Assembly: GCF_003014735.1 (NCBI RefSeq)
Contig: NZ_PYAX01000018.1
Span: 62,001-126,000, forward strand
DNA length: 64,000 bases
Direction of reading: 5' to 3'
Source: Saccharothrix carnea
GTDB lineage: Bacteria; Actinomycetota; Actinomycetes; Mycobacteriales; Pseudonocardiaceae
Position 1 is the first letter of the stretch. Every line of letters starts with the position of its first letter. The position numbers and the translations under genes were made by a program. The notes under the pieces are model-generated. The model did no database searches. It was not told where the DNA came from and saw only the letters and a program-made list of their open reading frames with translations. Below are positions 1 to 64,000 of the stretch, piece by piece.

Positions 1-862
1 CGAGCCCGTCGTCCACGCGCACCGCCAGGACGGTGTCGACCTCGCCGTCGAGCCGGAGGAGCAACGCCGGGTGGCCGTTGACCTGCACCGGGTGCAGTGA
101 GGCGGTGGCGAGCCTGTCCAGCCTGCCCGCCAGCAGGCGAGCCACCTTGTCGGCGCCCACGACGGGCCGCGTCGCGGTTCGGACGACCCCGCCGCCGTCA
201 CCCAGCAGCACGACGTCGGGCGCCAGGACGTCGAGCAGGCCCTGCAGGTCGCCGGTGTCGACCGCCCGCTGGAACGCGGCGATCGCGTCACGGCTCGCGG
301 CCGGGGTGACGACGCCGCGCGGTCGGCGTTCGGCGACGTGCGCCTTGGCGCGGTGGGCGATCTGGCGCACCGCGGCCAGGCTCTTGTCGACCGCCTCGGC
401 GATCTCGTCGTAGCCGAGGCCGAAGACCTCGCGCAGCACGAACACCGCCCGCTCGGTCGGCGTCAGCGTCTCCAGCACCAGCAGCATCGCCATCGAGACG
501 CTGTCGGCCAACTCGACGTCCTCCGCCACGTCGGGCGTGGTCTGCAACGGCTCGGGCAGCCACGAGCCGACGTACGACTCCTTGCGCCGACCCAGCGCCC
601 GCAGCCTGTTCAGGGCCTGGCGGGTGGTGATCCGGACCAGGTACGCCCGCCGGTCGTGCACGGTGTCGAGGTCGACGGCCACCCACCGCAACCACGTCTC
701 CTGCAGCACGTCCTCCGCGTCGGCCGCCGAGCCCAGCATCTCGTAGGCGACGGTGAACAGCAGGTTGCGATGCGCGACGAACGCGTCGGTGGCGGAGTCC
801 GCGCGGGCGTCCCGGCCCGTGCCGCCGGCCTGGTCCCCGGGTGCGGTCCGCCTACCGGCCAT
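1..862 (-). CDS. ECF41/SigJ-type RNA polymerase sigma factor, C-terminus cut by window edge
   Basis: Read from the ATG at 862, the product begins MAGRRTAPGD and runs off the left edge after about 287 residues, so the stop codon is missing. Around residues 25-95 there is a sigma-70 region 2 (AYEMLGSAADAEDVLQETWL), then region 4 with the helix-turn-helix stretch GYDEIAEAVDKSLAAVRQIA. After that comes a SnoaL/NTF2-like tail containing RDAIAAFQRAVDTGDLQGLL. This sigma plus SnoaL layout defines the ECF41 (SigJ-like) group, in which the tail modulates activity in place of a separate anti-sigma factor. It is followed on the same strand by the yeh-like operon, but that operon lies upstream of it across a 101-bp gap, so co-transcription is possible and unproven. 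The family call is firm; targets are unknown. Confidence 0.85.
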   Translation of the reverse strand, partial: MAGRRTAPGDQAGGTGRDARADSATDAFVAHRNLLFTVAYEMLGSAADAEDVLQETWLRWVAVDLDTVHDRRAYLVRITTRQALNRLRALGRRKESYVGSWLPEPLQTTPDVAEDVELADSVSMAMLLVLETLTPTERAVFVLREVFGLGYDEIAEAVDKSLAAVRQIAHRAKAHVAERRPRGVVTPAASRDAIAAFQRAVDTGDLQGLLDVLAPDVVLLGDGGGVVRTATRPVVGADKVARLLAGRLDRLATASLHPVQVNGHPALLLRLDGEVDTVLAVRVDDGL

Positions 863-963
863 GAGTGCCCCCTCGTGGTTCGCCGAGTCTGCCCACCGGA
901 CACCGGGGCGCGCACTTCTGTGACACCGCGTGGCGCTCGTCACGTGCCCGAGCGGGGCCGGGG

Positions 964-2688
964 TCACCGTTCGACCGCCGCCAGCCACGCGCGGCGGGCG
1001 GCGGCACGGGTGAACTCGCGGACGTGCAGGCCCGCGCGCAGCCACGCGAGCGGGAAGTCGTCGCTCTCGTCGCGGATCACCCGACCGAACGCGTCCCGGC
1101 CGCGGTCGCGCGAGGCGGCGGCCAGTTCCGCCAGCAGGTCGGCCGTGGCGGTGAGGCCGTTGCCGGTGAGGGCGCGAACCGCCCGTTCGGCGGAGGCGAC
1201 GGCCGCCACGGCACGTCCGCCCAGCGCGACGCGGTGCAGCACGTTCTCCAGCGGACGGACCGGAGGCGGGACGCGGTCGGTCGGTTCCGGTCGCGGTGGC
1301 AGCGCGCGGGTGCCGTCACCGGCGACGTGGGACCGCTGGAGCTGGTCCAGGCCCAGGTCGACGTGGTGGCGCAGGTCGGTGGGCAGGTCGAGGTCCCCGG
1401 CGACGGCCAGCGCGACCGCCGTGCCGGGACGGTCCGGCCGCAGGCGTGCCACGGCGCGCAGCCGCAGCCCCGGCGCGTTCGCGAGCACCCGCAGGTTCTC
1501 CCGCGCACGGCTGTTCGCACCGACCAGGTCCACGTGGGCCTCGTCGGCGCCCAGCCGCACCGCGTCGCCCGCCGCGCCGAGCACGGTGCCCGCGACGAAC
1601 AGCAGGTCCGCGCCGGCGGGGCGGTGGGACTCGGGCCGGGTGTGCGCCTGGAACGCGCGCGTCACCTGATCCGGCAACGGCTGCGCCCACAGGTCGGCCA
1701 ACGGCGGCTCGTCCCACGACGCGGCGGACGCGGCCACCGCGCGGACTGCCTTGCCCGCGCCGAGCCGGTGGTCCGACGACGCCGTGCCGCCGGACAGCAG
1801 CAGGCCCGAACGGCCCAGTTCACGGTGGCTGAGCCCGGACTCGCCGATCGCCACCGGACCGCTCGCCGCAGCACCGACCCGTTCCGCGCCGCCCGGCATG
1901 ATCGCGGGCACCGTCCACAGCACGCCGCCGTCGTCCACCAGGTGCGTGACGACGCCGGCGTAACCCGAGCCGGCGACGACCGCCTCGGTGCACAGGCCGT
2001 ACAGGCGCAGCGAGCCGATCGGCCGGTACTCGCGCCGGGCAGTGCCGCGCAACTCTGCGGCCGGGCCGGTGCCCGTGCGCAGGTCGTGGCAGAGCACCAT
2101 CAGCTCGACCAGTTCGGCGGTCAGCGCCTCGCGGTCGAACGTCGGGTCACCCGATCGTGCGGCGGCCAGGGTGGCGGCGATGCGCAGGCCGTTCGCGGCG
2201 GCCCGGTGCAGGCCCGCGACGCGGGCGGTGTGCACGGCGCGCAGCAGTTCGGCCCGCACCACGGCGCCGCTGCCCGTGGCACCCGCGCGGAGGACCGTCG
2301 CGCACGCCGCCCAGAGCGCGCCCGCCGCCGCACGCTCGTCGTCCGAGATCGTCTCGGCCACGGCGGGAACCGGCTCGTCGGGCACCGCGACCGGCTCCGC
2401 GACCGCGTGGGCGACGTCGGCCGCCGCCACGGCGACGCCCCGGTGCAGGCACTTCGGCGCGAGCAGGCAACTGCACACCAGGTCGTCGGCCGCCGTGAGG
2501 ACACCTCCGCGCAACGTCCAGGTGAGCGTGGTCTCGGGATCGAGGGTGGCCCGGGCCGTGTCGTCGGCCGCGGTCACGGTCCACTCGGCCACGCGCCCCA
2601 GCGAGGCGTCGACCCGTTTGCGCAGCCGGGGAGGCAGGGCGTCGAGCACATCGCCCACCACCGCCGGGAACACCGGTGGCACGCTCAT
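964..2688 (-). CDS. SWIM zinc-finger protein, YehQ-like
   Basis: The 574-residue product starts at ATG 2688, which overlaps the stop of the upstream VWA gene as ATGA, so translation is probably coupled. A SWIM-type zinc finger is visible as C72-x-C74-x5-C80-x-H82. The remaining roughly 490 residues are an alpha/beta region that I cannot assign. SWIM fingers are thought to bind DNA or protein. In E. coli a SWIM protein (YehQ) closes the yehL-yehM-yehP locus, and this gene holds the same position as last gene of the overlapping series. The open frame continues upstream to 3126, but that extension lies wholly inside the previous gene and is not used. Confidence 0.8.
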   Translation of the reverse strand: MSVPPVFPAVVGDVLDALPPRLRKRVDASLGRVAEWTVTAADDTARATLDPETTLTWTLRGGVLTAADDLVCSCLLAPKCLHRGVAVAAADVAHAVAEPVAVPDEPVPAVAETISDDERAAAGALWAACATVLRAGATGSGAVVRAELLRAVHTARVAGLHRAAANGLRIAATLAAARSGDPTFDREALTAELVELMVLCHDLRTGTGPAAELRGTARREYRPIGSLRLYGLCTEAVVAGSGYAGVVTHLVDDGGVLWTVPAIMPGGAERVGAAASGPVAIGESGLSHRELGRSGLLLSGGTASSDHRLGAGKAVRAVAASAASWDEPPLADLWAQPLPDQVTRAFQAHTRPESHRPAGADLLFVAGTVLGAAGDAVRLGADEAHVDLVGANSRARENLRVLANAPGLRLRAVARLRPDRPGTAVALAVAGDLDLPTDLRHHVDLGLDQLQRSHVAGDGTRALPPRPEPTDRVPPPVRPLENVLHRVALGGRAVAAVASAERAVRALTGNGLTATADLLAELAAASRDRGRDAFGRVIRDESDDFPLAWLRAGLHVREFTRAAARRAWLAAVER

Positions 2689-5600
2689 CCGCGCACCTTC
2701 TCCCCCACCCAGCGGGCCAGCTCCTGCGGGCTGAGGGCGGCGACCGGCATGCCCGCCGCGACCAGCGCGCCCGCTACCGACGTGGAGTAGCGGGCGACGC
2801 CGCGGTCGTCGAGGCTCGCGCAGCCGAGCACCGTCACGCCGGACGTGACCAGCTCCCGCACCTGCCCGACGAGCGGCCCGACCGGACCGCCCTCCTCGAA
2901 ATCGCTGACCAGCACCACCATCGTCCTCTCCGGCACGGTCACCAGGGAACGGGCGTGGCGCAACGCTCCCGCGATGTGGGTGCCGCCGCCCACCCGGACC
3001 TCCAGCAGCAACGACAACGGGTCGGCCACCCGGTCGCTCAGGTCGACGACCTCGGTGGAGAACGCCAGGAAGTGCGTCGACAGCGCGGACACCCCGGCGA
3101 ACACCGACGCGGTCAGCGCCGCCCACACCGTGGACGACTCCATCGAGCCCGACACGTCCACCACCAGCACCAGCCGCCAGTCGTTCGCCTTGCGCCCGCG
3201 GGTGCGGAACACCGGGCGTTCCGGCACGACCACGACCCGCCCGTCGGCGCCGCGGCGGGCGGTGGCGAGGTTGGCCCGCAGGGTGCGCGGCAGGTCCAGC
3301 CGACCACCGGGCCGCCGGGTCGGCGTCGGCAGTTGGATCCCGGTCAGCGCGGGCTTCACCCGGTTGGCGAGTTGGTCGGTCAGCTCGCGCACCAGCCGTG
3401 CCACCAACGGCCGCAGCCTCGCCAGCGCCGACTCCGACAACCCGCCCGCCAACGACAGCACGTTGCGCAGCAGGTCCACCGAAGGCCGCACCGACCCCGG
3501 GTCGATCTCCAGCGCCGCCTCCAGCCGCCCACCTTCCGCCGCCGCGGCCAGGACTTCCTCCCGGACGCGCTCACCGAACAGGTCGCGCAGCTCCTCGGAC
3601 CACTCGCGCACGCCGGGGAACGAACTGGAGCGGTCCGCCCCGAGATCGCCCCGCGCCGCGCCTTCACCCCCGTCCCGCCCGTACAGCTCGTCCAACGCGG
3701 CGGCGAACCGCCCCGCCCCCGCCGGACGGTCACCGTGCGCGCCCAACACCAACCGCCACCGGACCGCGACGGGCAGCCCACCGGTCACCTCGGCAGGCCC
3801 TCCGTCGTCACCGGTCGCCGACAACCCGCTGCCACCGGCCGCCTCCGCGGGCAACCCGCCCTCAGCCGCCGCCTCGGCAAGCGACACGCCCTGACCGGTC
3901 GCAGGCAATCCGTTCCCACCGTCTGCTCCGACCGACAATCCGCCCGCGTCGGCCGACGCCATCGAGCGGTGAGGCAGCAAACCGTGCGCCCGCAAGGCGT
4001 CCACGGCGGCGTGCTCGGCTTCCAACCACACCGCCAGCAGCTCCGGGTCGGGCGCGCCGACCGCGTCGACCCGCTCACCGGTGCGTTCCTCGACCACCGC
4101 CAGCACACGTGCCCGCGCCGCCGGCCCGACCGACGTGAACGCACCGCGCAACGCGGGCAGCCGCTCCAGGAAGTCGCGGTCCGCCAAGCCCTCCACCCGG
4201 TCCAGCAGCGGTGTCAGCGCTTCCGGCGTCTCCAGCAACGGCCCGGCCGCCGCGAGCACCCCGGTGAGCCCTCGCCGCAGCACGCCCCGCCGCTCCGGCG
4301 TCGACGCACCGTCCACCCACGACGCCACCCGCTCCCCCAGCGCCGCCGGCGGCACCAGGCCGAGCAGCACCCGGGCCGCGCCCGCCGCACCGGCGATCAG
4401 GGGCGCGCCCGTGTCGGCCAACGTCCGCAGGCACGCTTCGAGCCGCAGCCCGTGCACCTCGGGCCGCTGCCCCAGCTCCACCAGCGCCCGCGCGTCGGCG
4501 ACGTCCTCCGACCCGGCCAGCCCGTCGAGCTGCGCCACGGCCGCCGTCTCCAGTTCCCGCGCCAGCGACGGGTGCCCGTCGAGCACGTCGCCGGACGTCC
4601 CGGGCACGTGACCGGCACGCAACCGGTCGAGTAGGTCCAGCCCCGCCAACAGCTCCCGCAACGTCGCCGACGTCGGCAGCACGGTCGCCGCGTCGGACAA
4701 CAGCGCGTCCACCACGTCGGGCAACCCGCACAGCGCCGAGTCCCGCAGATCGGCCAGCACCGCACCGGGTGTGTGTCCGCCGCGCTGGTCGCGTTCGGCG
4801 CGTCGGGCCCGCAACCGACCGGCCGCAGCCAGGTCCAGCGTCGCACCCCACAGCCCCGCCACCGGCAACGTCGCCGCGGTCGCCGGGGTCCACGCCACCG
4901 TCCAGCGGGTGGTGAGCGCGTCGGCACCGCCGACGCCCGTGGTCGCGGTCTCCTCGCCGTAGGTCACGCCGAGCACGGCCAACCGCCGCAACGCCACCTC
5001 GCGCCGCGCGTCCAGCGCCGACCGCAACGGGTCCAGCCGCAACGACACCGGCTCGCGCGAGTCCGGACCGGGCAGCTTCAGCGCCGCGACCTGCGACTCC
5101 ACCGCCGGCGCCAGACCGGACCGGGGCGTGCCGGGAGCGAGCACCCCGGTCCGGTGCCCGACCAGCACGTCACCGGCGGCCCGGGCCACCACCCGGCCGC
5201 GGCCCAGCGGCTCGGCGTGGGTCAGCACGCTCTGCACCGCCTCCACCAGCTCACCGCGACCGGGCGCGGGCAGGCCGCGCAGCCGGGCCAGGTCGACCGC
5301 CAGGCGCAACGCCTCGCGCGCCTCGCCGGGACCGGCCGGGTGGCCGAGTTCCCGCACGCGCGCGCAGATCCGCACGACCACCGACGCGGCGGCGGCCTCG
5401 ACCGCGTCCGGGTCGCCCGCCGCCTCCAGCACGGCCTGCTGCCACTCGGGGTCGCGGATGCCCGCCGGGTAGCCGGAACGCTCGTCCAGCAACGCGAACC
5501 CGTACGGCACCAACGACGTGACGATGTCGGCCGCGGGCACCGGCGAGTCGTCCACCGGCCCCTCCAGCAACGCCGCCGCGTGGAACGACCCGACCACCGC

Positions 5601-6188
5601 CGCGCAACGCCGTCCGCCCACTTCTCGCACGGCCCGCCGCATCCACGCCTCCCGGCGCAGGTCGTACGGGTCGACGTCGGCGTCCTGCCGGAACGCCCAG
5701 CCGACCATCAACGCCGCCCGCCGCACGGCTTCCGGCGTCTGGCCGGGCGCGGCGGCCTCGACCAGCCGGTCCCACAGGTCGTCGCCGTCACGGCCGGTCG
5801 TCGCGCCGCGCAACGCGTCGGTCAACGGCGTCGGGCCCCGCTCGGCGGGCCGGTGCCCGTCACCGCGCAGGGCGAGCGGCAGGTCGCACGGCCGGACCTC
5901 CACGCCGTTGGCCCGCGCCCAGCGGACCGCGGCCAGCTCCGGCGAGAAGTCCGCGAACGGGTAGAACGCCAGGTCACCGCCGGGTGACGCGCCGGACAGC
6001 GCGACCGGCGCGACGAGGTCGGGATCGGCCAGGAACGGCAGCCACTCCCCCAGCTCCTCCGGCAGCTCGACCAGCAGCACCTCGGGCGCGAACGCGTCCA
6101 GCAGGGCGGGCACCACCGCCGCCAGCGCGGGCGAGTGGTGCCGCACCCCGATCAGGTACGGGTGCCGGTGGTCGGCCAGGTCACGCAT
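2685..6188 (-). CDS. DUF5682-VWA fusion protein (YehM-YehP-like)
   Basis: This 1167-residue protein joins two functions that are separate genes in E. coli (yehM, yehP). The N-terminus (HPYLIGVRHHSPALAAVV, then LLVELPEELGEWLP) is typical of DUF5682. The last 160 residues are a von Willebrand factor A domain with a complete MIDAS metal site: D1011-V-S-G-S, T1070 in GGGTH and D1096 in VSDFEEGG. MIDAS-type VWA domains usually bind partners through a divalent cation and often serve MoxR-type ATPases, which is the adjacent upstream gene. The chosen ATG at 6188 overlaps that gene's stop by 8 bp (ATGCGTGA); a longer frame to 6260 would sit inside the ATPase. The centre of the protein (about 250-950) is unassigned and rich in Ala, Gly and Leu. 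The cellular role is unknown. Confidence 0.8.
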   Translation of the reverse strand: MRDLADHRHPYLIGVRHHSPALAAVVPALLDAFAPEVLLVELPEELGEWLPFLADPDLVAPVALSGASPGGDLAFYPFADFSPELAAVRWARANGVEVRPCDLPLALRGDGHRPAERGPTPLTDALRGATTGRDGDDLWDRLVEAAAPGQTPEAVRRAALMVGWAFRQDADVDPYDLRREAWMRRAVREVGGRRCAAVVGSFHAAALLEGPVDDSPVPAADIVTSLVPYGFALLDERSGYPAGIRDPEWQQAVLEAAGDPDAVEAAAASVVVRICARVRELGHPAGPGEAREALRLAVDLARLRGLPAPGRGELVEAVQSVLTHAEPLGRGRVVARAAGDVLVGHRTGVLAPGTPRSGLAPAVESQVAALKLPGPDSREPVSLRLDPLRSALDARREVALRRLAVLGVTYGEETATTGVGGADALTTRWTVAWTPATAATLPVAGLWGATLDLAAAGRLRARRAERDQRGGHTPGAVLADLRDSALCGLPDVVDALLSDAATVLPTSATLRELLAGLDLLDRLRAGHVPGTSGDVLDGHPSLARELETAAVAQLDGLAGSEDVADARALVELGQRPEVHGLRLEACLRTLADTGAPLIAGAAGAARVLLGLVPPAALGERVASWVDGASTPERRGVLRRGLTGVLAAAGPLLETPEALTPLLDRVEGLADRDFLERLPALRGAFTSVGPAARARVLAVVEERTGERVDAVGAPDPELLAVWLEAEHAAVDALRAHGLLPHRSMASADAGGLSVGADGGNGLPATGQGVSLAEAAAEGGLPAEAAGGSGLSATGDDGGPAEVTGGLPVAVRWRLVLGAHGDRPAGAGRFAAALDELYGRDGGEGAARGDLGADRSSSFPGVREWSEELRDLFGERVREEVLAAAAEGGRLEAALEIDPGSVRPSVDLLRNVLSLAGGLSESALARLRPLVARLVRELTDQLANRVKPALTGIQLPTPTRRPGGRLDLPRTLRANLATARRGADGRVVVVPERPVFRTRGRKANDWRLVLVVDVSGSMESSTVWAALTASVFAGVSALSTHFLAFSTEVVDLSDRVADPLSLLLEVRVGGGTHIAGALRHARSLVTVPERTMVVLVSDFEEGGPVGPLVGQVRELVTSGVTVLGCASLDDRGVARYSTSVAGALVAAGMPVAALSPQELARWVGEKVRG

Positions 6189-7326
6189 CGAGGACGTCAC
6201 GGAGCTCCCACAGCCGTCGCCAGGTGCGCGCGCCGGACTCGGCCCGCCGCCGCACCGCACCGTCCCAGTAGCCGAGCAGCCGGGCCGCGTCGCTCGGGTC
6301 GTCCTTGCGGACCACGCCGAGCAGGTGGCCGGGCAGCAGCGACAGCGGGTCGCGGTCGCCGGGGAAGTACGCGCCGGCCAGCCCGAGCGAGGTGGCGACC
6401 GACACCGCCTCCGCCGTGCTCATCACCGTGGACGGCCGTTCGACCGCCCACCCCTCCTCCGACACGCCGTTGCGCAGGTCCCGGAACGCGGTGACCAGCA
6501 CCTCCAGCACCACGTCGTCCACCGCGAAGGGCGCGCTGACCCGGTCCAGCGCGGCACTGGCCTGCCGCCGCACCAGCGCCGTCTCGGCGGCCAGGTCGCC
6601 GATGGGTCCGACGTTCTCGAAGTTGAACCGCCGCTTCAACGCCGCGGACATCTCCGACACGCCCCGGTCGCGCAGGTTCGCCGTGGCGATCACGGTGAAA
6701 CCGGGCGCGGCGTGCACGGTCGCGCCGTCCGTGCCGGACAGCTCGGGCACCGCGATGCGCCGGTCGGACAGGATCGACACCAGCGCGTCCTGCACCTCCG
6801 GCAGGCACCGGGTGACCTCTTCGACCCGGACCACCCCGCCGCCGCGCATCGCGGTGAACACCGGCGACGGCACCAGCGCACGCGGGCTCGGCCCCTCGGC
6901 CAGCAGCAACGCGTAGTTCCAGCCGTAGCGCAGCTGGTCCTCGGTCGTGCCCGCGGTGCCCTGCACGACCAGCTGGCTGGTGCCGGACACGGCGGCGGCC
7001 AGCAGTTCGGACAGCATCGACTTGGCCGTGCCGGGTTCGCCGACCAGCAGCAGGCCGCGTTCGCCCGCCAGCGTCACGACGGCACGCTCGACCAGCGCCC
7101 GTTCGCCGACGAACTTGGGGCTGATCGCCAGTCGGGACGGCACGCCGTCCGCCGAGACGCCCTTGGGCAGCGCCAACACCTCGCCGCTGCCCATCACGAA
7201 CGTCACCGCGGCACGCGGGGTGAGCCGCCACCCGGGCGGCCGGGGGCCGTTGTCGTAGGCCGCGAGGAACGCCAACTCCTCGCGGTAGGCGTCCTCGGCC
7301 GGTTCCACCTGCCTGGGTGCGGTCAC
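6181..7326 (-). CDS. MoxR-type AAA+ ATPase (YehL-like)
   Basis: The 381-residue protein carries Walker A GEPGTAKS (96-103), sensor-1 asparagine in ATAN (N217) and arginines in KRRFN (232-233), as expected of MoxR/AAA_5 ATPases. The Walker B stretch reads VVRVEEV, so the usual Asp-Glu pair is Glu-Glu (169-170). MoxR ATPases generally act as chaperones that remodel or insert cofactors into partners bound to VWA proteins. The start ATG overlaps the stop of the upstream 1604-residue gene by 4 bp, and the 3' end overlaps the DUF5682-VWA gene by 8 bp. It is presumably the motor of this operon. The family call is firm; the substrate is unknown. Confidence 0.88.
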   Translation of the reverse strand: MTAPRQVEPAEDAYREELAFLAAYDNGPRPPGWRLTPRAAVTFVMGSGEVLALPKGVSADGVPSRLAISPKFVGERALVERAVVTLAGERGLLLVGEPGTAKSMLSELLAAAVSGTSQLVVQGTAGTTEDQLRYGWNYALLLAEGPSPRALVPSPVFTAMRGGGVVRVEEVTRCLPEVQDALVSILSDRRIAVPELSGTDGATVHAAPGFTVIATANLRDRGVSEMSAALKRRFNFENVGPIGDLAAETALVRRQASAALDRVSAPFAVDDVVLEVLVTAFRDLRNGVSEEGWAVERPSTVMSTAEAVSVATSLGLAGAYFPGDRDPLSLLPGHLLGVVRKDDPSDAARLLGYWDGAVRRRAESGARTWRRLWELRDVLDA

Positions 7327-10300
7327 CTGCGTCCTCCGGTTTTGAGCTCTTCGTAGGCGGGCGCGTCGCCGTCGAGCACCCGTTGCCAGGCGCGGGCGAA
7401 CAGGTCAGCGACGGGTTCGGGCGGCACGATCACGCCGGCCGTGCCGGGCGTGTAGTCGAACATCGGCGTCTTCCACTGCTCCAACGGCAGGTGCGGCGAG
7501 GACAGCGCCAGCCAGCCGCCGGGCAGGAACAGCGACCGCCCGGCCCGCGCCCGCTTCGCGGTCAGCACCAGGTCGGTCCGGGCGAGCGCGGCCCTGGCCT
7601 CGCGCAGGCGGGCGGGTTTCCACCCGGTCCACCGGGCCACGTTCGCGTCGGTCGGGTCGGGCAGGGCCAGCAGTTGCAGGTACAGCGCCGCCGCGTCCTC
7701 GGTCAGGTCGAACCTGGTCGCGACCTCCGCCACCAACGCGGGCACCGACACCGTCGGGTCCTGGTGGTAGGCGGCCGGGTCGACGCCTTCGGGCGCCGGT
7801 ACCGCGCACAGGGCGGTGAGGCGGTCGTCGGCCAGCCGGTCCAGCATCCGCGGGACGTCCCGCGCGCCGGTCAGCGCCACCACCGCGGCGAACAGGTCGC
7901 GGTCCGCCGGTCCGACCAGACCCGGCCTGGCCACGAGCCGGCAGTACTCGTCGCCCGCGCGGGCCAGCTCCAGCCAGTCGCGGTAGGTGTAGACGCCGCC
8001 GTCCGCGGGCACGTCGGTCCCGAGCAGCGCGGAGAGCTTCTCCACCGACACCCACGAGCCGAGGTCGACCGCGAAACCGGGGTGCGCCACCCGCTGTCGC
8101 GCCAAGGCCAGCGACTCGGGCAGCCGCGCCCTCAGCGGCGAGCCGATCGGGAGCCGGTTCGCCAGCCACAGCAACGCCTGCGGCACCGCCCACAGCGCCA
8201 GGCGGTCGAACCCCTCCGGGTGGCGGGCCTTCAGCGCCGTGCCGGTGAACGTGAACTCGGCGTCCACGGTGAGCCACGGCGTGCTGTCCGGGTTGAGCAC
8301 ACCGGTCAGGGACTCACCGGCGTTGCGCAGGTTCAGCAGCTTCGCCGCGTCCACCAGAACGTCGTCCGGCACGGCCGTGCGCCGGCCGAACTCGGCGGTC
8401 CACACGTCGGCGACCGCGGCCACGTCCGGCCCGGCTGTCCACAGGTCGGCCGGGTCGGCGGGCACGGCGGCGGCGATCAGCCGGAGCCGGAACCAGTCGG
8501 CCAGCCCGCGGAACCGCTCCTTGGCCGCCTTGGCGCCGGCCGCGGACAGGCCGAGCAGGTGCCGGTCGGCGGTGGCGAGGAAGTTCGCGTCCCGCCGGTC
8601 CACACCGGGCAGCCCGGCCAGCAGCAACGTCGCCTCGGCCGTGCCCAGGCCGGTCCGCTCGACCAGCGCGGGCACCGCCTCCGGGAACCAGGGCGCCGGG
8701 CCGCGCTCGGCGAGCACGTCGAGGAACCGGGCCACCCGCTCGGCTCCGAACGCGGTGCGCACCTCCTGGTCCGTCTCGACGTGCCAGTCCTCCGGCAGGT
8801 CGAACACGCCCGGCGTGCGGCTGAACTGCACGCCGTCGAACCGGCTGCCCGGATCGTTGCGCCACCTGGTCTCGAACAGGGCGATGAACCCGTCGCGCAC
8901 CGGCGTCACCCGGTCCTTCGGGTTGGTCTGTCCCTTGTGGACGACCACGCCGACGGTGCGCCAGTGGCCTTCGCCGTCCGCCAGGCCGCCGTCCGCGACG
9001 GACCGCAGCACCAGTGCCAGCGCGGCCCGCTCCTCGTCCGGGGTGAGCGGTGACGCGGCGCGGTGGGCCAGCGCGGCGAGGTGCGGCAGCACGTCGAACC
9101 AGCGCGGCGCGTTCGACTGGGGCAGGGCACGTCCCTCGGGCCGCTCGACCGCCTCGGCGAGCGCGGCGATCAACGCGGGCAACGGGGTCGGCACCGGGCC
9201 GCGCGAGTGGTAGGACCGGTAGCCGCCGAACCAGTTGAGCGCGGCGTTGACCTGGTCCTCGGTGACGTCCGGCCCGGTGGGCGCGAGGACCGGGTCGACC
9301 TCGCGGGCCGCTGCGGCGATCTCGGCGTAGCCGCGGTACGAGCGCTCCAACTCGGCGGCACGGCGGACCAGGTCCACCACGCCGGAGATCAGCGCGGGGT
9401 GGGTGAGGCCGGGCAGTGCCGCGGCGACGACACCGGCCAGCCCGCCGCGCTCGCCCTTGACCAGCGCGGTCAGCCGCTCGCGGATCGTGCGCTTGTCCGG
9501 TCCTTCTTCCCGTGCGGCGGCGAGCATCCGGTCGACCGCTTCCCGCGTCACGCCGCGCAGTGCGGCGGAACCGGCCTCGTCCCGGGGCCGCAGGAGGTGC
9601 CACCAGTCCAGCGGCGGCACGAACGGCGTGCCGGTCGCGTACCGGGGGTGCCGCTCCGCGGCCGACAGGGCGGCCAGCCTGGTGCCTTGAGGGTCGAACA
9701 GGACCATCGACGCGCGCCCGCCGGTCAGCGCAACCTCCGCGCCGCCGGGCAACCGCAGCACGCCGATCGGGCAGTCGGCGAGCCGGACCCGGCGGCCGTC
9801 CACGCCCTCGCCGACGTGCGAGCCGTCCTCCTCGCGGCGCACCCGCCAGCCGTGCAGGCCGTCTGCCGCGCCGAGCGGGCTGTCACCGGTGCCGGGTGCG
9901 GCGGGCCTGAGGTCGCAGCTGCCGAGCACGAGGGTGGCGCCATCGGCGGCGAAGTCCTCCACGAACCGGGGCAGGCTCGCGCGACCGCGCTGGCCGGTGG
10001 CCGGGTCGACCTCGAACCAGCGCCAGGCGTGGTCGTGCCACAACCCGGTCCACACCGCGGCACCGTCACCGTGCGCCTCCGAAGGCCTCGGCACGACCGT
10101 GTCACCGGGGTGCACGGCCCGCCCGCCCGCGAACCGGCCGCCGCCGGGCAGCGCGATCGAGGCCGCCGGCGTGTCGTGGCGGTAGTAGCCCCGGTTGTCG
10201 TCGCCGATCTCGAAGACGTGGTCCGGCGCGTCGCTCCAGTAAGCCAACTCGCCGTCCGGACCCTGCCAGCGCACCAGCAGCACCCCGTCGAACCACGACG

Positions 10301-12137
10301 CGGACGGCGCGAACCCCCAGCGGTGCCGGGCGTCGGCCGGGATGCGGGACAGGTGCTCGGCGAGCACGCCGTCCGGGCCGACCACGACGAACGTCTCGCC
10401 GCAGCGCAGCACCAGGGCGGGCCAGCCCTCGCCGCACACCACCACGCTGTTGTCCTTGGGCGTGCCTGCCGACCGGAGCCGTTCGACGGCCTCCTCCAGC
10501 GCGGGCCACCCCAGCTCGTCCAGCAGTCCCGCGCGCAGCGTCGTGTGCAGGGCGGCGGCGACATCGGTGCGGGCCAGCGCCTCGGCCACGTCGGGCACGT
10601 CCACGTACGCCTCGGGCAGCCGCACGACGGCCAGCCGGTCGAGGTGGTCGGCCAGGTCGGGCAGGCCGGTGACGGCGACGCGTCCGGCGTACGAGCTGAT
10701 CCACGAGCCCAGCGCGCTGCGCAGCCCCGGCGTGGCCATGGCGGACGACAGCACGTCCAGGGCGACGGCGTTCTCGCGGATCTTGGAGCGGGCGTGGGCG
10801 ATGAACCCGTCGCCGAGCCTGCTGCCGAACCGCTCGGACGCGGCCAGCGCGGACAGGTCGCGGCGGCCGGGCGCGTCGTCGGCCAACCACCCGGCGACGT
10901 CGAGGTCGCGACCCCGTGCGCCGTCGTCCGCGATCGGCACGTTCCGCGACACCAGCAGGTCCAGCACGTCCAGGTCGGACTGCCGGTAGTAGCGCAGCGT
11001 GCGGACCGGCAGGCCGTCCGCCACGAGCCGGTCCGCCATCGCCTCGACCAGCTCCAGCAGCCGCACCGACCGCCCGGTGGCGCGCCACCCCGACTCGCGC
11101 ACCGACAGCACCGACGACAGCCACTCGGCCGGGTGCGCCTCCACTTCGTCCGGCCCGATCAGGGCACGGGTGGCGCCGCAGTCGGTCAGGATCTCCAGCC
11201 ACAGGTCGAGCACGGTGTCCGAGTCCGGCACGAACGACAGCAGTCGGCCGCGCACCGCCGCGTCGTCCTTCGCCAGCGCCACCAGCGAACCGCGGTAGGA
11301 CTTCCAGAACGCGCCGCCCGCGCGGCTGATCGCGGAGCTGTCGAGGATCGCGCGCAGCAACCGCCGGTCCTCGGCCGCGAGGTCGCGCTTGGCGGCCTTG
11401 GCCAGCCGCCGCACGTCCTCCGGCATCCCCGTGTACGGCGGCAGGCCACCGCGCGTGCGCTCCACGCACAGCGTGAAGAACAGCTCGTAGGCCGCTTCCG
11501 GCTCGTGCTTGCGGGCCAGGCCCTTGGCGTGCGCGGACAGCGCCTTGGCGGTCAGCGCGCCGGCGAACGCGAACTCCAGGAACACCTCGCGGGTGCGTTC
11601 CGGGTCGACCGCCAGGTCGTGCACCTCCTCCGCCTCGCGGGCCTTGCCGAACATGCTCGCCGCGTAGGAGGTGTTGCCGTGCTGCAGGAAGATCCGCCCG
11701 GCCTGCTCGTAGAACGTGGGCAGGAAGTGCGGTGCGGACCGGCCGAGCATGTCGCCGAGCCTGGTGAAACCGTCCTTCGCCGAACCCGCCTTGGACTTGG
11801 CGGTGCGGGCCAGCCGCTCGACGTCCTTGACCAGGTTGAGCGCGTGGTGGGCGTTGGCCGGGTCGTTCACCAGCGCCCACGCGGGGAAGCCGAGCGCGCT
11901 GCGCTTGCCGGTGCCGACCTCGGCGACCCGTGACGGCGCCTCGAACCCGAGGTACTCGCAGGTCAGGTCCTCGGCGCGGCCGAGCACGGCGGGCACCAGC
12001 CGGACCACGACCTGGCCGTCCAGGCCTTCATGGGTGTAGTGGCGGGCGGTGACGGTGTCGCGGTCCTCGCCGACGTCGGCGGTGCCGGGCAGCACGGCGC
12101 CGGCCGCGATCAGGGCCTTCGGGCTCAGGTCGTTCAC
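7323..12137 (-). CDS. Very large protein of unknown function in yeh-like operon
   Basis: The 1604-residue product starts at GTG 12137, overlapping the upstream stop as GTGA. The frame remains open to 12278 but that part overlaps the previous gene. I recognise no catalytic motif. The N-terminal 350 residues look alpha-helical and repeat-like (NPANAHHALNLVKDVERLAR, FLPTFYEQAGRIFLQHGNTS). The middle (about 600-800) contains beta-rich segments around WFDGVLLVRWQGPDGELAYW and GDDNRGYYRHDTP that could be propeller-like. The C-terminal third is again helical. Position and size suggest it replaces the bulk of E. coli MolR (WGR plus DUF4132), but I cannot see a WGR domain, so this is inference from synteny. 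It overlaps the AAA+ gene by 4 bp and may be its client or scaffold. Confidence 0.7.
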   Translation of the reverse strand: MNDLSPKALIAAGAVLPGTADVGEDRDTVTARHYTHEGLDGQVVVRLVPAVLGRAEDLTCEYLGFEAPSRVAEVGTGKRSALGFPAWALVNDPANAHHALNLVKDVERLARTAKSKAGSAKDGFTRLGDMLGRSAPHFLPTFYEQAGRIFLQHGNTSYAASMFGKAREAEEVHDLAVDPERTREVFLEFAFAGALTAKALSAHAKGLARKHEPEAAYELFFTLCVERTRGGLPPYTGMPEDVRRLAKAAKRDLAAEDRRLLRAILDSSAISRAGGAFWKSYRGSLVALAKDDAAVRGRLLSFVPDSDTVLDLWLEILTDCGATRALIGPDEVEAHPAEWLSSVLSVRESGWRATGRSVRLLELVEAMADRLVADGLPVRTLRYYRQSDLDVLDLLVSRNVPIADDGARGRDLDVAGWLADDAPGRRDLSALAASERFGSRLGDGFIAHARSKIRENAVALDVLSSAMATPGLRSALGSWISSYAGRVAVTGLPDLADHLDRLAVVRLPEAYVDVPDVAEALARTDVAAALHTTLRAGLLDELGWPALEEAVERLRSAGTPKDNSVVVCGEGWPALVLRCGETFVVVGPDGVLAEHLSRIPADARHRWGFAPSASWFDGVLLVRWQGPDGELAYWSDAPDHVFEIGDDNRGYYRHDTPAASIALPGGGRFAGGRAVHPGDTVVPRPSEAHGDGAAVWTGLWHDHAWRWFEVDPATGQRGRASLPRFVEDFAADGATLVLGSCDLRPAAPGTGDSPLGAADGLHGWRVRREEDGSHVGEGVDGRRVRLADCPIGVLRLPGGAEVALTGGRASMVLFDPQGTRLAALSAAERHPRYATGTPFVPPLDWWHLLRPRDEAGSAALRGVTREAVDRMLAAAREEGPDKRTIRERLTALVKGERGGLAGVVAAALPGLTHPALISGVVDLVRRAAELERSYRGYAEIAAAAREVDPVLAPTGPDVTEDQVNAALNWFGGYRSYHSRGPVPTPLPALIAALAEAVERPEGRALPQSNAPRWFDVLPHLAALAHRAASPLTPDEERAALALVLRSVADGGLADGEGHWRTVGVVVHKGQTNPKDRVTPVRDGFIALFETRWRNDPGSRFDGVQFSRTPGVFDLPEDWHVETDQEVRTAFGAERVARFLDVLAERGPAPWFPEAVPALVERTGLGTAEATLLLAGLPGVDRRDANFLATADRHLLGLSAAGAKAAKERFRGLADWFRLRLIAAAVPADPADLWTAGPDVAAVADVWTAEFGRRTAVPDDVLVDAAKLLNLRNAGESLTGVLNPDSTPWLTVDAEFTFTGTALKARHPEGFDRLALWAVPQALLWLANRLPIGSPLRARLPESLALARQRVAHPGFAVDLGSWVSVEKLSALLGTDVPADGGVYTYRDWLELARAGDEYCRLVARPGLVGPADRDLFAAVVALTGARDVPRMLDRLADDRLTALCAVPAPEGVDPAAYHQDPTVSVPALVAEVATRFDLTEDAAALYLQLLALPDPTDANVARWTGWKPARLREARAALARTDLVLTAKRARAGRSLFLPGGWLALSSPHLPLEQWKTPMFDYTPGTAGVIVPPEPVADLFARAWQRVLDGDAPAYEELKTGGRR

Positions 12138-13036
12138 GCCACCACCGCTTCCTCGACGACGCGACCGGCGTGGATCGCCGCCGCCATGCGCATGCCCTCG
12201 GACCAGGCGACCGGTCCGACGTCGGCGAGCGGTAGCGCGGTTCCGTCCTCCAGCGACCAGGTCAGGTCGCCGGTCCACGCCTCGGACTCGGGGTAGTCGG
12301 AGCCGAGCCAGAAGCGGGCCTCCACCACCCGGCCGTCCTCGAACGCGGAGTAGACCGCGTCGCCGCCGCGCACCGGGTAGCCGAGCGTGCGGCAGCGGCT
12401 CAGCGCGTGGTTGAGCTGCTCGAACTTGCCGCCGGCGTAGTCGCCCACCGAGGTCTTGCCCGTCAGCCCGGCGGGCTTGGCGAACGTCTGCCGGAACAGC
12501 TGTTGCACCTTCTGCTCGACGCCCAGCTCCGCGCCGAACTCGCGCAGCTCCTCCAGGTCGTCCAGCAGCACCGGGTGCGGTATGCCGACCACCTCGGGCT
12601 TGAGCCGGCGCGTGTCGCCGTCGAGGGTGACCACGCCCAGCCCCCGTTCGGGATCGGCGTCACGCAGGAAGCCGGTCTCCGCGCCCGTGCCGTCGTCGGC
12701 CGTGACGACGAGGTCGCGCAACGCGTCGGCCCACGCGGCGTCCGCCCAGACCTCGGCGATCAGTGCCGCGGGCACCGGCAGCGAGCGGACCATCCACCCG
12801 TCCACGGCGGCCAGGCACTCGGCCCGGTGCCGGGTCAGCCACTCGGCGAGCTGCCGCAACTGCACGACCCTCGGGTCGTCCTTGAGCGATGCGGGCACCG
12901 AGGAGAGGAGCTTGCCCTTGCCGTTGCGGCACTGGACGCGCCCGTTGTCCCCGAGCCGCACCTGGTACCCGGAAGCGCGCCCGGATTGGGATTGGGCATC
13001 GAGCCAGCCCACGGTGTCCTCCTGCGAGTCGTTCAC
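12134..13036 (-). CDS. DUF4132-like protein, first gene of yeh-like operon
   Basis: This 300-residue protein begins at GTG 13036 and heads the five-gene overlapping series. Residues about 150-190 (HPVLLDDLEELREFGAELG followed by a QLFRQTFAKP segment) match the pattern I know from DUF4132, the C-terminal module of E. coli MolR. The N-terminal 60 residues (LDAQSQSGRASGYQVRLGDN) form a small domain I cannot name. The stop overlaps the GTG start of the 1604-residue gene by 4 bp. A split MolR (short DUF4132 protein plus a very large partner) is the simplest reading, at moderate confidence. No function is established for DUF4132. Confidence 0.65.
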   Translation of the reverse strand: MNDSQEDTVGWLDAQSQSGRASGYQVRLGDNGRVQCRNGKGKLLSSVPASLKDDPRVVQLRQLAEWLTRHRAECLAAVDGWMVRSLPVPAALIAEVWADAAWADALRDLVVTADDGTGAETGFLRDADPERGLGVVTLDGDTRRLKPEVVGIPHPVLLDDLEELREFGAELGVEQKVQQLFRQTFAKPAGLTGKTSVGDYAGGKFEQLNHALSRCRTLGYPVRGGDAVYSAFEDGRVVEARFWLGSDYPESEAWTGDLTWSLEDGTALPLADVGPVAWSEGMRMAAAIHAGRVVEEAVVA

Positions 13037-13594
13037 GACGGTTGGCGGGGAGGTTAGCGAGGGGGTCCGACAAAACGATCAGTTCGGCCGGTTCGTCGCC
13101 TCGCCGTGACCAGCGGCGGGACACCCGAGGGCCGGCTCTTACCTCAAGCCTTGCCCAAATCAGGTGCGAATGTGACTGGCGTCTCCCTAGCCTTTCCCCC
13201 ATGAGACTGCTGCTGTGGATCGCACTCACGTGCGCACTGGCGGTCGAGGGGGCCATGGTTCTTCCGCTGTTGGCGGGTATGGCGCTCGTCGGCTGTGCCG
13301 AGGTGCGACACCGGACCGCCCGGCCGTGCGCGCGGGTGCGCCATGATCTTTTCACCGGTTGACCGAAATAGTTGCGACCAATAGAGACGACCGATTTCGT
13401 GCGTAGTGTGGCGCACGTTACTTGACCTGTCCGGTGACGAGCGGTTTTACTGCGGTCGCGCATTCGCCCTACTGACCGGTAGGCGATCTTCGCGTGACCG
13501 AATCGAGGGCGGGCACGCCCATTGTCCCCTGTTGTGGGTAGACATTGTCGTCGTGATCGACAGTGGGTGCCGCCTGCCGTACCGGGAGTCCGGC
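13037..13594. other. Intergenic region with promoters and one possible small ORF
   Basis: This 558-bp divergent region separates the yeh-like operon (minus) from the secreted glycosidase-like gene (plus), so it should hold both promoters. It is less GC-rich than its surroundings between about 13340 and 13420. A weak promoter-like pair lies there, TTGACC from 13360 followed 17 bp later by TAGAGA. Apart from a possible 53-codon ORF at 13201-13362 I see no gene, strong hairpin or long repeat. Confidence 0.4.
13201..13362 (+). CDS. Possible small membrane protein
   Basis: An ATG at 13201 opens a 53-residue frame beginning MRLLLWIALTCALAVEGAMV. Residues 3-32 are strongly hydrophobic and are followed by a basic, Arg-rich tail ending HDLFTG. 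This could be a one- or two-helix membrane peptide. No clear Shine-Dalgarno precedes the ATG; the sequence CTAGCCTTTCCCCC just upstream leaves room for a leaderless transcript. It is not similar to anything I recognise, and GC-rich DNA gives chance ORFs of this size, so the call is weak. Confidence 0.3.
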   Translation: MRLLLWIALTCALAVEGAMVLPLLAGMALVGCAEVRHRTARPCARVRHDLFTG

Positions 13595-14893
13595 ATGTCC
13601 CTGTTCAAACGGAATGACCGCGTCCGACACCGGCTTGCGCGCCGCGGCCGAACCCGCATACTGCTCTCCGTCGTGGCCGGTGTCACCGCGGCGACCGCGT
13701 TGGTCGCACCGTCCGGCGCGACGGGCACGACCGGCGCGGCCGGTGCGGCCGACCAGGAGGTCACGGGAGGTGGGCGGGTGCAGTCCTTCTGGCTGCACAT
13801 GAACTCCACCCCCGTCTCCGACGAGGTGCTGGCCACCGAGGCGCGCCGCCGCGCCTACATCGTGCTGAACGCCTGGGAAGGCGCGCTGATCCCGAAGCTG
13901 AAGGCGGCGAACCCGGCCGTCCAGGTTTTCGTCTACAAGGACTTGTCGTCCACGCGCTCGTACGCGTGCCGTGACGGGGTGGACGACGCGCAGTTGCCGG
14001 CGGGTGTCGGCTATTGCCAGGCGGAAAAGGACCACCCGGAGTGGTTCCTGCTCGACCCGAACGGCCGCCGGTTCGAGTACGGCGGCTATTCCGGCCACTG
14101 GCAGATGGATGTCGGCAACACCGCCTACCAGGACGCGTGGGCGGCGAACGTGATCGAGAGCAGCACCGCGGCCGGATTCGACGGCGTGTTCATGGACAAC
14201 GCGCTGTTCCCGTGCGACGCCTATCACGAGGGCGTGTGCCCGGCGAAGTACCCGACCGACGCGGCGTTGCAGGACGCGTACAAGTCGATGTTGGCCAACA
14301 CCCGGGACGACTTCGTCGCGGCCGGGTTGAAGACGGTGGCGAACCTGTCCAACGCGCGACTGCACGCGGGCGCGTGGGACGCCTACACCGAGCACCTCGA
14401 CGGCGGTTTCGACGAGTGGTGGCTGACGTTCGACGACACCAACCTGCTCTCGGAGTACCCCGAGGGGTGGAGCAGGCAGGTCGCCGAGATCGCGGCGAAC
14501 GAGGCCAGGGGCAAGATCACCTGGGTGCAGCCGCACCACACCGCCGGCGCGGACCGGCCGTACCGGTTCGCGCTCGCCAGCTACCTGCTGGCGGCGGGTG
14601 ATCGGGCCGCGATCGCGAGCATCGACCAGACCGACGGCTACGGCGACCCGACGCCGTGGCGCGCCGAGTACGACTGGGACCTCGGCACGCCGTCCGGGCC
14701 GTACCGGTCCGCGGGCACGAACATCTTCGTCCGCGACTTCGCGTGCGGCACGGTCGTGGTCAACGCCAACCGCACCGACAGCAAGTCCGTCACCGTGCCG
14801 CTGGACGGCGGGCACGTGAACGAGCGCGGCACGCAGGTCACGTCGGTCTCACTGGCCGGCACCTCCGGCGCCGTCCTCCGCAAGGCCTGCTGA
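13595..14893 (+). CDS. Secreted putative glycoside hydrolase (GHL15-like, TIM-barrel)
   Basis: The ATG at 13595 is preceded by GGGAG with 6-nt spacing, giving 432 residues; an in-frame extension to 13406 has no such site. An Arg-rich N-terminus and hydrophobic stretch (TRILLSVVAGVTAATALVAP) form a signal peptide. The body has barrel-like motifs: QSFWLHMNS, IVLNAWEG, VFVYKDLSS, HWQMDVGNTAYQDAW, GFDGVFMDNALFPCD and DGGFDEWWLTFDD. This pattern resembles the 'hypothetical glycosyl hydrolase family 15' domain. Asp in FMDN and Glu in FDEWW are plausible catalytic residues. The substrate is unknown. The last 45 bp overlap, tail to tail, the 3' end of the histidine kinase gene on the other strand. 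Confidence 0.7.
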   Translation: MSLFKRNDRVRHRLARRGRTRILLSVVAGVTAATALVAPSGATGTTGAAGAADQEVTGGGRVQSFWLHMNSTPVSDEVLATEARRRAYIVLNAWEGALIPKLKAANPAVQVFVYKDLSSTRSYACRDGVDDAQLPAGVGYCQAEKDHPEWFLLDPNGRRFEYGGYSGHWQMDVGNTAYQDAWAANVIESSTAAGFDGVFMDNALFPCDAYHEGVCPAKYPTDAALQDAYKSMLANTRDDFVAAGLKTVANLSNARLHAGAWDAYTEHLDGGFDEWWLTFDDTNLLSEYPEGWSRQVAEIAANEARGKITWVQPHHTAGADRPYRFALASYLLAAGDRAAIASIDQTDGYGDPTPWRAEYDWDLGTPSGPYRSAGTNIFVRDFACGTVVVNANRTDSKSVTVPLDGGHVNERGTQVTSVSLAGTSGAVLRKAC

Positions 14894-16312
14894 CGGCGCG
14901 GTCAGCGGCAGGTGGACCCGGAAGCGGGTGTCACCGGGCTCGGAGTCCACGCGGATGTCGCCGTGGTGGCGGTCGACCACGATCCGCCACGAGATGTCCA
15001 GCCCGAGCCCGGTGCCCTCGCCGACCGCCTTGGTGGTGAAGAACGGTTCGAAGATGCGCCCCTTCACCTCCGCCGGGATGCCCGCGCCGGTGTCGGCGAC
15101 CTCCACCACCAGGTCGTCACCGGCGCGGGACGTGCGGACGGTCAGCGTGCCGTCGCCCTCCATCGCGGCCACGGCGTTGTCCACCAGGTTCGTCCACACC
15201 TGGTTGAGCTCGGCCGGGTAGGCGGGCAGCGGCGGCAGGGAGCGGTCGTAGTCCTTGACCACGCGCACGCCGTCGCCGAGCTTGCCGCCGAGCATCACGA
15301 GCGTGGAGTCGAGCAGTTCGTGCACGTCGACCACCTGGTACGGCGCCCGGTCGACCTGCGAGTACTGCTTGGCCGCGCCGACCAGCGTGGACACCCTGGT
15401 GGTGGCGTCCTCGATCTCGTTCATCAACGTCTCGGTCTCGACCGTGTAGGCCAGCCAGCGCACGGCGGCCTCGGTGGCGGTCTGCGGGCACACCGCCGCC
15501 GCCCGGTCCAGCCACTCGACGTCGAGCCCGCCCGCGACCAGCACGGGCGCCAGGTCCCACCCTCCCGCCACGCCGTGCGCGTCCAGCCAGTCGGCGACCT
15601 CGTCCTCCAGGTCGGCGGTCTGCATCGGACCCAGCTTCGGCGCCTTCGCCACCTGCTCGACCGCGCTCTCCTGCAGCTCCACCAAGACCGGCAGGGTGGC
15701 CGGGTCGATCGAACCGCTCGCCAGCAGCGCCAGCTTGTGCCGCATCCCGGCCACCCGCTCGCGCAGCGCGCCGGTGGCCCGCACCGCCGCCGCGGCCGGG
15801 TTGTTCAGCTCGTGGGTCAGCCCGGCCGACAGCGAGCCGAGCGCGAGCAGCCGTTCCCGCTGGCTGACGATCCGCTCGGTGTTGCGCATGCCGAAGAACA
15901 GGCCCTCCAGCAGGTGGATCGCCATCGGGAACCACGAGCGGAACATCGCGCCGAAGTCGTGCGCGGGCAACTGGTACAGCCGCAGGTCGGTCACCGCGTC
16001 GGCGGTCATCTGGTAAACCGTCCTGGCCTCCGCGTCGGCGCCGAGGTAAGCCTGGGTGGCACCGAAGTACGCGCCGCGGTGGTCGGTTCGGTTGGTCTCC
16101 ACGCGCTGGCCGCCGATGACGCGGCTGAGCGCGACCGTGCCGTCCAGCAGCACGAAGAAGCACGTCGCGGGCTGCCCTTCGCGCAACACCTGCGTGCCGG
16201 CCGCGTGCGTCTCGACCTGGCCGTGCGCGACGAGCCACGCCAGCTGGTCCTCCGAGAGGTGCTCGAACAGGAACAGGCCGCGCAGGTCGTCGACCGTCAG
16301 GTTCTCCATCAC
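14849..16312 (-). CDS. Histidine kinase with N-terminal cyclic-nucleotide-binding domain
   Basis: The 487-residue soluble sensor has a cNMP-binding-like domain in residues about 1-135 (LREGQPATCFFVLLDGTVALSR). Next come a phospho-acceptor helix (SAGLTHELNNPAAAA) and an HATPase module with N box (NQVWTNLVDNAVAAME), G1 (ADTGAGIP), F box (IFEPFFTTK) and G2 (GEGTGLGLD). No membrane segment is seen, so it should sense a cytosolic signal. The start is GTG 16312 (overlap GTGA) or ATG 16309 (overlap TGATG) with the stop of the upstream response-regulator fusion, so the two are co-translated and should form a cognate pair. The 3' end overlaps the convergent glycosidase-like gene by 45 bp. Confidence 0.85.
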   Translation of the reverse strand: MMENLTVDDLRGLFLFEHLSEDQLAWLVAHGQVETHAAGTQVLREGQPATCFFVLLDGTVALSRVIGGQRVETNRTDHRGAYFGATQAYLGADAEARTVYQMTADAVTDLRLYQLPAHDFGAMFRSWFPMAIHLLEGLFFGMRNTERIVSQRERLLALGSLSAGLTHELNNPAAAAVRATGALRERVAGMRHKLALLASGSIDPATLPVLVELQESAVEQVAKAPKLGPMQTADLEDEVADWLDAHGVAGGWDLAPVLVAGGLDVEWLDRAAAVCPQTATEAAVRWLAYTVETETLMNEIEDATTRVSTLVGAAKQYSQVDRAPYQVVDVHELLDSTLVMLGGKLGDGVRVVKDYDRSLPPLPAYPAELNQVWTNLVDNAVAAMEGDGTLTVRTSRAGDDLVVEVADTGAGIPAEVKGRIFEPFFTTKAVGEGTGLGLDISWRIVVDRHHGDIRVDSEPGDTRFRVHLPLTAPSAGLAEDGAGGAGQ

Positions 16313-17988
16313 GACCTCTCCAGGTAGCGGTGCACCAGTGACACGGCCATCGCGCCGTCGCCGACCGCCGAGGCGACCCGCTTCACCGAGTCGGCGCGCA
16401 CGTCACCGGCCACGAACACGCCCGGCACGCTCGTCTCCAGGTGGTAGGGCGGCCGGTCGAGGTCCCAGCCCTCGGGCAGCCGGCCGGCGGTGACCAGGTC
16501 CGGTCCGGCGAGCACGAACCCGCGCTCGTCACGGGCCAGTGTGCCCGCGAGCCAGTCGGTGTGCGGCGCGGCGCCGATGAACGCGAACAGCCACGACGTC
16601 GGCACGGTCGTCGTCTCGCCGGTCTTGGTGTGCCGCAAAGTCAGGGTCTCCAGGTGCTCCTCCCCCGTGCCGCCGACGACCTCGGTGCACGTGCGCACCT
16701 CGATGTTGTCCACCCGGGCGAGCTGCTCGACCAGGTAGTGCGACATGGACGTGGCCGGCGAGTCGCCGCGCACCACCAGCACGACGCGGCGGGCGTGCGC
16801 GGCGAAGTACAGCGCCGCCTGGCCCGCCGAGTTGGCGCCGCCGACCAGGTAGACGTCCTGGCCCGCGCAGCCGGGTCCTTCGGTGGTGGCCGCGCCGTAG
16901 AACACGCCCCGCCCGGTCAGCCGGTCGAGACCAGGCGCGTCCAGCCTGCGGTAGGACACGCCGGTGGCGAGGACGACGGTGTGCGCGGCCAGCTCGGTGC
17001 CGTCGCCCAGCCGCACCACCCGCGCCGCGCCGCGTGCCTCCAGGCCGACCACGTCGCACGCGGTCAGCACCTCGACGTCGAACTTCAGCGCCTGTCTGCG
17101 GGCCCGGTCGGTCAACTGCTCGCCGGACACGCCGTCCGGGAAGCCGAGGTAGTTCTCGATCCGGCTGCTGGTGCCCGCCTGGCCGCCGGTGGCGCGGCGC
17201 TCGACCAGCACCGTCCGCAGCCCTTCCGACCCGCCGTAGACCGCCGCGCCCAGCCCGGCCGGGCCGCCGCCGACCACGATCAGGTCGTAGAAGTCGGTGG
17301 ACGGCCGCGTGGCCAGGCCGACCCGGGCGGCCAGCTCCGCGTCCGATGGCTCGACCAGCGTCTCGCCGTCCGCGGTGATGACGACGGGCAGCCGCACGCC
17401 GTCCTCGCCGCACGCGGTGAGCAGCCGCCCGGCCTCGGTGTCGCCGTCGTCCAGCGCGTGCCAGCGGAACGGCACGGAGTTGCGGGCCAGGAAGTCGCGC
17501 ACCTCGTAGGACCGCGACGACCACCGGTGCCCGACGACCCGGACCTGCCGGACGGGCCCGCGGTCGGCCGACACCCAGGCGCGCAACAGGTCGTCCAGCA
17601 CCGGGTACAGCTTCTCCTCCGGCGGGTCCCACGGTTTGAGCAGGTAGTGGTCGAGGTCGACGACGTTGATCGCGCGGATCGCCGCGTCGGTGTCGGCGTA
17701 CGCGGTGAGCAGCACCCGCCGTGCCGCGGGGAACAGGTCCATCGCGGCCTCCAGGAACTCGATGCCGCTCATGCCCGGCATCCGGTAGTCGGCCAGCAGC
17801 ACCGCCACCTCCTCGCCGCGCAGCTTGATCTCGCGCACCGCGTCGAGCGCCTGCGCACCGGACTCGGCCCGCACGATCCGGTAGTCCTCGCCGTACTTGC
17901 GGCGCAGGTCGCGCGCCACGGACCGGGACACGCCCGGGTCGTCGTCCACGGTCAGGATCGAGGGCCTCGCGACCTGAGGTGTCGTCAT
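16309..17988 (-). CDS. Response regulator fused to thioredoxin-reductase-like flavoprotein
   Basis: The 559-residue protein starts at ATG 17988. Residues 1-125 are a REC domain with the phospho-acceptor at D67 (VAVLLADYRM) and a conserved Lys in YLLKPWD. Residues about 135-215 resemble a glutaredoxin-like fold (RQVRVVGHRWSSRSYEVRDF) without its cysteines. The rest is a two-nucleotide-binding flavoprotein of the thioredoxin reductase family, with FAD motif IVVGGGPAGLGAA and NADPH motif VYLVGGANSAGQAA. Where TrxR carries CATC this protein has AATT (YGAATTEGPGC), so the classic disulfide centre is absent. It probably uses the REC domain to gate an NAD(P)H-dependent flavin reaction rather than DNA binding. 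It is coupled to the cNMP-domain kinase downstream. Confidence 0.85.
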   Translation of the reverse strand: MTTPQVARPSILTVDDDPGVSRSVARDLRRKYGEDYRIVRAESGAQALDAVREIKLRGEEVAVLLADYRMPGMSGIEFLEAAMDLFPAARRVLLTAYADTDAAIRAINVVDLDHYLLKPWDPPEEKLYPVLDDLLRAWVSADRGPVRQVRVVGHRWSSRSYEVRDFLARNSVPFRWHALDDGDTEAGRLLTACGEDGVRLPVVITADGETLVEPSDAELAARVGLATRPSTDFYDLIVVGGGPAGLGAAVYGGSEGLRTVLVERRATGGQAGTSSRIENYLGFPDGVSGEQLTDRARRQALKFDVEVLTACDVVGLEARGAARVVRLGDGTELAAHTVVLATGVSYRRLDAPGLDRLTGRGVFYGAATTEGPGCAGQDVYLVGGANSAGQAALYFAAHARRVVLVVRGDSPATSMSHYLVEQLARVDNIEVRTCTEVVGGTGEEHLETLTLRHTKTGETTTVPTSWLFAFIGAAPHTDWLAGTLARDERGFVLAGPDLVTAGRLPEGWDLDRPPYHLETSVPGVFVAGDVRADSVKRVASAVGDGAMAVSLVHRYLERS

Positions 17989-18144
17989 GTCCACATTGAA
18001 CCAGTGGCCGGCACCCATTCGCGTTGCCGATGGGTCGGCGCCGGCGCACCCGCAGCGCCGGTCGTGCGAACGTGCCGCCACGTCGGTGTTCACCACCGTT
18101 AACCCCTGGTATATCGGGAGGTCCTGCCCGCGAAGGGGTGTCGG

Positions 18145-18918
18145 ATGGCGGTCTTGGTGCTGGGCCGGCCGGTGGTGCGGACCGGCGGGGTGCCGCGCCA
18201 CCCGACGCGGCGGATGACGCGGATCCTGCTGGGCGTGCTGGCGTTGCGGGCCAACCGCGCGTTGTCGCTGGAGTGGGTGGTCGAGGCGCTGTGGCCCAAC
18301 CGTCCACCGGCGTCGGCCGCGGCGAACGTGCGCACCCACATCGCCGACCTGCGCGGGCTGTTGCGCGCGGCCGGGCAGGGCCGGCCGGCCATCGTCACCT
18401 CGCGCGAGGGGTACGTGTTGGTCGCACCGCCGGACGGCGTGGACGTGACGCTGTTCCAACGGCTCCTGGCCGAGGCGCACGAGTTGCGCGGCCGTGGCGA
18501 GGCGATCGCGGCGGCCGGGTGCCTGGCCCGCGCCGTCGCCCTGTGGCGGGGTCCGGTGATGGCCGGTGTGCCGGTGCCCGAGGCCGTCCGGCCCGACGTG
18601 ACGGTGCTGGACGAGCAGCGGATCGGCGCGATCGAGGACCTCGTCGGCGTGCGGCTCGCGCTCGGGCTGCACGACGGGCTGGTGGCCGCGCTGGCCGGGC
18701 TGGTGGTCGAGCACCCGTTGCGGGAACGGCTCTGGCGGCACCTGGTCGCCGCGCTGGCCGCCGAGGGCCGCCGCACCGAGGCCGTCGCGGTCTACCGGCG
18801 GCTGGTCGCGGTGCTCGACGCCGAACTCGGTGTCCCGCCGAGCGCGGACACGATCGCGCTGTACGAGTCCGTTCGGCGCAACGACCCGGCCGCCTCGGAA
18901 CCGGGTGGGCAGAACTGA
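18145..18918 (+). CDS. SARP-family transcriptional regulator
   Basis: The 257-residue protein starts at ATG 18145 with AAGGGG six bases upstream. Residues about 1-90 are an OmpR-like winged helix (LALRANRALSLEWVVEALWP, then AANVRTHIADLRGLL and REGYVLVAP). Residues about 95-245 are a bacterial transcriptional activation domain (VDVTLFQRLLAEAHELRGRG, PLRERLWRHLVAALAAEGRR, AVYRRLVAVLDAELGVPPS). SARPs of this short type usually switch on nearby natural-product genes from promoters with direct repeats. The lanthipeptide precursor starts 83 bp downstream and is preceded by such repeats, so this is the likely pathway activator. Confidence 0.85.
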   Translation: MAVLVLGRPVVRTGGVPRHPTRRMTRILLGVLALRANRALSLEWVVEALWPNRPPASAAANVRTHIADLRGLLRAAGQGRPAIVTSREGYVLVAPPDGVDVTLFQRLLAEAHELRGRGEAIAAAGCLARAVALWRGPVMAGVPVPEAVRPDVTVLDEQRIGAIEDLVGVRLALGLHDGLVAALAGLVVEHPLRERLWRHLVAALAAEGRRTEAVAVYRRLVAVLDAELGVPPSADTIALYESVRRNDPAASEPGGQN

Positions 18919-18938
18919 ACGGCGGAACGCCGCTGTTT

Positions 18939-18972
18939 GTGTGCGGGCCCGTGTGCACGGCATTTCTACACT
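18939..18972 (+). promoter_or_regulatory. Candidate SARP-dependent promoter of lanA
   Basis: GTGTGC occurs at 18939-18944 and again at 18951-18956, one helical turn apart (12 bp start to start). A -10-like TACACT follows at 18967-18972. SARP activators typically bind direct repeats spaced by about 11 bp and placed roughly 8 bp before the -10, so the geometry fits. Transcription would start near 18979, leaving a leader of about 20 nt with an AAGGAAGGGAG ribosome site (18986-18996) before the ATG at 19002. Confidence 0.5.
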
Positions 18973-19001
18973 CCTCGCTCCCGCCAAGGAAGGGAGCACC
19001 C

Positions 19002-19193
19002 ATGACCACCGCACTGCTGCTCGAAGCCGAGGAGACGGTGGCGCGCTGGCGCGCCGGTCTCGACGAGTGGGACAACCCGGCCGGTCCGCTGTTCGCCAAC
19101 GGTGAGTTCGCCGAGGGCGACATCGTGGCGTGCAACCCGCCGGGCAGCCGCTGCTCGTCGTGCACGGCGTCCCGTCCGGTGTACTGCTGCTGA
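19002..19193 (+). CDS. lanA: Class II lanthipeptide precursor, mersacidin-like leader
   Basis: A strong ribosome site precedes ATG 19002, giving 63 residues. The acidic leader begins MTTALLLEAEETVARW and contains DNPAGPLF and EGDIVA, resembling the NPAG motif and GDMEAA end of the mersacidin leader. By that analogy cleavage follows residue 43 and the core is CNPPGSRCSSCTASRPVYCC: twenty residues, five Cys, four Ser and one Thr. Up to five thioether rings could form, and a core starting with Cys is shared with mersacidin. The gene ends three bases before the lanM ATG. It is not reported as a free-standing ORF in the usual way because the same frame stays open upstream to 18024, inside the SARP gene, in another reading frame. 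Leader class and core boundary are inference. Confidence 0.82.
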   Translation: MTTALLLEAEETVARWRAGLDEWDNPAGPLFANGEFAEGDIVACNPPGSRCSSCTASRPVYCC

Positions 19194-19196
19194 CCC

Positions 19197-22019
19197 ATGG
19201 CACCCGACGAGGTCGGCGAACTCGACCGAACCCTGGACTGGCTGCTCGGTCCGGCACTGGACCGGCTGGCCCGCGGTGTGGCCGAGGTCGCCGACCTCGG
19301 CGCCGCCGAGGCGGACGCCGTGCTCGACGCCGCCCGTGACGCGCTGCTGGACGCGGTGCGGCGCAAGGTGATCCGCGTGCTCGTGCTGGAGCTCAACGCG
19401 GCGCGGGTGACGGGCAGGCTGGTCGCCGACGACCCGGCCGGCCGGTGGGCGGAATTCCTGGCGCGGGCGGCCGAACCGGCGTTCTGGCAGGACCTGACCC
19501 GCCACTACCCGCACCTGGTGACCCGGCTGCGCACGGTCGTGGCCAACCGGGTGGACGCCGTGCGCGTGATGGCGTCGCGGTTCGCCGCCGACCGGCCCAG
19601 GTTGCGCGAGCTGCTCGGTGCGGAGGCGGGCGAGCTGCGCAAGGTGGAGTTCGGCGCGGGCGACAGCCACCGCGGCGGCCACACCGTCACGCTGCTGCAC
19701 TGCACCGGCGGCACCGTGGTCTACAAGCCGCGCCCGATGCTGGTGGACCATCGGTTGGCCGAGTTCCTCGCCGTGCTGACAGATGGTGACGACGACGCCA
19801 TCCGGGTGCCGCGCGCGGTCGTCGCCGACGACTACGGCTGGGCCGAGCACGTCGTCCACCGGTACTGCGAGACCGACGCCGAGCTGGACGTGTTCTACCG
19901 CAACCTCGGGCACTGGCTGGCGGTGATGCGGCTGGTGTCCGGGACGGACTTGCACGCGGAGAACATCATCGCCTGCGGGCCGGTGCCGGTCGTCGTGGAC
20001 TGCGAGAGCGTGTTCACGCCACGGCCGCCGCACCCGCCGACCGGCGCGGGCGAGGCCACCGACCGGATCGCCGAGCAGCTCAACGGGACCGTGCTGCGAA
20101 CCGGTCTGCTGCCCGGCCGCGGCGCAGGTCTGGGGTGGCGCGGCGTGGACGGCTCGGCCATGGGCGGACTGCCCGGCGAACAGCCCGACATCGGGCTGCC
20201 CGACCTGGTGGGCGCGGGCACGGACACCGCGCGCGTCGCGATCGTGCCGCAGCGGTTGCCGCCGACCCGGAACCTGCCGAGCCCGCAGCCCCGGCTGGCC
20301 CGCCACTGGCCGCGCGTCGTCGCCGGGTTCGACGAGATGGCCGACCGGATCACGCGGTTGGACCGGGCGGGTCGGCTCGCGCCGTTGCTGGCGACGTTCG
20401 CCGACTGCGTGGTGCGGGTGATCGTGCGCGACACCGAGTCGTACACCGAGCTGGCGCGGATGCTGTGGCACCCGGCGGGCCTGCACGACCAGGACGCGGC
20501 CGTGCGCAAGGCGCGCGCGTTGCTCGCCCGGCACTCGATGAACACGCGTGGGCCGGGCGATCCGGACGTGCACGCGGCCGAGGTGGCCGAGCTGCTCGAC
20601 GGCGACATCCCGGTGTTCACCACGACGCCCGCCGAAGGCTGGCTGCACACGCCCGGCGGCCTGGTCTGCGGGCCCCGCGTGGACCAGGTGGAGCTGGCGT
20701 TGGCCAACTGGCGCACCGCCGACCTCGCGCTGGAACGCCGCGTCACGCACGCGGCGTTGGTCAGCGCCTACCTGAACCAGGGGGCGGAACCGGAACTCGG
20801 CCGGATGGCCGTGCCCGCGCCGGACCTGTCCTCTTTGGACTCACGACGACGGGTGCTGGCCGCAGGGCTGATGCGTGAGCTGGCGCAGGAGGCGGTGCGC
20901 GGCGGTGACGGCACGGCCACCTGGTTCGCCCCGATCCTGGACCGCTCCGGGTGGCAGACCACTCCCCTGACACCGGACCTGTACGGCGGAACGTTGGGTG
21001 TCGCCGTGCTGCTCGCGGCCTACCGCCGGGAGGTGGCGGCGGGACGTGCCGACCCGGTGGACGGCGTGTCGGAACTGCTCGACGCGACCGTGCGGACGGC
21101 CGAGTTGACCCAGCGGTGGTGGGCCGCGCAGGCGGAGCACACGCGCCGGAGGCCGGACCCCGTTGGCGGGTACATCGGCCTCGGCTCGCAGATCTGGTGC
21201 TGGCTCACCCTGCACCGGCTGGGGCTGGACTGCCTGGACGACGCGGAATTCCTGGCTGAGCAGATGCCCGCCGCGATCGCCGCGAGCGAGGGACCGGACC
21301 TGGTGGTGGGCACGGCGGGCGCGATCGTGCCGCTGTTGATGCTCGCTTCCCGCACCGGTGAGGCGCGCTGGGTGGATCTCGCGCTGGAAGCGGGCAACCG
21401 GTTGGCCGCGTCGGCGCGCACGGAGGACGGCGTGACTCGATGGGCCGCACCGAACTGGCCCGATGGCATCGGCGGTTTCGCCCACGGTGCGACCGGTATC
21501 GGGTGGGCTTTGGGCAAACTGGCGGCCGTCACCGGCGAGCGCCGGTTCGCGGTGCTGGCGGAGGGCGCGGCGGCGTTCGAGGAGACCTGGTACGACCGGG
21601 AACGCGCCGCGTGGATGGACCCGCGTGAGCCGGACACCGTTGCCGCCGCTTGGTGTCATGGGGCGATCGGCGTCGGCTTGGCGACTGAGGATTCGGACGT
21701 GCTGCGGCGGGCGGCGGCTTCGGGGCTGCGTGACGGTGTCGGTTGGACCCACACCTTGTGCCACGGTGACTTGGGGACGTGGGAGCTGTTGGTGAAGGCT
21801 TTGGATGCCGGGCTGGCGCCTGACGGGCTTGATCGGGCGGCGGTGGATGCGATGGTGATCGGCAGCCTGGAGGCCAATGGGGTGACCACGGGGTTGGCGC
21901 GGGAGGTGTACTCGCCGAGCATCATGTCGGGGTCGGGCGGCATCGCCTACCAACTGCTGCGCCTGCACCCGGACTGCGACCTGCCGTCCGTGCTGCTCCT
22001 GTCGGACGGTCCGTCGTGA
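19197..22019 (+). CDS. lanM: Class II lanthionine synthetase (dehydratase-cyclase)
   Basis: The 940-residue enzyme should dehydrate Ser/Thr of the adjacent precursor and add Cys thiols to form (methyl)lanthionine rings in the cytoplasm. The N-terminal dehydratase half shows KVEFGAGDSHRGGHTV, VVYKPRPM, SGTDLHAENI and VVDCESVF, which form the kinase-like ATP and phosphotransfer centre of LanM enzymes. The C-terminal cyclase half carries the zinc ligands C820 (AWCHG) and C855-H856 (LCHGD). Its length is normal for LanM. The ATG lies three bases after the precursor's stop, so expression is coupled. The next gene on the strand is an ABC exporter, separated by a 600-bp repeat-rich spacer. Confidence 0.95.
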   Translation: MAPDEVGELDRTLDWLLGPALDRLARGVAEVADLGAAEADAVLDAARDALLDAVRRKVIRVLVLELNAARVTGRLVADDPAGRWAEFLARAAEPAFWQDLTRHYPHLVTRLRTVVANRVDAVRVMASRFAADRPRLRELLGAEAGELRKVEFGAGDSHRGGHTVTLLHCTGGTVVYKPRPMLVDHRLAEFLAVLTDGDDDAIRVPRAVVADDYGWAEHVVHRYCETDAELDVFYRNLGHWLAVMRLVSGTDLHAENIIACGPVPVVVDCESVFTPRPPHPPTGAGEATDRIAEQLNGTVLRTGLLPGRGAGLGWRGVDGSAMGGLPGEQPDIGLPDLVGAGTDTARVAIVPQRLPPTRNLPSPQPRLARHWPRVVAGFDEMADRITRLDRAGRLAPLLATFADCVVRVIVRDTESYTELARMLWHPAGLHDQDAAVRKARALLARHSMNTRGPGDPDVHAAEVAELLDGDIPVFTTTPAEGWLHTPGGLVCGPRVDQVELALANWRTADLALERRVTHAALVSAYLNQGAEPELGRMAVPAPDLSSLDSRRRVLAAGLMRELAQEAVRGGDGTATWFAPILDRSGWQTTPLTPDLYGGTLGVAVLLAAYRREVAAGRADPVDGVSELLDATVRTAELTQRWWAAQAEHTRRRPDPVGGYIGLGSQIWCWLTLHRLGLDCLDDAEFLAEQMPAAIAASEGPDLVVGTAGAIVPLLMLASRTGEARWVDLALEAGNRLAASARTEDGVTRWAAPNWPDGIGGFAHGATGIGWALGKLAAVTGERRFAVLAEGAAAFEETWYDRERAAWMDPREPDTVAAAWCHGAIGVGLATEDSDVLRRAAASGLRDGVGWTHTLCHGDLGTWELLVKALDAGLAPDGLDRAAVDAMVIGSLEANGVTTGLAREVYSPSIMSGSGGIAYQLLRLHPDCDLPSVLLLSDGPS

Positions 22020-22042
22020 CCGGCGAAAAGCCTGAAGAGCTT

Positions 22043-22485
22043 TCAAAAGCGTCCTCGCCGGACGGGCAGATCAGCAGGATGACCCCAAATGCCGTCTGGA
22101 TGTCCTGTTGGGTTGGTGGTCCGGACTCCGTGTCATCCCACCGACCTCCCTCCGGGCTACCACACGTGTCAAGGGCGGCGCGGGGGTCGCCGGCGGGCGC
22201 GGGGTCGAGCGGCGCCGGGGCGGGTGCGGCTGCGATGCACTTCCGCTCTTTGCAGAAGTAGGGGTTCGTGTCATCCCGCCGACCTGGCGCAGCCCTACCG
22301 CACGTGTCAAGAGGGCTGGTCCAGCTTTGCCCGCGGCGTCAACTGTGGGCGCCCTCTTGACGCGTGTGGTAGCCCGGAGGGAGGTCGGTGGGATGACACG
22401 AAGCCCGGGACCACGCTGGGTCGGGAGATCCAGGGGTAGTTGGGGTCATCCTGCTGATCTGCCCGTCCGGCGAGGACGCTTTTGA
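22043..22485. repeat. 443-bp element with 46-bp perfect terminal inverted repeats
   Basis: The arms 22043-22088 and 22440-22485 are perfect reverse complements over 46 bp. They start TCAAAAGCGTCCTCGCCGG on the left and end with the reverse complement on the right. Inside them lies a second inverted pair of 45 bp (22129-22173 with 22356-22400, one mismatch) plus a third, diverged direct copy (22269-22311). The element fills most of the gap between lanM and the exporter and contains no plausible ORF. It could be a non-autonomous mobile element (MITE-like), a genome-wide intergenic repeat, or a large RNA hairpin that limits read-through from lanM. I see no clear target-site duplication. Confidence 0.75.
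22129..22400. repeat. Three copies of a 43-45-bp intergenic repeat, two direct and one inverted
   Basis: Copy 1 is 22131-22173 (begins TGTCATCCCACCGACC, ends CACACGTGTCAAG). Copy 2 is 22269-22311 in the same orientation with several changes (TGTCATCCCGCCGACC, CCGCACGTGTCAAG). Copy 3 is 22356-22398 inverted, with one mismatch to copy 1. Copies 2 and 3 also share flanking bases (GTCAAGAGGGC, TTCGTGTCAT) that copy 1 lacks. The mosaic of similarities suggests repeated recombination or conversion between copies rather than one duplication. Confidence 0.75.
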
Positions 22486-22507
22486 TCTTTTGATCTTTTG
22501 ATCTTTT
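22480..22507 (+). repeat. Three tandem TTTTGATC octamers
   Basis: Units start at 22480, 22488 and 22496 and end with a final TTTT at 22504-22507. The first unit overlaps the right arm of the 443-bp element. The tract is AT-rich in otherwise GC-rich DNA. It may be a slippage product at the element border or provide the U-rich part of a terminator for the preceding hairpin. Confidence 0.7.
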
Positions 22508-22616
22508 CGAGCCAAGCCTTGAAGAACGCTTCGCAGGCGTCCCCGCCAGAGGGACCCCTGTTTTCATTCTACCGACCGGGTCCGACAATTCCGGCCGGTC
22601 GCAGCGGGTGGAGGCG

Positions 22617-22691
22617 GCGGTGAGCGGTCCGGCGGTGAGCGGTGAAGCGGTGAGCGGTGAAACGGCAAGCGGTGAAGCGGTGAGCGGGGCG
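22617..22691 (+). repeat. Five tandem 15-bp units at the exporter N-terminus
   Basis: Five 15-bp units of the form GCGGTGAGCGGTGAA run from 22617 to 22691 and encode (A/T)-(V/A)-S-G-x pentapeptides. Units 2 and 3 are identical; the others carry a few changes. The repeat sits at the translation start, so unit number could vary by slippage without breaking the frame. Confidence 0.75.
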
Positions 22692-24596
22692 GCGGCGACC
22701 AAGGCGGCAGAGACCGGGGCGGTGGCGAGCAGCGAAGCGGATCCGCGTGAAGGCGCACTGGTCACACCACACTGGCAGCTCGACGACTCCGCCGCCACCG
22801 CACCCCGCCGCGTCCTGCGCGGCCTGCCCTCGGCCACCTGGCCCGTCCTCCGCCTGATCCGCCGAGCCGCCCCCGGACCGGCCCTGGCCGTGGCCGTGAT
22901 GCAGGTCGTGTCGGGCCTCGCGGCGGCGTTCGGGTTGTTCGCCACGACGGGCGTGCTCACCGAGTTGTTGGCCAGTGGCGCGGCGACCGAACGCGTGCTG
23001 GCCGCGCTGCCCGACCTGCTGCTGGTCGGTGCGGCGTTCGGGTTGCGCGGCGCGATGGACGTCGGAGTCTCGCTGGCCCACGCGCGGATCACGCCGGCGG
23101 TGCGGCGGTTGGCCGAGGAACGGCTGTACGAGGCCAGTCTCGGTGCCGAGCTGGCGGCGTTCGACGACTCCCGGTTCCACGACCGGATGCACCGCGCCCG
23201 TGACCGCGGCCTGTTCTTCCTCGAACGCGCGGCCGACAACCTGGTCGAGTTGATCGGCGCGCTGCTCGGCATCGTCGCCGCGACGGGCAGCCTGGCGATA
23301 CTGCACCCGGTGCTGGTGCCCGTGCTGCTGCTGGCCGTGCTGCCGGACGGGTGGGCGGTGCAGCGGGCGGCGAAGCTGGCCTACGCCAGTGTCGGCCGCA
23401 CGGTGGCGCTCGACCGGCGCGTGCAGATGGTGTCCGACCTCGCCACCGAACGCGAGCCCGCCGCCGAGATCCGCGCCTACCAAGCGGAACCGTTCGTGCT
23501 GCACGAGTACCGGGTGGCGGCGGATCCGTTGCGGGACGAGGACATCCGGCTCGCCACCGCCCAGGCACGCGTCCGCGGTATCGGGCGGGCACTCGCCGGG
23601 CTGGGTCTCGCCCTCACCTACGTCGTGCTGGGCGGCCTGGTCCGGTACGGCTGGGTGCCGCTCGCCGTCGCGGGCACGGCGGTGATCGCGATCCGGGTGG
23701 CGACCACCGCGTTGAACCGGCTGGTGCTGGCCGCCAACCAGCTCGTGGAGCAGGGCCTGTACGTCGCCGACTACCAGGAGTTCCTGGCCTCCGCCGAACG
23801 CTCGCACCGGACCGGCGTCGACACCGCGCTCGACCCGAGCCGGGTGACGCTGGACGGGGTCACGTTCCACTACCCCGGCAGCGACCGCCCGGCCGTGCGG
23901 GACGTCTCGCTGACCGTGCGGCCCGGCGAGACGATCGCCCTGGTCGGCGAGAACGGATCGGGCAAGACCACGCTGGCCAAGCTCGTCGCCGGTCTCTACA
24001 CGCCGACGTCGGGTGAGGTCCGGTGGGCCGACCAGGACATCGCGCTGGTCGACCGGAGCCGCATCGCCGACCGGGTCATGATGGTGTTGCAGGACCCGGT
24101 CCGCTGGCCGCACACCGCCCGGGTGAACGTCGAGGTCGGGCGGCACGACCGGCCGGACCCGGACGGGCTGGCGCTGCTGCGCGCGGCCACCCAGGCGGGC
24201 GCGGACGAGGTGGTCGACCGGCTGCCGGACGGCTGGCACACGTTGCTGTCCAAGCAGTTCCGGGGCGGGGTCGAGCTGTCCGGCGGGCAGTGGCAGCGGC
24301 TCGCCGTCGCCCGCGGGCTCTACCGGGACGCGCCGCTGCTGATCTGGGACGAGCCGACCGCCCCGCTGGACGCCAAGGCCGAGTTCGCCGTGTACGAGTC
24401 GTTGCGCGCGTTGGCCGAGGACCGGACGGTCGTGCTCATCACGCACCGGCTGGCCAGCGTGCGGCACGCGGACCGGATCCTCCTGCTGCACGACGGCGAA
24501 CTCGCCGAAGAGGGCACGCACGCCGAACTGCTCGCGCTGGGCGGCCGGTACGCGGACCTGTACGAGTTGCAGAGCCGGATGTACGCCGATGCTTGA
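22620..24596 (+). CDS. ABC exporter half-transporter of the lanthipeptide locus
   Basis: Start GTG 22620 is chosen because GGAGG lies five bases upstream; GTG 22608 is an in-frame alternative. The 658-residue protein has a 40-residue Ala/Ser/Gly-rich N-terminus made by a 15-bp tandem repeat, a six-helix membrane domain (about 80-370) and an ATPase with Walker A GENGSGKTT, signature LSGGQWQR, Walker B LLIWDEPTAPLD and the switch His in LITHR. There is no C39 peptidase domain, so leader removal must be done by another protein. It probably exports the lanthipeptide or gives self-protection. Its stop overlaps the flavoenzyme start by 8 bp (ATGCTTGA). Confidence 0.88.
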   Translation: MSGPAVSGEAVSGETASGEAVSGAAATKAAETGAVASSEADPREGALVTPHWQLDDSAATAPRRVLRGLPSATWPVLRLIRRAAPGPALAVAVMQVVSGLAAAFGLFATTGVLTELLASGAATERVLAALPDLLLVGAAFGLRGAMDVGVSLAHARITPAVRRLAEERLYEASLGAELAAFDDSRFHDRMHRARDRGLFFLERAADNLVELIGALLGIVAATGSLAILHPVLVPVLLLAVLPDGWAVQRAAKLAYASVGRTVALDRRVQMVSDLATEREPAAEIRAYQAEPFVLHEYRVAADPLRDEDIRLATAQARVRGIGRALAGLGLALTYVVLGGLVRYGWVPLAVAGTAVIAIRVATTALNRLVLAANQLVEQGLYVADYQEFLASAERSHRTGVDTALDPSRVTLDGVTFHYPGSDRPAVRDVSLTVRPGETIALVGENGSGKTTLAKLVAGLYTPTSGEVRWADQDIALVDRSRIADRVMMVLQDPVRWPHTARVNVEVGRHDRPDPDGLALLRAATQAGADEVVDRLPDGWHTLLSKQFRGGVELSGGQWQRLAVARGLYRDAPLLIWDEPTAPLDAKAEFAVYESLRALAEDRTVVLITHRLASVRHADRILLLHDGELAEEGTHAELLALGGRYADLYELQSRMYADA

Positions 24597-25962
24597 CCTG
24601 GTAGCACCGGACGACCCCCGTTACGCGTGGTCCCGCAGCCAGTTCATCGGACGTCCGGACGAGGTGCTGCCGCGCGAGGTGGCCCGGTGCTCCTCGGCCG
24701 CCGACGTGGTCGCCGCGCTCGCCCTGGCGCGGGACCGCGGGTGGCCGTTCGCCGTCCGCGGCGGCGGGCACAGCAACGCCGGCCACTCCAGCACCACCGG
24801 CCTCCTGCTCGACCTCACGCCATCGGACGGGATCTCCGCGGCGGGCGACCTGGTCACGGTCGGCGGCGGTGTCCGGATCGGACGGTTGTCCGAAGCACTC
24901 GCGGCGGTGGGTCGGCTGGTGCCGGTCGGGTCGTGCCCCTCGGTCGGCGTGGTCGGCGCGGCGCTCGGTGGCGGGTTCGGCGGCCACGGTCGCCTGCACG
25001 GGCTGACGTGCGACGCCCTGGTGTCCGCCGAGGTCGTGTTGGCGTCCGGGCAGGTGGTGGAGGCGTCCGACACGGCGCACGCGGACCTGTTCTGGGCGCT
25101 GCGCGGCGCGGGTGGCGGCAACTTCGGCGTGGTCACCCGTGCGACGTTCCGGACCGTGCCCGCCCGACCACGCACCCACCTGCGCCTGGCCTGGGACTTC
25201 CACCACGCCGCGGCGCTCGTCCGGTGGTGGCAGCGGTGGGCGCCCGACGCTGCTGACGACGTGTCGGTGGAACTGGTCGCGCTGTGCCCGGAGTTCCCGG
25301 ACGAGGAGCCGGTGGTGATGCTCGTCGGCGCCGCGCCGAACCGTGCCGCGGTCGACGCGATGCTCGACTCGTTCGGCGTGCCGCCGGCGTCCGCCGAGGT
25401 GGTCGACGTGTCCGCCGCCGACGCCGTGCTGCTGCACGCCACCCCGCACTCGGCCGTCGCCCGCGACCCGGTCGAGATCCCGCTCGTGCACGACCGGCCC
25501 GGCATGTCCACCGCCAAGACCGAGTTCTTCGACCGGCCGCTGCCGGACCACGTGGTGACGGCGCTGCTGGCGCGCTTCGTCGCCGAACGCGCGCACGGTG
25601 AGCTGCGCGAGATCGCCTTCACGCCGTGGCGCGGCGCGTACGGGCGGGTGGCGTCGGACGCCACCGCGTTCGCCCACCGCAGTCCGGCGTTCCTGGTCAA
25701 GCACACCGTCCTGGTGGGCCCGAACGGTGCGGCCCGACGTGGCCGGGAAGTGCTGGACCGGCTCGCCGCCGCGTGGGCCATCGCGCACCCGTGGGGCACG
25801 GGCCGGGTCTACCCGAACTTCCCCGACCCGGCCCAGGTGGACTGGCCGACCGCGTACTACGGGGCCAACCTGTACCGCCTGCGCGCGGTGAAGGCGCGCT
25901 ACGACCCGGACGGCACGTTCACGTTCGCCCAGTCCATCCCGGTCGGGGTCACTCGTCGGTGA
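24589..25962 (+). CDS. FAD-linked oxidase with berberine-bridge-type C-terminus
   Basis: The 457-residue protein has a PCMH-type FAD domain (about 25-200) and a C-terminal BBE segment (YYGANLYRLRAVKARYDPDG). Two residues that bind FAD covalently in bicovalent flavoproteins are present: H61 in RGGGHSNAG and C116 in VGSCPSVGV. Such enzymes oxidise sugars, alcohols or C-N/C-C bonds with O2. There is no obvious signal peptide. Translational coupling to the exporter (8-bp overlap) places it in the lanthipeptide operon, where it could be a tailoring enzyme acting on the peptide; that role is inference. Its last 14 bp overlap the convergent gene on the minus strand. Confidence 0.82.
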   Translation: MLDLVAPDDPRYAWSRSQFIGRPDEVLPREVARCSSAADVVAALALARDRGWPFAVRGGGHSNAGHSSTTGLLLDLTPSDGISAAGDLVTVGGGVRIGRLSEALAAVGRLVPVGSCPSVGVVGAALGGGFGGHGRLHGLTCDALVSAEVVLASGQVVEASDTAHADLFWALRGAGGGNFGVVTRATFRTVPARPRTHLRLAWDFHHAAALVRWWQRWAPDAADDVSVELVALCPEFPDEEPVVMLVGAAPNRAAVDAMLDSFGVPPASAEVVDVSAADAVLLHATPHSAVARDPVEIPLVHDRPGMSTAKTEFFDRPLPDHVVTALLARFVAERAHGELREIAFTPWRGAYGRVASDATAFAHRSPAFLVKHTVLVGPNGAARRGREVLDRLAAAWAIAHPWGTGRVYPNFPDPAQVDWPTAYYGANLYRLRAVKARYDPDGTFTFAQSIPVGVTRR

Positions 25963-26362
25963 GGTCGACGTCGGCGAGGTCGTCCACCCCGACCACGTCG
26001 GCGCCGTGGAACACCACGACCACGCCCAGCTCGGTGAAACCGGGGACGCGGCACTCGGCGAACCGGACCAGCCAGTCCCGGCCGGGGTGGAAGGTGAACT
26101 CCGGGCCGGACACGGCGTCGGGACCGTAGCCGGGGCGGTCGCGCAGGTGGCCGGCCACGGCCTGGTGGGCGGTGGCGAGCAGCCGGTCGCGGTCGCGCAG
26201 GACCGAGCCGATGAACGGCAGGTCGAGGTCGTCGGTGGTGGCCGGCTCCTCCACCAGCACGCTCACCGACGCCCCGGCGGCGGTCGCGTTCCAGCACGCC
26301 ACACCTTCGGGCACGTGGTCCACCGGGGTCAGCTCGCCGAAACCGGGAATCGTGATCGTCAC
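25949..26362 (-). CDS. Conserved-looking small protein of unknown function
   Basis: The GTG at 26362 opens 137 residues beginning MTITIPGFGELTPVDHVPEG. It is acidic and soluble, without signal peptide or membrane helix. Alternating hydrophobic residues (VSVLVEE, WLVRFAECRVPGF, LGVVVVFHG) suggest a compact alpha/beta fold. It is convergent with the flavoenzyme and overlaps it by 14 bp, so it is probably not part of that operon. No family is recognised. Confidence 0.6.
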   Translation of the reverse strand: MTITIPGFGELTPVDHVPEGVACWNATAAGASVSVLVEEPATTDDLDLPFIGSVLRDRDRLLATAHQAVAGHLRDRPGYGPDAVSGPEFTFHPGRDWLVRFAECRVPGFTELGVVVVFHGADVVGVDDLADVDLTDE

Positions 26363-26483
26363 CCGGCGATCCTAGTGCCGCCCTCGGCGCCGCTCCCGGA
26401 CGCGACCGGAACCGGGCCGCCAGGTCGGCGAGAACCGGTCCGCCGGTCCCTTGACGGCGGCACCACCCGTGAAGTTCGCTGTG

Positions 26484-26497
26484 GGAGAGCGCTCTCC
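26484..26497. promoter_or_regulatory. LacI-family operator-like palindrome upstream of GH3 gene
   Basis: GGAGAGCGCTCTCC is a perfect 14-bp palindrome with a central CG, 67 bp before the GH3 start codon. It resembles operators of LacI-type sugar repressors in actinomycetes such as the CebR box TGGGAGCGCTCCCA. It suggests induction of the GH3 enzyme by an oligosaccharide. No LacI-type gene is present in the window. Confidence 0.6.
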
Positions 26498-26563
26498 GAG
26501 AGTCTGTCTACGATCCGCGGCCGGCGGCACACCGGCCGCGGGTCACCCCTGCCTGGAGTCGCC

Positions 26564-29500
26564 ATGCCCGAAGCACCCACCCGGCACCGCCGCCGGGTAC
26601 CGTCCCTGCTCCCCTTCCCGCGCCGCGGGCGGTTCTCCCCCGCCCTGCTCGCACTGCCGCGACGTCGCCGGGTCCGGCCCCTGCCCGCCGTGCTGAGCGT
26701 CGTCGCCGCCCTGGTCGCCGGACAGCTCGCCATCGGGTCGCCCTCGGCGCAAGCGGCCGGGGTCCTGCTGTCGCAGGGCAAGCCGACCACCGCGTCGTCC
26801 GCCGAGAACGGCGGCACCGCCGCGTCCGCCGCCACCGACGGCAACGCGGGCACCCGGTGGTCCAGCGCGTTCGCCGACCCGCAGTGGTTGAGCGTCGACC
26901 TGGGCGCCACCGCGACGCTGGACCGCGTGGTGCTGACCTGGGAGGCCGCGTACGCGACCGCGTTCCAGCTCCAGACCTCGGCTGACGGCGTCACGTGGAC
27001 CACGGTCCACACCACCGCCAACGGCTCCGGCGGCACGCAGAGCATCCCGGTCACCGGCACCGGCCGGCACGTGCGGATGTTCGGCACCGCCCGCGCGACC
27101 GGCTACGGCTACTCGCTGTGGGAGTTCCAGGTCTACGGCACGACCGGTGGCACGCCGGCCGGCACGCCGATCTCGGAGTACAAGCAGGTCGCGGCCTCGA
27201 CCTGGGAGGGCGGCAACGCGCCCGCCGCGGCGCTCGACGGCCGCACGAACACCCGCTGGTCCAGCCAGTTCGCCGACAACCAGTGGCTGCGGGTCGACTT
27301 CGGCGCCGTCGCCACCGTCAACCAGGTCGTGCTGAACTGGGAGGGCGCGTACGCGCGCGGCTACCGGCTCGAACTGTCGAACGACGCGGTGAACTGGACG
27401 TCGATCTACTCCACCACCACCGGAGCGGGCGGCGTGGAACGGCTCAACGTCGGCGGCACGGGCCGCTACCTGCGGCTGTTCGCCACCACACGGGCCACCG
27501 GCTACGGCGTCTCGTTGTGGGAGTTCCAGGTCTTCGGCACCGTCGACACGTCCGCGGCCACCCCGCCGTTGCTGTCGCCGCCGACCAAGGCCCCGGCGGG
27601 GACGGGCCGGTTCGCCCTGTCCGCGCCCGCCGACAACGCGATGGTCACGTCGACCCGGCGTCCGGTGTTCTCGTGGGCGTCCGTGCCGGGCGCGGTGCGC
27701 TACCAGGTCTGGCTCAACGTCAGCCGCACGGACTACGACTTCACCGCATCGGGCAACCTGATCGACCTCTACACCAAGGTCGCCGAGCCGACCGGCACGA
27801 GCTACACACCGTCGTGGGACATCGCGGACCGGTGGACGTACAAGTGGTTCGTCGTCGCGGTGGACGGGTCGGGCGGCACCAGCGCGTCGAACATCCGCAC
27901 GTTCAGCGTGTACGTGCCGACGTTGGCTTCGGTGGACGACGGTGTGCGGGTGGTGAACGGCAGCCGTGACCTGAACAAGAACGGCGCGATCGAACCGTAC
28001 GAGGACTGGCGGCAGCCCGTGGAGACGCGGGTGAACGACCTGCTCGGTCGGATGACGATCGAGGAGAAGGCGTACCAGATGTTCTACAACGCCCAGGTGT
28101 TCCCCCGTTCGGGGTGGCACTTCGGGCCGGCGGAGGCGCAGGACCTGCACAACGCGTTGCTCGGGTCGAGCGGGACGCGGTTGGGCATCCCGTTCGTGAC
28201 GGCCGGTGACACGATCGCCGGGTACAAGACGACGTACCCGTTGCAGAGCGCGTTGGCGGCGGCGCGGAACTACCCGTTGCAGTACAAGCTCGGCGACATG
28301 CAGCGGCGTGAGCAGCTGGAGGTCGGGGCGCGCGGTGTGCTGGGGCCGTTGGCCGAGGTGGGCACGAAGGTGCTGTACCCGCGCATCCAGGAGGGCAACG
28401 GCGAGAGCACCGAGGTCGCGCAGGCCCAGGTGCGGGCGCTGGTGGCCGGGTTGCAGGGCGGGCCGGAGCTGAACCCGGCTTCCGTGCTGGCGACCGTGAA
28501 GCACTGGCCGGGTGAGGGTGCCGGTGGTGAGGCGTTGATCGTGTTCGACAACGTGACGATCAAGTACCACACCGCGCCGTTCCGGGCCGCGATGGAGGCC
28601 GGTGCGGTGAACATCATGCCCGGTTACGCGGGCAGTTCGCTGCTGGACCCGGGCGGGCCGGGTGCGGGTGACAGCGCGAAGATCCTCGCGTACCTGCGGC
28701 AGAACCTCGGGTACACGGGGCTGATCACGACCGACTGGTTGCCGTCCGGCTCGTGGGTGGGTGCGGCGAACGCCGGTTCCGACGTGATGGGTGGTGCGGA
28801 CCCGGGTGCGCCGGGGTTCACCATGGGCCAGTTCACGTCGGGGGTGCCGGCGGCGCGGATCGACGACGCCGTGCGGCGGGTGCTGCGGTTGAAGTTCAAG
28901 CTCGGGATCTTCGAGAACCCGTACGGCGACCCGGTGAACGGGCCCTACCGGTTCCACAAGCCGGAGTACGCGGCGCTGGCGAACCAGGCGTCGCGTGAGG
29001 CGATGACGTTGTTGAAGAACACTCCCGGTGTGCTGCCGGTGCGGTTGAACCGGGGTGACAACATCGTGGTGGCCGGTCCGCGTGCGGACGACACGGCCGC
29101 GTGCTGCATCTGGACGAGCTACTTCCACCAGGAGTACGGCTCGCAGACCATGCTGCAGGCGATCCGCACACGTGCCGCGCAGGCCGGGGTGAACGTGCAC
29201 AAGGACACCGGGCCGTCGCCGAAGCTGGCGATCGTGGCCGTGGGCGAGACGTCGTACACGCACGCGACGAGTTGGCCGAAGGAGCAGCCCTACCTGCCGC
29301 CCGAGCAGCTGGCGCTGATCCAGGACTTCCACCGCCAGGGCATCCCCGTCGTGGTCGCCCTGGTGCTCCCCCGGCCCTACGTGATCACGGAGTGGCACAA
29401 CCTGGCCAGCGCGATCGTCGTGACCTACCGCGGTGGTGAGGAGATGGGTCCGGCGCTGGCCTCGCTCCTGTTCGGCGACTACACCCCGACCGGCAAGCTG

Positions 29501-29716
29501 CCGTGGCAACTGCCGCGGGCGTTGTCCGACGTCCTCCGCCCCGGTGGCACCGACGTCCCGGCCGACGCCACCGAGCACTGGGACCTGCCGTACGACCTGG
29601 GCGCCACGGCCGCCGAACGTGCCGACATCCGGGCCAAGATCGACGCCGGCACCCCGGTCCCGCCGACCTACGGCACCCCGCTCTACCCCTTCGGCGCCGG
29701 CCGCACCACCTTCTGA
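26564..29716 (+). CDS. Secreted GH3 glycosidase with two F5/8-type C (discoidin/CBM32-like) domains
   Basis: ATG 26564 follows GGAG with five-base spacing; the longer frame to 26006 lacks support. The 1050-residue protein has an unusually long Arg-rich signal region (about 65 residues, ending SPSAQAAG). Two discoidin-like domains follow (about 65-200 and 205-330, each ending SLWEFQVYGT/FGT), then an Fn3-like linker (about 345-450) and a GH3 catalytic region. GH3 marks are KHWPGEG and the candidate nucleophile D724 in LITTDWLPSG. GH3 enzymes remove terminal beta-linked sugars; the twin carbohydrate-binding domains point to polymer or cell-wall glycans. It is followed by a nested inverted-repeat terminator zone. 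Confidence 0.88.
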   Translation: MPEAPTRHRRRVPSLLPFPRRGRFSPALLALPRRRRVRPLPAVLSVVAALVAGQLAIGSPSAQAAGVLLSQGKPTTASSAENGGTAASAATDGNAGTRWSSAFADPQWLSVDLGATATLDRVVLTWEAAYATAFQLQTSADGVTWTTVHTTANGSGGTQSIPVTGTGRHVRMFGTARATGYGYSLWEFQVYGTTGGTPAGTPISEYKQVAASTWEGGNAPAAALDGRTNTRWSSQFADNQWLRVDFGAVATVNQVVLNWEGAYARGYRLELSNDAVNWTSIYSTTTGAGGVERLNVGGTGRYLRLFATTRATGYGVSLWEFQVFGTVDTSAATPPLLSPPTKAPAGTGRFALSAPADNAMVTSTRRPVFSWASVPGAVRYQVWLNVSRTDYDFTASGNLIDLYTKVAEPTGTSYTPSWDIADRWTYKWFVVAVDGSGGTSASNIRTFSVYVPTLASVDDGVRVVNGSRDLNKNGAIEPYEDWRQPVETRVNDLLGRMTIEEKAYQMFYNAQVFPRSGWHFGPAEAQDLHNALLGSSGTRLGIPFVTAGDTIAGYKTTYPLQSALAAARNYPLQYKLGDMQRREQLEVGARGVLGPLAEVGTKVLYPRIQEGNGESTEVAQAQVRALVAGLQGGPELNPASVLATVKHWPGEGAGGEALIVFDNVTIKYHTAPFRAAMEAGAVNIMPGYAGSSLLDPGGPGAGDSAKILAYLRQNLGYTGLITTDWLPSGSWVGAANAGSDVMGGADPGAPGFTMGQFTSGVPAARIDDAVRRVLRLKFKLGIFENPYGDPVNGPYRFHKPEYAALANQASREAMTLLKNTPGVLPVRLNRGDNIVVAGPRADDTAACCIWTSYFHQEYGSQTMLQAIRTRAAQAGVNVHKDTGPSPKLAIVAVGETSYTHATSWPKEQPYLPPEQLALIQDFHRQGIPVVVALVLPRPYVITEWHNLASAIVVTYRGGEEMGPALASLLFGDYTPTGKLPWQLPRALSDVLRPGGTDVPADATEHWDLPYDLGATAAERADIRAKIDAGTPVPPTYGTPLYPFGAGRTTF

Positions 29717-29718
29717 CC

Positions 29719-29922
29719 GCGAGAGTCGTACCTCCAGGCCCCGCGTGTCCTACGTTCGCGTCACGCGTGTCCTACGTTCAGAACACCCGAGTTGAACGCT
29801 CAGAACGAGATCGACTGTGCTGAGTGTTCAACTCGGGGGTCGCGAACGTAGGACACGCGCGTTCCGAACGTAGGACACGCGTGGGCTCGGGGTTGGACTC
29901 TCGCGGCGTGAAGGTACGACTC
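29719..29922. repeat. Nested inverted repeats between convergent genes, probable bidirectional terminator
   Basis: Four inverted-repeat pairs are nested in 204 bp. The outermost GAGTCGTACCT (29723-29733) pairs with 29912-29922. CGCGTGTCCTACGTTCGCG (29742-29760) pairs perfectly with 29841-29859. ACGCGTGTCCTACGTTC (29763-29779) pairs perfectly with 29866-29882. A central 18-bp stem (29786-29803 with 29820-29837, one mismatch) has a 16-nt loop. The two CGTGTCCTACGTTC copies are direct repeats of each other, then appear twice inverted. The outer arm reaches the stop codon of the minus-strand gene. It probably terminates both transcripts and may be a dispersed genomic repeat. Confidence 0.75.
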
Positions 29923-30394
29923 ACGGGGAGAGGGTGGTGATGCGGGTGCGGAGGGCGGATTCCAGGTCGCGCAGTTCGCGGGCCGGTGGGCCGAGGCCGG
30001 TCAGGGCGAGGCGGTGGCGTTCCAGGCGGTCGGAGCGGTAGCGGGGGAACGCGAGCTTCAGCGCGCAGTCCAGCATGACCAGGTGGTAGCGGAGGAGTTC
30101 GACGGTCCGCCGCGACAGCGGGGGGCGGTCGGTCTGCCACGCGAGGTCCGCCGCCCAGCCGGTCAGCCTGCCGTACTGGGCCGCCACGGCACGTCCGCTG
30201 CGCGCGACCTCCCACGACGGCTCACCGGGTTGCGCGCAGCCGGCGATCACGGCCTCCGCCCGGTCCTGCAGCGCCACGGCCTGGACCACGACCTCCAGCA
30301 ACGTCCCCAGCCGCACGAGTTCCGCCGTGGCCGGGTCGAGCATCACGCTCGTCGGTTCGGCACGGCGACGCGCCCTGCGCGGACGAATGCGCAC
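29921..30394 (-). CDS. Small helical protein of unknown function
   Basis: From GTG 30394 the product is 157 residues, with a basic N-terminus (RIRPRRARRRAEPTS) and a body of predicted amphipathic helices (VRLGTLLEVVVQAVALQDRA, VELLRYHLVMLDCALKLAF). No motif or membrane span is seen. It lies 46 bp downstream of the NarL-type regulator on the same strand and may share its transcript. The start is uncertain; the frame is open to 30532, inside the regulator gene, and ATG 30343 is also possible. Confidence 0.5.
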   Translation of the reverse strand: MRIRPRRARRRAEPTSVMLDPATAELVRLGTLLEVVVQAVALQDRAEAVIAGCAQPGEPSWEVARSGRAVAAQYGRLTGWAADLAWQTDRPPLSRRTVELLRYHLVMLDCALKLAFPRYRSDRLERHRLALTGLGPPARELRDLESALRTRITTLSP

Positions 30395-30440
30395 CACCGC
30401 ACGGTACCGCGCACCCGACCCGCGCGGCGGACCGTAACGA

Positions 30441-31142
30441 TCAAGACGTGCGCCCGGCCGGCGGCGGCGGGCTGCTGCCCGGCGCGACCAGCCCGCTGTG
30501 GTACGCGGCGGCGATCGCCTGGGCGCGGTCACGCAGCCCGAGCTTCATCAGGATCCGCCCCAGGTGCGTCTTCACCGTCGCCTCACCGACCACGAGGTGC
30601 GCGGCGATCTCCGGGTTCGACAGCCCGTGCGCCACGAGCACCAGCACCTCCCGCTCACGCGCCGTCAGCTCGCCCATCTCCGCCGACGTGGGCATCTGGT
30701 GGCGCGGCCGGGCCGCGAACTCCCGGATCAGTCCTTTCGCGACGGTCGGGTCCAGCCACGCCTCGCCCGACGCCACCGCGCGCACCGCGTCGACCAGCTC
30801 GCGCGGCACCGCGTCCTTGAGCAGGAACCCCGACGCGCCCGCCCGCAACGCCGCGTACACGGCCTCGTCCACGTGGTACGTCGTCAGGATGATGATCTTG
30901 GTGGCGTGGTCCTCGCCCGCCGGGTCGGCGTCGATGATCCGCCGCGTCGCCTCCACCCCGTCCACGCCGGGCATCCGCACGTCCATCAGCACCACGTCGG
31001 GGTGCAGCTCGCCGGCCCGCGCCACCGCGCCCGCGCCCTCGTCCGCCTCGGCCACCACCTCGATGTCCGGCTCGGCGTCGAGCAGCATCGCCAGACCGGC
31101 CCGCACCAACGGCTGGTCGTCCACCAGCATCACCCGGATCAC
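30441..31142 (-). CDS. NarL/FixJ-family response regulator
   Basis: GTG 31142 overlaps the kinase stop as GTGA and gives 233 residues. The REC domain has phospho-acceptor D54 (DVVLMDVRMPGVDG) and the Lys in FLLKDAV. The C-terminal LuxR-type helix-turn-helix reads LTAREREVLVLVAHGLSNPE, then VKTHLGRILMKLGLRDRAQA. It should bind DNA as a dimer once phosphorylated by the upstream kinase. Translational coupling makes the pairing secure; target genes are unknown. Confidence 0.93.
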   Translation of the reverse strand: MIRVMLVDDQPLVRAGLAMLLDAEPDIEVVAEADEGAGAVARAGELHPDVVLMDVRMPGVDGVEATRRIIDADPAGEDHATKIIILTTYHVDEAVYAALRAGASGFLLKDAVPRELVDAVRAVASGEAWLDPTVAKGLIREFAARPRHQMPTSAEMGELTAREREVLVLVAHGLSNPEIAAHLVVGEATVKTHLGRILMKLGLRDRAQAIAAAYHSGLVAPGSSPPPPAGRTS

Positions 31143-32356
31143 CGGTGTTCCCGCACGGGGTCGCTCGCCACCGGGCCCGCGACCGGCAGCACGGCCGTCA
31201 CCCGGAACCCGCCCGACGACACCTCTTCCGCCGCCAGCCGCCCGCCCACGATCGCCAGCCGCTCCCGCAGCCCGGCCAGACCGTGGTTCGTGGACAGCGC
31301 GAGCTCCGGCCGCCGCCCCCGGCCGTCGTCGATGACCTCGACGGTCAGCTCGTCGGGCTCCCAGCGCAGCCGCACCTCCACGCACGCGCCCGGTCCGACG
31401 TGCTTGGTCACGTTCGTCAACGCCTCCTGCACGACCCGGTACGCGGCGAGGTCCACGCTGGCCGCCAGCCGGCGCGGCTCGCCCTCCACCCGCGTGTGGA
31501 CCCGCACCCCGGCCGCCACGACCGTGCCGACCAGGTGCTCGACGTCGGCCAGGCCGGGCTGCGGCCTGCCGGTCACGCCGTCACCGGATTCGTCCTCGTC
31601 GCTGAGCCGCAACGCGGTCAGCATCCGCCGCAGTTCGCCCATCGCCTGCTCACCGGCTTCCTCGATGTGGCCGAGCGCGTGCCCGACGCGCACCGGGTCG
31701 GTGTCGAGCACCCGCCGCGCGCCCGCCGCCTGCAGCACCATCACGGTCACCGAGTGCGCCACGATGTCGTGCAGTTCGCGCGCGATGCGGGTGCGTTCGG
31801 CCACCACCGCCTCGTGCGCCTCGACCCGGCGGCGGAACTCCAGGTCGTCGGCGTGCTGCCGGCTCAGCCGCGCCCACCGCCCGCCGGCCCACACGCAGCC
31901 GTGCACGAGCAGGTAGAACACCAGCGTGGCGTAGGTGGCGACCAGCCGCGCCTCGGGCGGCCGGGACGCGGCCTCCCGCAGCCCGGCCAGCACGGCGAGC
32001 ACCGCGCACGCGAGCAGCGCACCGGCCGACACCCTCGCCTGCGCCCGCAGCGCGACGGTGAACAGCGCCACGCACGGGATGGCGGTCGGCTGGAACTCCA
32101 GCTCGCTCGTCGGCGTGACGAGCACCGCCCACACCCAGACCACGCAGAACACCAGCACCGGGTGCCTGCGCCGCACCAGCAACGCGGCGAACCCGATCAC
32201 GGCCAGTGCGACGAACAGCCACATCCCCGCGCCCTCGGGTTTTCGGCTGCTCACCGCGGAGAACAGGAAGACGTCCACCACGGCGGCCGACGCCGCCACG
32301 GCCAGATCGGCCGCCGTGGCGTGGGACAACCACGGTGGCCGTCCCCGCCGGTCCAT
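31139..32356 (-). CDS. Membrane sensor histidine kinase (NarL-partner, HisKA_3 type)
   Basis: The 405-residue kinase starts at ATG 32356, overlapping the upstream stop by one base (TGATG). Five to six hydrophobic segments fill residues about 15-165 (MWLFVALAVIGFAALLV, VLVFCVVWVWAVLVT, ALLACAVLAVLAGL), with little extracytoplasmic sequence, so it may sense membrane state. The phospho-acceptor His is in RELHDIVAHS. The HATPase has VVQEALTNVTKH and DDGRG and ends at the regulator start. It is the middle gene of a three- or four-gene operon. Confidence 0.92.
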   Translation of the reverse strand: MDRRGRPPWLSHATAADLAVAASAAVVDVFLFSAVSSRKPEGAGMWLFVALAVIGFAALLVRRRHPVLVFCVVWVWAVLVTPTSELEFQPTAIPCVALFTVALRAQARVSAGALLACAVLAVLAGLREAASRPPEARLVATYATLVFYLLVHGCVWAGGRWARLSRQHADDLEFRRRVEAHEAVVAERTRIARELHDIVAHSVTVMVLQAAGARRVLDTDPVRVGHALGHIEEAGEQAMGELRRMLTALRLSDEDESGDGVTGRPQPGLADVEHLVGTVVAAGVRVHTRVEGEPRRLAASVDLAAYRVVQEALTNVTKHVGPGACVEVRLRWEPDELTVEVIDDGRGRRPELALSTNHGLAGLRERLAIVGGRLAAEEVSSGGFRVTAVLPVAGPVASDPVREHR

Positions 32357-32916
32357 CAGGCGGTCCCCTTCCGGCACGTGGGCAGCACGTCGCACGGGCC
32401 GCCCGGCACGAGACCGTCCTCGGGCTCCTCGAACTCGGGCTCGCGCTGCGCGGCCTCGATCGCGGGCACCTGGCGCAGCAGGTCCGGCGTGACGGCGTCC
32501 CGCGCGCCGGGTTCGATCGCGCCCAGGTACGCCAGCGCCGCCCACAGGTCGCCCGGGTGCCGCTTGAGCGCCTCCTCCAACTCGCTCTCGGTGAACTCGC
32601 CGACGTTCGGCCGGTGCCGCGAGTCGTTCGCCATCCGGATCAGCGCGAACCGGGCGCCCTCGCCGCCGGGCACCAGGCAGAACGTGACCCGTTCGGCGAC
32701 GAGCCGCTCGATCCGGCCGCCCGCGCCCAGCGGCAGCGGCAGCACCAGCAGGTCGATGCCCTCGGTGGCCTCGGCGATCCCGTCGGTCGAGGCGGGCACG
32801 AGCACCACGCCGGGTTCGGTCAGCAGCCCGGTGGCCAGGTGGCCTTCCCACGGTTTCTCGGCGAAACCGTGTGCCTGCACCGACACCGCGAGGCGCACGT
32901 TGGAACTGGACACCAT
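32356..32916 (-). CDS. Protein of unknown function heading a two-component operon
   Basis: ATG 32916 is preceded by a strong purine-rich site (AAGGGGAGGGG) and gives 186 residues beginning MVSSSNVRLAVSVQAHGFAE. The beta-rich N-terminal half (WEGHLATGLLTEPGVVLVPA, GIDLLVLPLPLG) looks like a fragment of a chymotrypsin-like fold, but no catalytic triad is visible. The C-terminus is acidic (EPEFEEPEDG) and contains two Cys in GPCDVLPTC. Its stop overlaps the kinase start by one base, so it probably works with that kinase, perhaps as a signal-binding partner; this is inference. Confidence 0.6.
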   Translation of the reverse strand: MVSSSNVRLAVSVQAHGFAEKPWEGHLATGLLTEPGVVLVPASTDGIAEATEGIDLLVLPLPLGAGGRIERLVAERVTFCLVPGGEGARFALIRMANDSRHRPNVGEFTESELEEALKRHPGDLWAALAYLGAIEPGARDAVTPDLLRQVPAIEAAQREPEFEEPEDGLVPGGPCDVLPTCRKGTA

Positions 32917-33177
32917 TCCCCTCCCCTTGTCACCCGATCCCACGTTCACCGCACGCGCATTTCCGCGCGCCGCGAACAATGGGATCACCCCCTGCCCGGA
33001 CTATCGTCCACCCCGCGTCGGAGCTTGACGATCCCCCTCCCGGTTTACCTCGATCGGGCGACGCCGCACGGGAAAGCGGAGGCGGCGAATCCCCCCGTGG
33101 ACCGACGAAAAGGCACCGTGCGATTCAGCACCATTGTCGTCGAAACCAGCGGGCAAACCGGATCGACGGAGGCGCGA

Positions 33178-34359
33178 GTGTCCACGGAGCCAGTTCCGCG
33201 CAGTCACGCCAGGGTGTTGTCCGAATGGGAGACCGCGCACTGGAAATCGCTGCCCGCGGCCCAGCAGCCGGCGTGGCCGGACCGCCGGGGGCGGGCGTTC
33301 CGGGCCCGGCTGGCACGGCTGGAAGGCCTGGTGACACCGGCCGAGGTGGCGGCGTTGCGCGCGGACCTGGCCGAGGTCGCGGCCGGTCGGCGGCTGGTCC
33401 TGCAGGCCGGTGACTGCGCCGAGTCGTTCGCCGAGTGCGGACCGCGGCACGTGACGCCCAAGGCGGCGTTGGTCGACCGGCTGGCCACCGCGCTGGGCGG
33501 CGGCGACGTGCCCGTGGTGCGGGTCGGCCGGATGGCCGGGCAGTTCGCCAAGCCGCGCTCCCGGCCGACCGAGTTCGTCGGCGGGGTCGAGCTGCCGGTG
33601 TACCGGGGCGACCTGGTCAACGCGCCGCAGCCGCACGTGCTGGCCCGGCAGCCGGACCCGACGCGGCTCGTCGCGGGCTACCACGCCGCGCGGTCGGCGA
33701 CGGAGCTGCTGCGCGGCCACCACCCGTGGCTGCGGACCAGCCACGAGGCGCTGGTGCTGGACTACGAGCTGCCGCTGGTGCGCCTGGACGACCGGGGCGT
33801 CCCGCTGCTCACCTCGACGCACTGGCCGTGGATCGGCGACCGCACACGTGACGTGTGCGGTGCGCACGTCCGGCTGCTGGCGTCGGTGGCCAACCCGGTG
33901 GCCTGCAAGGTCGGCCCCGGGCTGCGGCCCGACGAGCTGCGGGCGCTGTGCGACCGCCTCGACCCGGAGCGGGAGCCCGGTCGGCTGACGCTCATCGCCC
34001 GCCTCGGCGCGGACCGCGTGGCCGAGCTGCTGCCGCCGCTGGTGGAGGTGGTCCGCGCGGCGGGCCACCCGGTGATCTGGCTGTGCGACCCGATGCACGG
34101 CAACACGGTCACCGACGCGGACGGCCGCAAGGCACGACTGGTCGACGCGGTCGTCCGCGAGGTGGCGGACTTCCGGGCGGTCGTGCACGCCGCCGGTGGG
34201 GTGGCCGGCGGCCTGCACCTGGAAACGACCCCGGACGAGGTCGAGGAGTGCGGTTGGGACGGGTTCCCGACCGGCTCGTACACGAGCCTCTGCGACCCGC
34301 GGCTCAACCCCGGACAGGCGCTCGCCGTGGTCGCGGCGTGGCGCGCTGTCCGGTTCTGA
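33178..34359 (+). CDS. Class II 3-deoxy-D-arabino-heptulosonate 7-phosphate (DAHP) synthase
   Basis: GTG 33178 follows GGAGG with five-base spacing and gives 393 residues; the frame is open upstream but without a better site. Motifs of the plant-type (class II) enzyme are clear: LQAGDCAESFAECG, VVRVGRMAGQFAKPRS, FVGGVELPVYRGD, CKVGPGLRP and VIWLCDPMHGNT. It condenses phosphoenolpyruvate with erythrose 4-phosphate, the first step of the shikimate route. The short length, compared with about 460 residues in mycobacterial AroG, is typical of extra copies in secondary-metabolite clusters. A chorismatase gene follows after 12 bp, so it probably boosts chorismate supply for that enzyme. Confidence 0.93.
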   Translation: MSTEPVPRSHARVLSEWETAHWKSLPAAQQPAWPDRRGRAFRARLARLEGLVTPAEVAALRADLAEVAAGRRLVLQAGDCAESFAECGPRHVTPKAALVDRLATALGGGDVPVVRVGRMAGQFAKPRSRPTEFVGGVELPVYRGDLVNAPQPHVLARQPDPTRLVAGYHAARSATELLRGHHPWLRTSHEALVLDYELPLVRLDDRGVPLLTSTHWPWIGDRTRDVCGAHVRLLASVANPVACKVGPGLRPDELRALCDRLDPEREPGRLTLIARLGADRVAELLPPLVEVVRAAGHPVIWLCDPMHGNTVTDADGRKARLVDAVVREVADFRAVVHAAGGVAGGLHLETTPDEVEECGWDGFPTGSYTSLCDPRLNPGQALAVVAAWRAVRF

Positions 34360-34371
34360 AGGGGGAAATCA

Positions 34372-35361
34372 TTGCGTGGCAACGTGATCGTGAGGCCGCC
34401 GTGCACCTTCCGGTCGGCGGAGGAGTTCGCCGGACTGGCCGGTGACACCGTGCTGGGCGCCGTGCGGCACTCGACGGCGGGCGGCCGGCCGAGGTGGGAG
34501 CACGGTCTGCCGGTCCTCCCGCTGCACGTGGTGCGGCCGGGTGAGCCCGAGGTGGTGGAGGTCTGGCACACCGAGGGGGACGTGGTCCGGACCGGCGAGC
34601 ACCGGGGGATGCGCTACGCGCACGACGGCGAAGTGCTGTTCTGCGCCGGGTGGATCGGGCCGTCCGCGGACTGCGAAGAGGCGACGCACCGGGCGTACCT
34701 GGCGGCGTTCGAGCTGGTGGAGCGGCTGGGCTACCCGAACGTGTTCCGCATGTGGAACACGCTCGACGGCATCACCGACCGCGGCAGCGAGGTGTACCGG
34801 GACTTCTGCGTCGGCCGGGGCAGGGCGTTCGAGGAGCGCGGGCGCGCCGTGCCCGCGTCCACCGACGTCGGCTCACTGGGCGGCGGGGTCGCGTTCTACT
34901 TCCTGGCGCACCGGTCGCACGCGGCCGTGCACCTGGAGAACCCGTTGCAGGCGCCCGCGCACGAGTACCCGCAGCAGTACGGGCCGAGGCCGCCGAGCTT
35001 CGCCCACGCGACCTACCTCAAGCCCGAGCAGGGACGTGGCCAGCTTCACGTGTCGGGCACCGCGAGCAACCTCGACCACGTCACCGTCGCCCCCGGTGAC
35101 GTGGCGCGCCAGGTCCAGGTGACGCTGGCCAAGATCGCCGCGCTGATCGGCGCCGACAACCTCGCCCGGCACGGGCTCGACGGCGGCTACCGCCTCGAAG
35201 ACCTGCGGGCGATCAAGGTCTACGTCCAGCGGCGGGAGGACGTGCCGCTGGTGACGCGGCTGTGCCGCGACGAGTTCTCCCGGCGCGCGGACCTCGCGGT
35301 GTTCACCGTCGACGTCCGCCGTCCGGACCTGCTGGTCGAGATCGAAGGGATGACGCCGTGA
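34372..35361 (+). CDS. FkbO/Hyg5-family chorismatase
   Basis: TTG 34372 has GGGGGA five bases upstream; the product has 329 residues. Sequence landmarks of this family are present: FRMWNTLDGI, YRDFCVGRGRAFEERG, HLENPLQAPAHEYPQQYGPRPPSFAHAT, VSGTASNLDHVTVAPGDVARQ. Chorismatases cut chorismate to pyruvate plus either a dihydroxycyclohexadiene carboxylate (FkbO type, a starter for rapamycin-like polyketides) or a hydroxybenzoate (Hyg5/XanB2 types). I cannot decide the subtype by reading. The DAHP synthase lies 12 bp upstream, and the GTG of the next gene may overlap its stop. No polyketide synthase is in the window. Confidence 0.88.
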   Translation: MRGNVIVRPPCTFRSAEEFAGLAGDTVLGAVRHSTAGGRPRWEHGLPVLPLHVVRPGEPEVVEVWHTEGDVVRTGEHRGMRYAHDGEVLFCAGWIGPSADCEEATHRAYLAAFELVERLGYPNVFRMWNTLDGITDRGSEVYRDFCVGRGRAFEERGRAVPASTDVGSLGGGVAFYFLAHRSHAAVHLENPLQAPAHEYPQQYGPRPPSFAHATYLKPEQGRGQLHVSGTASNLDHVTVAPGDVARQVQVTLAKIAALIGADNLARHGLDGGYRLEDLRAIKVYVQRREDVPLVTRLCRDEFSRRADLAVFTVDVRRPDLLVEIEGMTP

Positions 35362-35378
35362 ACCGAGGGGGAACGCCC

Positions 35379-36995
35379 GTGCCGAACACCTCCGTCCTCG
35401 CCGAGCCGGACGCGATCCGGATCCTGATGGTCACCGATGGAGGGGCGAGCTTCGACCAGGCCGACTTCGGCCTGGGCACGCTCGTGGACGTGCTGCGGAC
35501 GCCGCCCGGGCCGTGGGTGCGCTTCGAGGTGACGCGGGCGCACCGGGAGGACAACCTGCCCGCGCAGGGCGCGGACCTCACGGGGTTCCGGTTCGACGGG
35601 CACGACCTGGGCCGGTACGACCAGGTCTGGCTGTTCGGCGTGGCCCGCGCACCCCGCCCGCCGTTGGACGAGACGGAGTTGCGCGCGCTCTCGGAGTTCA
35701 TGGACGGCGGCGGTGGCGTGTTCGCCACCGGTGACCACGAGGACCTGGGCGTGTCGATGTGCGGTGCCGTGCCGCGGGTGCGCAGCATGCGCAAGTGGCA
35801 CTGGCCGGACCCCGGCCCGAACGGCGAGCCGGTGGCGCCGTCCGTCGACGGCCCGGGGCGCAACGACACGCTGTCGGAGGGCCACGACCCGTTGTTCCAG
35901 CTCAACGACCAGTCCGACGACATCCCGCAGGTCATCACGCCCCGGCTGTACGCGACGTCGGACTCGCCGAAGTGGGCGCACCAGGCCTACCCGCACCCGC
36001 TGCTGTGCGGTCCGCGCGGCACGATCCGCGTGCTGCCGGACCACCCGCACGAAGGCGAGTGCACCGTGCCGGACGACCTGACCCGGTCGTTCGCCTTCGC
36101 CGGGTACGAGATCACCGAGTACCCGGCGGGGCTCGCGCCCGAGGTCGTCGCGTGGTCGACGCTCAACGCGCGGGCGGCGGAACTCGACCCCGGCAAGGGG
36201 CGGCTGGACGCGAGCACGTTCGGCGCGATCGGCGCCTACGACGGGCACCAGGTGGGCGTGGGCCGGGTGGCGGTGGACGCCACGTGGCACCACTTCTTCA
36301 ACATCAACCTGGTCGGCGACCCGACCGTGCCGGACGACCCGGTCAAGAGCGTCGGGTTTGCCGCCTCGGCTTCCGGGCGGGCCGCGTACGAGGAGATCAA
36401 GGCCTACTTCCGCAACATCGCGGTGTGGCTGTCGCGGCCGGCCGACCAGGAGGCCATGTGGTGGCGGGCGGTGTGGGCGACGCGCTGGCACCACCAGGTG
36501 GCGATGGACGTGCGGCCGACGCTGCTCGGCTCGCCGGAGTCGTTGGACCTGGCGGAGTTGCTGCGGATCGGCGCGGACGCCCGTCGGGTGCTCACGGCCA
36601 CCGTGACCAGAGCGGACGCGTTGCAGTGGGCCGGCCGGTACGGCGTGGGCGCGGTCGACGCGGGCCTGTGGGAGACGGTCCGGCCGCACCTGGACCCGTG
36701 GCAGCCGCGGGCCGGTGAGGAAGAAGCGGGGCACCTGCCGAACCTGGTGATGTCGCTGCTGCCGGAGCTGGTGCTGGACGCGGTGCTCGGCGCGGTGGTG
36801 TACGCGGTGGCCACGGCGTTCCCGGAGCCGACCGGACAGGCCCGCGACGGCGCGGCGGACGTCGACTGGCCGGCCGAGGTGCGCCCCTACCTGGACCGGG
36901 CGCTCGACGTGGTCGCCGAACAGGTGCGGCGGACCGACACGCGGTTGCGGGCGTTGGGCGACACGCTCACGACCGCCCGCCGGTCCGGTGCCTGA
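35379..36995 (+). CDS. ThuA/GATase1-like protein of unknown function in chorismatase operon
   Basis: GTG 35379 lies 7 nt after GAGGGGG; GTG 35358, overlapping the chorismatase stop as GTGA, is an alternative. The product has about 538 residues. Residues about 10-130 resemble a class I glutamine-amidotransferase/ThuA fold (IRILMVTDGGASFDQADFGL, YDQVWLFGV, LSEFMDGGGGVFATGDHEDLG), but no catalytic Cys appears at the nucleophile elbow (FATGDHED). The middle has HHFFNINLVGDPT and the C-terminus is helical. No signal peptide is seen. Its place in a DAHPS-chorismatase operon suggests a metabolic or protective role, which I cannot define. Confidence 0.65.
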   Translation: MPNTSVLAEPDAIRILMVTDGGASFDQADFGLGTLVDVLRTPPGPWVRFEVTRAHREDNLPAQGADLTGFRFDGHDLGRYDQVWLFGVARAPRPPLDETELRALSEFMDGGGGVFATGDHEDLGVSMCGAVPRVRSMRKWHWPDPGPNGEPVAPSVDGPGRNDTLSEGHDPLFQLNDQSDDIPQVITPRLYATSDSPKWAHQAYPHPLLCGPRGTIRVLPDHPHEGECTVPDDLTRSFAFAGYEITEYPAGLAPEVVAWSTLNARAAELDPGKGRLDASTFGAIGAYDGHQVGVGRVAVDATWHHFFNINLVGDPTVPDDPVKSVGFAASASGRAAYEEIKAYFRNIAVWLSRPADQEAMWWRAVWATRWHHQVAMDVRPTLLGSPESLDLAELLRIGADARRVLTATVTRADALQWAGRYGVGAVDAGLWETVRPHLDPWQPRAGEEEAGHLPNLVMSLLPELVLDAVLGAVVYAVATAFPEPTGQARDGAADVDWPAEVRPYLDRALDVVAEQVRRTDTRLRALGDTLTTARRSGA

Positions 36996-37113
36996 TTCCG
37001 GACGACCGTTTCCGGGACCGATTCCCGGGGCCATTCGCAGGGCCCATTCCGAGGCGATTCCGGGTCGGCGACGAGCGGCGCCACGGCAGACGGCGCCGAG
37101 ACGCCGTCCCGCC

Positions 37114-37155
37114 CCGCCGGTCGGTCAGCTCTGAGGGGTGCTGACCGGCCGGCGG
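37114..37155. terminator. Bidirectional hairpin terminator
   Basis: CCGCCGGTCGGTCAGC (37114-37129) pairs with GCTGACCGGCCGGCGG (37140-37155), a 16-bp stem with one G-U pair and a 10-nt loop. It lies between the convergent ThuA-like and DUF1540 genes and has no strong U tract, as is common in actinomycetes. Confidence 0.7.
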
Positions 37156-37176
37156 CGGTCCCGCGCGGTCGTCGGG

Positions 37177-37476
37177 TCAGGCCCTGGTGTAGGTGAGGCA
37201 GTTGGCGGCGTGGTCGCCCTGACCGGGACCGACGCGCACATCGGAGGCGGTGCACTCCAGCTCCTTGTTGTGGACGCAGTCCGTGCGCGAGCACGCGCCG
37301 ACCTGCGCGACGACCTTCGGCAGGCCGCCCTTGCGGGCGAGGGGGATGAACGTCCCGCAGTCGGCGGCACCGTTCACACCGCTCACGGTGATCGCGAAAG
37401 CGTGACAACCGTCGTGGTTGTACGAACAGCCCGTGACGGTGCACTCGCTGACGGCCGGCATTTCCGTGGTGGTCAT
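37177..37476 (-). CDS. DUF1540 protein, probably iron-regulated
   Basis: ATG 37476, behind AGAGGAG, gives 99 residues with two DUF1540-type Cys modules: SECTVTGCSYNHDGCHAFAI and GACSRTDCVHNKELECTASD. Each module holds spaced cysteines (C-x4-C-x6-C) likely to bind a metal. The frame remains open to 37551 but lacks a ribosome site there. The function of DUF1540 is unknown. An IdeR/DmdR-like iron box lies 76-94 bp upstream of the start, so the gene should be repressed in iron-replete cells; a metal-binding or metal-sparing role would fit. Confidence 0.85.
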   Translation of the reverse strand: MTTTEMPAVSECTVTGCSYNHDGCHAFAITVSGVNGAADCGTFIPLARKGGLPKVVAQVGACSRTDCVHNKELECTASDVRVGPGQGDHAANCLTYTRA

Positions 37477-37551
37477 GACCGCTCCTCTGGGCAGCAGTTT
37501 TCCTGAAGGGGACGTTGCCACCGACCACGGTGTGCCGCAACACGAAATCAT

Positions 37552-37570
37552 TAAGGCGAGCCTAACCTAA
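37552..37570 (-). promoter_or_regulatory. IdeR/DmdR-like iron box
   Basis: Read on the minus strand the site is TTAGGTTAGGCTCGCCTTA, matching the actinobacterial iron-box consensus TTAGGTTAGGCTAACCTAA at 16 of 19 positions. It is upstream of the DUF1540 gene, the only gene it can serve at close range because the other neighbour (37679-39328) ends here. Confidence 0.75.
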
Positions 37571-37678
37571 AGGCTGCGGCATGATTCGGATCGGCGCCCC
37601 GGAAATGTCATTCACGGTTTGCAGAGCGGCGGTCGGCACGACATCCCGCTCAACGCGGCGCGGAAGAGCTTGGCCGGC

Positions 37679-39328
37679 TCACGGCGTCACCGCGATGTTG
37701 GTCAGTCCGACCACCGCCCGCGTCACGGTGTTCGACCCGTGCACCACGTTCGGCACACCCGGGCACTTCGACGTCGACGTGACCCGGATCGCGTACTGGC
37801 CGACACCACCGAGGTCGGAGCGGTTGTCCCGCCACACGTTGCCGCACCCGTTGGTGAACGACGGCGTCGTGACCGGGTGGTGCGTCTCGTAGCCGTTGGC
37901 GAACGTGCCGGGCGGGGCGAACACGCCGGTGTTGCCCTCGATCGTGTAGCCGACGCCCTTCACGTCGACCCACGAGTCCGCCGAGTTCTGCCCCGAGAGA
38001 CCGGTGCCGTCGAACGTGTTGCCCCGGATCACACCGCCGAACGTGCCCTCCTTGACGTCGACGTGCTCGGCCGTCACGCCCGGCCCGACGCGGTTGCCGA
38101 GCACCTGCACCCGGTCGCTGCGGTCCACACCGCCGGAATTGCCGTGGCAGGCCCAGTTCGACCCGGCCGACCCGAGGTAGACCGCCTCGCCGTACCCCGG
38201 CTGCACCAATCCCGTGTGGCTGATCGTGGAATCGCGCAGCACGCTGTCCGCCGACGAGCGCCGGAAGTGCACCGCCTCCTCGTCCACGTGGTGGACGTGC
38301 ACGCGGTCGATCACGGTGTGGTGCGAGTTGTCCGCGACGATGCCCTTCTTCGACTCCCGCACGGTGAACCCGACCAGGTTCCAGTGCGGTGCGTCGTGCA
38401 GCCACAGCCCGTACCCGGAGTCCCAGCCGGGCGTCGGCACCGGACAACCCGGCCCGGCACCGGACGGGCCGTCGTTGACCAGCACCGCGTCCACCGGACC
38501 GGTGAGCGTCACCGGAGCGTCCGCCTTACCCGGCCGGGTGATCACGAACGACCCCCGGTACACGCCCGCGGCCAGCCGGATGGTCTGACCCGGCACCGCC
38601 GCCGCCAACGCCGCCTGCAACCCCACCGCCGTCGACACGTCCACAGTGGACCCACCGGCGGCGGTCGTGGCGGTCACCACGGCGCTCGGCGCGGACACGT
38701 TGCCCGCCGCGTCACGCGCCCGCACCGTGAACGCGTACGCCGTACCCGGCAGCAGACCACCGACGGTCGCGGCGGTGGCCGAGGCCGACGCGACCACCGT
38801 CGTGCCGCGCAACACCTGGTACTCCGTGACGGCGACGTCGTCGATCGAAGCGCCCCACGCCAACGACACCGAACCCGCCGTCACACCCGTCACCCGAGGA
38901 CCACCCGGAACGGTCGGCGCGGCCGTGTCAGGAGCCGGACCGCCGCCTTCGCACGGCACGCCGCCGACCGTGCAGCCGGTCGGCAAGCCCACACCGGAGA
39001 CCGTGAACCCGAAGTCCACCGTGCCGCCGGGCCCGACACGGCCGTTGAAGCCCGCGTTGGCGAACCGGTGACGCTGCCCGTCCCGGGTCAGCACCGCGTT
39101 CCACGCGTTGACCACCGACGACCCCGGCGGCAGGTCGAACTCCACCACCCAGCCGACGCTCTCCACGTCACCGGTGTTGGTCACCACGACCTGCCCGCCG
39201 TACCCCGTGCTCCACACCGACGACTGGCTGAACACGGCCGACAACTCCGCCGCGGCGGCCCGCGCCGGGCCGACCACCGCGACCAGGCAGGCGAGCACCA
39301 CACCCACCGCCACAAGACGCTTCACCAT
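37679..39328 (-). CDS. Secreted polysaccharide lyase-like beta-helix protein with CBM2 and Fn3
   Basis: The 549-residue protein has a signal peptide (MVKRLVAVGVVLACLVAVVG), a family 2 carbohydrate-binding module (about 28-130; WSTGYGGQVVVTNTGD, TVDFGFTVSG), one fibronectin type III domain (about 137-228) and a right-handed parallel beta-helix (about 230-549). Helix coils are visible as repeated HNxI-like turns: LVGFTVRESKKGIVADNSHH, VIDRVHVHHVDEEAVHFRRS, VIRGNTFDGTGL. This fold is typical of pectate lyases and related enzymes; CBM2 suggests cellulose anchoring. The exact substrate is not deducible. A divergent sigma-factor gene starts 142 bp from its ATG. Confidence 0.82.
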   Translation of the reverse strand: MVKRLVAVGVVLACLVAVVGPARAAAAELSAVFSQSSVWSTGYGGQVVVTNTGDVESVGWVVEFDLPPGSSVVNAWNAVLTRDGQRHRFANAGFNGRVGPGGTVDFGFTVSGVGLPTGCTVGGVPCEGGGPAPDTAAPTVPGGPRVTGVTAGSVSLAWGASIDDVAVTEYQVLRGTTVVASASATAATVGGLLPGTAYAFTVRARDAAGNVSAPSAVVTATTAAGGSTVDVSTAVGLQAALAAAVPGQTIRLAAGVYRGSFVITRPGKADAPVTLTGPVDAVLVNDGPSGAGPGCPVPTPGWDSGYGLWLHDAPHWNLVGFTVRESKKGIVADNSHHTVIDRVHVHHVDEEAVHFRRSSADSVLRDSTISHTGLVQPGYGEAVYLGSAGSNWACHGNSGGVDRSDRVQVLGNRVGPGVTAEHVDVKEGTFGGVIRGNTFDGTGLSGQNSADSWVDVKGVGYTIEGNTGVFAPPGTFANGYETHHPVTTPSFTNGCGNVWRDNRSDLGGVGQYAIRVTSTSKCPGVPNVVHGSNTVTRAVVGLTNIAVTP

Positions 39329-39430
39329 GCGTTCCCCTCGGTCTCCGGCGGCGGCCGTGACTGGCGAGACCCCTGGCTACCACGTCGGCGGCGAGTAGTC
39401 GAGAAGATCGCCCCGTCACCTTTCGGGGAT

Positions 39431-39459
39431 CCGGTTCGTCCCCCTGGTGGACGAACCGG
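39431..39459 (+). promoter_or_regulatory. 11-bp inverted repeat just before the ECF sigma ribosome site
   Basis: CCGGTTCGTCC (39431-39441) is perfectly repeated in inverse at 39449-39459 with a 7-nt spacer. It ends 2 bp before the AGGAG of the sigma gene. It could be a protein operator or an RNA hairpin controlling translation. Confidence 0.55.
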
Positions 39460-39469
39460 GAGGAGACCG

Positions 39470-40333
39470 ATGCACGACGAGCTGGCGCACCGCTTCGAGG
39501 CGCACCGCGGGCACCTGCGCGCGATCGCCCACCGGATGCTGGGCTCGCTGCCCGAGGCCGAGGACGCCGTCCAGGAGACGTGGCTGCGGCTGTGCCGGGT
39601 CGACGCCGACGACATCGACAACCTCGCCGCGTGGCTGCGCACCGTCCTGTCCCGCGTCTGCCTGGACGCGCTGCGCCACCGCCGGGCCCGTCGCGAGGAC
39701 ACCGCCGACCACCTGCCCGACCTGCCCGCCGACGACGACCCCGAGACCGAAGCGCTGCTCGCCGAGTCGGTCGGGCGCGCGCTGCTCGTCGTCCTCGACA
39801 GCCTCACGCCCGCCGAACGGGTGGCGTTCGTGCTGCACGACACGTTCGCCGTGCCGTTCGAGCGGATCGCGCCGATCCTCGGCCGCAGCACCGCCACCAC
39901 CAAGAAGCTCGCCAGCCGCGCCCGGCACAAGGTCCGCGGCACCACCCCGCCCACCGACACCGAACCCGCCCGCCACCGGCACATCGTGGACGCCTTCCTC
40001 TCCGCCGCCCGCGCGGGCGACTTCGACGCCCTGCTCACCGTGCTCCACCCCGACGTCGTCCGCCGCGCCGACCCCGCCGCCCTGCCACCCGGCGCCACGG
40101 TCGAGATCCGCGGCGCGCACGCCGTCGCCGCCGAGACCGTCCTGCTCACCGCGAACGCCCGCCACGCCGAACCGGCCCTCCTGGACGGGCGCCTCGGCAT
40201 CGTCGTCGCACCGCGCGGACGACTCCGGCTCGCCCTCACCGTCACGATCGCGGACGACCGGATCACCGCCTACGAGGTGATCGCCGACCCCGCCCGGCTG
40301 CGCCGACTGACCGTCATCCCCCTTCTATCGTGA
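39470..40333 (+). CDS. ECF41/SigJ-type RNA polymerase sigma factor
   Basis: ATG 39470 follows AGGAG and gives 287 residues. Region 2 is at about 10-75 (RMLGSLPEAEDAVQETWLRL), region 4 at about 115-165 (LTPAERVAFVLHDTFAVPFE, then ILGRSTATTKKLASRARHKV), followed by a SnoaL-like tail (HIVDAFLSAARAGDFDALLT). It has the same layout as the truncated sigma factor at the left window edge and is a paralogue, not a close duplicate. ECF41 factors commonly sit next to the genes they control, such as COE-type oxidoreductases; none is adjacent here. A perfect inverted repeat precedes its ribosome site. Confidence 0.9.
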   Translation: MHDELAHRFEAHRGHLRAIAHRMLGSLPEAEDAVQETWLRLCRVDADDIDNLAAWLRTVLSRVCLDALRHRRARREDTADHLPDLPADDDPETEALLAESVGRALLVVLDSLTPAERVAFVLHDTFAVPFERIAPILGRSTATTKKLASRARHKVRGTTPPTDTEPARHRHIVDAFLSAARAGDFDALLTVLHPDVVRRADPAALPPGATVEIRGAHAVAAETVLLTANARHAEPALLDGRLGIVVAPRGRLRLALTVTIADDRITAYEVIADPARLRRLTVIPLLS

Positions 40334-40345
40334 CTTGAATCAAGT
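40333..40345. promoter_or_regulatory. Short palindrome between sigma gene and chitinase
   Basis: ACTTGAATCAAGT is a 13-bp perfect palindrome around a central A, beginning at the last base of the sigma-factor stop and 60 bp before the chitinase ATG. It may be an operator for the chitinase promoter; it does not match the DasR consensus. Confidence 0.35.
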
Positions 40346-40404
40346 GCATCAGTAAGGTCGGCCGCGGCTGCCAAGTCCGATCACCCTGCGAAAGGACCAC
40401 GCCC

Positions 40405-41778
40405 ATGCAGTCCCCCGCACGATCACGGTGGAGCGCCGCGGGCCTCGCCCTCGCCACCGCCGCGGCCGGCCTCGCGGTCGCCGTCGCCACCGCACCGACC
40501 GCCCAGGCCACCGTGCTGCCCAACGGCTTCAAGAGCGTCGGCTACCTGCCCTCCTGGGCCGGCAGCGTCAACGCCGTCCAGTACACCAAGCTCACCCACA
40601 TCAACTACGCGTTCGCCCTGCCCAACGCCAACGGCACCCTCCAGGCCATCCCCGACCCGGGCAAGCTGACGTCCCTGGTCACCCTCGCGCACAACCACGG
40701 CGTGCGCGTCTCCCTGGCCATCGGCGGCTGGAACGACGGCAACGACTCCGCCTTCGAAGCCCTCGCCGCCAACCCCACCAGCCGCACCACGTTCGTCACC
40801 AGCGTCGTCAACGCGGTCAACCAGTACAACCTCGACGGTGTCGACATCGACTGGGAGTACCCCGACCCCGGCGCCTCGGCGAGCAACTTCACCGCCCTCA
40901 TGGGACAGCTCAGCACCGCCATGCACAGCCGCGGCAAGCTCCTCACCGCCGCCGTCGTGTCCGGCGGCACCACCGCGGAAGGCGTCCAGACCGCCGTCTT
41001 CGGCCAGGTCGACTGGCTCAACATCATGGCCTACGACGGCGGCAGCCCACACGCCAACCACGACTGGTCCATCGGTACCGTCAACTACTGGAAATCACGC
41101 GGCCTGCCCGCCGCCAAGACCGTGCTCGGCGTGCCGTTCTACAGCCGGCCGACCTACTACACCTACGCGCAACTGGTCGCCCTGGACCCGGCCAACGCCA
41201 ACCGCGACTGCGTCACGGTCAGCGGCGTGCAGCAGTGCTACAACGGCATCCCCACGATCAAGCGCAAGACCCAGTGGGCCATGGCCAACGCGGGCGGCGT
41301 GATGAACTGGGAGCTGTCGCAGGACACCAGCGGCAGCACCTCGCTGCTCAGCGCCATCTACGACACCGTCATGGGCGGCACCACCCCGCCCGGCCGCACC
41401 GGTCCCATCACCGGCATCGCGGGCAAGTGCGTCGACGTGGCCGGCGCGTCCTCGGCCAACGGCACCGCGGTCCAGTTGTGGACGTGCAACGGCACCACCG
41501 CGCAGAACTGGACCGTGGCCGCCGACGGCTCGGTGCGGGCACTGGGCAAGTGCCTCGACGTGGCGAGCGCCGGCACCGCCAACGGCACCCTCGTCCAACT
41601 CTGGGACTGCAACGGCACGGGCGCCCAGAAGTGGCAGGCCGCCTCCGACGGCACACTGCGCAACCCCGCCTCCGGCCGCTGCCTCGACGCCACCGGCCCC
41701 AGCTCGGCGGACGGCACCCGGCTGCAGGTCTGGGACTGCTTCGCAGGCTCCAACCAGGTGTGGCGGCTCCCCGCCTGA
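40405..41778 (+). CDS. Secreted GH18 chitinase with ricin-type lectin domain
   Basis: The 457-residue protein has an N-terminal signal peptide (about 1-35, ending TAQAT), a GH18 barrel (about 40-325) and three QxW-type repeats of a ricin-B/CBM13 trefoil (about 330-457; QLWTCNGTTAQNW, QLWDCNGTGAQKW, QVWDCFAGSNQVW). The GH18 catalytic motif is intact, DGVDIDWEYP, with the proton donor at E151. It should cut chitin or related N-acetylglucosamine polymers outside the cell. A strong 12-bp hairpin terminator follows. Confidence 0.93.
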   Translation: MQSPARSRWSAAGLALATAAAGLAVAVATAPTAQATVLPNGFKSVGYLPSWAGSVNAVQYTKLTHINYAFALPNANGTLQAIPDPGKLTSLVTLAHNHGVRVSLAIGGWNDGNDSAFEALAANPTSRTTFVTSVVNAVNQYNLDGVDIDWEYPDPGASASNFTALMGQLSTAMHSRGKLLTAAVVSGGTTAEGVQTAVFGQVDWLNIMAYDGGSPHANHDWSIGTVNYWKSRGLPAAKTVLGVPFYSRPTYYTYAQLVALDPANANRDCVTVSGVQQCYNGIPTIKRKTQWAMANAGGVMNWELSQDTSGSTSLLSAIYDTVMGGTTPPGRTGPITGIAGKCVDVAGASSANGTAVQLWTCNGTTAQNWTVAADGSVRALGKCLDVASAGTANGTLVQLWDCNGTGAQKWQAASDGTLRNPASGRCLDATGPSSADGTRLQVWDCFAGSNQVWRLPA

Positions 41779-41786
41779 GCACCCGC

Positions 41787-41818
41787 GGACACGGCCCGTG
41801 CCACCGCGGGCCGTGTCC
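41787..41818 (+). terminator. Hairpin terminator after chitinase
   Basis: GGACACGGCCCG (41787-41798) pairs perfectly with CGGGCCGTGTCC (41807-41818), loop of 8 nt. It starts 9 bp after the chitinase stop codon. Confidence 0.75.
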
Positions 41819-41856
41819 CGCTTGCCCGCGGCACGGCCAACCGCAAGGGTGGTGCG

Positions 41857-42801
41857 ATGGGTGAAGAGCGGGACGGCGTGGCGCTGACCAACCTGGACCA
41901 GCCGCTGTTCGACGGCGCCGACGCGACCAAGGGCGACCTCGTCGACTACCTCGACGCGGTGGCCGACCGGATCATCCCCGGCCTGGCCGGGCGACCGCTG
42001 TCGGTGGTGCGGGTGCGGCCGGGCCAGGAGCCGTTCACGCAGAAGAACCTGCCGAAGTACACGCCGTCCTGGGTGCGGTCGGTGTCGCTGTGGGCGGAGA
42101 CGTCCAAGCGCGAGATCCGGTACGCGTTGTGCGAGGACCGGCGCACGCTGCTGTGGTTCGCCAACCAGCGCGCGGTGGAGTACCACGTCACGCTGGCGCC
42201 CGCCGGGGCGTTCGACCGGCCCACCTACCTGGTGCTCGACCTCGACCCGCCCGAGGGCGCGGGGTTCGACGTGGTGGTGGCGGCGGCGGAGCTGGTGCGG
42301 CGCGCGCTGGCCGACGACGGGCTGTCCGGCGTGGTGAAGACCAGCGGGTCCAAGGGCGTGCACGTGTTCGTGCCGGTGGACGGCGTGGACCACGACGTGG
42401 CCGCCGCGACCCGGGCGCTGGCGGTCCGCGCCGAACGGCTGGACCCGGACCTGGCGACCACGGCGTTCATCAAGGACGACCGGGGCGGGCGGGTGTTCCT
42501 CGACTCGACGCGGGCGTACGGCGCGACCGTGGCCGCCGCGTACAGCCCTCGGATCCGACCGGGCGCCACCGTGTCGTTCCCGGTGGACTGGGACGACCTC
42601 GACTCCGTGACGCCCGCCGACTTCACCGTGAAGACCGCGCCGGCACTGCTCGGCGACGACGACCCGTGGCACTCGCGGATGCCCGCGCCGCAGAAGCTCC
42701 CGGACGACCTGGTCGCCGAGGGGCACACGATCCCGGTGGCCCGCGTCCAGGCCATGCACGAGGGGAAGCGCCGGGCTCGCGCCCAGCGCGAGCAGAAGTA
42801 G
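41857..42801 (+). CDS. LigD-type polymerase/primase domain protein
   Basis: The 314-residue protein is the free-standing polymerase domain of the bacterial end-joining enzyme LigD. Catalytic acidic residues D128 and D130 lie in YLVLDLDPPEG, the NTP-binding stretch is KTSGSKGVHVFVP, and FLDSTRAYGATV supplies the third acidic site. Such domains add ribo- or deoxynucleotides at broken DNA ends, usually with Ku and a ligase. Neither ku nor ligase genes are nearby. It sits alone between a chitinase and an aminopeptidase, each with its own signals. Confidence 0.9.
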   Translation: MGEERDGVALTNLDQPLFDGADATKGDLVDYLDAVADRIIPGLAGRPLSVVRVRPGQEPFTQKNLPKYTPSWVRSVSLWAETSKREIRYALCEDRRTLLWFANQRAVEYHVTLAPAGAFDRPTYLVLDLDPPEGAGFDVVVAAAELVRRALADDGLSGVVKTSGSKGVHVFVPVDGVDHDVAAATRALAVRAERLDPDLATTAFIKDDRGGRVFLDSTRAYGATVAAAYSPRIRPGATVSFPVDWDDLDSVTPADFTVKTAPALLGDDDPWHSRMPAPQKLPDDLVAEGHTIPVARVQAMHEGKRRARAQREQK

Positions 42802-44241
<1,440 letters not shown>

Positions 44242-44310
44242 CGGTCCCTTGCAATTCCGAACGACGCCGTGCGGTGGCGGAGCACCCTGCACTCCTCCAC
44301 CGCGGACGAA

Positions 44311-44341
44311 GCGGTGGGCCGGCACCCGGCCGGCCCACCGC
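44311..44341. terminator. Bidirectional hairpin terminator
   Basis: GCGGTGGGCCGG (44311-44322) pairs perfectly with CCGGCCCACCGC (44330-44341), 7-nt loop. It lies between the convergent aminopeptidase and VOC genes. Confidence 0.75.
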
Positions 44342-44364
44342 GTCCACCCCCGAGCGACTGATCG

Positions 44365-44763
44365 CTACGCGGCGGAGTCGTCCATCCAGAACAGGTTCCA
44401 CAGGTGGCCGTCGAGGTCCTCGAAACTGCGGCCGTACATGAAGCCGTGGTCCTCGGCCTCGCGGACGAACGCGCCGCCCGCGGCCAGCGCCTTGTCCGCC
44501 ACCTCGTCGACCTGCTCGCGGCTGTCCAGCGACAGCGCGACGATCGCCTCGGTCGTCGTGGCCGAGTCGGCGATCTCCTTCGTGGTGAACGTCTTGAAGA
44601 ACGGCTTGGTCACCAGCATCGCGTAGACCGTGTCGCTGAACACGACGCAGGACGCGTTCTCGTCGGTGAACTGCGGGTTGTGCGCGAAGCCGAGCGCGGC
44701 GAAGAACTCGATCGACTTGGTCAGGTCCGTCACCGGCAGGTTGACGAAGATCTTCACGGACAT
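44365..44763 (-). CDS. VOC-family (glyoxalase-like) protein
   Basis: ATG 44763 gives 132 residues with the two beta-alpha-beta-beta-beta modules of VOC proteins: KIFVNLPVTDLTKSIEFFAA at the start, then FVREAEDHGFMYGRSFEDLDGHLWNLFWMD at the end. The end motif DLDGHLWN carries the usual His metal ligand, and Asp/Glu ligands are plausible. Members are metal-dependent lyases, dioxygenases or antibiotic-binding proteins, so the substrate is open. It is divergent from a TetR gene across 132 bp with two operator-like palindromes, suggesting TetR control. Confidence 0.85.
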   Translation of the reverse strand: MSVKIFVNLPVTDLTKSIEFFAALGFAHNPQFTDENASCVVFSDTVYAMLVTKPFFKTFTTKEIADSATTTEAIVALSLDSREQVDEVADKALAAGGAFVREAEDHGFMYGRSFEDLDGHLWNLFWMDDSAA

Positions 44764-44788
44764 GGTCTGAGGCCCCCATTGGCACGGC

Positions 44789-44832
44789 GGACACGGGTGT
44801 GTCCTGCGGATACTTGTGTGTCCGTCGGACAC
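44789..44832. promoter_or_regulatory. Two palindromic operator-like sites between VOC and TetR genes
   Basis: GGACAC-N4-GTGTCC spans 44789-44804, and GTGTCCG-T-CGGACAC spans 44818-44832. The same GTGTCC half-sites appear in both. Spacing of the centres is close to three helical turns, suiting two TetR dimers on one face of the DNA. They lie within the divergent promoter region. Confidence 0.65.
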
Positions 44833-44895
44833 TGGGTGTACGATAGACACAGATCCACAACACGAGCAACCCCCGATTTCGGAAGCGGTGAGCGG

Positions 44896-45603
44896 ATGGC
44901 GAGCGAGGACCGGGCGGACTTGCTGTGGGGTTCGCGGGAGAAGCCCGCACGGCCGGCCAGGCTCGCGCTCACCGTCGACCGCATCGCCGCCGCGGCGATC
45001 GAGGTGGCCGACGCGGAAGGCATGGCATCGGTCTCGATGCAGCAGGTCGCGGGCCGGTTGGACGTCACGAAGATGGCGCTGTACCGGCACGTGGCGAGCA
45101 AGGCGGAGCTGGTCGCGGTGATGATCGAGTCGGCGGTCGGCGAGCCGCCCGACCTGCGCGCGGTGCCGGGCGGGTGGCGGCCCAGGCTGGTCCGGTGGGC
45201 CGACCTGATGCGGGAGACGTGGCAGCGCCACCCGTGGCTGCCCGCCGCGACCACGGGCGAGCGCGTGACCGGTCCGCGTGAAGTCGGCTGGACGGAGTCC
45301 GCGGTGGCCGTGCTCGAGGGCACCGGCTTGGACGGCGGTGAGCGGATGGACGCGGTGTTCCTGCTCAGCGGGCACATCCGCAACACTCAGTCGGTCGCGA
45401 CCGCGGGCACGCAGCCGTGGACGGCGCAGAAGCAACTCCGGACGATCCTGCACGAGCACCGCGACCGCTTCCCGGCGCTGCACGAGGCGGCGCAGTCGAC
45501 CAACGGCGCGCCGCGGGACAACGGCTGGGAGTTCGGCCTGAACCGGATCCTGGACGGGCTCGAAGTGCTGATGCGGGCACGCGACTCCGGCGCGGCGCGC
45601 TGA
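44896..45603 (+). CDS. TetR-family transcriptional regulator
   Basis: ATG 44896 gives 235 residues. The N-terminal helix-turn-helix is clear (LTVDRIAAAAIEVADAEGMA, VSMQQVAGRLDVTKMALYRH), and the C-terminal half has the TetR_C-type pattern of tetracycline-repressor-like proteins (RHPWLPAATTG, NGWEFGLNRILDGLEVLMR). It probably represses itself and the divergent VOC gene through the palindromes upstream. Its stop is only 6 bp from the stop of the convergent SARP-NB-ARC gene. Confidence 0.9.
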   Translation: MASEDRADLLWGSREKPARPARLALTVDRIAAAAIEVADAEGMASVSMQQVAGRLDVTKMALYRHVASKAELVAVMIESAVGEPPDLRAVPGGWRPRLVRWADLMRETWQRHPWLPAATTGERVTGPREVGWTESAVAVLEGTGLDGGERMDAVFLLSGHIRNTQSVATAGTQPWTAQKQLRTILHEHRDRFPALHEAAQSTNGAPRDNGWEFGLNRILDGLEVLMRARDSGAAR

Positions 45604-45609
45604 CCGGCG

Positions 45610-47256
45610 TCAGCGGTACCTGTTCCGGGTCGCGCCGCAGCGCCCCGGTGTCCGGGAGCGGAAGTCCGGTGCGGGACGGGCCAGGGCGGGCAACGCGCAC
45701 AGGCGGGCTTCCGCCCGGGTGAGCCTGCGGTGCGACCAGGTCAGGACGGTGTGCGCGCCGGCCGCGGCATCGTGGCCCTCCAGCTCGGTCGGCCCGAGTT
45801 CGCGCAGTTCGGCGGCCAGCGCGCTCAGCGGCAGGCTCGGGCGGGTGCAGGCGTGCCCCGCCGTGATGCCCAGGGCCAGGGGGAACCCGCCGCACAGCTC
45901 CACCAGCTCCTCGACCGCCGCCGGCTCCTCCCGCACCCGGACGGCGCCGAGGCGCTCGGTCAGGAACGCGCGGGCGTCGGCGGCCGACAGCACGTCCAGC
46001 GGCACGTGCCGGGCGCCGTGCCCGATGATCAGCCCGGGCAGGCTGTCGCGGCTGGTCACGACCACCGCGCAGGTCCGGCCGCCGGGCAGCAGCGGCACGA
46101 CCTGGGCGGTGGCGGCGGCGTTGTCGAGCACCAGCAGCACCCGTCTGCGCGCGACCAGGGTGCGGAACAGAGCCGTCTGGGCGTGCGGGTCGGTCGGCCG
46201 CCGGTCGGCGGCGACGCCGAGCGCGTCGAGGAACCCGCGCACCGCCACCACCGGCTCCATGGGCGCCCCTCCGGCGCCGCCGAGGTCCACGAACAGCTGG
46301 CCATCGGGGAACCGGTCGAGGTGCCGGTGGGCCCAGTGCAGCGCCAACCAGGTCTTGCCGATGCCGCCGGAACCGACGATCGCGGCGATGCCCACCGTGG
46401 CGGCCGTGCTCATGGCGTCGAGGCGGTCCAGTTCGTCACGGCGGCCGACGAACGGCAGCGGCGCGGCGGGCAGTTGGCGCGGCACCGCGGGTCCCGCCGA
46501 GGCGGTCGGCGCGGTCAGGGCGGTGTCGCCGGCCAGGACCCGCCGGTGCAGCTCGCGCAGCGCGGTGCCGGGTTCGGTGCCCAGTTCCCCGACCAGGCGG
46601 GTGCGGACCTGCCGGTAGTGCGCCAGGGCGTCCGGGGTGCGCCCGGCCCGGTGCAGGGCCAGCAGGTACTGACCCTGCACGCGTTCGTCCAGCGGGTGCC
46701 GCGCCGCCCGCGCGGACAGCTCGGCCACCAGCTCCGCGCCCTGCCCGGCACGCAACCGGGCGTCCACGAGGTCGTGCTCGGCGGCCAGCCGCTCCTGCCG
46801 CAGCCGGTCGCGTTCGGCCAGCACCCACTCCCCCGCCAGACCGGTGAACGCCTCACCGCGCCACAGCGCCAACGCCTCGGTCAACGCCACCACCGCGCCG
46901 TCGTCACCGGCACGGGCGCACAGGTGGCGGAACCGGTGCACGTCCACCACCCGCTCGACCGCGTCGGCCACCAGGGCGTAGCCGCCCGACCGGTGCACGA
47001 TCGCCAGCCCGTCCGCGTCGGCCAGCGCCCGGCGCAGCCGTGAGATGTAGCTGTGCAACGTGGCCCGCGCCCGCCGGGCCACCTCGGTGCCCCAGACCCG
47101 CTCGACCAGCCGGTCCACCGGCACCGCCCGACCGGCGTCGACCGCCAGCGCGGCCAGCACGCACCGCTGCCTGGGCGCGCCCAGGTCCACCGGCCGCCCG
47201 TCGACCTCGGCGGCCACCTCCCCCAGCAGACGCAGCACGACCGCCACTCCGCTCAC
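45610..47256 (-). CDS. SARP-type regulator with NB-ARC ATPase, short C-terminus
   Basis: From GTG 47256 (GTG 47247 also possible) the product has 548 residues. An OmpR-like DNA-binding domain (about 1-90) is followed by a BTAD domain (about 95-240) and an NB-ARC ATPase with P-loop VGSGGIGKTWLAL and LLVLDNA as Walker B. AfsR-type proteins normally continue with a winged helix and TPR repeats after the WSHRRL motif. Here the protein ends about 40 residues later in an Arg-rich tail (PGRCGATRNRYR), so the sensor part is missing. It could be a natural short form or a 3' truncation. The next gene converges 6 bp away. Confidence 0.82.
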   Translation of the reverse strand: MSGVAVVLRLLGEVAAEVDGRPVDLGAPRQRCVLAALAVDAGRAVPVDRLVERVWGTEVARRARATLHSYISRLRRALADADGLAIVHRSGGYALVADAVERVVDVHRFRHLCARAGDDGAVVALTEALALWRGEAFTGLAGEWVLAERDRLRQERLAAEHDLVDARLRAGQGAELVAELSARAARHPLDERVQGQYLLALHRAGRTPDALAHYRQVRTRLVGELGTEPGTALRELHRRVLAGDTALTAPTASAGPAVPRQLPAAPLPFVGRRDELDRLDAMSTAATVGIAAIVGSGGIGKTWLALHWAHRHLDRFPDGQLFVDLGGAGGAPMEPVVAVRGFLDALGVAADRRPTDPHAQTALFRTLVARRRVLLVLDNAAATAQVVPLLPGGRTCAVVVTSRDSLPGLIIGHGARHVPLDVLSAADARAFLTERLGAVRVREEPAAVEELVELCGGFPLALGITAGHACTRPSLPLSALAAELRELGPTELEGHDAAAGAHTVLTWSHRRLTRAEARLCALPALARPAPDFRSRTPGRCGATRNRYR

Positions 47257-47459
47257 CCCCCGTGCGCCGAGACTTCCCCCGACACCAGGAATAGCCGCTC
47301 CACCAGCGCGATGCAGGAACTCTGCAAGAGGTTCACACCATGGGTGCCCCATCGTGGGCAACGGGGCGGCGACCACCACGTTCGGCAACACCGACGCCGT
47401 GGCCTGCCCGCGCCCAGGTCCCCCGCCGGGCCCACCAGTCATCGAACAAGGCGGTAACC

Positions 47460-47825
47460 ATGAACAAGGTGAAGTCCGTGATCGCCATCGGGGCGGCGCT
47501 GTTCGGCTGCGTGACGTTCGGAGGCGTCGCCGGCGCGGAACCGGCGTCCGACCGGCACGCACCGCTGCCCGCGGCCACCTGCGCCGACTACGACTACGTG
47601 CGGGTCACCACCGACAGGTTGAACGTGCGGGCAGGCAAGGGCACCAACTACGACGTCCTCAAGACCGTGTACCGGGACGACAAGCTGTCCTGCTACCCGG
47701 TGGAAACCGGTGGACGCTACTCCGCGTGCGGCTCCAGCAACGCCAACGGCTGGATCCCGATCGACTTCCGCGGTGACGTCGGGATCGACGGCTACGTGGC
47801 GAGCACGTGCGTCGCGGACATGTGA
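47460..47825 (+). CDS. Small secreted SH3-domain protein
   Basis: ATG 47460 gives 121 residues with a signal peptide (MNKVKSVIAIGAALFGCVTF, ending GVAGAE). The mature part is one bacterial SH3 (SH3b) domain: YVRVTTDRLNVRAGKGTNYD, VLKTVYRDDKLSCYP, NGWIPIDFRGDVGIDGYVAS. Four cysteines probably form two disulfides. Such proteins bind peptidoglycan or act as small secreted cell-wall factors. The frame remains open upstream to 47340 without a ribosome site. A 14-bp hairpin follows the stop. Confidence 0.85.
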   Translation: MNKVKSVIAIGAALFGCVTFGGVAGAEPASDRHAPLPAATCADYDYVRVTTDRLNVRAGKGTNYDVLKTVYRDDKLSCYPVETGGRYSACGSSNANGWIPIDFRGDVGIDGYVASTCVADM

Positions 47826-47847
47826 CGCCCGGGTCCTCGCGGTAGGA

Positions 47848-47899
47848 CGGACTCCTGGCGGATCGGGCCGGACGCGGAGCGCCCGCCGCCAGGAGTCCG
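47848..47899 (+). terminator. Hairpin terminator after SH3 gene
   Basis: CGGACTCCTGGCGG (47848-47861) pairs perfectly with CCGCCAGGAGTCCG (47886-47899). The 24-nt loop can itself fold. It lies 23 bp after the SH3 stop and 14 bp before the PadR operator. Confidence 0.7.
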
Positions 47900-47912
47900 C
47901 CGCATGTCACTA

Positions 47913-47926
47913 TGCAACTAGTTGCA
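47913..47926. promoter_or_regulatory. PadR operator-like palindrome
   Basis: TGCAACTAGTTGCA is a perfect 14-bp palindrome, 33 bp before the PadR start. A half-site GTTGCAC recurs at about 47936-47942. Position suggests autoregulation of the PadR-fadH operon. Confidence 0.65.
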
Positions 47927-47958
47927 CTGCACCCCGTTGCACAGCTACGGTCACCGGC

Positions 47959-50516
<2,558 letters not shown>

Positions 50517-50538
50517 CGGATTCGACCAGGAGGCACGG

Positions 50539-50925
50539 ATGAACGCGGCCCTGCGGTTCAAGGCGGCCGTCGAGGCGGGCGACATCGTCGGCGCGACGGA
50601 GTTCTTCAGCGACGACATCACCCTGCACAGCCCGGTGAAGTTTCAGCCGTTCGAGGGTATCGACGCCGTGCGCGCCCTGTTCCGCGTGTTGCAGCGGACG
50701 TTCGAGGACTTCCGCTACGTCGGCCAGTACGACGGGCCGAACGGCCACGTGCTGCACTTCCGCACCGTGGTGAGCGGCAGGCAGGTCGAGGGCATCGACC
50801 TGATCGAGCTGGACGAGGACGGCCGGATCGGCACGTTCACCGTGATGATCCGGCCCCAGTCGGCGCTCACCGCGGTCGGTGAGGCGATCCTGGCGGGCCT
50901 GATGGCAGACGGCGCGGTGTCGTAG
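50539..50925 (+). CDS. SnoaL/NTF2-like protein
   Basis: ATG 50539 follows AGGAGG, 22 bp after fadH. The 128 residues have the cone-shaped NTF2-like pattern: ALRFKAAVEAGDIVGATEFF, DDITLHSPVKFQPFEGIDAV, HFRTVVSGRQVEGIDLIELD. Such proteins are small hydrolases, isomerases or binding proteins; no catalytic dyad is evident. It is the third gene of the PadR-fadH group. Confidence 0.82.
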   Translation: MNAALRFKAAVEAGDIVGATEFFSDDITLHSPVKFQPFEGIDAVRALFRVLQRTFEDFRYVGQYDGPNGHVLHFRTVVSGRQVEGIDLIELDEDGRIGTFTVMIRPQSALTAVGEAILAGLMADGAVS

Positions 50926-50964
50926 CGCCCTGGCGCCGCCGGTCGCGGCACTAGGCTGCACGAC

Positions 50965-51567
50965 GTGGACTTCATCTTCACCCGGCCCGACTCGAAGACC
51001 TCCGCCGCCGCGCTGGAGGTGTGCCACGAGTACGCCGAGCCCTGGCTGCTGAACCACTCGTTGCGCGCCTACTCGTGGGCCGCCGCGTACGCCTCCCTCA
51101 CGGACATCGCCTACGACGGTGAGCTGCTGTACGTCGCCGCGCTCCTGCACGACCTCGCGCTCACCCCGGCGTTCGACAACCACGCCCTGCCGTTCGAGGA
51201 GGCGGGCGGGCACGTGGCGTGGGTGTTCGCGGCCGGTGCCGGGTGGGGACGGGTGCGGCGCGACCGGCTGGCGGAGGTCGTCGTGCTGCACATGCGCGAC
51301 GACGTGCCGGCCGAGGACGACCCGGAGAGCCACCTGTTGCAGGTCGCGGTCAGCGCCGACGTGTCGGGACGCGGGCTCGACCGGTTCCCCGACCAGGTCA
51401 AGGACGACGTGCTGACCCGGTACCCGCGGCTGGGGTTCGCCGACGCGTTCCTGAGCCGCGCCGAGGACCAGGCCGAGCGCAAACCGCGCTGCGCCGCCGC
51501 CGCGTTGATGCGCGACGGCTGGGCGCAGCGGCTGACGAACAACCCGTTGGACGCGCCCGGCCGGTGA
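50965..51567 (+). CDS. HD-domain phosphohydrolase-like protein
   Basis: GTG 50965 gives 200 residues. The metal-binding pattern of HD proteins is visible: His in LLNHSLRAY, the HD pair in VAALLHDLAL, a later His in GGHVAW and VVLHMRDD, and Asp in SADVSG. It resembles the cyanamide-hydratase-like branch of HD proteins. The substrate is unknown. It lies 39 bp after the SnoaL-like gene and probably ends that operon; its stop is 21 bp from that of the convergent subtilase. Confidence 0.83.
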   Translation: MDFIFTRPDSKTSAAALEVCHEYAEPWLLNHSLRAYSWAAAYASLTDIAYDGELLYVAALLHDLALTPAFDNHALPFEEAGGHVAWVFAAGAGWGRVRRDRLAEVVVLHMRDDVPAEDDPESHLLQVAVSADVSGRGLDRFPDQVKDDVLTRYPRLGFADAFLSRAEDQAERKPRCAAAALMRDGWAQRLTNNPLDAPGR

Positions 51568-51588
51568 CCGGGCGCGTCCGGGGTTCGA

Positions 51589-54500
51589 TCACCTCAGGCC
51601 GTAAGCCCGGATGATCGTCTGGTCGACCGCGTTGCCCGCGGCGTCACGCGCCTGCGCCTTGAGCGAGACGAACTTCGCCCCGGCCGGGTGCGCGACCGCC
51701 GCCAGCCAGCGCTCACCGACCTTGACCAGCGGCGCGGGCCGCCACGTCGCGCCGTCGTCGAACGACACCTGCACGGCGGGCTTGGCCACGCCCCGGGCAC
51801 CGGTCACGCCGTTGCGCTGCACGTACACCGGGATCGTGAACGACCGTCCCGCCGCCGTCCGGTTCTCGGCGTCCAGCGACGGCGCGAACCGCACCGCGAG
51901 CAGCGGCAGGGCCGCCGGGTCCTCGCCCGCGACGTGCTCGGAGGTGAACGACCAGTCCGCCACCACCCGGGTGGACAGCTCGGCCACGCCGGACCGCTCC
52001 GCCTCGGTGTGCAGCCGGTAGGTGCCCTTGCCCGCGGGCACGACGCCCGTCACGTACCCGTCGTAGGGCGACTCGGCGAGCAGCACGCCGTCGCGGTGCA
52101 GCGTGGTCCTGGCGGCCGTGACGTCGGAGAACCCGTAGTGGTTCGGGTCCTGGTCGCTGAACACCGGCAGCGAGATCACGACCTCGTCGCCGAGCCGCCC
52201 CGCCCACTCGTGATCGCGGCTCCTCATCGGGAAGGCCGGTCCGAACACGGCGGCGTTCCACTTCTCGGAGACCGTGCGGCCCGCGGTGAAGGTGCGCGGC
52301 AGCGCGGTCGCCTGGTTGCTCTGCGGCGGGAACGCCTGCGGCTCGGGCAGCTGCAGGAAGTCGCCGTACCAGCCGATGCCGGGCGTGTAGTACTCGGTGA
52401 TCCGCAGTGGCAGCGGACCGCCCGCCATCTGGTCGCGGAACCCGGTCGTGCCCGGTCCGGCCGAGGCGACCAGCGACTTGACCTTCACCAGGTCACGGCG
52501 GTGGAACGCGCGGTCGAGCCGGTCGGGCACCGCGCCGTCGTGCCGCCAGGCGACCGAGTACTGGTACGGGCTGCCGACGAACGTGCCCTTGCCGTCCGGC
52601 TTGGCGAGCCGCCCGGCGACCTCGAACACCGCCGCACCCGGCGCGGACGTCTTCGACGGCACGAACAGCACGTCCTCCGGCCGGAACCCGATGAACCCGC
52701 TGCCCGTCTCGCCCCACGACGCCGTCCGGCTGAAGAACACCTCGGTGTGCCCGGCCTCCGCGTCCGGTTCGTCCACCGACAGGGCGAGCGGCTTGCCCGC
52801 GCGGGCGTCGAACACGAACTCGGCGGGACCGGTGATCGTGACGCTGGGCTCCAGCACCTGGGTCAGCTGCCCGGTCGCCCGGGTCTGGATGAACGCGTCG
52901 GCGTAGAACGTGCCCTTGGGCACGCGGACGACGACCGTGCCGGACGGGTCGTGCCGCACGTACGCCTTGCGGTGGCCCATGTCGACGAGCCGGAAGAAGT
53001 AGTCCGGGGTGGGCGCGCCGGCGTGGTCGAGGAACGTGAGCTTGACGTCGTAGCTCTCGACCTCCTTGGTCACGCCGATCGGCGTGCGCAGCGGCGTGGC
53101 GCCGCCGGTGGCCACGACGGCACCGATGTACCGGCCCTCGGGGCCGTCGAGCGCGGTGTCGACGGTGACCAGGACGGTGGCCTCACCACCGGCGGGCACG
53201 GTGAGCGACGACGGTGAGAACGCGACCATCTCCGCGGGTGCCGGGTCGCCGTTCGGGGCGCGCAGGTCGGCGGTCGGCGTCAGGGTCACCGGCGCCGGGC
53301 CGGTGTTGCGGTAGGCGATCTTCGCCTGGATCGGCTGGTCGTCGGTGTGCGGCCACCGGGCCACGCCCAGGCTCAGCGACGCGGGTTCGGTGGTCAGCGA
53401 CTGCTGCACGGCGGCGGCCACGTCCACCCGGCCCGCGCCCTGCTCGTGCGCGGTCAGGTCGGCGTTCGGCTTCGCGCTCGCCATGAGCGCGCTCTTGAGC
53501 TGCGCGGGTGTCCAGTCCGGGTGCTGCGCGGCGAGGATGGCCGCGGCTCCGGCCACGTGCGGCGAGGCCATCGACGTGCCGGACAGCGCCACGTGCGCGT
53601 CGCCGACCGGTGTGCCGATGCGGCCGTTCTTCGCCTTGGCCGCGACGATGTCCACGCCCGGCGCGGTGATGTCCGGCTTGATCGCGTCGTCGTCCCAGCG
53701 CGGTCCGCGCGAGGAGAACTCGGCCAGCCGGTCGGACCGGTCCACGGCGCCTACGGTGAGCGCCAGGTCGGCCGCCGCGGGGCTGCCGATGGTCTGCTCG
53801 AACGGCCCGCTGTTGCCCGCCGAGACCACGAACAGCGCGCCGCCGGTGCCGGTGAGCCGGTTGACGGCCTGCGACATCGGGTCCGTGCCGTTCGTGCGCA
53901 TCGAGCTGCCCAGGCTCATGTTGACCACGTCGGCGCCCGCCGCCACGGCCCACTCCATGCCCGCGATGATGTCCGACTCGTAGCCGCCGCCGTGGTCGTC
54001 GAGGACCTTGCCGTTGAGCACGGCGCTGTCCGGCGCCACGCCCTGGTAGCGGCCGGCGCCGGTGATGGTGGCCGCGACGTGCGTGCCGTGGCCGACCCGG
54101 TCGTCGGTGTCGGGGCTGTCGGTGAAGTTGCGCGACTCCACCACGGCGCCCGCGAGGTCCGGGTGCGTCGGGTCGACGCCGGTGTCCAGGACCGCGACCT
54201 TGGCGCCGGCGCCGGTGTGCCCGTCCTGCCACGCCCGCGGCGCGCCGACCTGCGGCACGCTGCGGTCGAGCGTGGCCCGTACCGGACCGTCCAGCCACAC
54301 CTTGTCGACGCCCGCGGCCCGAGCGCCCGTCCAGAACGCGGTGTCCTTCGGCACCTTCACCGAGTACCCGCCGATGCTGGTCAGCGGTTCACCGGCCACG
54401 GCCGGGCCGGTCGACGTCACGATCAGCGGCGTGACGCGGGTCGACCGGTCGTCGTAGCCGGCCCGGATCAGGCCCGTGACGTCGAACAGCCGCTCGTCCA

Positions 54501-54798
54501 GCCGACCGGACCGCACGTCGGCCAGCACGTCGGTCGGCAGCACGTGCAGGTCGCCGTGCTCGTCGAGCCGCTGCACGAACCGCACGTCGGCACGACCGCG
54601 ACCGGGCCGCACCTGTGCCCGGTCGCCGCGGACGGTGACCACGTCACCGGTCACCAGCGTGACCGTGCCCTCGGCGCGCGCACCGCCGGCCCGTTCACCC
54701 CGCTCCCCCGGCTCGGCCGTCGACGGCACGCCGGCGACGACCATCACCGCCGCCGCGAACAGCCCCAACGTCAGCGGTGCCCTCGTTCTGCGGGACAT
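51589..54798 (-). CDS. Large secreted S8 subtilisin-like protease
   Basis: ATG 54798 is preceded by GGGGAG; a 5-residue upstream extension is possible. The 1069-residue protein has a signal peptide (LGLFAAAVMVVAGVPSTAEP), a pro-region (about 35-190) and an S8 domain (about 195-460). The catalytic triad is intact: Asp in VAVLDTGVDPTHPDL, His in GHGTHVAA, Ser in SGTSMASPHVAGA. A C-terminal region of about 600 residues consists of beta-rich modules (NTGPAPVTLTPTADL and following) that may bind substrate or cell wall. It should degrade extracellular proteins. Confidence 0.93.
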   Translation of the reverse strand: MSRRTRAPLTLGLFAAAVMVVAGVPSTAEPGERGERAGGARAEGTVTLVTGDVVTVRGDRAQVRPGRGRADVRFVQRLDEHGDLHVLPTDVLADVRSGRLDERLFDVTGLIRAGYDDRSTRVTPLIVTSTGPAVAGEPLTSIGGYSVKVPKDTAFWTGARAAGVDKVWLDGPVRATLDRSVPQVGAPRAWQDGHTGAGAKVAVLDTGVDPTHPDLAGAVVESRNFTDSPDTDDRVGHGTHVAATITGAGRYQGVAPDSAVLNGKVLDDHGGGYESDIIAGMEWAVAAGADVVNMSLGSSMRTNGTDPMSQAVNRLTGTGGALFVVSAGNSGPFEQTIGSPAAADLALTVGAVDRSDRLAEFSSRGPRWDDDAIKPDITAPGVDIVAAKAKNGRIGTPVGDAHVALSGTSMASPHVAGAAAILAAQHPDWTPAQLKSALMASAKPNADLTAHEQGAGRVDVAAAVQQSLTTEPASLSLGVARWPHTDDQPIQAKIAYRNTGPAPVTLTPTADLRAPNGDPAPAEMVAFSPSSLTVPAGGEATVLVTVDTALDGPEGRYIGAVVATGGATPLRTPIGVTKEVESYDVKLTFLDHAGAPTPDYFFRLVDMGHRKAYVRHDPSGTVVVRVPKGTFYADAFIQTRATGQLTQVLEPSVTITGPAEFVFDARAGKPLALSVDEPDAEAGHTEVFFSRTASWGETGSGFIGFRPEDVLFVPSKTSAPGAAVFEVAGRLAKPDGKGTFVGSPYQYSVAWRHDGAVPDRLDRAFHRRDLVKVKSLVASAGPGTTGFRDQMAGGPLPLRITEYYTPGIGWYGDFLQLPEPQAFPPQSNQATALPRTFTAGRTVSEKWNAAVFGPAFPMRSRDHEWAGRLGDEVVISLPVFSDQDPNHYGFSDVTAARTTLHRDGVLLAESPYDGYVTGVVPAGKGTYRLHTEAERSGVAELSTRVVADWSFTSEHVAGEDPAALPLLAVRFAPSLDAENRTAAGRSFTIPVYVQRNGVTGARGVAKPAVQVSFDDGATWRPAPLVKVGERWLAAVAHPAGAKFVSLKAQARDAAGNAVDQTIIRAYGLR

Positions 54799-54997
54799 GT
54801 GGACTCCCCTCACCGTGGCGGTACCTCACCGACCACCACTGCCCTCGGTAACTAGGACACCGCAGAGAGCCACCACGTTGCTTCGGGGACGCGCAACCCG
54901 CGCTGCGATACCCACTCGGCCCAACCGTTCCCACACCCCGGCCTCATCGGCCGTCATCCGCCCCGACCGCCGTGCCGACGAGCCCTAAGGTGATCGT

Positions 54998-56038
54998 GTG
55001 TCGTTACCCGATCCCGTCATGCGCCCCGATGCGGTCGACCACTACGTCACCCTCCTGGCCGACGACGGCTCGCTGCCGTCTGAGGCGTTCTGCCTGACAG
55101 TGGTGCGCGGGCTGTCCGTGACCGAGGCGTTGACCCGTGTCGACGCGCCGCCATCCGGACGGACGGCGACCCTCGCGGACGCCGGGCAGACGTCGGTCGC
55201 GGCGTACCCGGACGACCTGCCGCTCGTGGTCGCCGACCACCTCGACGGCTGGACACTGCTGGCCGCGGACAACGGCTACCACTGTGCCCGGGCCGAGGTC
55301 GTGGCGAAGTTGTCGGTCGGGACGGTCGCGGCGAGCGTGTACTGGAACGTCGAGTTCGACAGCAACCTCATGCTGGCGCAGGAGGGCAGGGTCCTCTCGG
55401 CGTTCGAGTTCATCGGCAGCGCGCCGAGGTCCGGTGACCGGCCGGACGCGATCCGGCCGTACCTCGAAGGGCTCACGTTCGAGGACGCGCACGCGTACCG
55501 GTTCTGCGCGGAGGCGTTGGCGTTCCTGGAACGGCTGAGCGGTGTGCGCGTGCCCGCCGACTGGTCGACCCGTGACCTGCCCGCGGCGGTGATCGTCGAC
55601 CCGCTGCGCTTCCGCCCCCCGAACCCGCGCAATTGGCTGTCGGTCGACGGCACCGACCTCGAACCATCGCACGAGGCGGCGCGCCGGGCCGCCGAACGGG
55701 CGTGCGAGGCGCACGGTGTCGTGCCAGACGGGGACCTGCTCGCGCGGGCCCACGCGGAATACCGGGAGGCGCTGCACCTGCGGTGGCAGCGGTGCCTCCC
55801 GCAGGCCCTGCCGGCGGACCCGGTCGAGCGGTTGCAGGCGGAGTCGCGGCGCCGCCACGCGGAGAACGGCGCGGAGCGGGCGGCGGTGGCCCGTGCCCAC
55901 GCAGTGGCGGCCACCGACGGCAGCCGGGTGGCCGATCCGGCGGAGGCCCTGGGTTGGGCCGTCTACAACGCCATCCAGGCCGACCGGGCGGTCAATCCCC
56001 ACCAGGTCGATCTGCGATGGGTCCAGCGGCTGACCTGA
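54998..56038 (+). CDS. DUF6461-like protein with early TTA codon
   Basis: GTG 54998 gives 346 residues. The N-terminal part (PSEAFCLTVVRGLSVTEALT, then LVVADHLDGWTLLAADNGYH) resembles DUF6461, a domain of unknown function common in actinomycetes and sometimes linked to immunity-type proteins. The C-terminal 120 residues are highly charged and helical (AARRAAERACEAHG, RRHAENGAERAAVARA). Codon 3 is TTA, the rare leucine codon read by bldA tRNA in streptomycetes, hinting at developmental control. No partner toxin is adjacent. Confidence 0.65.
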   Translation: MSLPDPVMRPDAVDHYVTLLADDGSLPSEAFCLTVVRGLSVTEALTRVDAPPSGRTATLADAGQTSVAAYPDDLPLVVADHLDGWTLLAADNGYHCARAEVVAKLSVGTVAASVYWNVEFDSNLMLAQEGRVLSAFEFIGSAPRSGDRPDAIRPYLEGLTFEDAHAYRFCAEALAFLERLSGVRVPADWSTRDLPAAVIVDPLRFRPPNPRNWLSVDGTDLEPSHEAARRAAERACEAHGVVPDGDLLARAHAEYREALHLRWQRCLPQALPADPVERLQAESRRRHAENGAERAAVARAHAVAATDGSRVADPAEALGWAVYNAIQADRAVNPHQVDLRWVQRLT

Positions 56039-56096
56039 CGCGGGCCGTTCGACCGCTGTCACGTGACGACAGGAACACAGCCGGCCTGCCGCAGGT

Positions 56097-56993
56097 TCAA
56101 CCGCGGGCCGCACCCAGGTCCGCCGCGGCACGGGCGTAGCCGACGACCAGCGGACGGGTGTCGTCCGCACGCCAGGCGACCGCCAGTTCGCACGGCGCCA
56201 CGCCGGTGACCGGGCGGACCAGCACGTCGTCCCGGGCGACCAGCGGCGCGTTGCCCTCCGCCAGCAGCACCACGCCGTCGCCGTTCGCCACCGCCTCGTG
56301 CGTCTCCTCGGCACTGGTGATCTCGCCGCCGATGATCGGATCCCGGCCGCCCCGCGCGTCCACCGCGAGCCAGTAGTCACGCGCTTGGCCCGCCGATTCG
56401 GGCAGCGCGAGGAACGGCTCGTCCAGCAGTTCGGCGAACTCGACGTGGTCGCGGCCCGCCAGCCGGTGGCCCGCGGGCAGCGCGACCAGGCGCGGCTCGC
56501 GCGCGACCACCACCCACCGGTACCGGTCCGCGTCGGTGATCGGCAGCCAGACGAAGCCGACATCGGCCGAGCCGTCGCCGAGGCCGACCGTCGGATCGCC
56601 CCACCCGACCTGGCGCAGCGTGATCCTGGCGGCCGGGTGCTCGGCGGTCAGCCTGGACCGCAGCGCGGGCAACAGGCCGCGGCCCGGGCTGGTGCTCATG
56701 CCGACCACCAGCGTCGCCCGCTGCGCCGCCTTCGCCGACTCGACCGCCGCCCGTGCCCGTGCCCACTCCGCCACGATCCGCTCGGCGTGCGGCAGCAGCG
56801 CGGCGCCGACCTCGGTCAGCCGCACCTCGCGCCGGTCCCGCTCGAACAACGGCGCGCCGATCTGCCGCTCCAGCACCCGGATCTGCTTGCTCAACGCGGG
56901 CTGCGACACGAACAACCGCTCGGCGGCCCGGGTGAAGTGCAGTTCCTCGGCCACGGTGACGAAGTAGCTCAAGTCGCGTCCGTGCACGTCCAT
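56097..56993 (-). CDS. LysR-family transcriptional regulator
   Basis: ATG 56993 gives 298 residues; a TTG two codons earlier is also open. The N-terminal winged helix is typical (HFTRAAERLFVSQPALSKQI, LERQIGAPLFERDRREVRLT), followed by a periplasmic-binding-like effector domain. It is divergent from the SDR gene, and a 15-bp palindromic box covers its start codon. It therefore probably regulates itself and the SDR enzyme. Confidence 0.93.
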   Translation of the reverse strand: MDVHGRDLSYFVTVAEELHFTRAAERLFVSQPALSKQIRVLERQIGAPLFERDRREVRLTEVGAALLPHAERIVAEWARARAAVESAKAAQRATLVVGMSTSPGRGLLPALRSRLTAEHPAARITLRQVGWGDPTVGLGDGSADVGFVWLPITDADRYRWVVVAREPRLVALPAGHRLAGRDHVEFAELLDEPFLALPESAGQARDYWLAVDARGGRDPIIGGEITSAEETHEAVANGDGVVLLAEGNAPLVARDDVLVRPVTGVAPCELAVAWRADDTRPLVVGYARAAADLGAARG

Positions 56994-57006
56994 AACCAAT
57001 GGCTAT
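56992..57006. promoter_or_regulatory. LysR-type binding box between divergent LysR and SDR genes
   Basis: ATAACCAATGGCTAT reads ATA-N-CCA-N-TGG-N-TAT, symmetric except at three single positions. Its T-N11-A skeleton is that of LysR boxes. It overlaps the LysR start codon and lies 68 bp before the SDR start. Confidence 0.6.
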
Positions 57007-57074
57007 CACAGCCGATCTTGGACGGCCGCCCGGACCACCGGGCACTGTGGACACAGCAGAACGCGGACTGGGGA

Positions 57075-57923
57075 GTGAAGTTGACGAACAACCCGAAGGT
57101 GTGGCTGGTGACCGGCGCGAACAGCGGCTTCGGCCGGGCGATCGCCGAGGACGCGATCGCCGCGGGCGACACCGTGGTCGCCGCCGTCCGCCGCCCGGAG
57201 ACGCTGGCCGACCTGGTGGCGCGCCACCCCGACCAGGTGGACCCGGTGCGGCTGGACGTGACCGACACGGCACGGATCGACGAGGTGGTCGCGGACGTGC
57301 TGGCCCGGCACGGCCGGATCGACGTGCTGGTGAACAACGCGGGCCGCACGCAGGTCGGCGCGGTCGAGGAGACCACCGAGGCCGAACTGCGGTACCTGTT
57401 CGACCTGCACTTCTTCGGCCCGGCCGCGCTGATCCGCGCGGTGCTGCCGTCGATGCGGGCCCGGCGCGGCGGCGCGATCGTGAACCTGAGCAGCGTCGGC
57501 GGCCAGATGTCGTTCGCCGGGTTCGGCGCGTACAGCGGCACGAAGTTCGCCCTCGAAGGGCTGTCCGAGGCGCTGGCGGACGAGGTCGCGGAGTTCGGCA
57601 TCAAGGTGCTCGTGGTCGAGCCCGGGGCGTTCCGCACCAACCTGTTCGGCGCGGGCGCGGCGTACTTCAGCGAGGAGAACCCGGCCTACGCGGGCAGCGC
57701 GGGCAAGACCCGGGACTTCGTCAAGACGGGGCACGGCGGACAGGCCGGAGACCCTGCCAAGGCCGCCGCCGCCATCCGGACCGCGCTGACCGCCGACAAG
57801 ACCCCGCTGCGGCTGCCGCTCGGTGACGACTCGGTGGACACGATCCTCGGCCACCTCGACGCCGTGCGCGCGGAGATCGCCGACTGGGAGAAGGTCGCCC
57901 GGGACACCAAGTTCGACCAGTGA
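57075..57923 (+). CDS. Short-chain dehydrogenase/reductase
   Basis: GTG 57075 (or TTG 57081, which has better spacing from GGGGAG at 57070-57075) gives about 282 residues. The Rossmann motif TGANSGFG binds NAD(P), NNAG lies in VLVNNAGRTQ, and the catalytic Ser-Tyr-Lys set is in NLSSVGG and YSGTKFAL. Classical SDR enzymes oxidise or reduce alcohols and ketones; the substrate is unknown. It is divergently arranged with a LysR regulator, a common pairing in which the regulator responds to the substrate. Confidence 0.92.
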   Translation: MKLTNNPKVWLVTGANSGFGRAIAEDAIAAGDTVVAAVRRPETLADLVARHPDQVDPVRLDVTDTARIDEVVADVLARHGRIDVLVNNAGRTQVGAVEETTEAELRYLFDLHFFGPAALIRAVLPSMRARRGGAIVNLSSVGGQMSFAGFGAYSGTKFALEGLSEALADEVAEFGIKVLVVEPGAFRTNLFGAGAAYFSEENPAYAGSAGKTRDFVKTGHGGQAGDPAKAAAAIRTALTADKTPLRLPLGDDSVDTILGHLDAVRAEIADWEKVARDTKFDQ

Positions 57924-57981
57924 GCACTGTCCGGCGCGGGCACCTCGGGTGAAGGTGCCCGGGCCGGACCCGGGCGTGTGG

Positions 57982-58767
57982 TCAGCGGCGCAGACCGGCC
58001 CGCACCACCAGCGCGTCGTGGTCGGTGTACGTGGTCGGCTCGAGCTCCAGCGTCGGCGCGGCGAGGTCGCCGTAAGCGTGCTGGATGCCGGGAGCCTGCG
58101 TTGCCTCGGCGTCGGTCAACGTCCACTGGCCCTCCGGTGCGCACGACGCGCGCCGGTTGACGTCACCGGCGAAGATCGTCGGCCGGCCGCGGTGGGACAG
58201 CACCCCGGTCAGCTCGGCGCACTGGACCGAGTTGGCGGTGCCCGGCGCCTCGCCGCCGGTGGACAGGTGCGTCGTGCACACGTCCACCCGGCGAGCGGTC
58301 GTCACGCAGAGCCAGCGCCGCTCCTCCACACCGTTGAACACGGAGAACGGCGCGTCCTCCGACGTGCGAATCGCCTCCTTGGTCAGCACGGCGTTGCCGA
58401 ACACGCCGCGGCCTTCCGGCGACTTGCAGGGCAGCGGGGCGCCGCGGTAGACGACGGTGGCGAAGCGGTGGTGGTACCCGGTGCGCGCGGCGATCTCGGC
58501 CACGTCACCGCTGCACGCCTCGTTGAGGGTGACCGCGTTGACGTCGTTCTCCTGGACGCGGGCGACCACCTCGTCCACGATCTTCGGGTACTCGGTCCTC
58601 GGGTAGCAGCCGGCGTACCCGCTGGAGCAGACGTTCATGTGCAGCAGCGAGTAGGGCGGACGTGCCTCGGCGGGGGTGGCCACGGCGGTGCCCGGCGACA
58701 GCAGGCCGGTGGCCAGCAGGCAGCCGAGCAGCACAGCACGCAGGCGGGTGGCGGAACGTCGGATCAC
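57982..58767 (-). CDS. Secreted endonuclease/exonuclease/phosphatase-fold protein
   Basis: GTG 58767 gives 261 residues with a signal peptide (LRAVLLGCLLATGLLSPGTA); the frame is open to 58815. The EEP-fold landmarks are SLLHMNVCSSG at the first strand, Glu in AVTLNEACSG, TTHLSTGG, FAGDVNRR and the final TDHDALVV, giving the expected Asn, Glu, His, Asp-Asn and Asp-His residues. Six or more cysteines suit an extracellular enzyme. Members cut DNA, RNA, sphingomyelin or phosphoinositides; which one is not decidable here. Confidence 0.85.
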   Translation of the reverse strand: MIRRSATRLRAVLLGCLLATGLLSPGTAVATPAEARPPYSLLHMNVCSSGYAGCYPRTEYPKIVDEVVARVQENDVNAVTLNEACSGDVAEIAARTGYHHRFATVVYRGAPLPCKSPEGRGVFGNAVLTKEAIRTSEDAPFSVFNGVEERRWLCVTTARRVDVCTTHLSTGGEAPGTANSVQCAELTGVLSHRGRPTIFAGDVNRRASCAPEGQWTLTDAEATQAPGIQHAYGDLAAPTLELEPTTYTDHDALVVRAGLRR

Positions 58768-58864
58768 AGCGCGATTGTGCTGACCGGCGCACGGGAACCG
58801 AAGAGTGCTCGGCAAGAGTTCACCGCCTCGACGCCTGCCCGAACGGTAAGTCCCTCCCGAGAGG

Positions 58865-58905
58865 ACGGGCGTACGAGCCTGTCGAAGATCAGCTCGTACG
58901 CCCGT
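58865..58905 (-). terminator. Hairpin terminator after PL9-like gene
   Basis: ACGGGCGTACGAGC (58865-58878) pairs perfectly with GCTCGTACGCCCGT (58892-58905), loop of 13 nt. It lies just past the stop of the minus-strand PL9-like gene and before the next minus-strand gene. Confidence 0.75.
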
Positions 58906-58922
58906 TCCCGCCCACCGCCGGT

Positions 58923-60656
58923 CTACAGGGCGACCAGCTTGCCACCGAGGGTCACCACGAGGCGCCCATCAGACGCGTAGGACCAGGCCAGCGCACCGGA
59001 GTAGGACGCGCACCGGGAGCCGTTCGTGCCCGTCCAGAACTGGTTCGACGTGTCGGAGTTGCCGACGATGCGGTCGTTCGTGCCGCTGCTGCTGCGGCAC
59101 GAGGTGTTGTTGCGGAACACCGACGACCCGCCGTCGAACGTGTAGTTGCGCTCGTCGTTGTCGATGCTCAGGTTGTTCGAGATCGTCATCGAGCCGAGGT
59201 TGCGGTTGTAGGTGAGGCCGTGCTTGCCGTTGTCGTAGGCGATGTTGCGGCGGATGACGTGGTTGACGCCGATGTCCTCGCCGCCGAGCTTGTAGCCGTT
59301 GCGGTCGCCGTTGCCCGCCTGGCCGCCGTTGCTGAGCGTGCCGTTCTTGTAGGCCAGCGAGTCCTCGATGGTCACCGCCCCGATCGGGCCCGTGTCGGTC
59401 TTGGTGTAGAGGTCCCAGCCGTCGTCGATGTTGTTGTGCGCGACGGCGTACCGGAACACGTTGCCCGGGCCGGAGGTGAGCTTCGCGGCGAACCCGTCCG
59501 CGTCCTCTCCGTCGGAGTCGGCGTTGTCGTGGGACTCGGCGCTCAGGATGAGGTTGTTGGCCGGCCACTGGTCCTTCGGCGTGGTGGACAGCATCCGCGA
59601 CAGCTGCAGGCCCGTGTCGCGGTTGAAGCGCGTCACCGTGCGCTCGAAGATGTTGTTGCTGCCGCCGACGAAGATGCCGTTGTCACCGGCGCGCTCGACC
59701 ACGAGGCCCTTGACGTGCCAGTAGTTGCCGTTCACGGCGAGGCCGCGGTTGGCCGGGTCCTCGGTCTGCGCGGAGAAGTTCAGCACCGGTGTCTCGCCGG
59801 GGTGGGCGAACAGCTCCGTGCGGTCGCCCGACGTGCCGTTGTTGCCCTGCGGGATGGTCACGGTCTGCGCGAAGCGGTACGTGCCGCCGCGCATCAGGAT
59901 CGTCCCACCGGGCGTGATGCGGCTGATCGCCGAGGTCAACGTCGTCGGTGCCGACTCCGTGCCCGCCGCGCTGTCGGTGCCGTTCGGCGACACGTACAAC
60001 GCCGAGCTCGGCGGGTTCGTGGTCGTCGTGGTCGTAGTCGTAGTGGTGGTGCTCGTCGTAGTGGTGGTGGTGCTCGTGGTGGTGGAGGTCGGCCCGCCGC
60101 TCACCGGGGTGAACGTCCACTGCTTGGTGGCGGCGCTGTCACAGGAGTTCTGCTGCACCAACGCGCCGGCCGACGTGGAGTTGTCCTGGATGTTCATGCA
60201 CTTGCCGCCGTTGGCGTTGACCACGCGGTAGTTGCTGCCGCTGGCCGTCACCGCCCACGTCTGGCTGGTCGCGCCGGTGCAGGTCTCCAACTGGATCGGC
60301 TTGCCCGCGCTGGTCGACGCGTCCCGGACGCCGACGCACAGGCCGCCCGCCGCCGACGTGATCCGGTACCCGCCGCTGACCGCGGTCAGCGTCCACTCCT
60401 GGTCGGCACCGGCGGCGCACGCCTCCTGCCGGAGTTGCACGCCGCTCGTCGGGCTGGGCGCGTCGAGGCACTGCCCGCTGCCCCCGTTCTTCACCGTGTA
60501 CGTCCCCGCGCTGACGGCGGCGTCCGCCGGCGCGACGTTCGGCCACGCCGCGAGCGTGACCGCCAACGCGGCCACGGCGCCCGCCGCGATCAATCCCCGG
60601 CGGATGCCGGGCGGTCTTTTCCACCGCGTGACGACAGGCTGCTCCGGTGCACCCAT
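58923..60656 (-). CDS. Secreted PL9-like beta-helix polysaccharide lyase with ricin-type lectin domain
   Basis: ATG 60656 follows GGAG and gives 577 residues. After an N-terminal signal anchor (GLIAAGAVAALAVTLAAWP) comes a CBM13/ricin trefoil (about 48-190; GQCLDAPSPTSGVQLRQEAC, TSQTWAVTASGSNYRVVNA). A nearly pure Thr/Ser linker (about 193-217) follows, then a parallel beta-helix (about 220-577; LYVSPNGTDSAAGTESAPTT, RGGTYRFAQTVTI, DNADSDGEDADGFAAKLTSG). The last stretch is characteristic of family 9 pectate lyases, where Asp residues bind calcium. It probably degrades pectin or a related uronan. Confidence 0.85.
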   Translation of the reverse strand: MGAPEQPVVTRWKRPPGIRRGLIAAGAVAALAVTLAAWPNVAPADAAVSAGTYTVKNGGSGQCLDAPSPTSGVQLRQEACAAGADQEWTLTAVSGGYRITSAAGGLCVGVRDASTSAGKPIQLETCTGATSQTWAVTASGSNYRVVNANGGKCMNIQDNSTSAGALVQQNSCDSAATKQWTFTPVSGGPTSTTTSTTTTTTSTTTTTTTTTTTNPPSSALYVSPNGTDSAAGTESAPTTLTSAISRITPGGTILMRGGTYRFAQTVTIPQGNNGTSGDRTELFAHPGETPVLNFSAQTEDPANRGLAVNGNYWHVKGLVVERAGDNGIFVGGSNNIFERTVTRFNRDTGLQLSRMLSTTPKDQWPANNLILSAESHDNADSDGEDADGFAAKLTSGPGNVFRYAVAHNNIDDGWDLYTKTDTGPIGAVTIEDSLAYKNGTLSNGGQAGNGDRNGYKLGGEDIGVNHVIRRNIAYDNGKHGLTYNRNLGSMTISNNLSIDNDERNYTFDGGSSVFRNNTSCRSSSGTNDRIVGNSDTSNQFWTGTNGSRCASYSGALAWSYASDGRLVVTLGGKLVAL

Positions 60657-61094
60657 GACCACTCCACTTCTGGACGCGCGTCGGGAAGATGTGTTCGTCC
60701 GGACCCCTTTTCGTGCGCGGCGGACACTGCGGGGATCCGATCGCGTTCGCGAGCGCTCGAATACGACCCCGGCGAGAACAAGAATCACCAAGGCGCGTCC
60801 TCGCGCCATTCGAACACGAAACCGCCATCCCGCCGGATGTTATGAGGTCCCCCGCACCCGGTCAACGCCGGATAGTGGAGCCACACTCCGACGAGCGAGC
60901 GTCGAATCAATCGAATGCGCAGGTCACAGCCATCAGATTCGATCATCTACGCGTCGTGGGAACTTCGGCGGAAATGCGGTCGGGTCATACTCGTGAACAA
61001 ATCGTCCGGGCGCAGGTCACACTTGTGAACAAGTGGGCGCACCACCGACCTGAACCGAACCGTCGACGTGCCCCGGACACCGGTCCGGGTTCGC
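60657..61094. promoter_or_regulatory. 438-bp upstream region of the PL9-like gene with repeats
   Basis: No gene is seen. GCGCAGGTCACA occurs twice as a direct repeat (60917-60928 and 61010-61021). The second copy runs into the palindrome ACTTGT-GA-ACAAGT (61021-61034), and GTGAACAA is repeated at about 60993 and 61025. These are candidate regulator sites for the lyase, although they are 260-380 bp from its start codon. The region is less GC-rich than its surroundings. Confidence 0.4.
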
Positions 61095-61946
61095 TCACCG
61101 AAGTGCGGTGCGGAACGGGCGCAGCACCTCGCGGAAGTAGTCGAGCGAGCCCCAGCGGTCGCCTTCGTGCGCCAGCGTGCTGAGCACCTCCCGCAGGAAC
61201 ACCACGGGCATCCGGTCGCGCCAGTCGCGGTCCAGCGGGCGGACCTCGTGGTAGGCGTCGAAGAACCGGGCCGGTGAGTCGGTGCCGCAGAACATCATGC
61301 TCAGGTCGACGTCCGGCCACGCCCACGACACCGCCGGGTCGATGAACGCCGGCTCGCCCGCCGCCGTGGACACCACGTTGTTGTGCCACAGGTCGCCGTG
61401 GGTCAACGAGGGCGGCGCGGCGGGCACGATCTCCGGCAGCCGCGCGCACAGCCGTTCCAGCGCGGCCCGGTCCTCGGCCGTCAGCACGGCGTCGGCCTTC
61501 GGCTCGTCGAGGTAGCGCAGGAGCCGGTGCTCGACGAAGAACGCGTGCCCGTCGTCGGTCCAGGTGTTGCGCTGCGGCAGCAGGCCGAGCCAACCGTCGT
61601 GGTCCCAGCCGAACCGCGGGCCGCGCACGTCGTGCAGCGCGGCGATCGCGCGTCCGGCGCTCTCCCAGAACGCGTCCGTCTCGAGCGGCTGGGGCGTCAG
61701 GGCCTCCAGCAGCAGCCAGTCCGCGCCGACGTCGAGCACGTCGGGCGTGCGCAGGCCGTGCCGCCGCAGCACGGCCAGACCGTCCGCCTCGACCCGGAAC
61801 AGCGACGGCGGCGCGTGCTCGGCCGTCTTCAGCACGTGCGCCCGTCCGGGACCGCGGATGTGCCACACCGTGTTCACCACGCCACCGGTCAGCCGGGCGA
61901 CCTCGGCGTTCTCGCCCAACCGGGCCAACACCTCGCGCGCGGTCAA
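61095..61946 (-). CDS. Fructosamine-kinase-like phosphotransferase
   Basis: TTG 61946 is preceded by AGGGGGA and gives 283 residues. The protein-kinase-like fold of the fructosamine kinase family is seen as LTGGVVNTVWHIRG, catalytic loop LTHGDLWHNNVV, metal-binding FIDPAVSWAWPDVDLSMM. Such enzymes phosphorylate ketosamines on glycated amines so they fall apart; related proteins modify other small molecules. No operon partner is evident. Confidence 0.85.
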   Translation of the reverse strand: MTAREVLARLGENAEVARLTGGVVNTVWHIRGPGRAHVLKTAEHAPPSLFRVEADGLAVLRRHGLRTPDVLDVGADWLLLEALTPQPLETDAFWESAGRAIAALHDVRGPRFGWDHDGWLGLLPQRNTWTDDGHAFFVEHRLLRYLDEPKADAVLTAEDRAALERLCARLPEIVPAAPPSLTHGDLWHNNVVSTAAGEPAFIDPAVSWAWPDVDLSMMFCGTDSPARFFDAYHEVRPLDRDWRDRMPVVFLREVLSTLAHEGDRWGSLDYFREVLRPFRTALR

Positions 61947-62043
61947 CGGTTCCCCCTGATTCCGCTGTCCGGCCGACGCCGGAGCCGACCCGCCGAGACT
62001 ACCGTTCGGATCGATTCAGCGGACATCTCGCAATGGAGCGACC

Positions 62044-63177
62044 ATGCCCAAGTTACGCACGCCCGCGGCCGTCTTCGCGCTGGCCGTGGCCCTGCCGCTG
62101 GTGACCGCGCCCGCCGCGCAGGCGAGCGTCCTCGTCACCGAGCTGCCCGGTCTCCCCGGCTACCCCACGCACCGCACGGTCGCGGTCAACGACCTCGGCC
62201 AGGTCATCGGCTTCACGTCCGGCAACGGCGCACCGCACACCGTGCACTGGTCACCCGGCGGCGGGGCCACCGACCTCGGTCTCGGCATACCGTCCGGGCT
62301 CAACCAGGGCGGCCAGGTGCTGATCCAGGAGTCCGTCGTCGCCACCGGCCCGTACATCCAACGGCCGCGGATCTGGCACGCGGGCAAGGTCACCGACATC
62401 TCGCCGGGCTCCGGCTGGGTGATCGCGTCGGCGATCAACAACCGCGGCTCGGTGCCGATGACGCTCCCCAGCTCGTCCTCGGGCTACCACCAGGAGCGCG
62501 CGGTCCTGTGGCAGGACGGCAAGCACACGTCCCTGCCGTTGACCGGGCCGCACCTGTGGCTGAGCGACATCAACGACGCCGGGGTGGTGGTGGGCAACAA
62601 GCTGCCCATGTTCAACGGCGACGCCCACGCGTTCCGCTGCGTGGACACCACGACGTGCGAGCCGCTGGCCAAGGTGCCCGGCTCCGGCACGTACTGGATC
62701 GAGGCGATCAACGAGGCCGGTGTGATCGTCGGCAACCAGGACACCCAGGCGCTGCGCTGGGAGGGCTCCGGCGTCACGGTGCTGTCCACGGACGGCGGAG
62801 TGGCCGGCAACCGGCAGGCGCTCAACGAGCGCGGCGACGTCGTCGGCTGGACCAGGGAGTTCAACGGCGACCGCAAGGCGGTGCTGTGGCCCGCCGGCGG
62901 CAAACCGGTCGACCTGGGCGTGCCCAGCCCGTCCGAGGCGGTCGCGATCAACGAGCGCGGTGACGTGGTCGGCTGGACGTCGGCGGACAACCCCGACGCG
63001 CCGCGCGCGTTCCTGTGGCGCAACGGGAAGGTGGTCTACCTGGGTTCGCTGGGCGGCGCGCACAGCCTGCCGGCCGCGTTGAACGACCGGGGCACGATCG
63101 TCGGCGAGAGCACCACCGCCGACGGCACGCTCAAGGCCGTGAAGTGGAACCTGCTCACCACCACGCCGCGGCGCTGA
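62044..63177 (+). CDS. Secreted HAF-repeat protein with early TTA codon
   Basis: ATG 62044 follows GGAG with five-base spacing and gives 377 residues, with a signal peptide (AAVFALAVALPLVTAPAAQA). The rest is a series of HAF-type repeats of about 45 residues with the pattern 'alNdrGdVVG ... rAflW ... G', for example AVNDLGQVIGFTSG, ALNERGDVVGWTRE, AINERGDVVGWTS, ALNDRGTIVGEST. They probably form a beta-propeller. Codon 4 is TTA. The function of HAF proteins is not established. Its stop abuts the KdpE stop with no base between them. Confidence 0.82.
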   Translation: MPKLRTPAAVFALAVALPLVTAPAAQASVLVTELPGLPGYPTHRTVAVNDLGQVIGFTSGNGAPHTVHWSPGGGATDLGLGIPSGLNQGGQVLIQESVVATGPYIQRPRIWHAGKVTDISPGSGWVIASAINNRGSVPMTLPSSSSGYHQERAVLWQDGKHTSLPLTGPHLWLSDINDAGVVVGNKLPMFNGDAHAFRCVDTTTCEPLAKVPGSGTYWIEAINEAGVIVGNQDTQALRWEGSGVTVLSTDGGVAGNRQALNERGDVVGWTREFNGDRKAVLWPAGGKPVDLGVPSPSEAVAINERGDVVGWTSADNPDAPRAFLWRNGKVVYLGSLGGAHSLPAALNDRGTIVGESTTADGTLKAVKWNLLTTTPRR

Positions 63178-63858
63178 TCACGGCTGGAAGCGGTAGCCCC
63201 GGCCGGGTTCGGTGACCAGGTGCCGGGGGTGGGCCGGGTCCGGTTCGAGCTTGCGGCGCAGCTGGACCAGGTACACGCGCAGGTAGTGGGTGGCCGACGT
63301 GTGGTTCGGCCCCCACACCTCCGCGAGCAGCCGGCGCGGGCTGAGCACCTCGCCACCCGCCCGGACCAGGACCTCCAGCAGGCCCCACTCGGTCGGGGTC
63401 AGGTGCACCCCCGTCCCGTCGCGGTGGATCTTCTTCGCGGTCAGGTCGACGGTGAACGACGCGGCGCGCACCAGCGGCTCTTCGGCTCCGGACCGGCGCC
63501 CGGTCGACCGCCGCACGGCCGCCCGCAGCCGGGCCAGGAACTCCTCCAGGCCGAACGGCTTGGTGACGTAGTCGTCGGCGCCCGCGTCCAGGGCGCGCAC
63601 CTTGTCCGCCGAGTCGAGCCTGCCGGACAGCACGACGATCGGCGCCGTGGTGGCCCGGCGCAGGCCGGTGATCACGTCGAGGCCGTCCAGGTCGGGCAGG
63701 CCGAGGTCCAGCACGACCATGTCGGGGTGGTCGTCGGCCGCGCGCAGCGCCGAGGCGCCGTCCGCGGCGGTGAGCACCCGGTAGCCGTGGGCGGTCAGGG
63801 TGATCCGCAGCGCGCGCACGATCTGCGGGTCGTCGTCCACCACCAGCACGGTGGTCAT
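63178..63858 (-). CDS. kdpE: OmpR-family response regulator KdpE
   Basis: The 226-residue regulator has a REC domain with D51 (MVVLDLGLPDLDG) and the Lys in VTKPFGLEEF, and an OmpR-type winged helix (LTPTEWGLLEVLVRAGGEVL, THYLRVYLVQLRRKLEPDPA, TEPGRGYRF). The sequence LVQLRRKLEPDP and the overlap with a KdpD-like kinase identify KdpE, activator of the high-affinity potassium pump kdpFABC. The start overlaps the kinase stop as ATGA. The pump genes are not in the window. Confidence 0.88.
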   Translation of the reverse strand: MTTVLVVDDDPQIVRALRITLTAHGYRVLTAADGASALRAADDHPDMVVLDLGLPDLDGLDVITGLRRATTAPIVVLSGRLDSADKVRALDAGADDYVTKPFGLEEFLARLRAAVRRSTGRRSGAEEPLVRAASFTVDLTAKKIHRDGTGVHLTPTEWGLLEVLVRAGGEVLSPRRLLAEVWGPNHTSATHYLRVYLVQLRRKLEPDPAHPRHLVTEPGRGYRFQP

Positions 63859-64000
63859 GCCGTCGTCGCCGCGGCGATCGGGAACGAGACGACGATCGTC
63901 AGGCCGCCACCGGGCGTGTCCTCGGCGGTGATGGTGCCGCCCATGGCGTCCACGAACCCCTTCGCCACGCTCAGCCCGAGGCCGATGCCGGGTGCGGCGT
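63855..64000 (-). CDS. kdpD: Sensor histidine kinase KdpD, C-terminal end only
   Basis: The frame from the right edge to the stop at 63855 encodes the last 48 residues of a histidine kinase: GIGLGLSVAKGFVDAMGGTI is the G2 box of the ATPase, followed by a GGGLTIVVSFP strand. The stop overlaps the kdpE start by 4 bp. The rest of the gene lies outside the window; KdpD is named from its pairing with KdpE. Confidence 0.8.
   Translation of the reverse strand, partial: AAPGIGLGLSVAKGFVDAMGGTITAEDTPGGGLTIVVSFPIAAATTA

Follow-up and report, generated by a model that had tools for sequence, protein, structure and literature searches.

DUF6229 peptides have been recognized as class II lanthipeptide precursors since 2022, when the rhodanocins were described (PMC9576775). 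In that work, the refactored cluster of a DUF6229 precursor from Dyella gave the class II lanthipeptide rhodanocin in E. coli. Its rings were solved by NMR and comprise bridges 6–11, 8–14 and 12–23, in addition to Dhb18, and its authors distinguish, within DUF6229, at least two groups that differ in ring pattern (PMC9576775). Of the 27 unique class II precursors described from Lysobacter, 21 are reported to be DUF6229 members, distributed over six families with apparently different topologies (PMC11451712). For mersacidin, the lipid II motif is given as TxTxEC (PMC7268733), and the catalytic residues of CylM and their roles have been described (PMC4550811).

We analyzed a 64-kb stretch of DNA from the soil actinomycete Saccharothrix carnea (the window), to which positions refer unless another locus is named. 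On its + strand, the gene for a SARP-family transcriptional activator with Trans_reg_C and BTAD domains (18145–18918; Pfam BTAD, 3.2e-38), the likely regulator of the cluster, is followed by lanA (19002–19193), lanM (19197–22019), the gene for an ABC exporter (22608–24596) and the gene for a BBE-type FAD oxidase (24589–25962). The lanA frame translates to MTTALLLEAEETVARWRAGLDEWDNPAGPLFANGEFAEGDIVACNPPGSRCSSCTASRPVYCC (63 codons), has AAGGGAG directly on its 5′ side, and is separated by 3 nt from the start of lanM. A preliminary description of this DNA had placed a 63-codon precursor between the SARP gene and lanM, 3 bp ahead of the latter, and had assigned the locus to the class II lanthipeptides; the coordinates were confirmed, and the assignment is borne out by the complete LanM and the DUF6229 precursor. 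The identities of the genes, the family membership, the catalytic residues and the conservation of operon and core were established at the level of sequence, and we consider it very likely that the whole represents a class II lanthipeptide operon of the DUF6229 (rhodanocin-like) family with the order SARP–lanA–lanM–exporter–oxidase. A search for tRNA across the 64-kb window returned none. In a PADLOC comparison, lanA, lanM and the oxidase were without matches, and the exporter had six, mostly of ATPase type. Adjoining the cluster, at 16309–17994 on the – strand, is a gene in which a response-regulator receiver domain is fused to a thioredoxin-reductase-like flavoprotein; among 24 loci compared, only L025 gave a match to this fusion over 60 bits.

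The lanA precursor matched the Pfam family DUF6229 (PF19740) over residues 7–63 with E = 9e-23 and a score of 80.4 bits, compared to a curated cut-off of 25, and was the sole PF19740 match in its own genome. The leader corresponds approximately to residues 1–43, with NPAG at 25–28, and the predicted core to residues 44–63, CNPPGSRCSSCTASRPVYCC, the border between the two being a guess. This 20-residue core contains five Cys and five Ser/Thr, the same count as in the preliminary description. The E-value, together with a core that is kept in 16 genomes, indicates that the precursor signal is beyond chance. Considering the DUF6229 match and the published DUF6229 lanthipeptides, the family was already known, and judged by its genes the S. 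carnea locus is a variant within this known but little-studied family. It shares a DUF6229 precursor and a class II synthetase with rhodanocin, the LanII product of Dyella sp. 333MFSha (precursor WP_043693394.1; PMC9576775). Unlike rhodanocin, the S. carnea core is three residues shorter, ends in a double Cys, has a Cys1 and lacks Thr18. The S. carnea operon, with its SARP, exporter and FAD oxidase genes, also differs from the rhodanocin cluster as described, which does not imply that an oxidase is absent from Dyella. The Lysobacter peptides, compared by their published description only, share the Pfam family and the class II assignment but differ in their spread over several apparent topologies (PMC11451712).

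LanM contains DUF4135 (8.8e-96) and LANC_like (1.1e-31) Pfam domains, scored 528.3 bits against TIGR03897 (cut-off 304), and is homologous in sequence to LicM2 (6st5) and CylM (5dzt). The catalytic and zinc motifs GDSH, YKPR, DLHxEN, VVDCE, R..T, WCHG and LCHG are all present. We compared 13 aligned positions, nine in the dehydratase and four in the cyclase, in 65 LanMs, and found each to be as in S. carnea in 59 to 65 of them. Eight of the nine dehydratase positions were kept in 64 or 65; at the Thr of RDTESY, 59 sequences have Thr and six have Ser. Each of the two zinc positions is occupied by Cys in 61 of 65 sequences, the exceptions being L126 and L129 (gaps), L161 and L162. LanM is predicted to carry out both dehydration and thioether formation on the lanA precursor. 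The S. carnea genome contains a second LanM-like gene (C10:113916-116543, locus L002), the product of which is 36% identical.

In the mechanism that we propose, the SARP would activate lanA, lanM and the exporter and oxidase genes. LanM would bind the leader, phosphorylate and eliminate Ser/Thr residues of the core, and add Cys thiols. The exporter would secrete the peptide, a protease of non-C39 type encoded outside the cluster would remove the leader, and the FAD oxidase would oxidize the peptide at some site. An antibacterial role for the product appears fairly likely.

The distribution of PF19740 matches (E ≤ 0.001) was determined in genome samples that overlap and that each include the S. 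carnea genome or the genome at the center of the sample. At the level of the order, 6 of 397 genomes had a match (5 above the cut-off); the class sample gave 6 in 394 (all 6 above it) and the phylum sample 2 in 296 (1 above it). In the family of S. carnea, matches were found in 23 of 390 genomes, 10 of these being among the 25 of the genus; the family of genome G448 had matches in 36 of 327. Two matches below the cut-off, L008 and L039, were dropped. Named relatives belong to Saccharothrix, Umezawaea, Lentzea, Sphaerisporangium, Nonomuraea, Microbispora, Spongiactinospora and Streptosporangium, and a contig scan gave 14 loci, all from actinomycetes. Among viral contigs, 73 stretches matched a pattern and none encoded a precursor relative. 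The plasmid set yielded one, from Nonomuraea gerenzanensis; its record, at 11.85 Mb, probably represents a chromosome.

Gene order was compared in 66 loci (the S. carnea locus, L015–L024, L062, L063 and L110–L162). These include both L024 and L156, as well as L153 and L154 from one genome; the named loci L025–L038 were not counted a second time. Presence was counted by tblastn (thresholds of 150 bits for LanM, 250 for ABC, 100 for BBE and 60 for SARP), because several genes were overlooked or put in the wrong frame by the GC-based ORF caller. LanM was found downstream of the precursor in 65 of the 66 loci, a count in which L062 and L063, having been found through LanM, provide no free result; the exception was L160, a 5.7 kb contig with a precursor and no LanM. 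An exporter homologue followed LanM in 40 of 66. The flanks 3′ of LanM range from 4 to 6,907 nt in the other loci, so that the absence of a gene near a contig end, as in L147 and L162, is no proof of its loss. In the 16 loci of the clade defined by the S. carnea core, a SARP match lies 5′ of lanA on the same strand in every case, at a distance of 811–865 nt in 15 and of 1854 nt in L121.

Within these 16 genomes or loci, 15 of the 20 core positions show no variation, in a clade where identity to the S. carnea LanM drops to 70%. Compared to three same-genus copies (L025, L026 and L016), the core codons showed a sum of six synonymous and one non-synonymous differences (3 × 20 codons), versus 14 synonymous and 11 non-synonymous in the leader (3 × 43 codons). 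Such strong conservation suggests one target. As new, the core is to be understood relative to the open literature and the genome collections named here, rather than to a lanthipeptide database. Core position 10 is Ala in four of the 16 members, leaving five Cys versus four Ser/Thr. At least one thiol in these relatives should therefore lie outside the thioethers, unless a Ser/Thr of the leader takes part. The preliminary description had proposed the absence of free thiols as a mark of the modified product, which is doubtful in view of the Ala10 relatives. A C-terminal Cys-Cys pair was present in 76 of 78 precursors, and the other two were without any Cys.

Ser6, Cys8, Cys11, Thr12, Ser14 and the final Cys of the S. 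carnea core coincide with the ring positions of rhodanocin, by the positions named in the text rather than by letters, the numbering there being that of an AspN fragment and not of the native core (PMC9576775). When the core was shuffled, the ring residues fell on the fixed positions in 27 of 200,000 shuffles, and the same spacing occurred anywhere in 275 of 200,000. We then considered 57 distinct cores from 76 precursors, a set outside which lie the Cys-free L161 and L162, and counted as Cys8 any Cys three or four residues before Cys11. Position 14 was Ser in 43 of 43 cores with such a Cys and in 6 of 14 without it. The corresponding Fisher p of 1.8e-6 overstates the independence of the cores, since Cys8 was lost in one clade only of the LanM tree. 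For the 6–11 pair, the record of co-variation appears mixed: none of the three Pro11 cores, which belong to one clade, has a Ser/Thr 5–7 residues upstream, whereas the 54 Cys11 cores include six without one and 29 with one located 5 or 6 residues upstream. As each loss of a ring partner is confined to one clade, we consider these patterns supportive, rather than independent proof.

On balance, we lean slightly towards a pattern as in rhodanocin, in which rings would form between Ser6 and Cys11, between Cys8 and Ser14 (closed towards the N-terminal Cys), and from Thr12 to Cys19 or Cys20. Ser9 is predicted to be either Dha or a fourth ring partner, while Ser10 is probably not essential. What is new here is a well-sampled actinobacterial branch of DUF6229 with a ring prediction that can be tested. 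The peptide could instead belong to the same family and have a ring pattern of its own, for example with rings involving Cys1 and Ser9, or with Cys19 and Cys20 both paired. None of Cys1, Ser9, Cys19 and Cys20 varies among the 16 close relatives, the full rhodanocin spacing is present in 18 of 78 precursors and missing from the other 60, and several ring patterns are described within DUF6229 (PMC9576775, PMC11451712). This argues for a separate pattern, but does not explain why five spacing positions match rhodanocin exactly, or why position 14 is relaxed where Cys8 was lost; we regard a separate pattern as quite possible, if short of even chances. A true mersacidin-type lantibiotic that binds lipid II, on the other hand, is very unlikely. 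The preliminary description had called the precursor mersacidin-like, and the locus does share with the mersacidin group a class II LanM, a small core and a leader with NPAG (as quoted there for the mersacidin leader). NPAG, however, occurs in 39 of the 78 precursors of the family set and P[AV]G in all 78, and hence does not point to mersacidin. DUF6229 was the only Pfam match at E ≤ 0.1 and not one NCBIfam model matched at E ≤ 1, so that neither search gave a mersacidin-type family model, of which these libraries may contain none. Since the core has no Glu, TxTxEC is impossible there; the ring map differs in the DUF6229 member with a solved product, and the S. carnea exporter lacks a C39 peptidase. 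The mersacidin label, being without support, was set aside on the grounds of the DUF6229 match and the missing TxTxEC, which also removes an unsupported lipid II hypothesis.

The oxidase has FAD_binding_4 (PF01565, 1.1e-27) and BBE (PF08031, 4.2e-15) domains, and its solved relatives are BBE-like proteins, including EncM, glucooligosaccharide oxidase and berberine bridge enzyme. In all 10 oxidases that were aligned, out of 31, the GGHS His and the GxCPxVG Cys are conserved; these are presumably the residues that bind FAD covalently in the BBE family. The S. carnea protein thus shares the domains and attachment residues of BBE/EncM-type enzymes, but is encoded inside a lanthipeptide operon. The stretch delimited in the preliminary description did end with this gene, although the reasoning given there passed over it. 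Across the family, 31 of 66 loci (tblastn) have the oxidase, each time after the exporter and in the same orientation; no locus has it without an exporter. On the LanM tree, a quick tree of 64 rows in which 10 of 61 inner branches are open and from which L024 was omitted as a near-duplicate of L156, these loci fall on five separate parts, requiring 5 changes by parsimony. As 35 loci lack an oxidase, the enzyme is not a general requirement of the family. FAD-dependent oxidoreductase genes are described in class IV lanthipeptide clusters, and LanD and luciferase-like proteins are listed among other flavoenzymes in lanthipeptide clusters (PMC7268733). In the part of the open-access literature that we covered, no paper was apparent on a BBE-type FAD oxidase acting on a lanthipeptide.

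The exporter gene may start at GTG 22620, which is preceded by GGAGG, or at GTG 22608. Its product matched ABC_tran (Pfam, 5.2e-31) and not Peptidase_C39, in agreement with the preliminary description, which had noted an exporter without a leader peptidase domain and had placed the protease elsewhere. A Peptidase_C39 profile search of the whole S. carnea genome at E ≤ 0.001 gave no match, while the same search was positive in 8 of 14 control genomes, and there is no double-glycine in the leader before the predicted core. The leader protease therefore probably belongs to another type and is encoded outside the cluster. The space between lanM and the exporter gene is occupied by a multi-copy palindromic repeat (22020–22600, right border not fixed) with inverted arms at 22043–22093/22435–22485 and 22121–22173/22356–22408. 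This repeat family gave 108 matches in the S. carnea genome, which we grouped into 32 places including this one. Every one of the 25 genomes of the genus, S. carnea among them, contained matches, some being weak (E near 5e-4). L025, L026 and L016 have no such insert, and their exporter follows directly after lanM. Because the repeat separates the exporter from lanM, export may be altered in this strain.

Both the oxidase and the repeat could be accounted for in other ways. The oxidase might be a neighbor that serves a different purpose, such as acting on a small molecule, and leave the peptide unmodified; EncM, glucooligosaccharide oxidase and berberine bridge enzyme act on small molecules, and more than half of the DUF6229 loci (35 of 66) manage without the gene. 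Against this, its start overlaps the exporter stop by 8 bp, and the arrangement recurs in 31 loci over five separate parts of the LanM tree. We consider such a separate task possible, on the doubtful side, and action of the oxidase on the peptide reasonably probable; the gene would then be a candidate flavin tailoring enzyme that travels with a DUF6229 cluster, which is also new. The strongly conserved core and the flavin oxidase gene attached to the cluster suggest that the peptide receives an additional chemical modification, as yet undescribed. If so, the oxidase may oxidize or crosslink the spare Cys of the Ala10 relatives or the C-terminal Cys-Cys pair, and thioethers would occur together with oxidized or cross-linked sulfur or a dehydrogenated backbone in one lanthipeptide. 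That the enzyme introduces a modification new to lanthipeptides is nevertheless rather unlikely in our estimation. The repeat, in turn, might signify that the locus is decaying in S. carnea, the exporter having been parted from lanM by an element with 32 locations in the genome: 592 nt lie between the lanM and exporter matches, compared to a distance of –49 to 180 nt in the clade's remaining 15 loci. Yet the lanA, lanM, exporter and oxidase frames are all open, the core is unchanged, and a GGAGG precedes GTG 22620. We consider decay improbable.

Two relatives of the family have unusual precursors. At L161:7176-7697 (reverse complement) and L162:8136-8678, the DUF6229 leader continues into a Cys-free tail made up of NTR repeats, and LanM follows. 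The L161 and L162 precursors contain 19 and 23 NTR and 32 and 34 Thr, respectively, and no Cys. Their LanMs keep the nine dehydratase residues that were checked, but have lost the zinc-ligand Cys, with WCHG changed to WAYG in both; LCHG is changed to LAHG in L161, while the L162 sequence is cut off before that site. Precursor and enzyme seem to have lost cyclization together, and this dehydration-only relative is predicted to produce dehydrobutyrine-rich peptides. Within the portion of the open literature that was covered, we found nothing on Cys-free NTR-tail DUF6229 precursors with a dehydration-only LanM. A different elaboration is seen at L159:8031-9775, where seven tandem DUF6229 precursors with different cores are followed by one LanM, an exporter and an FAD oxidase.
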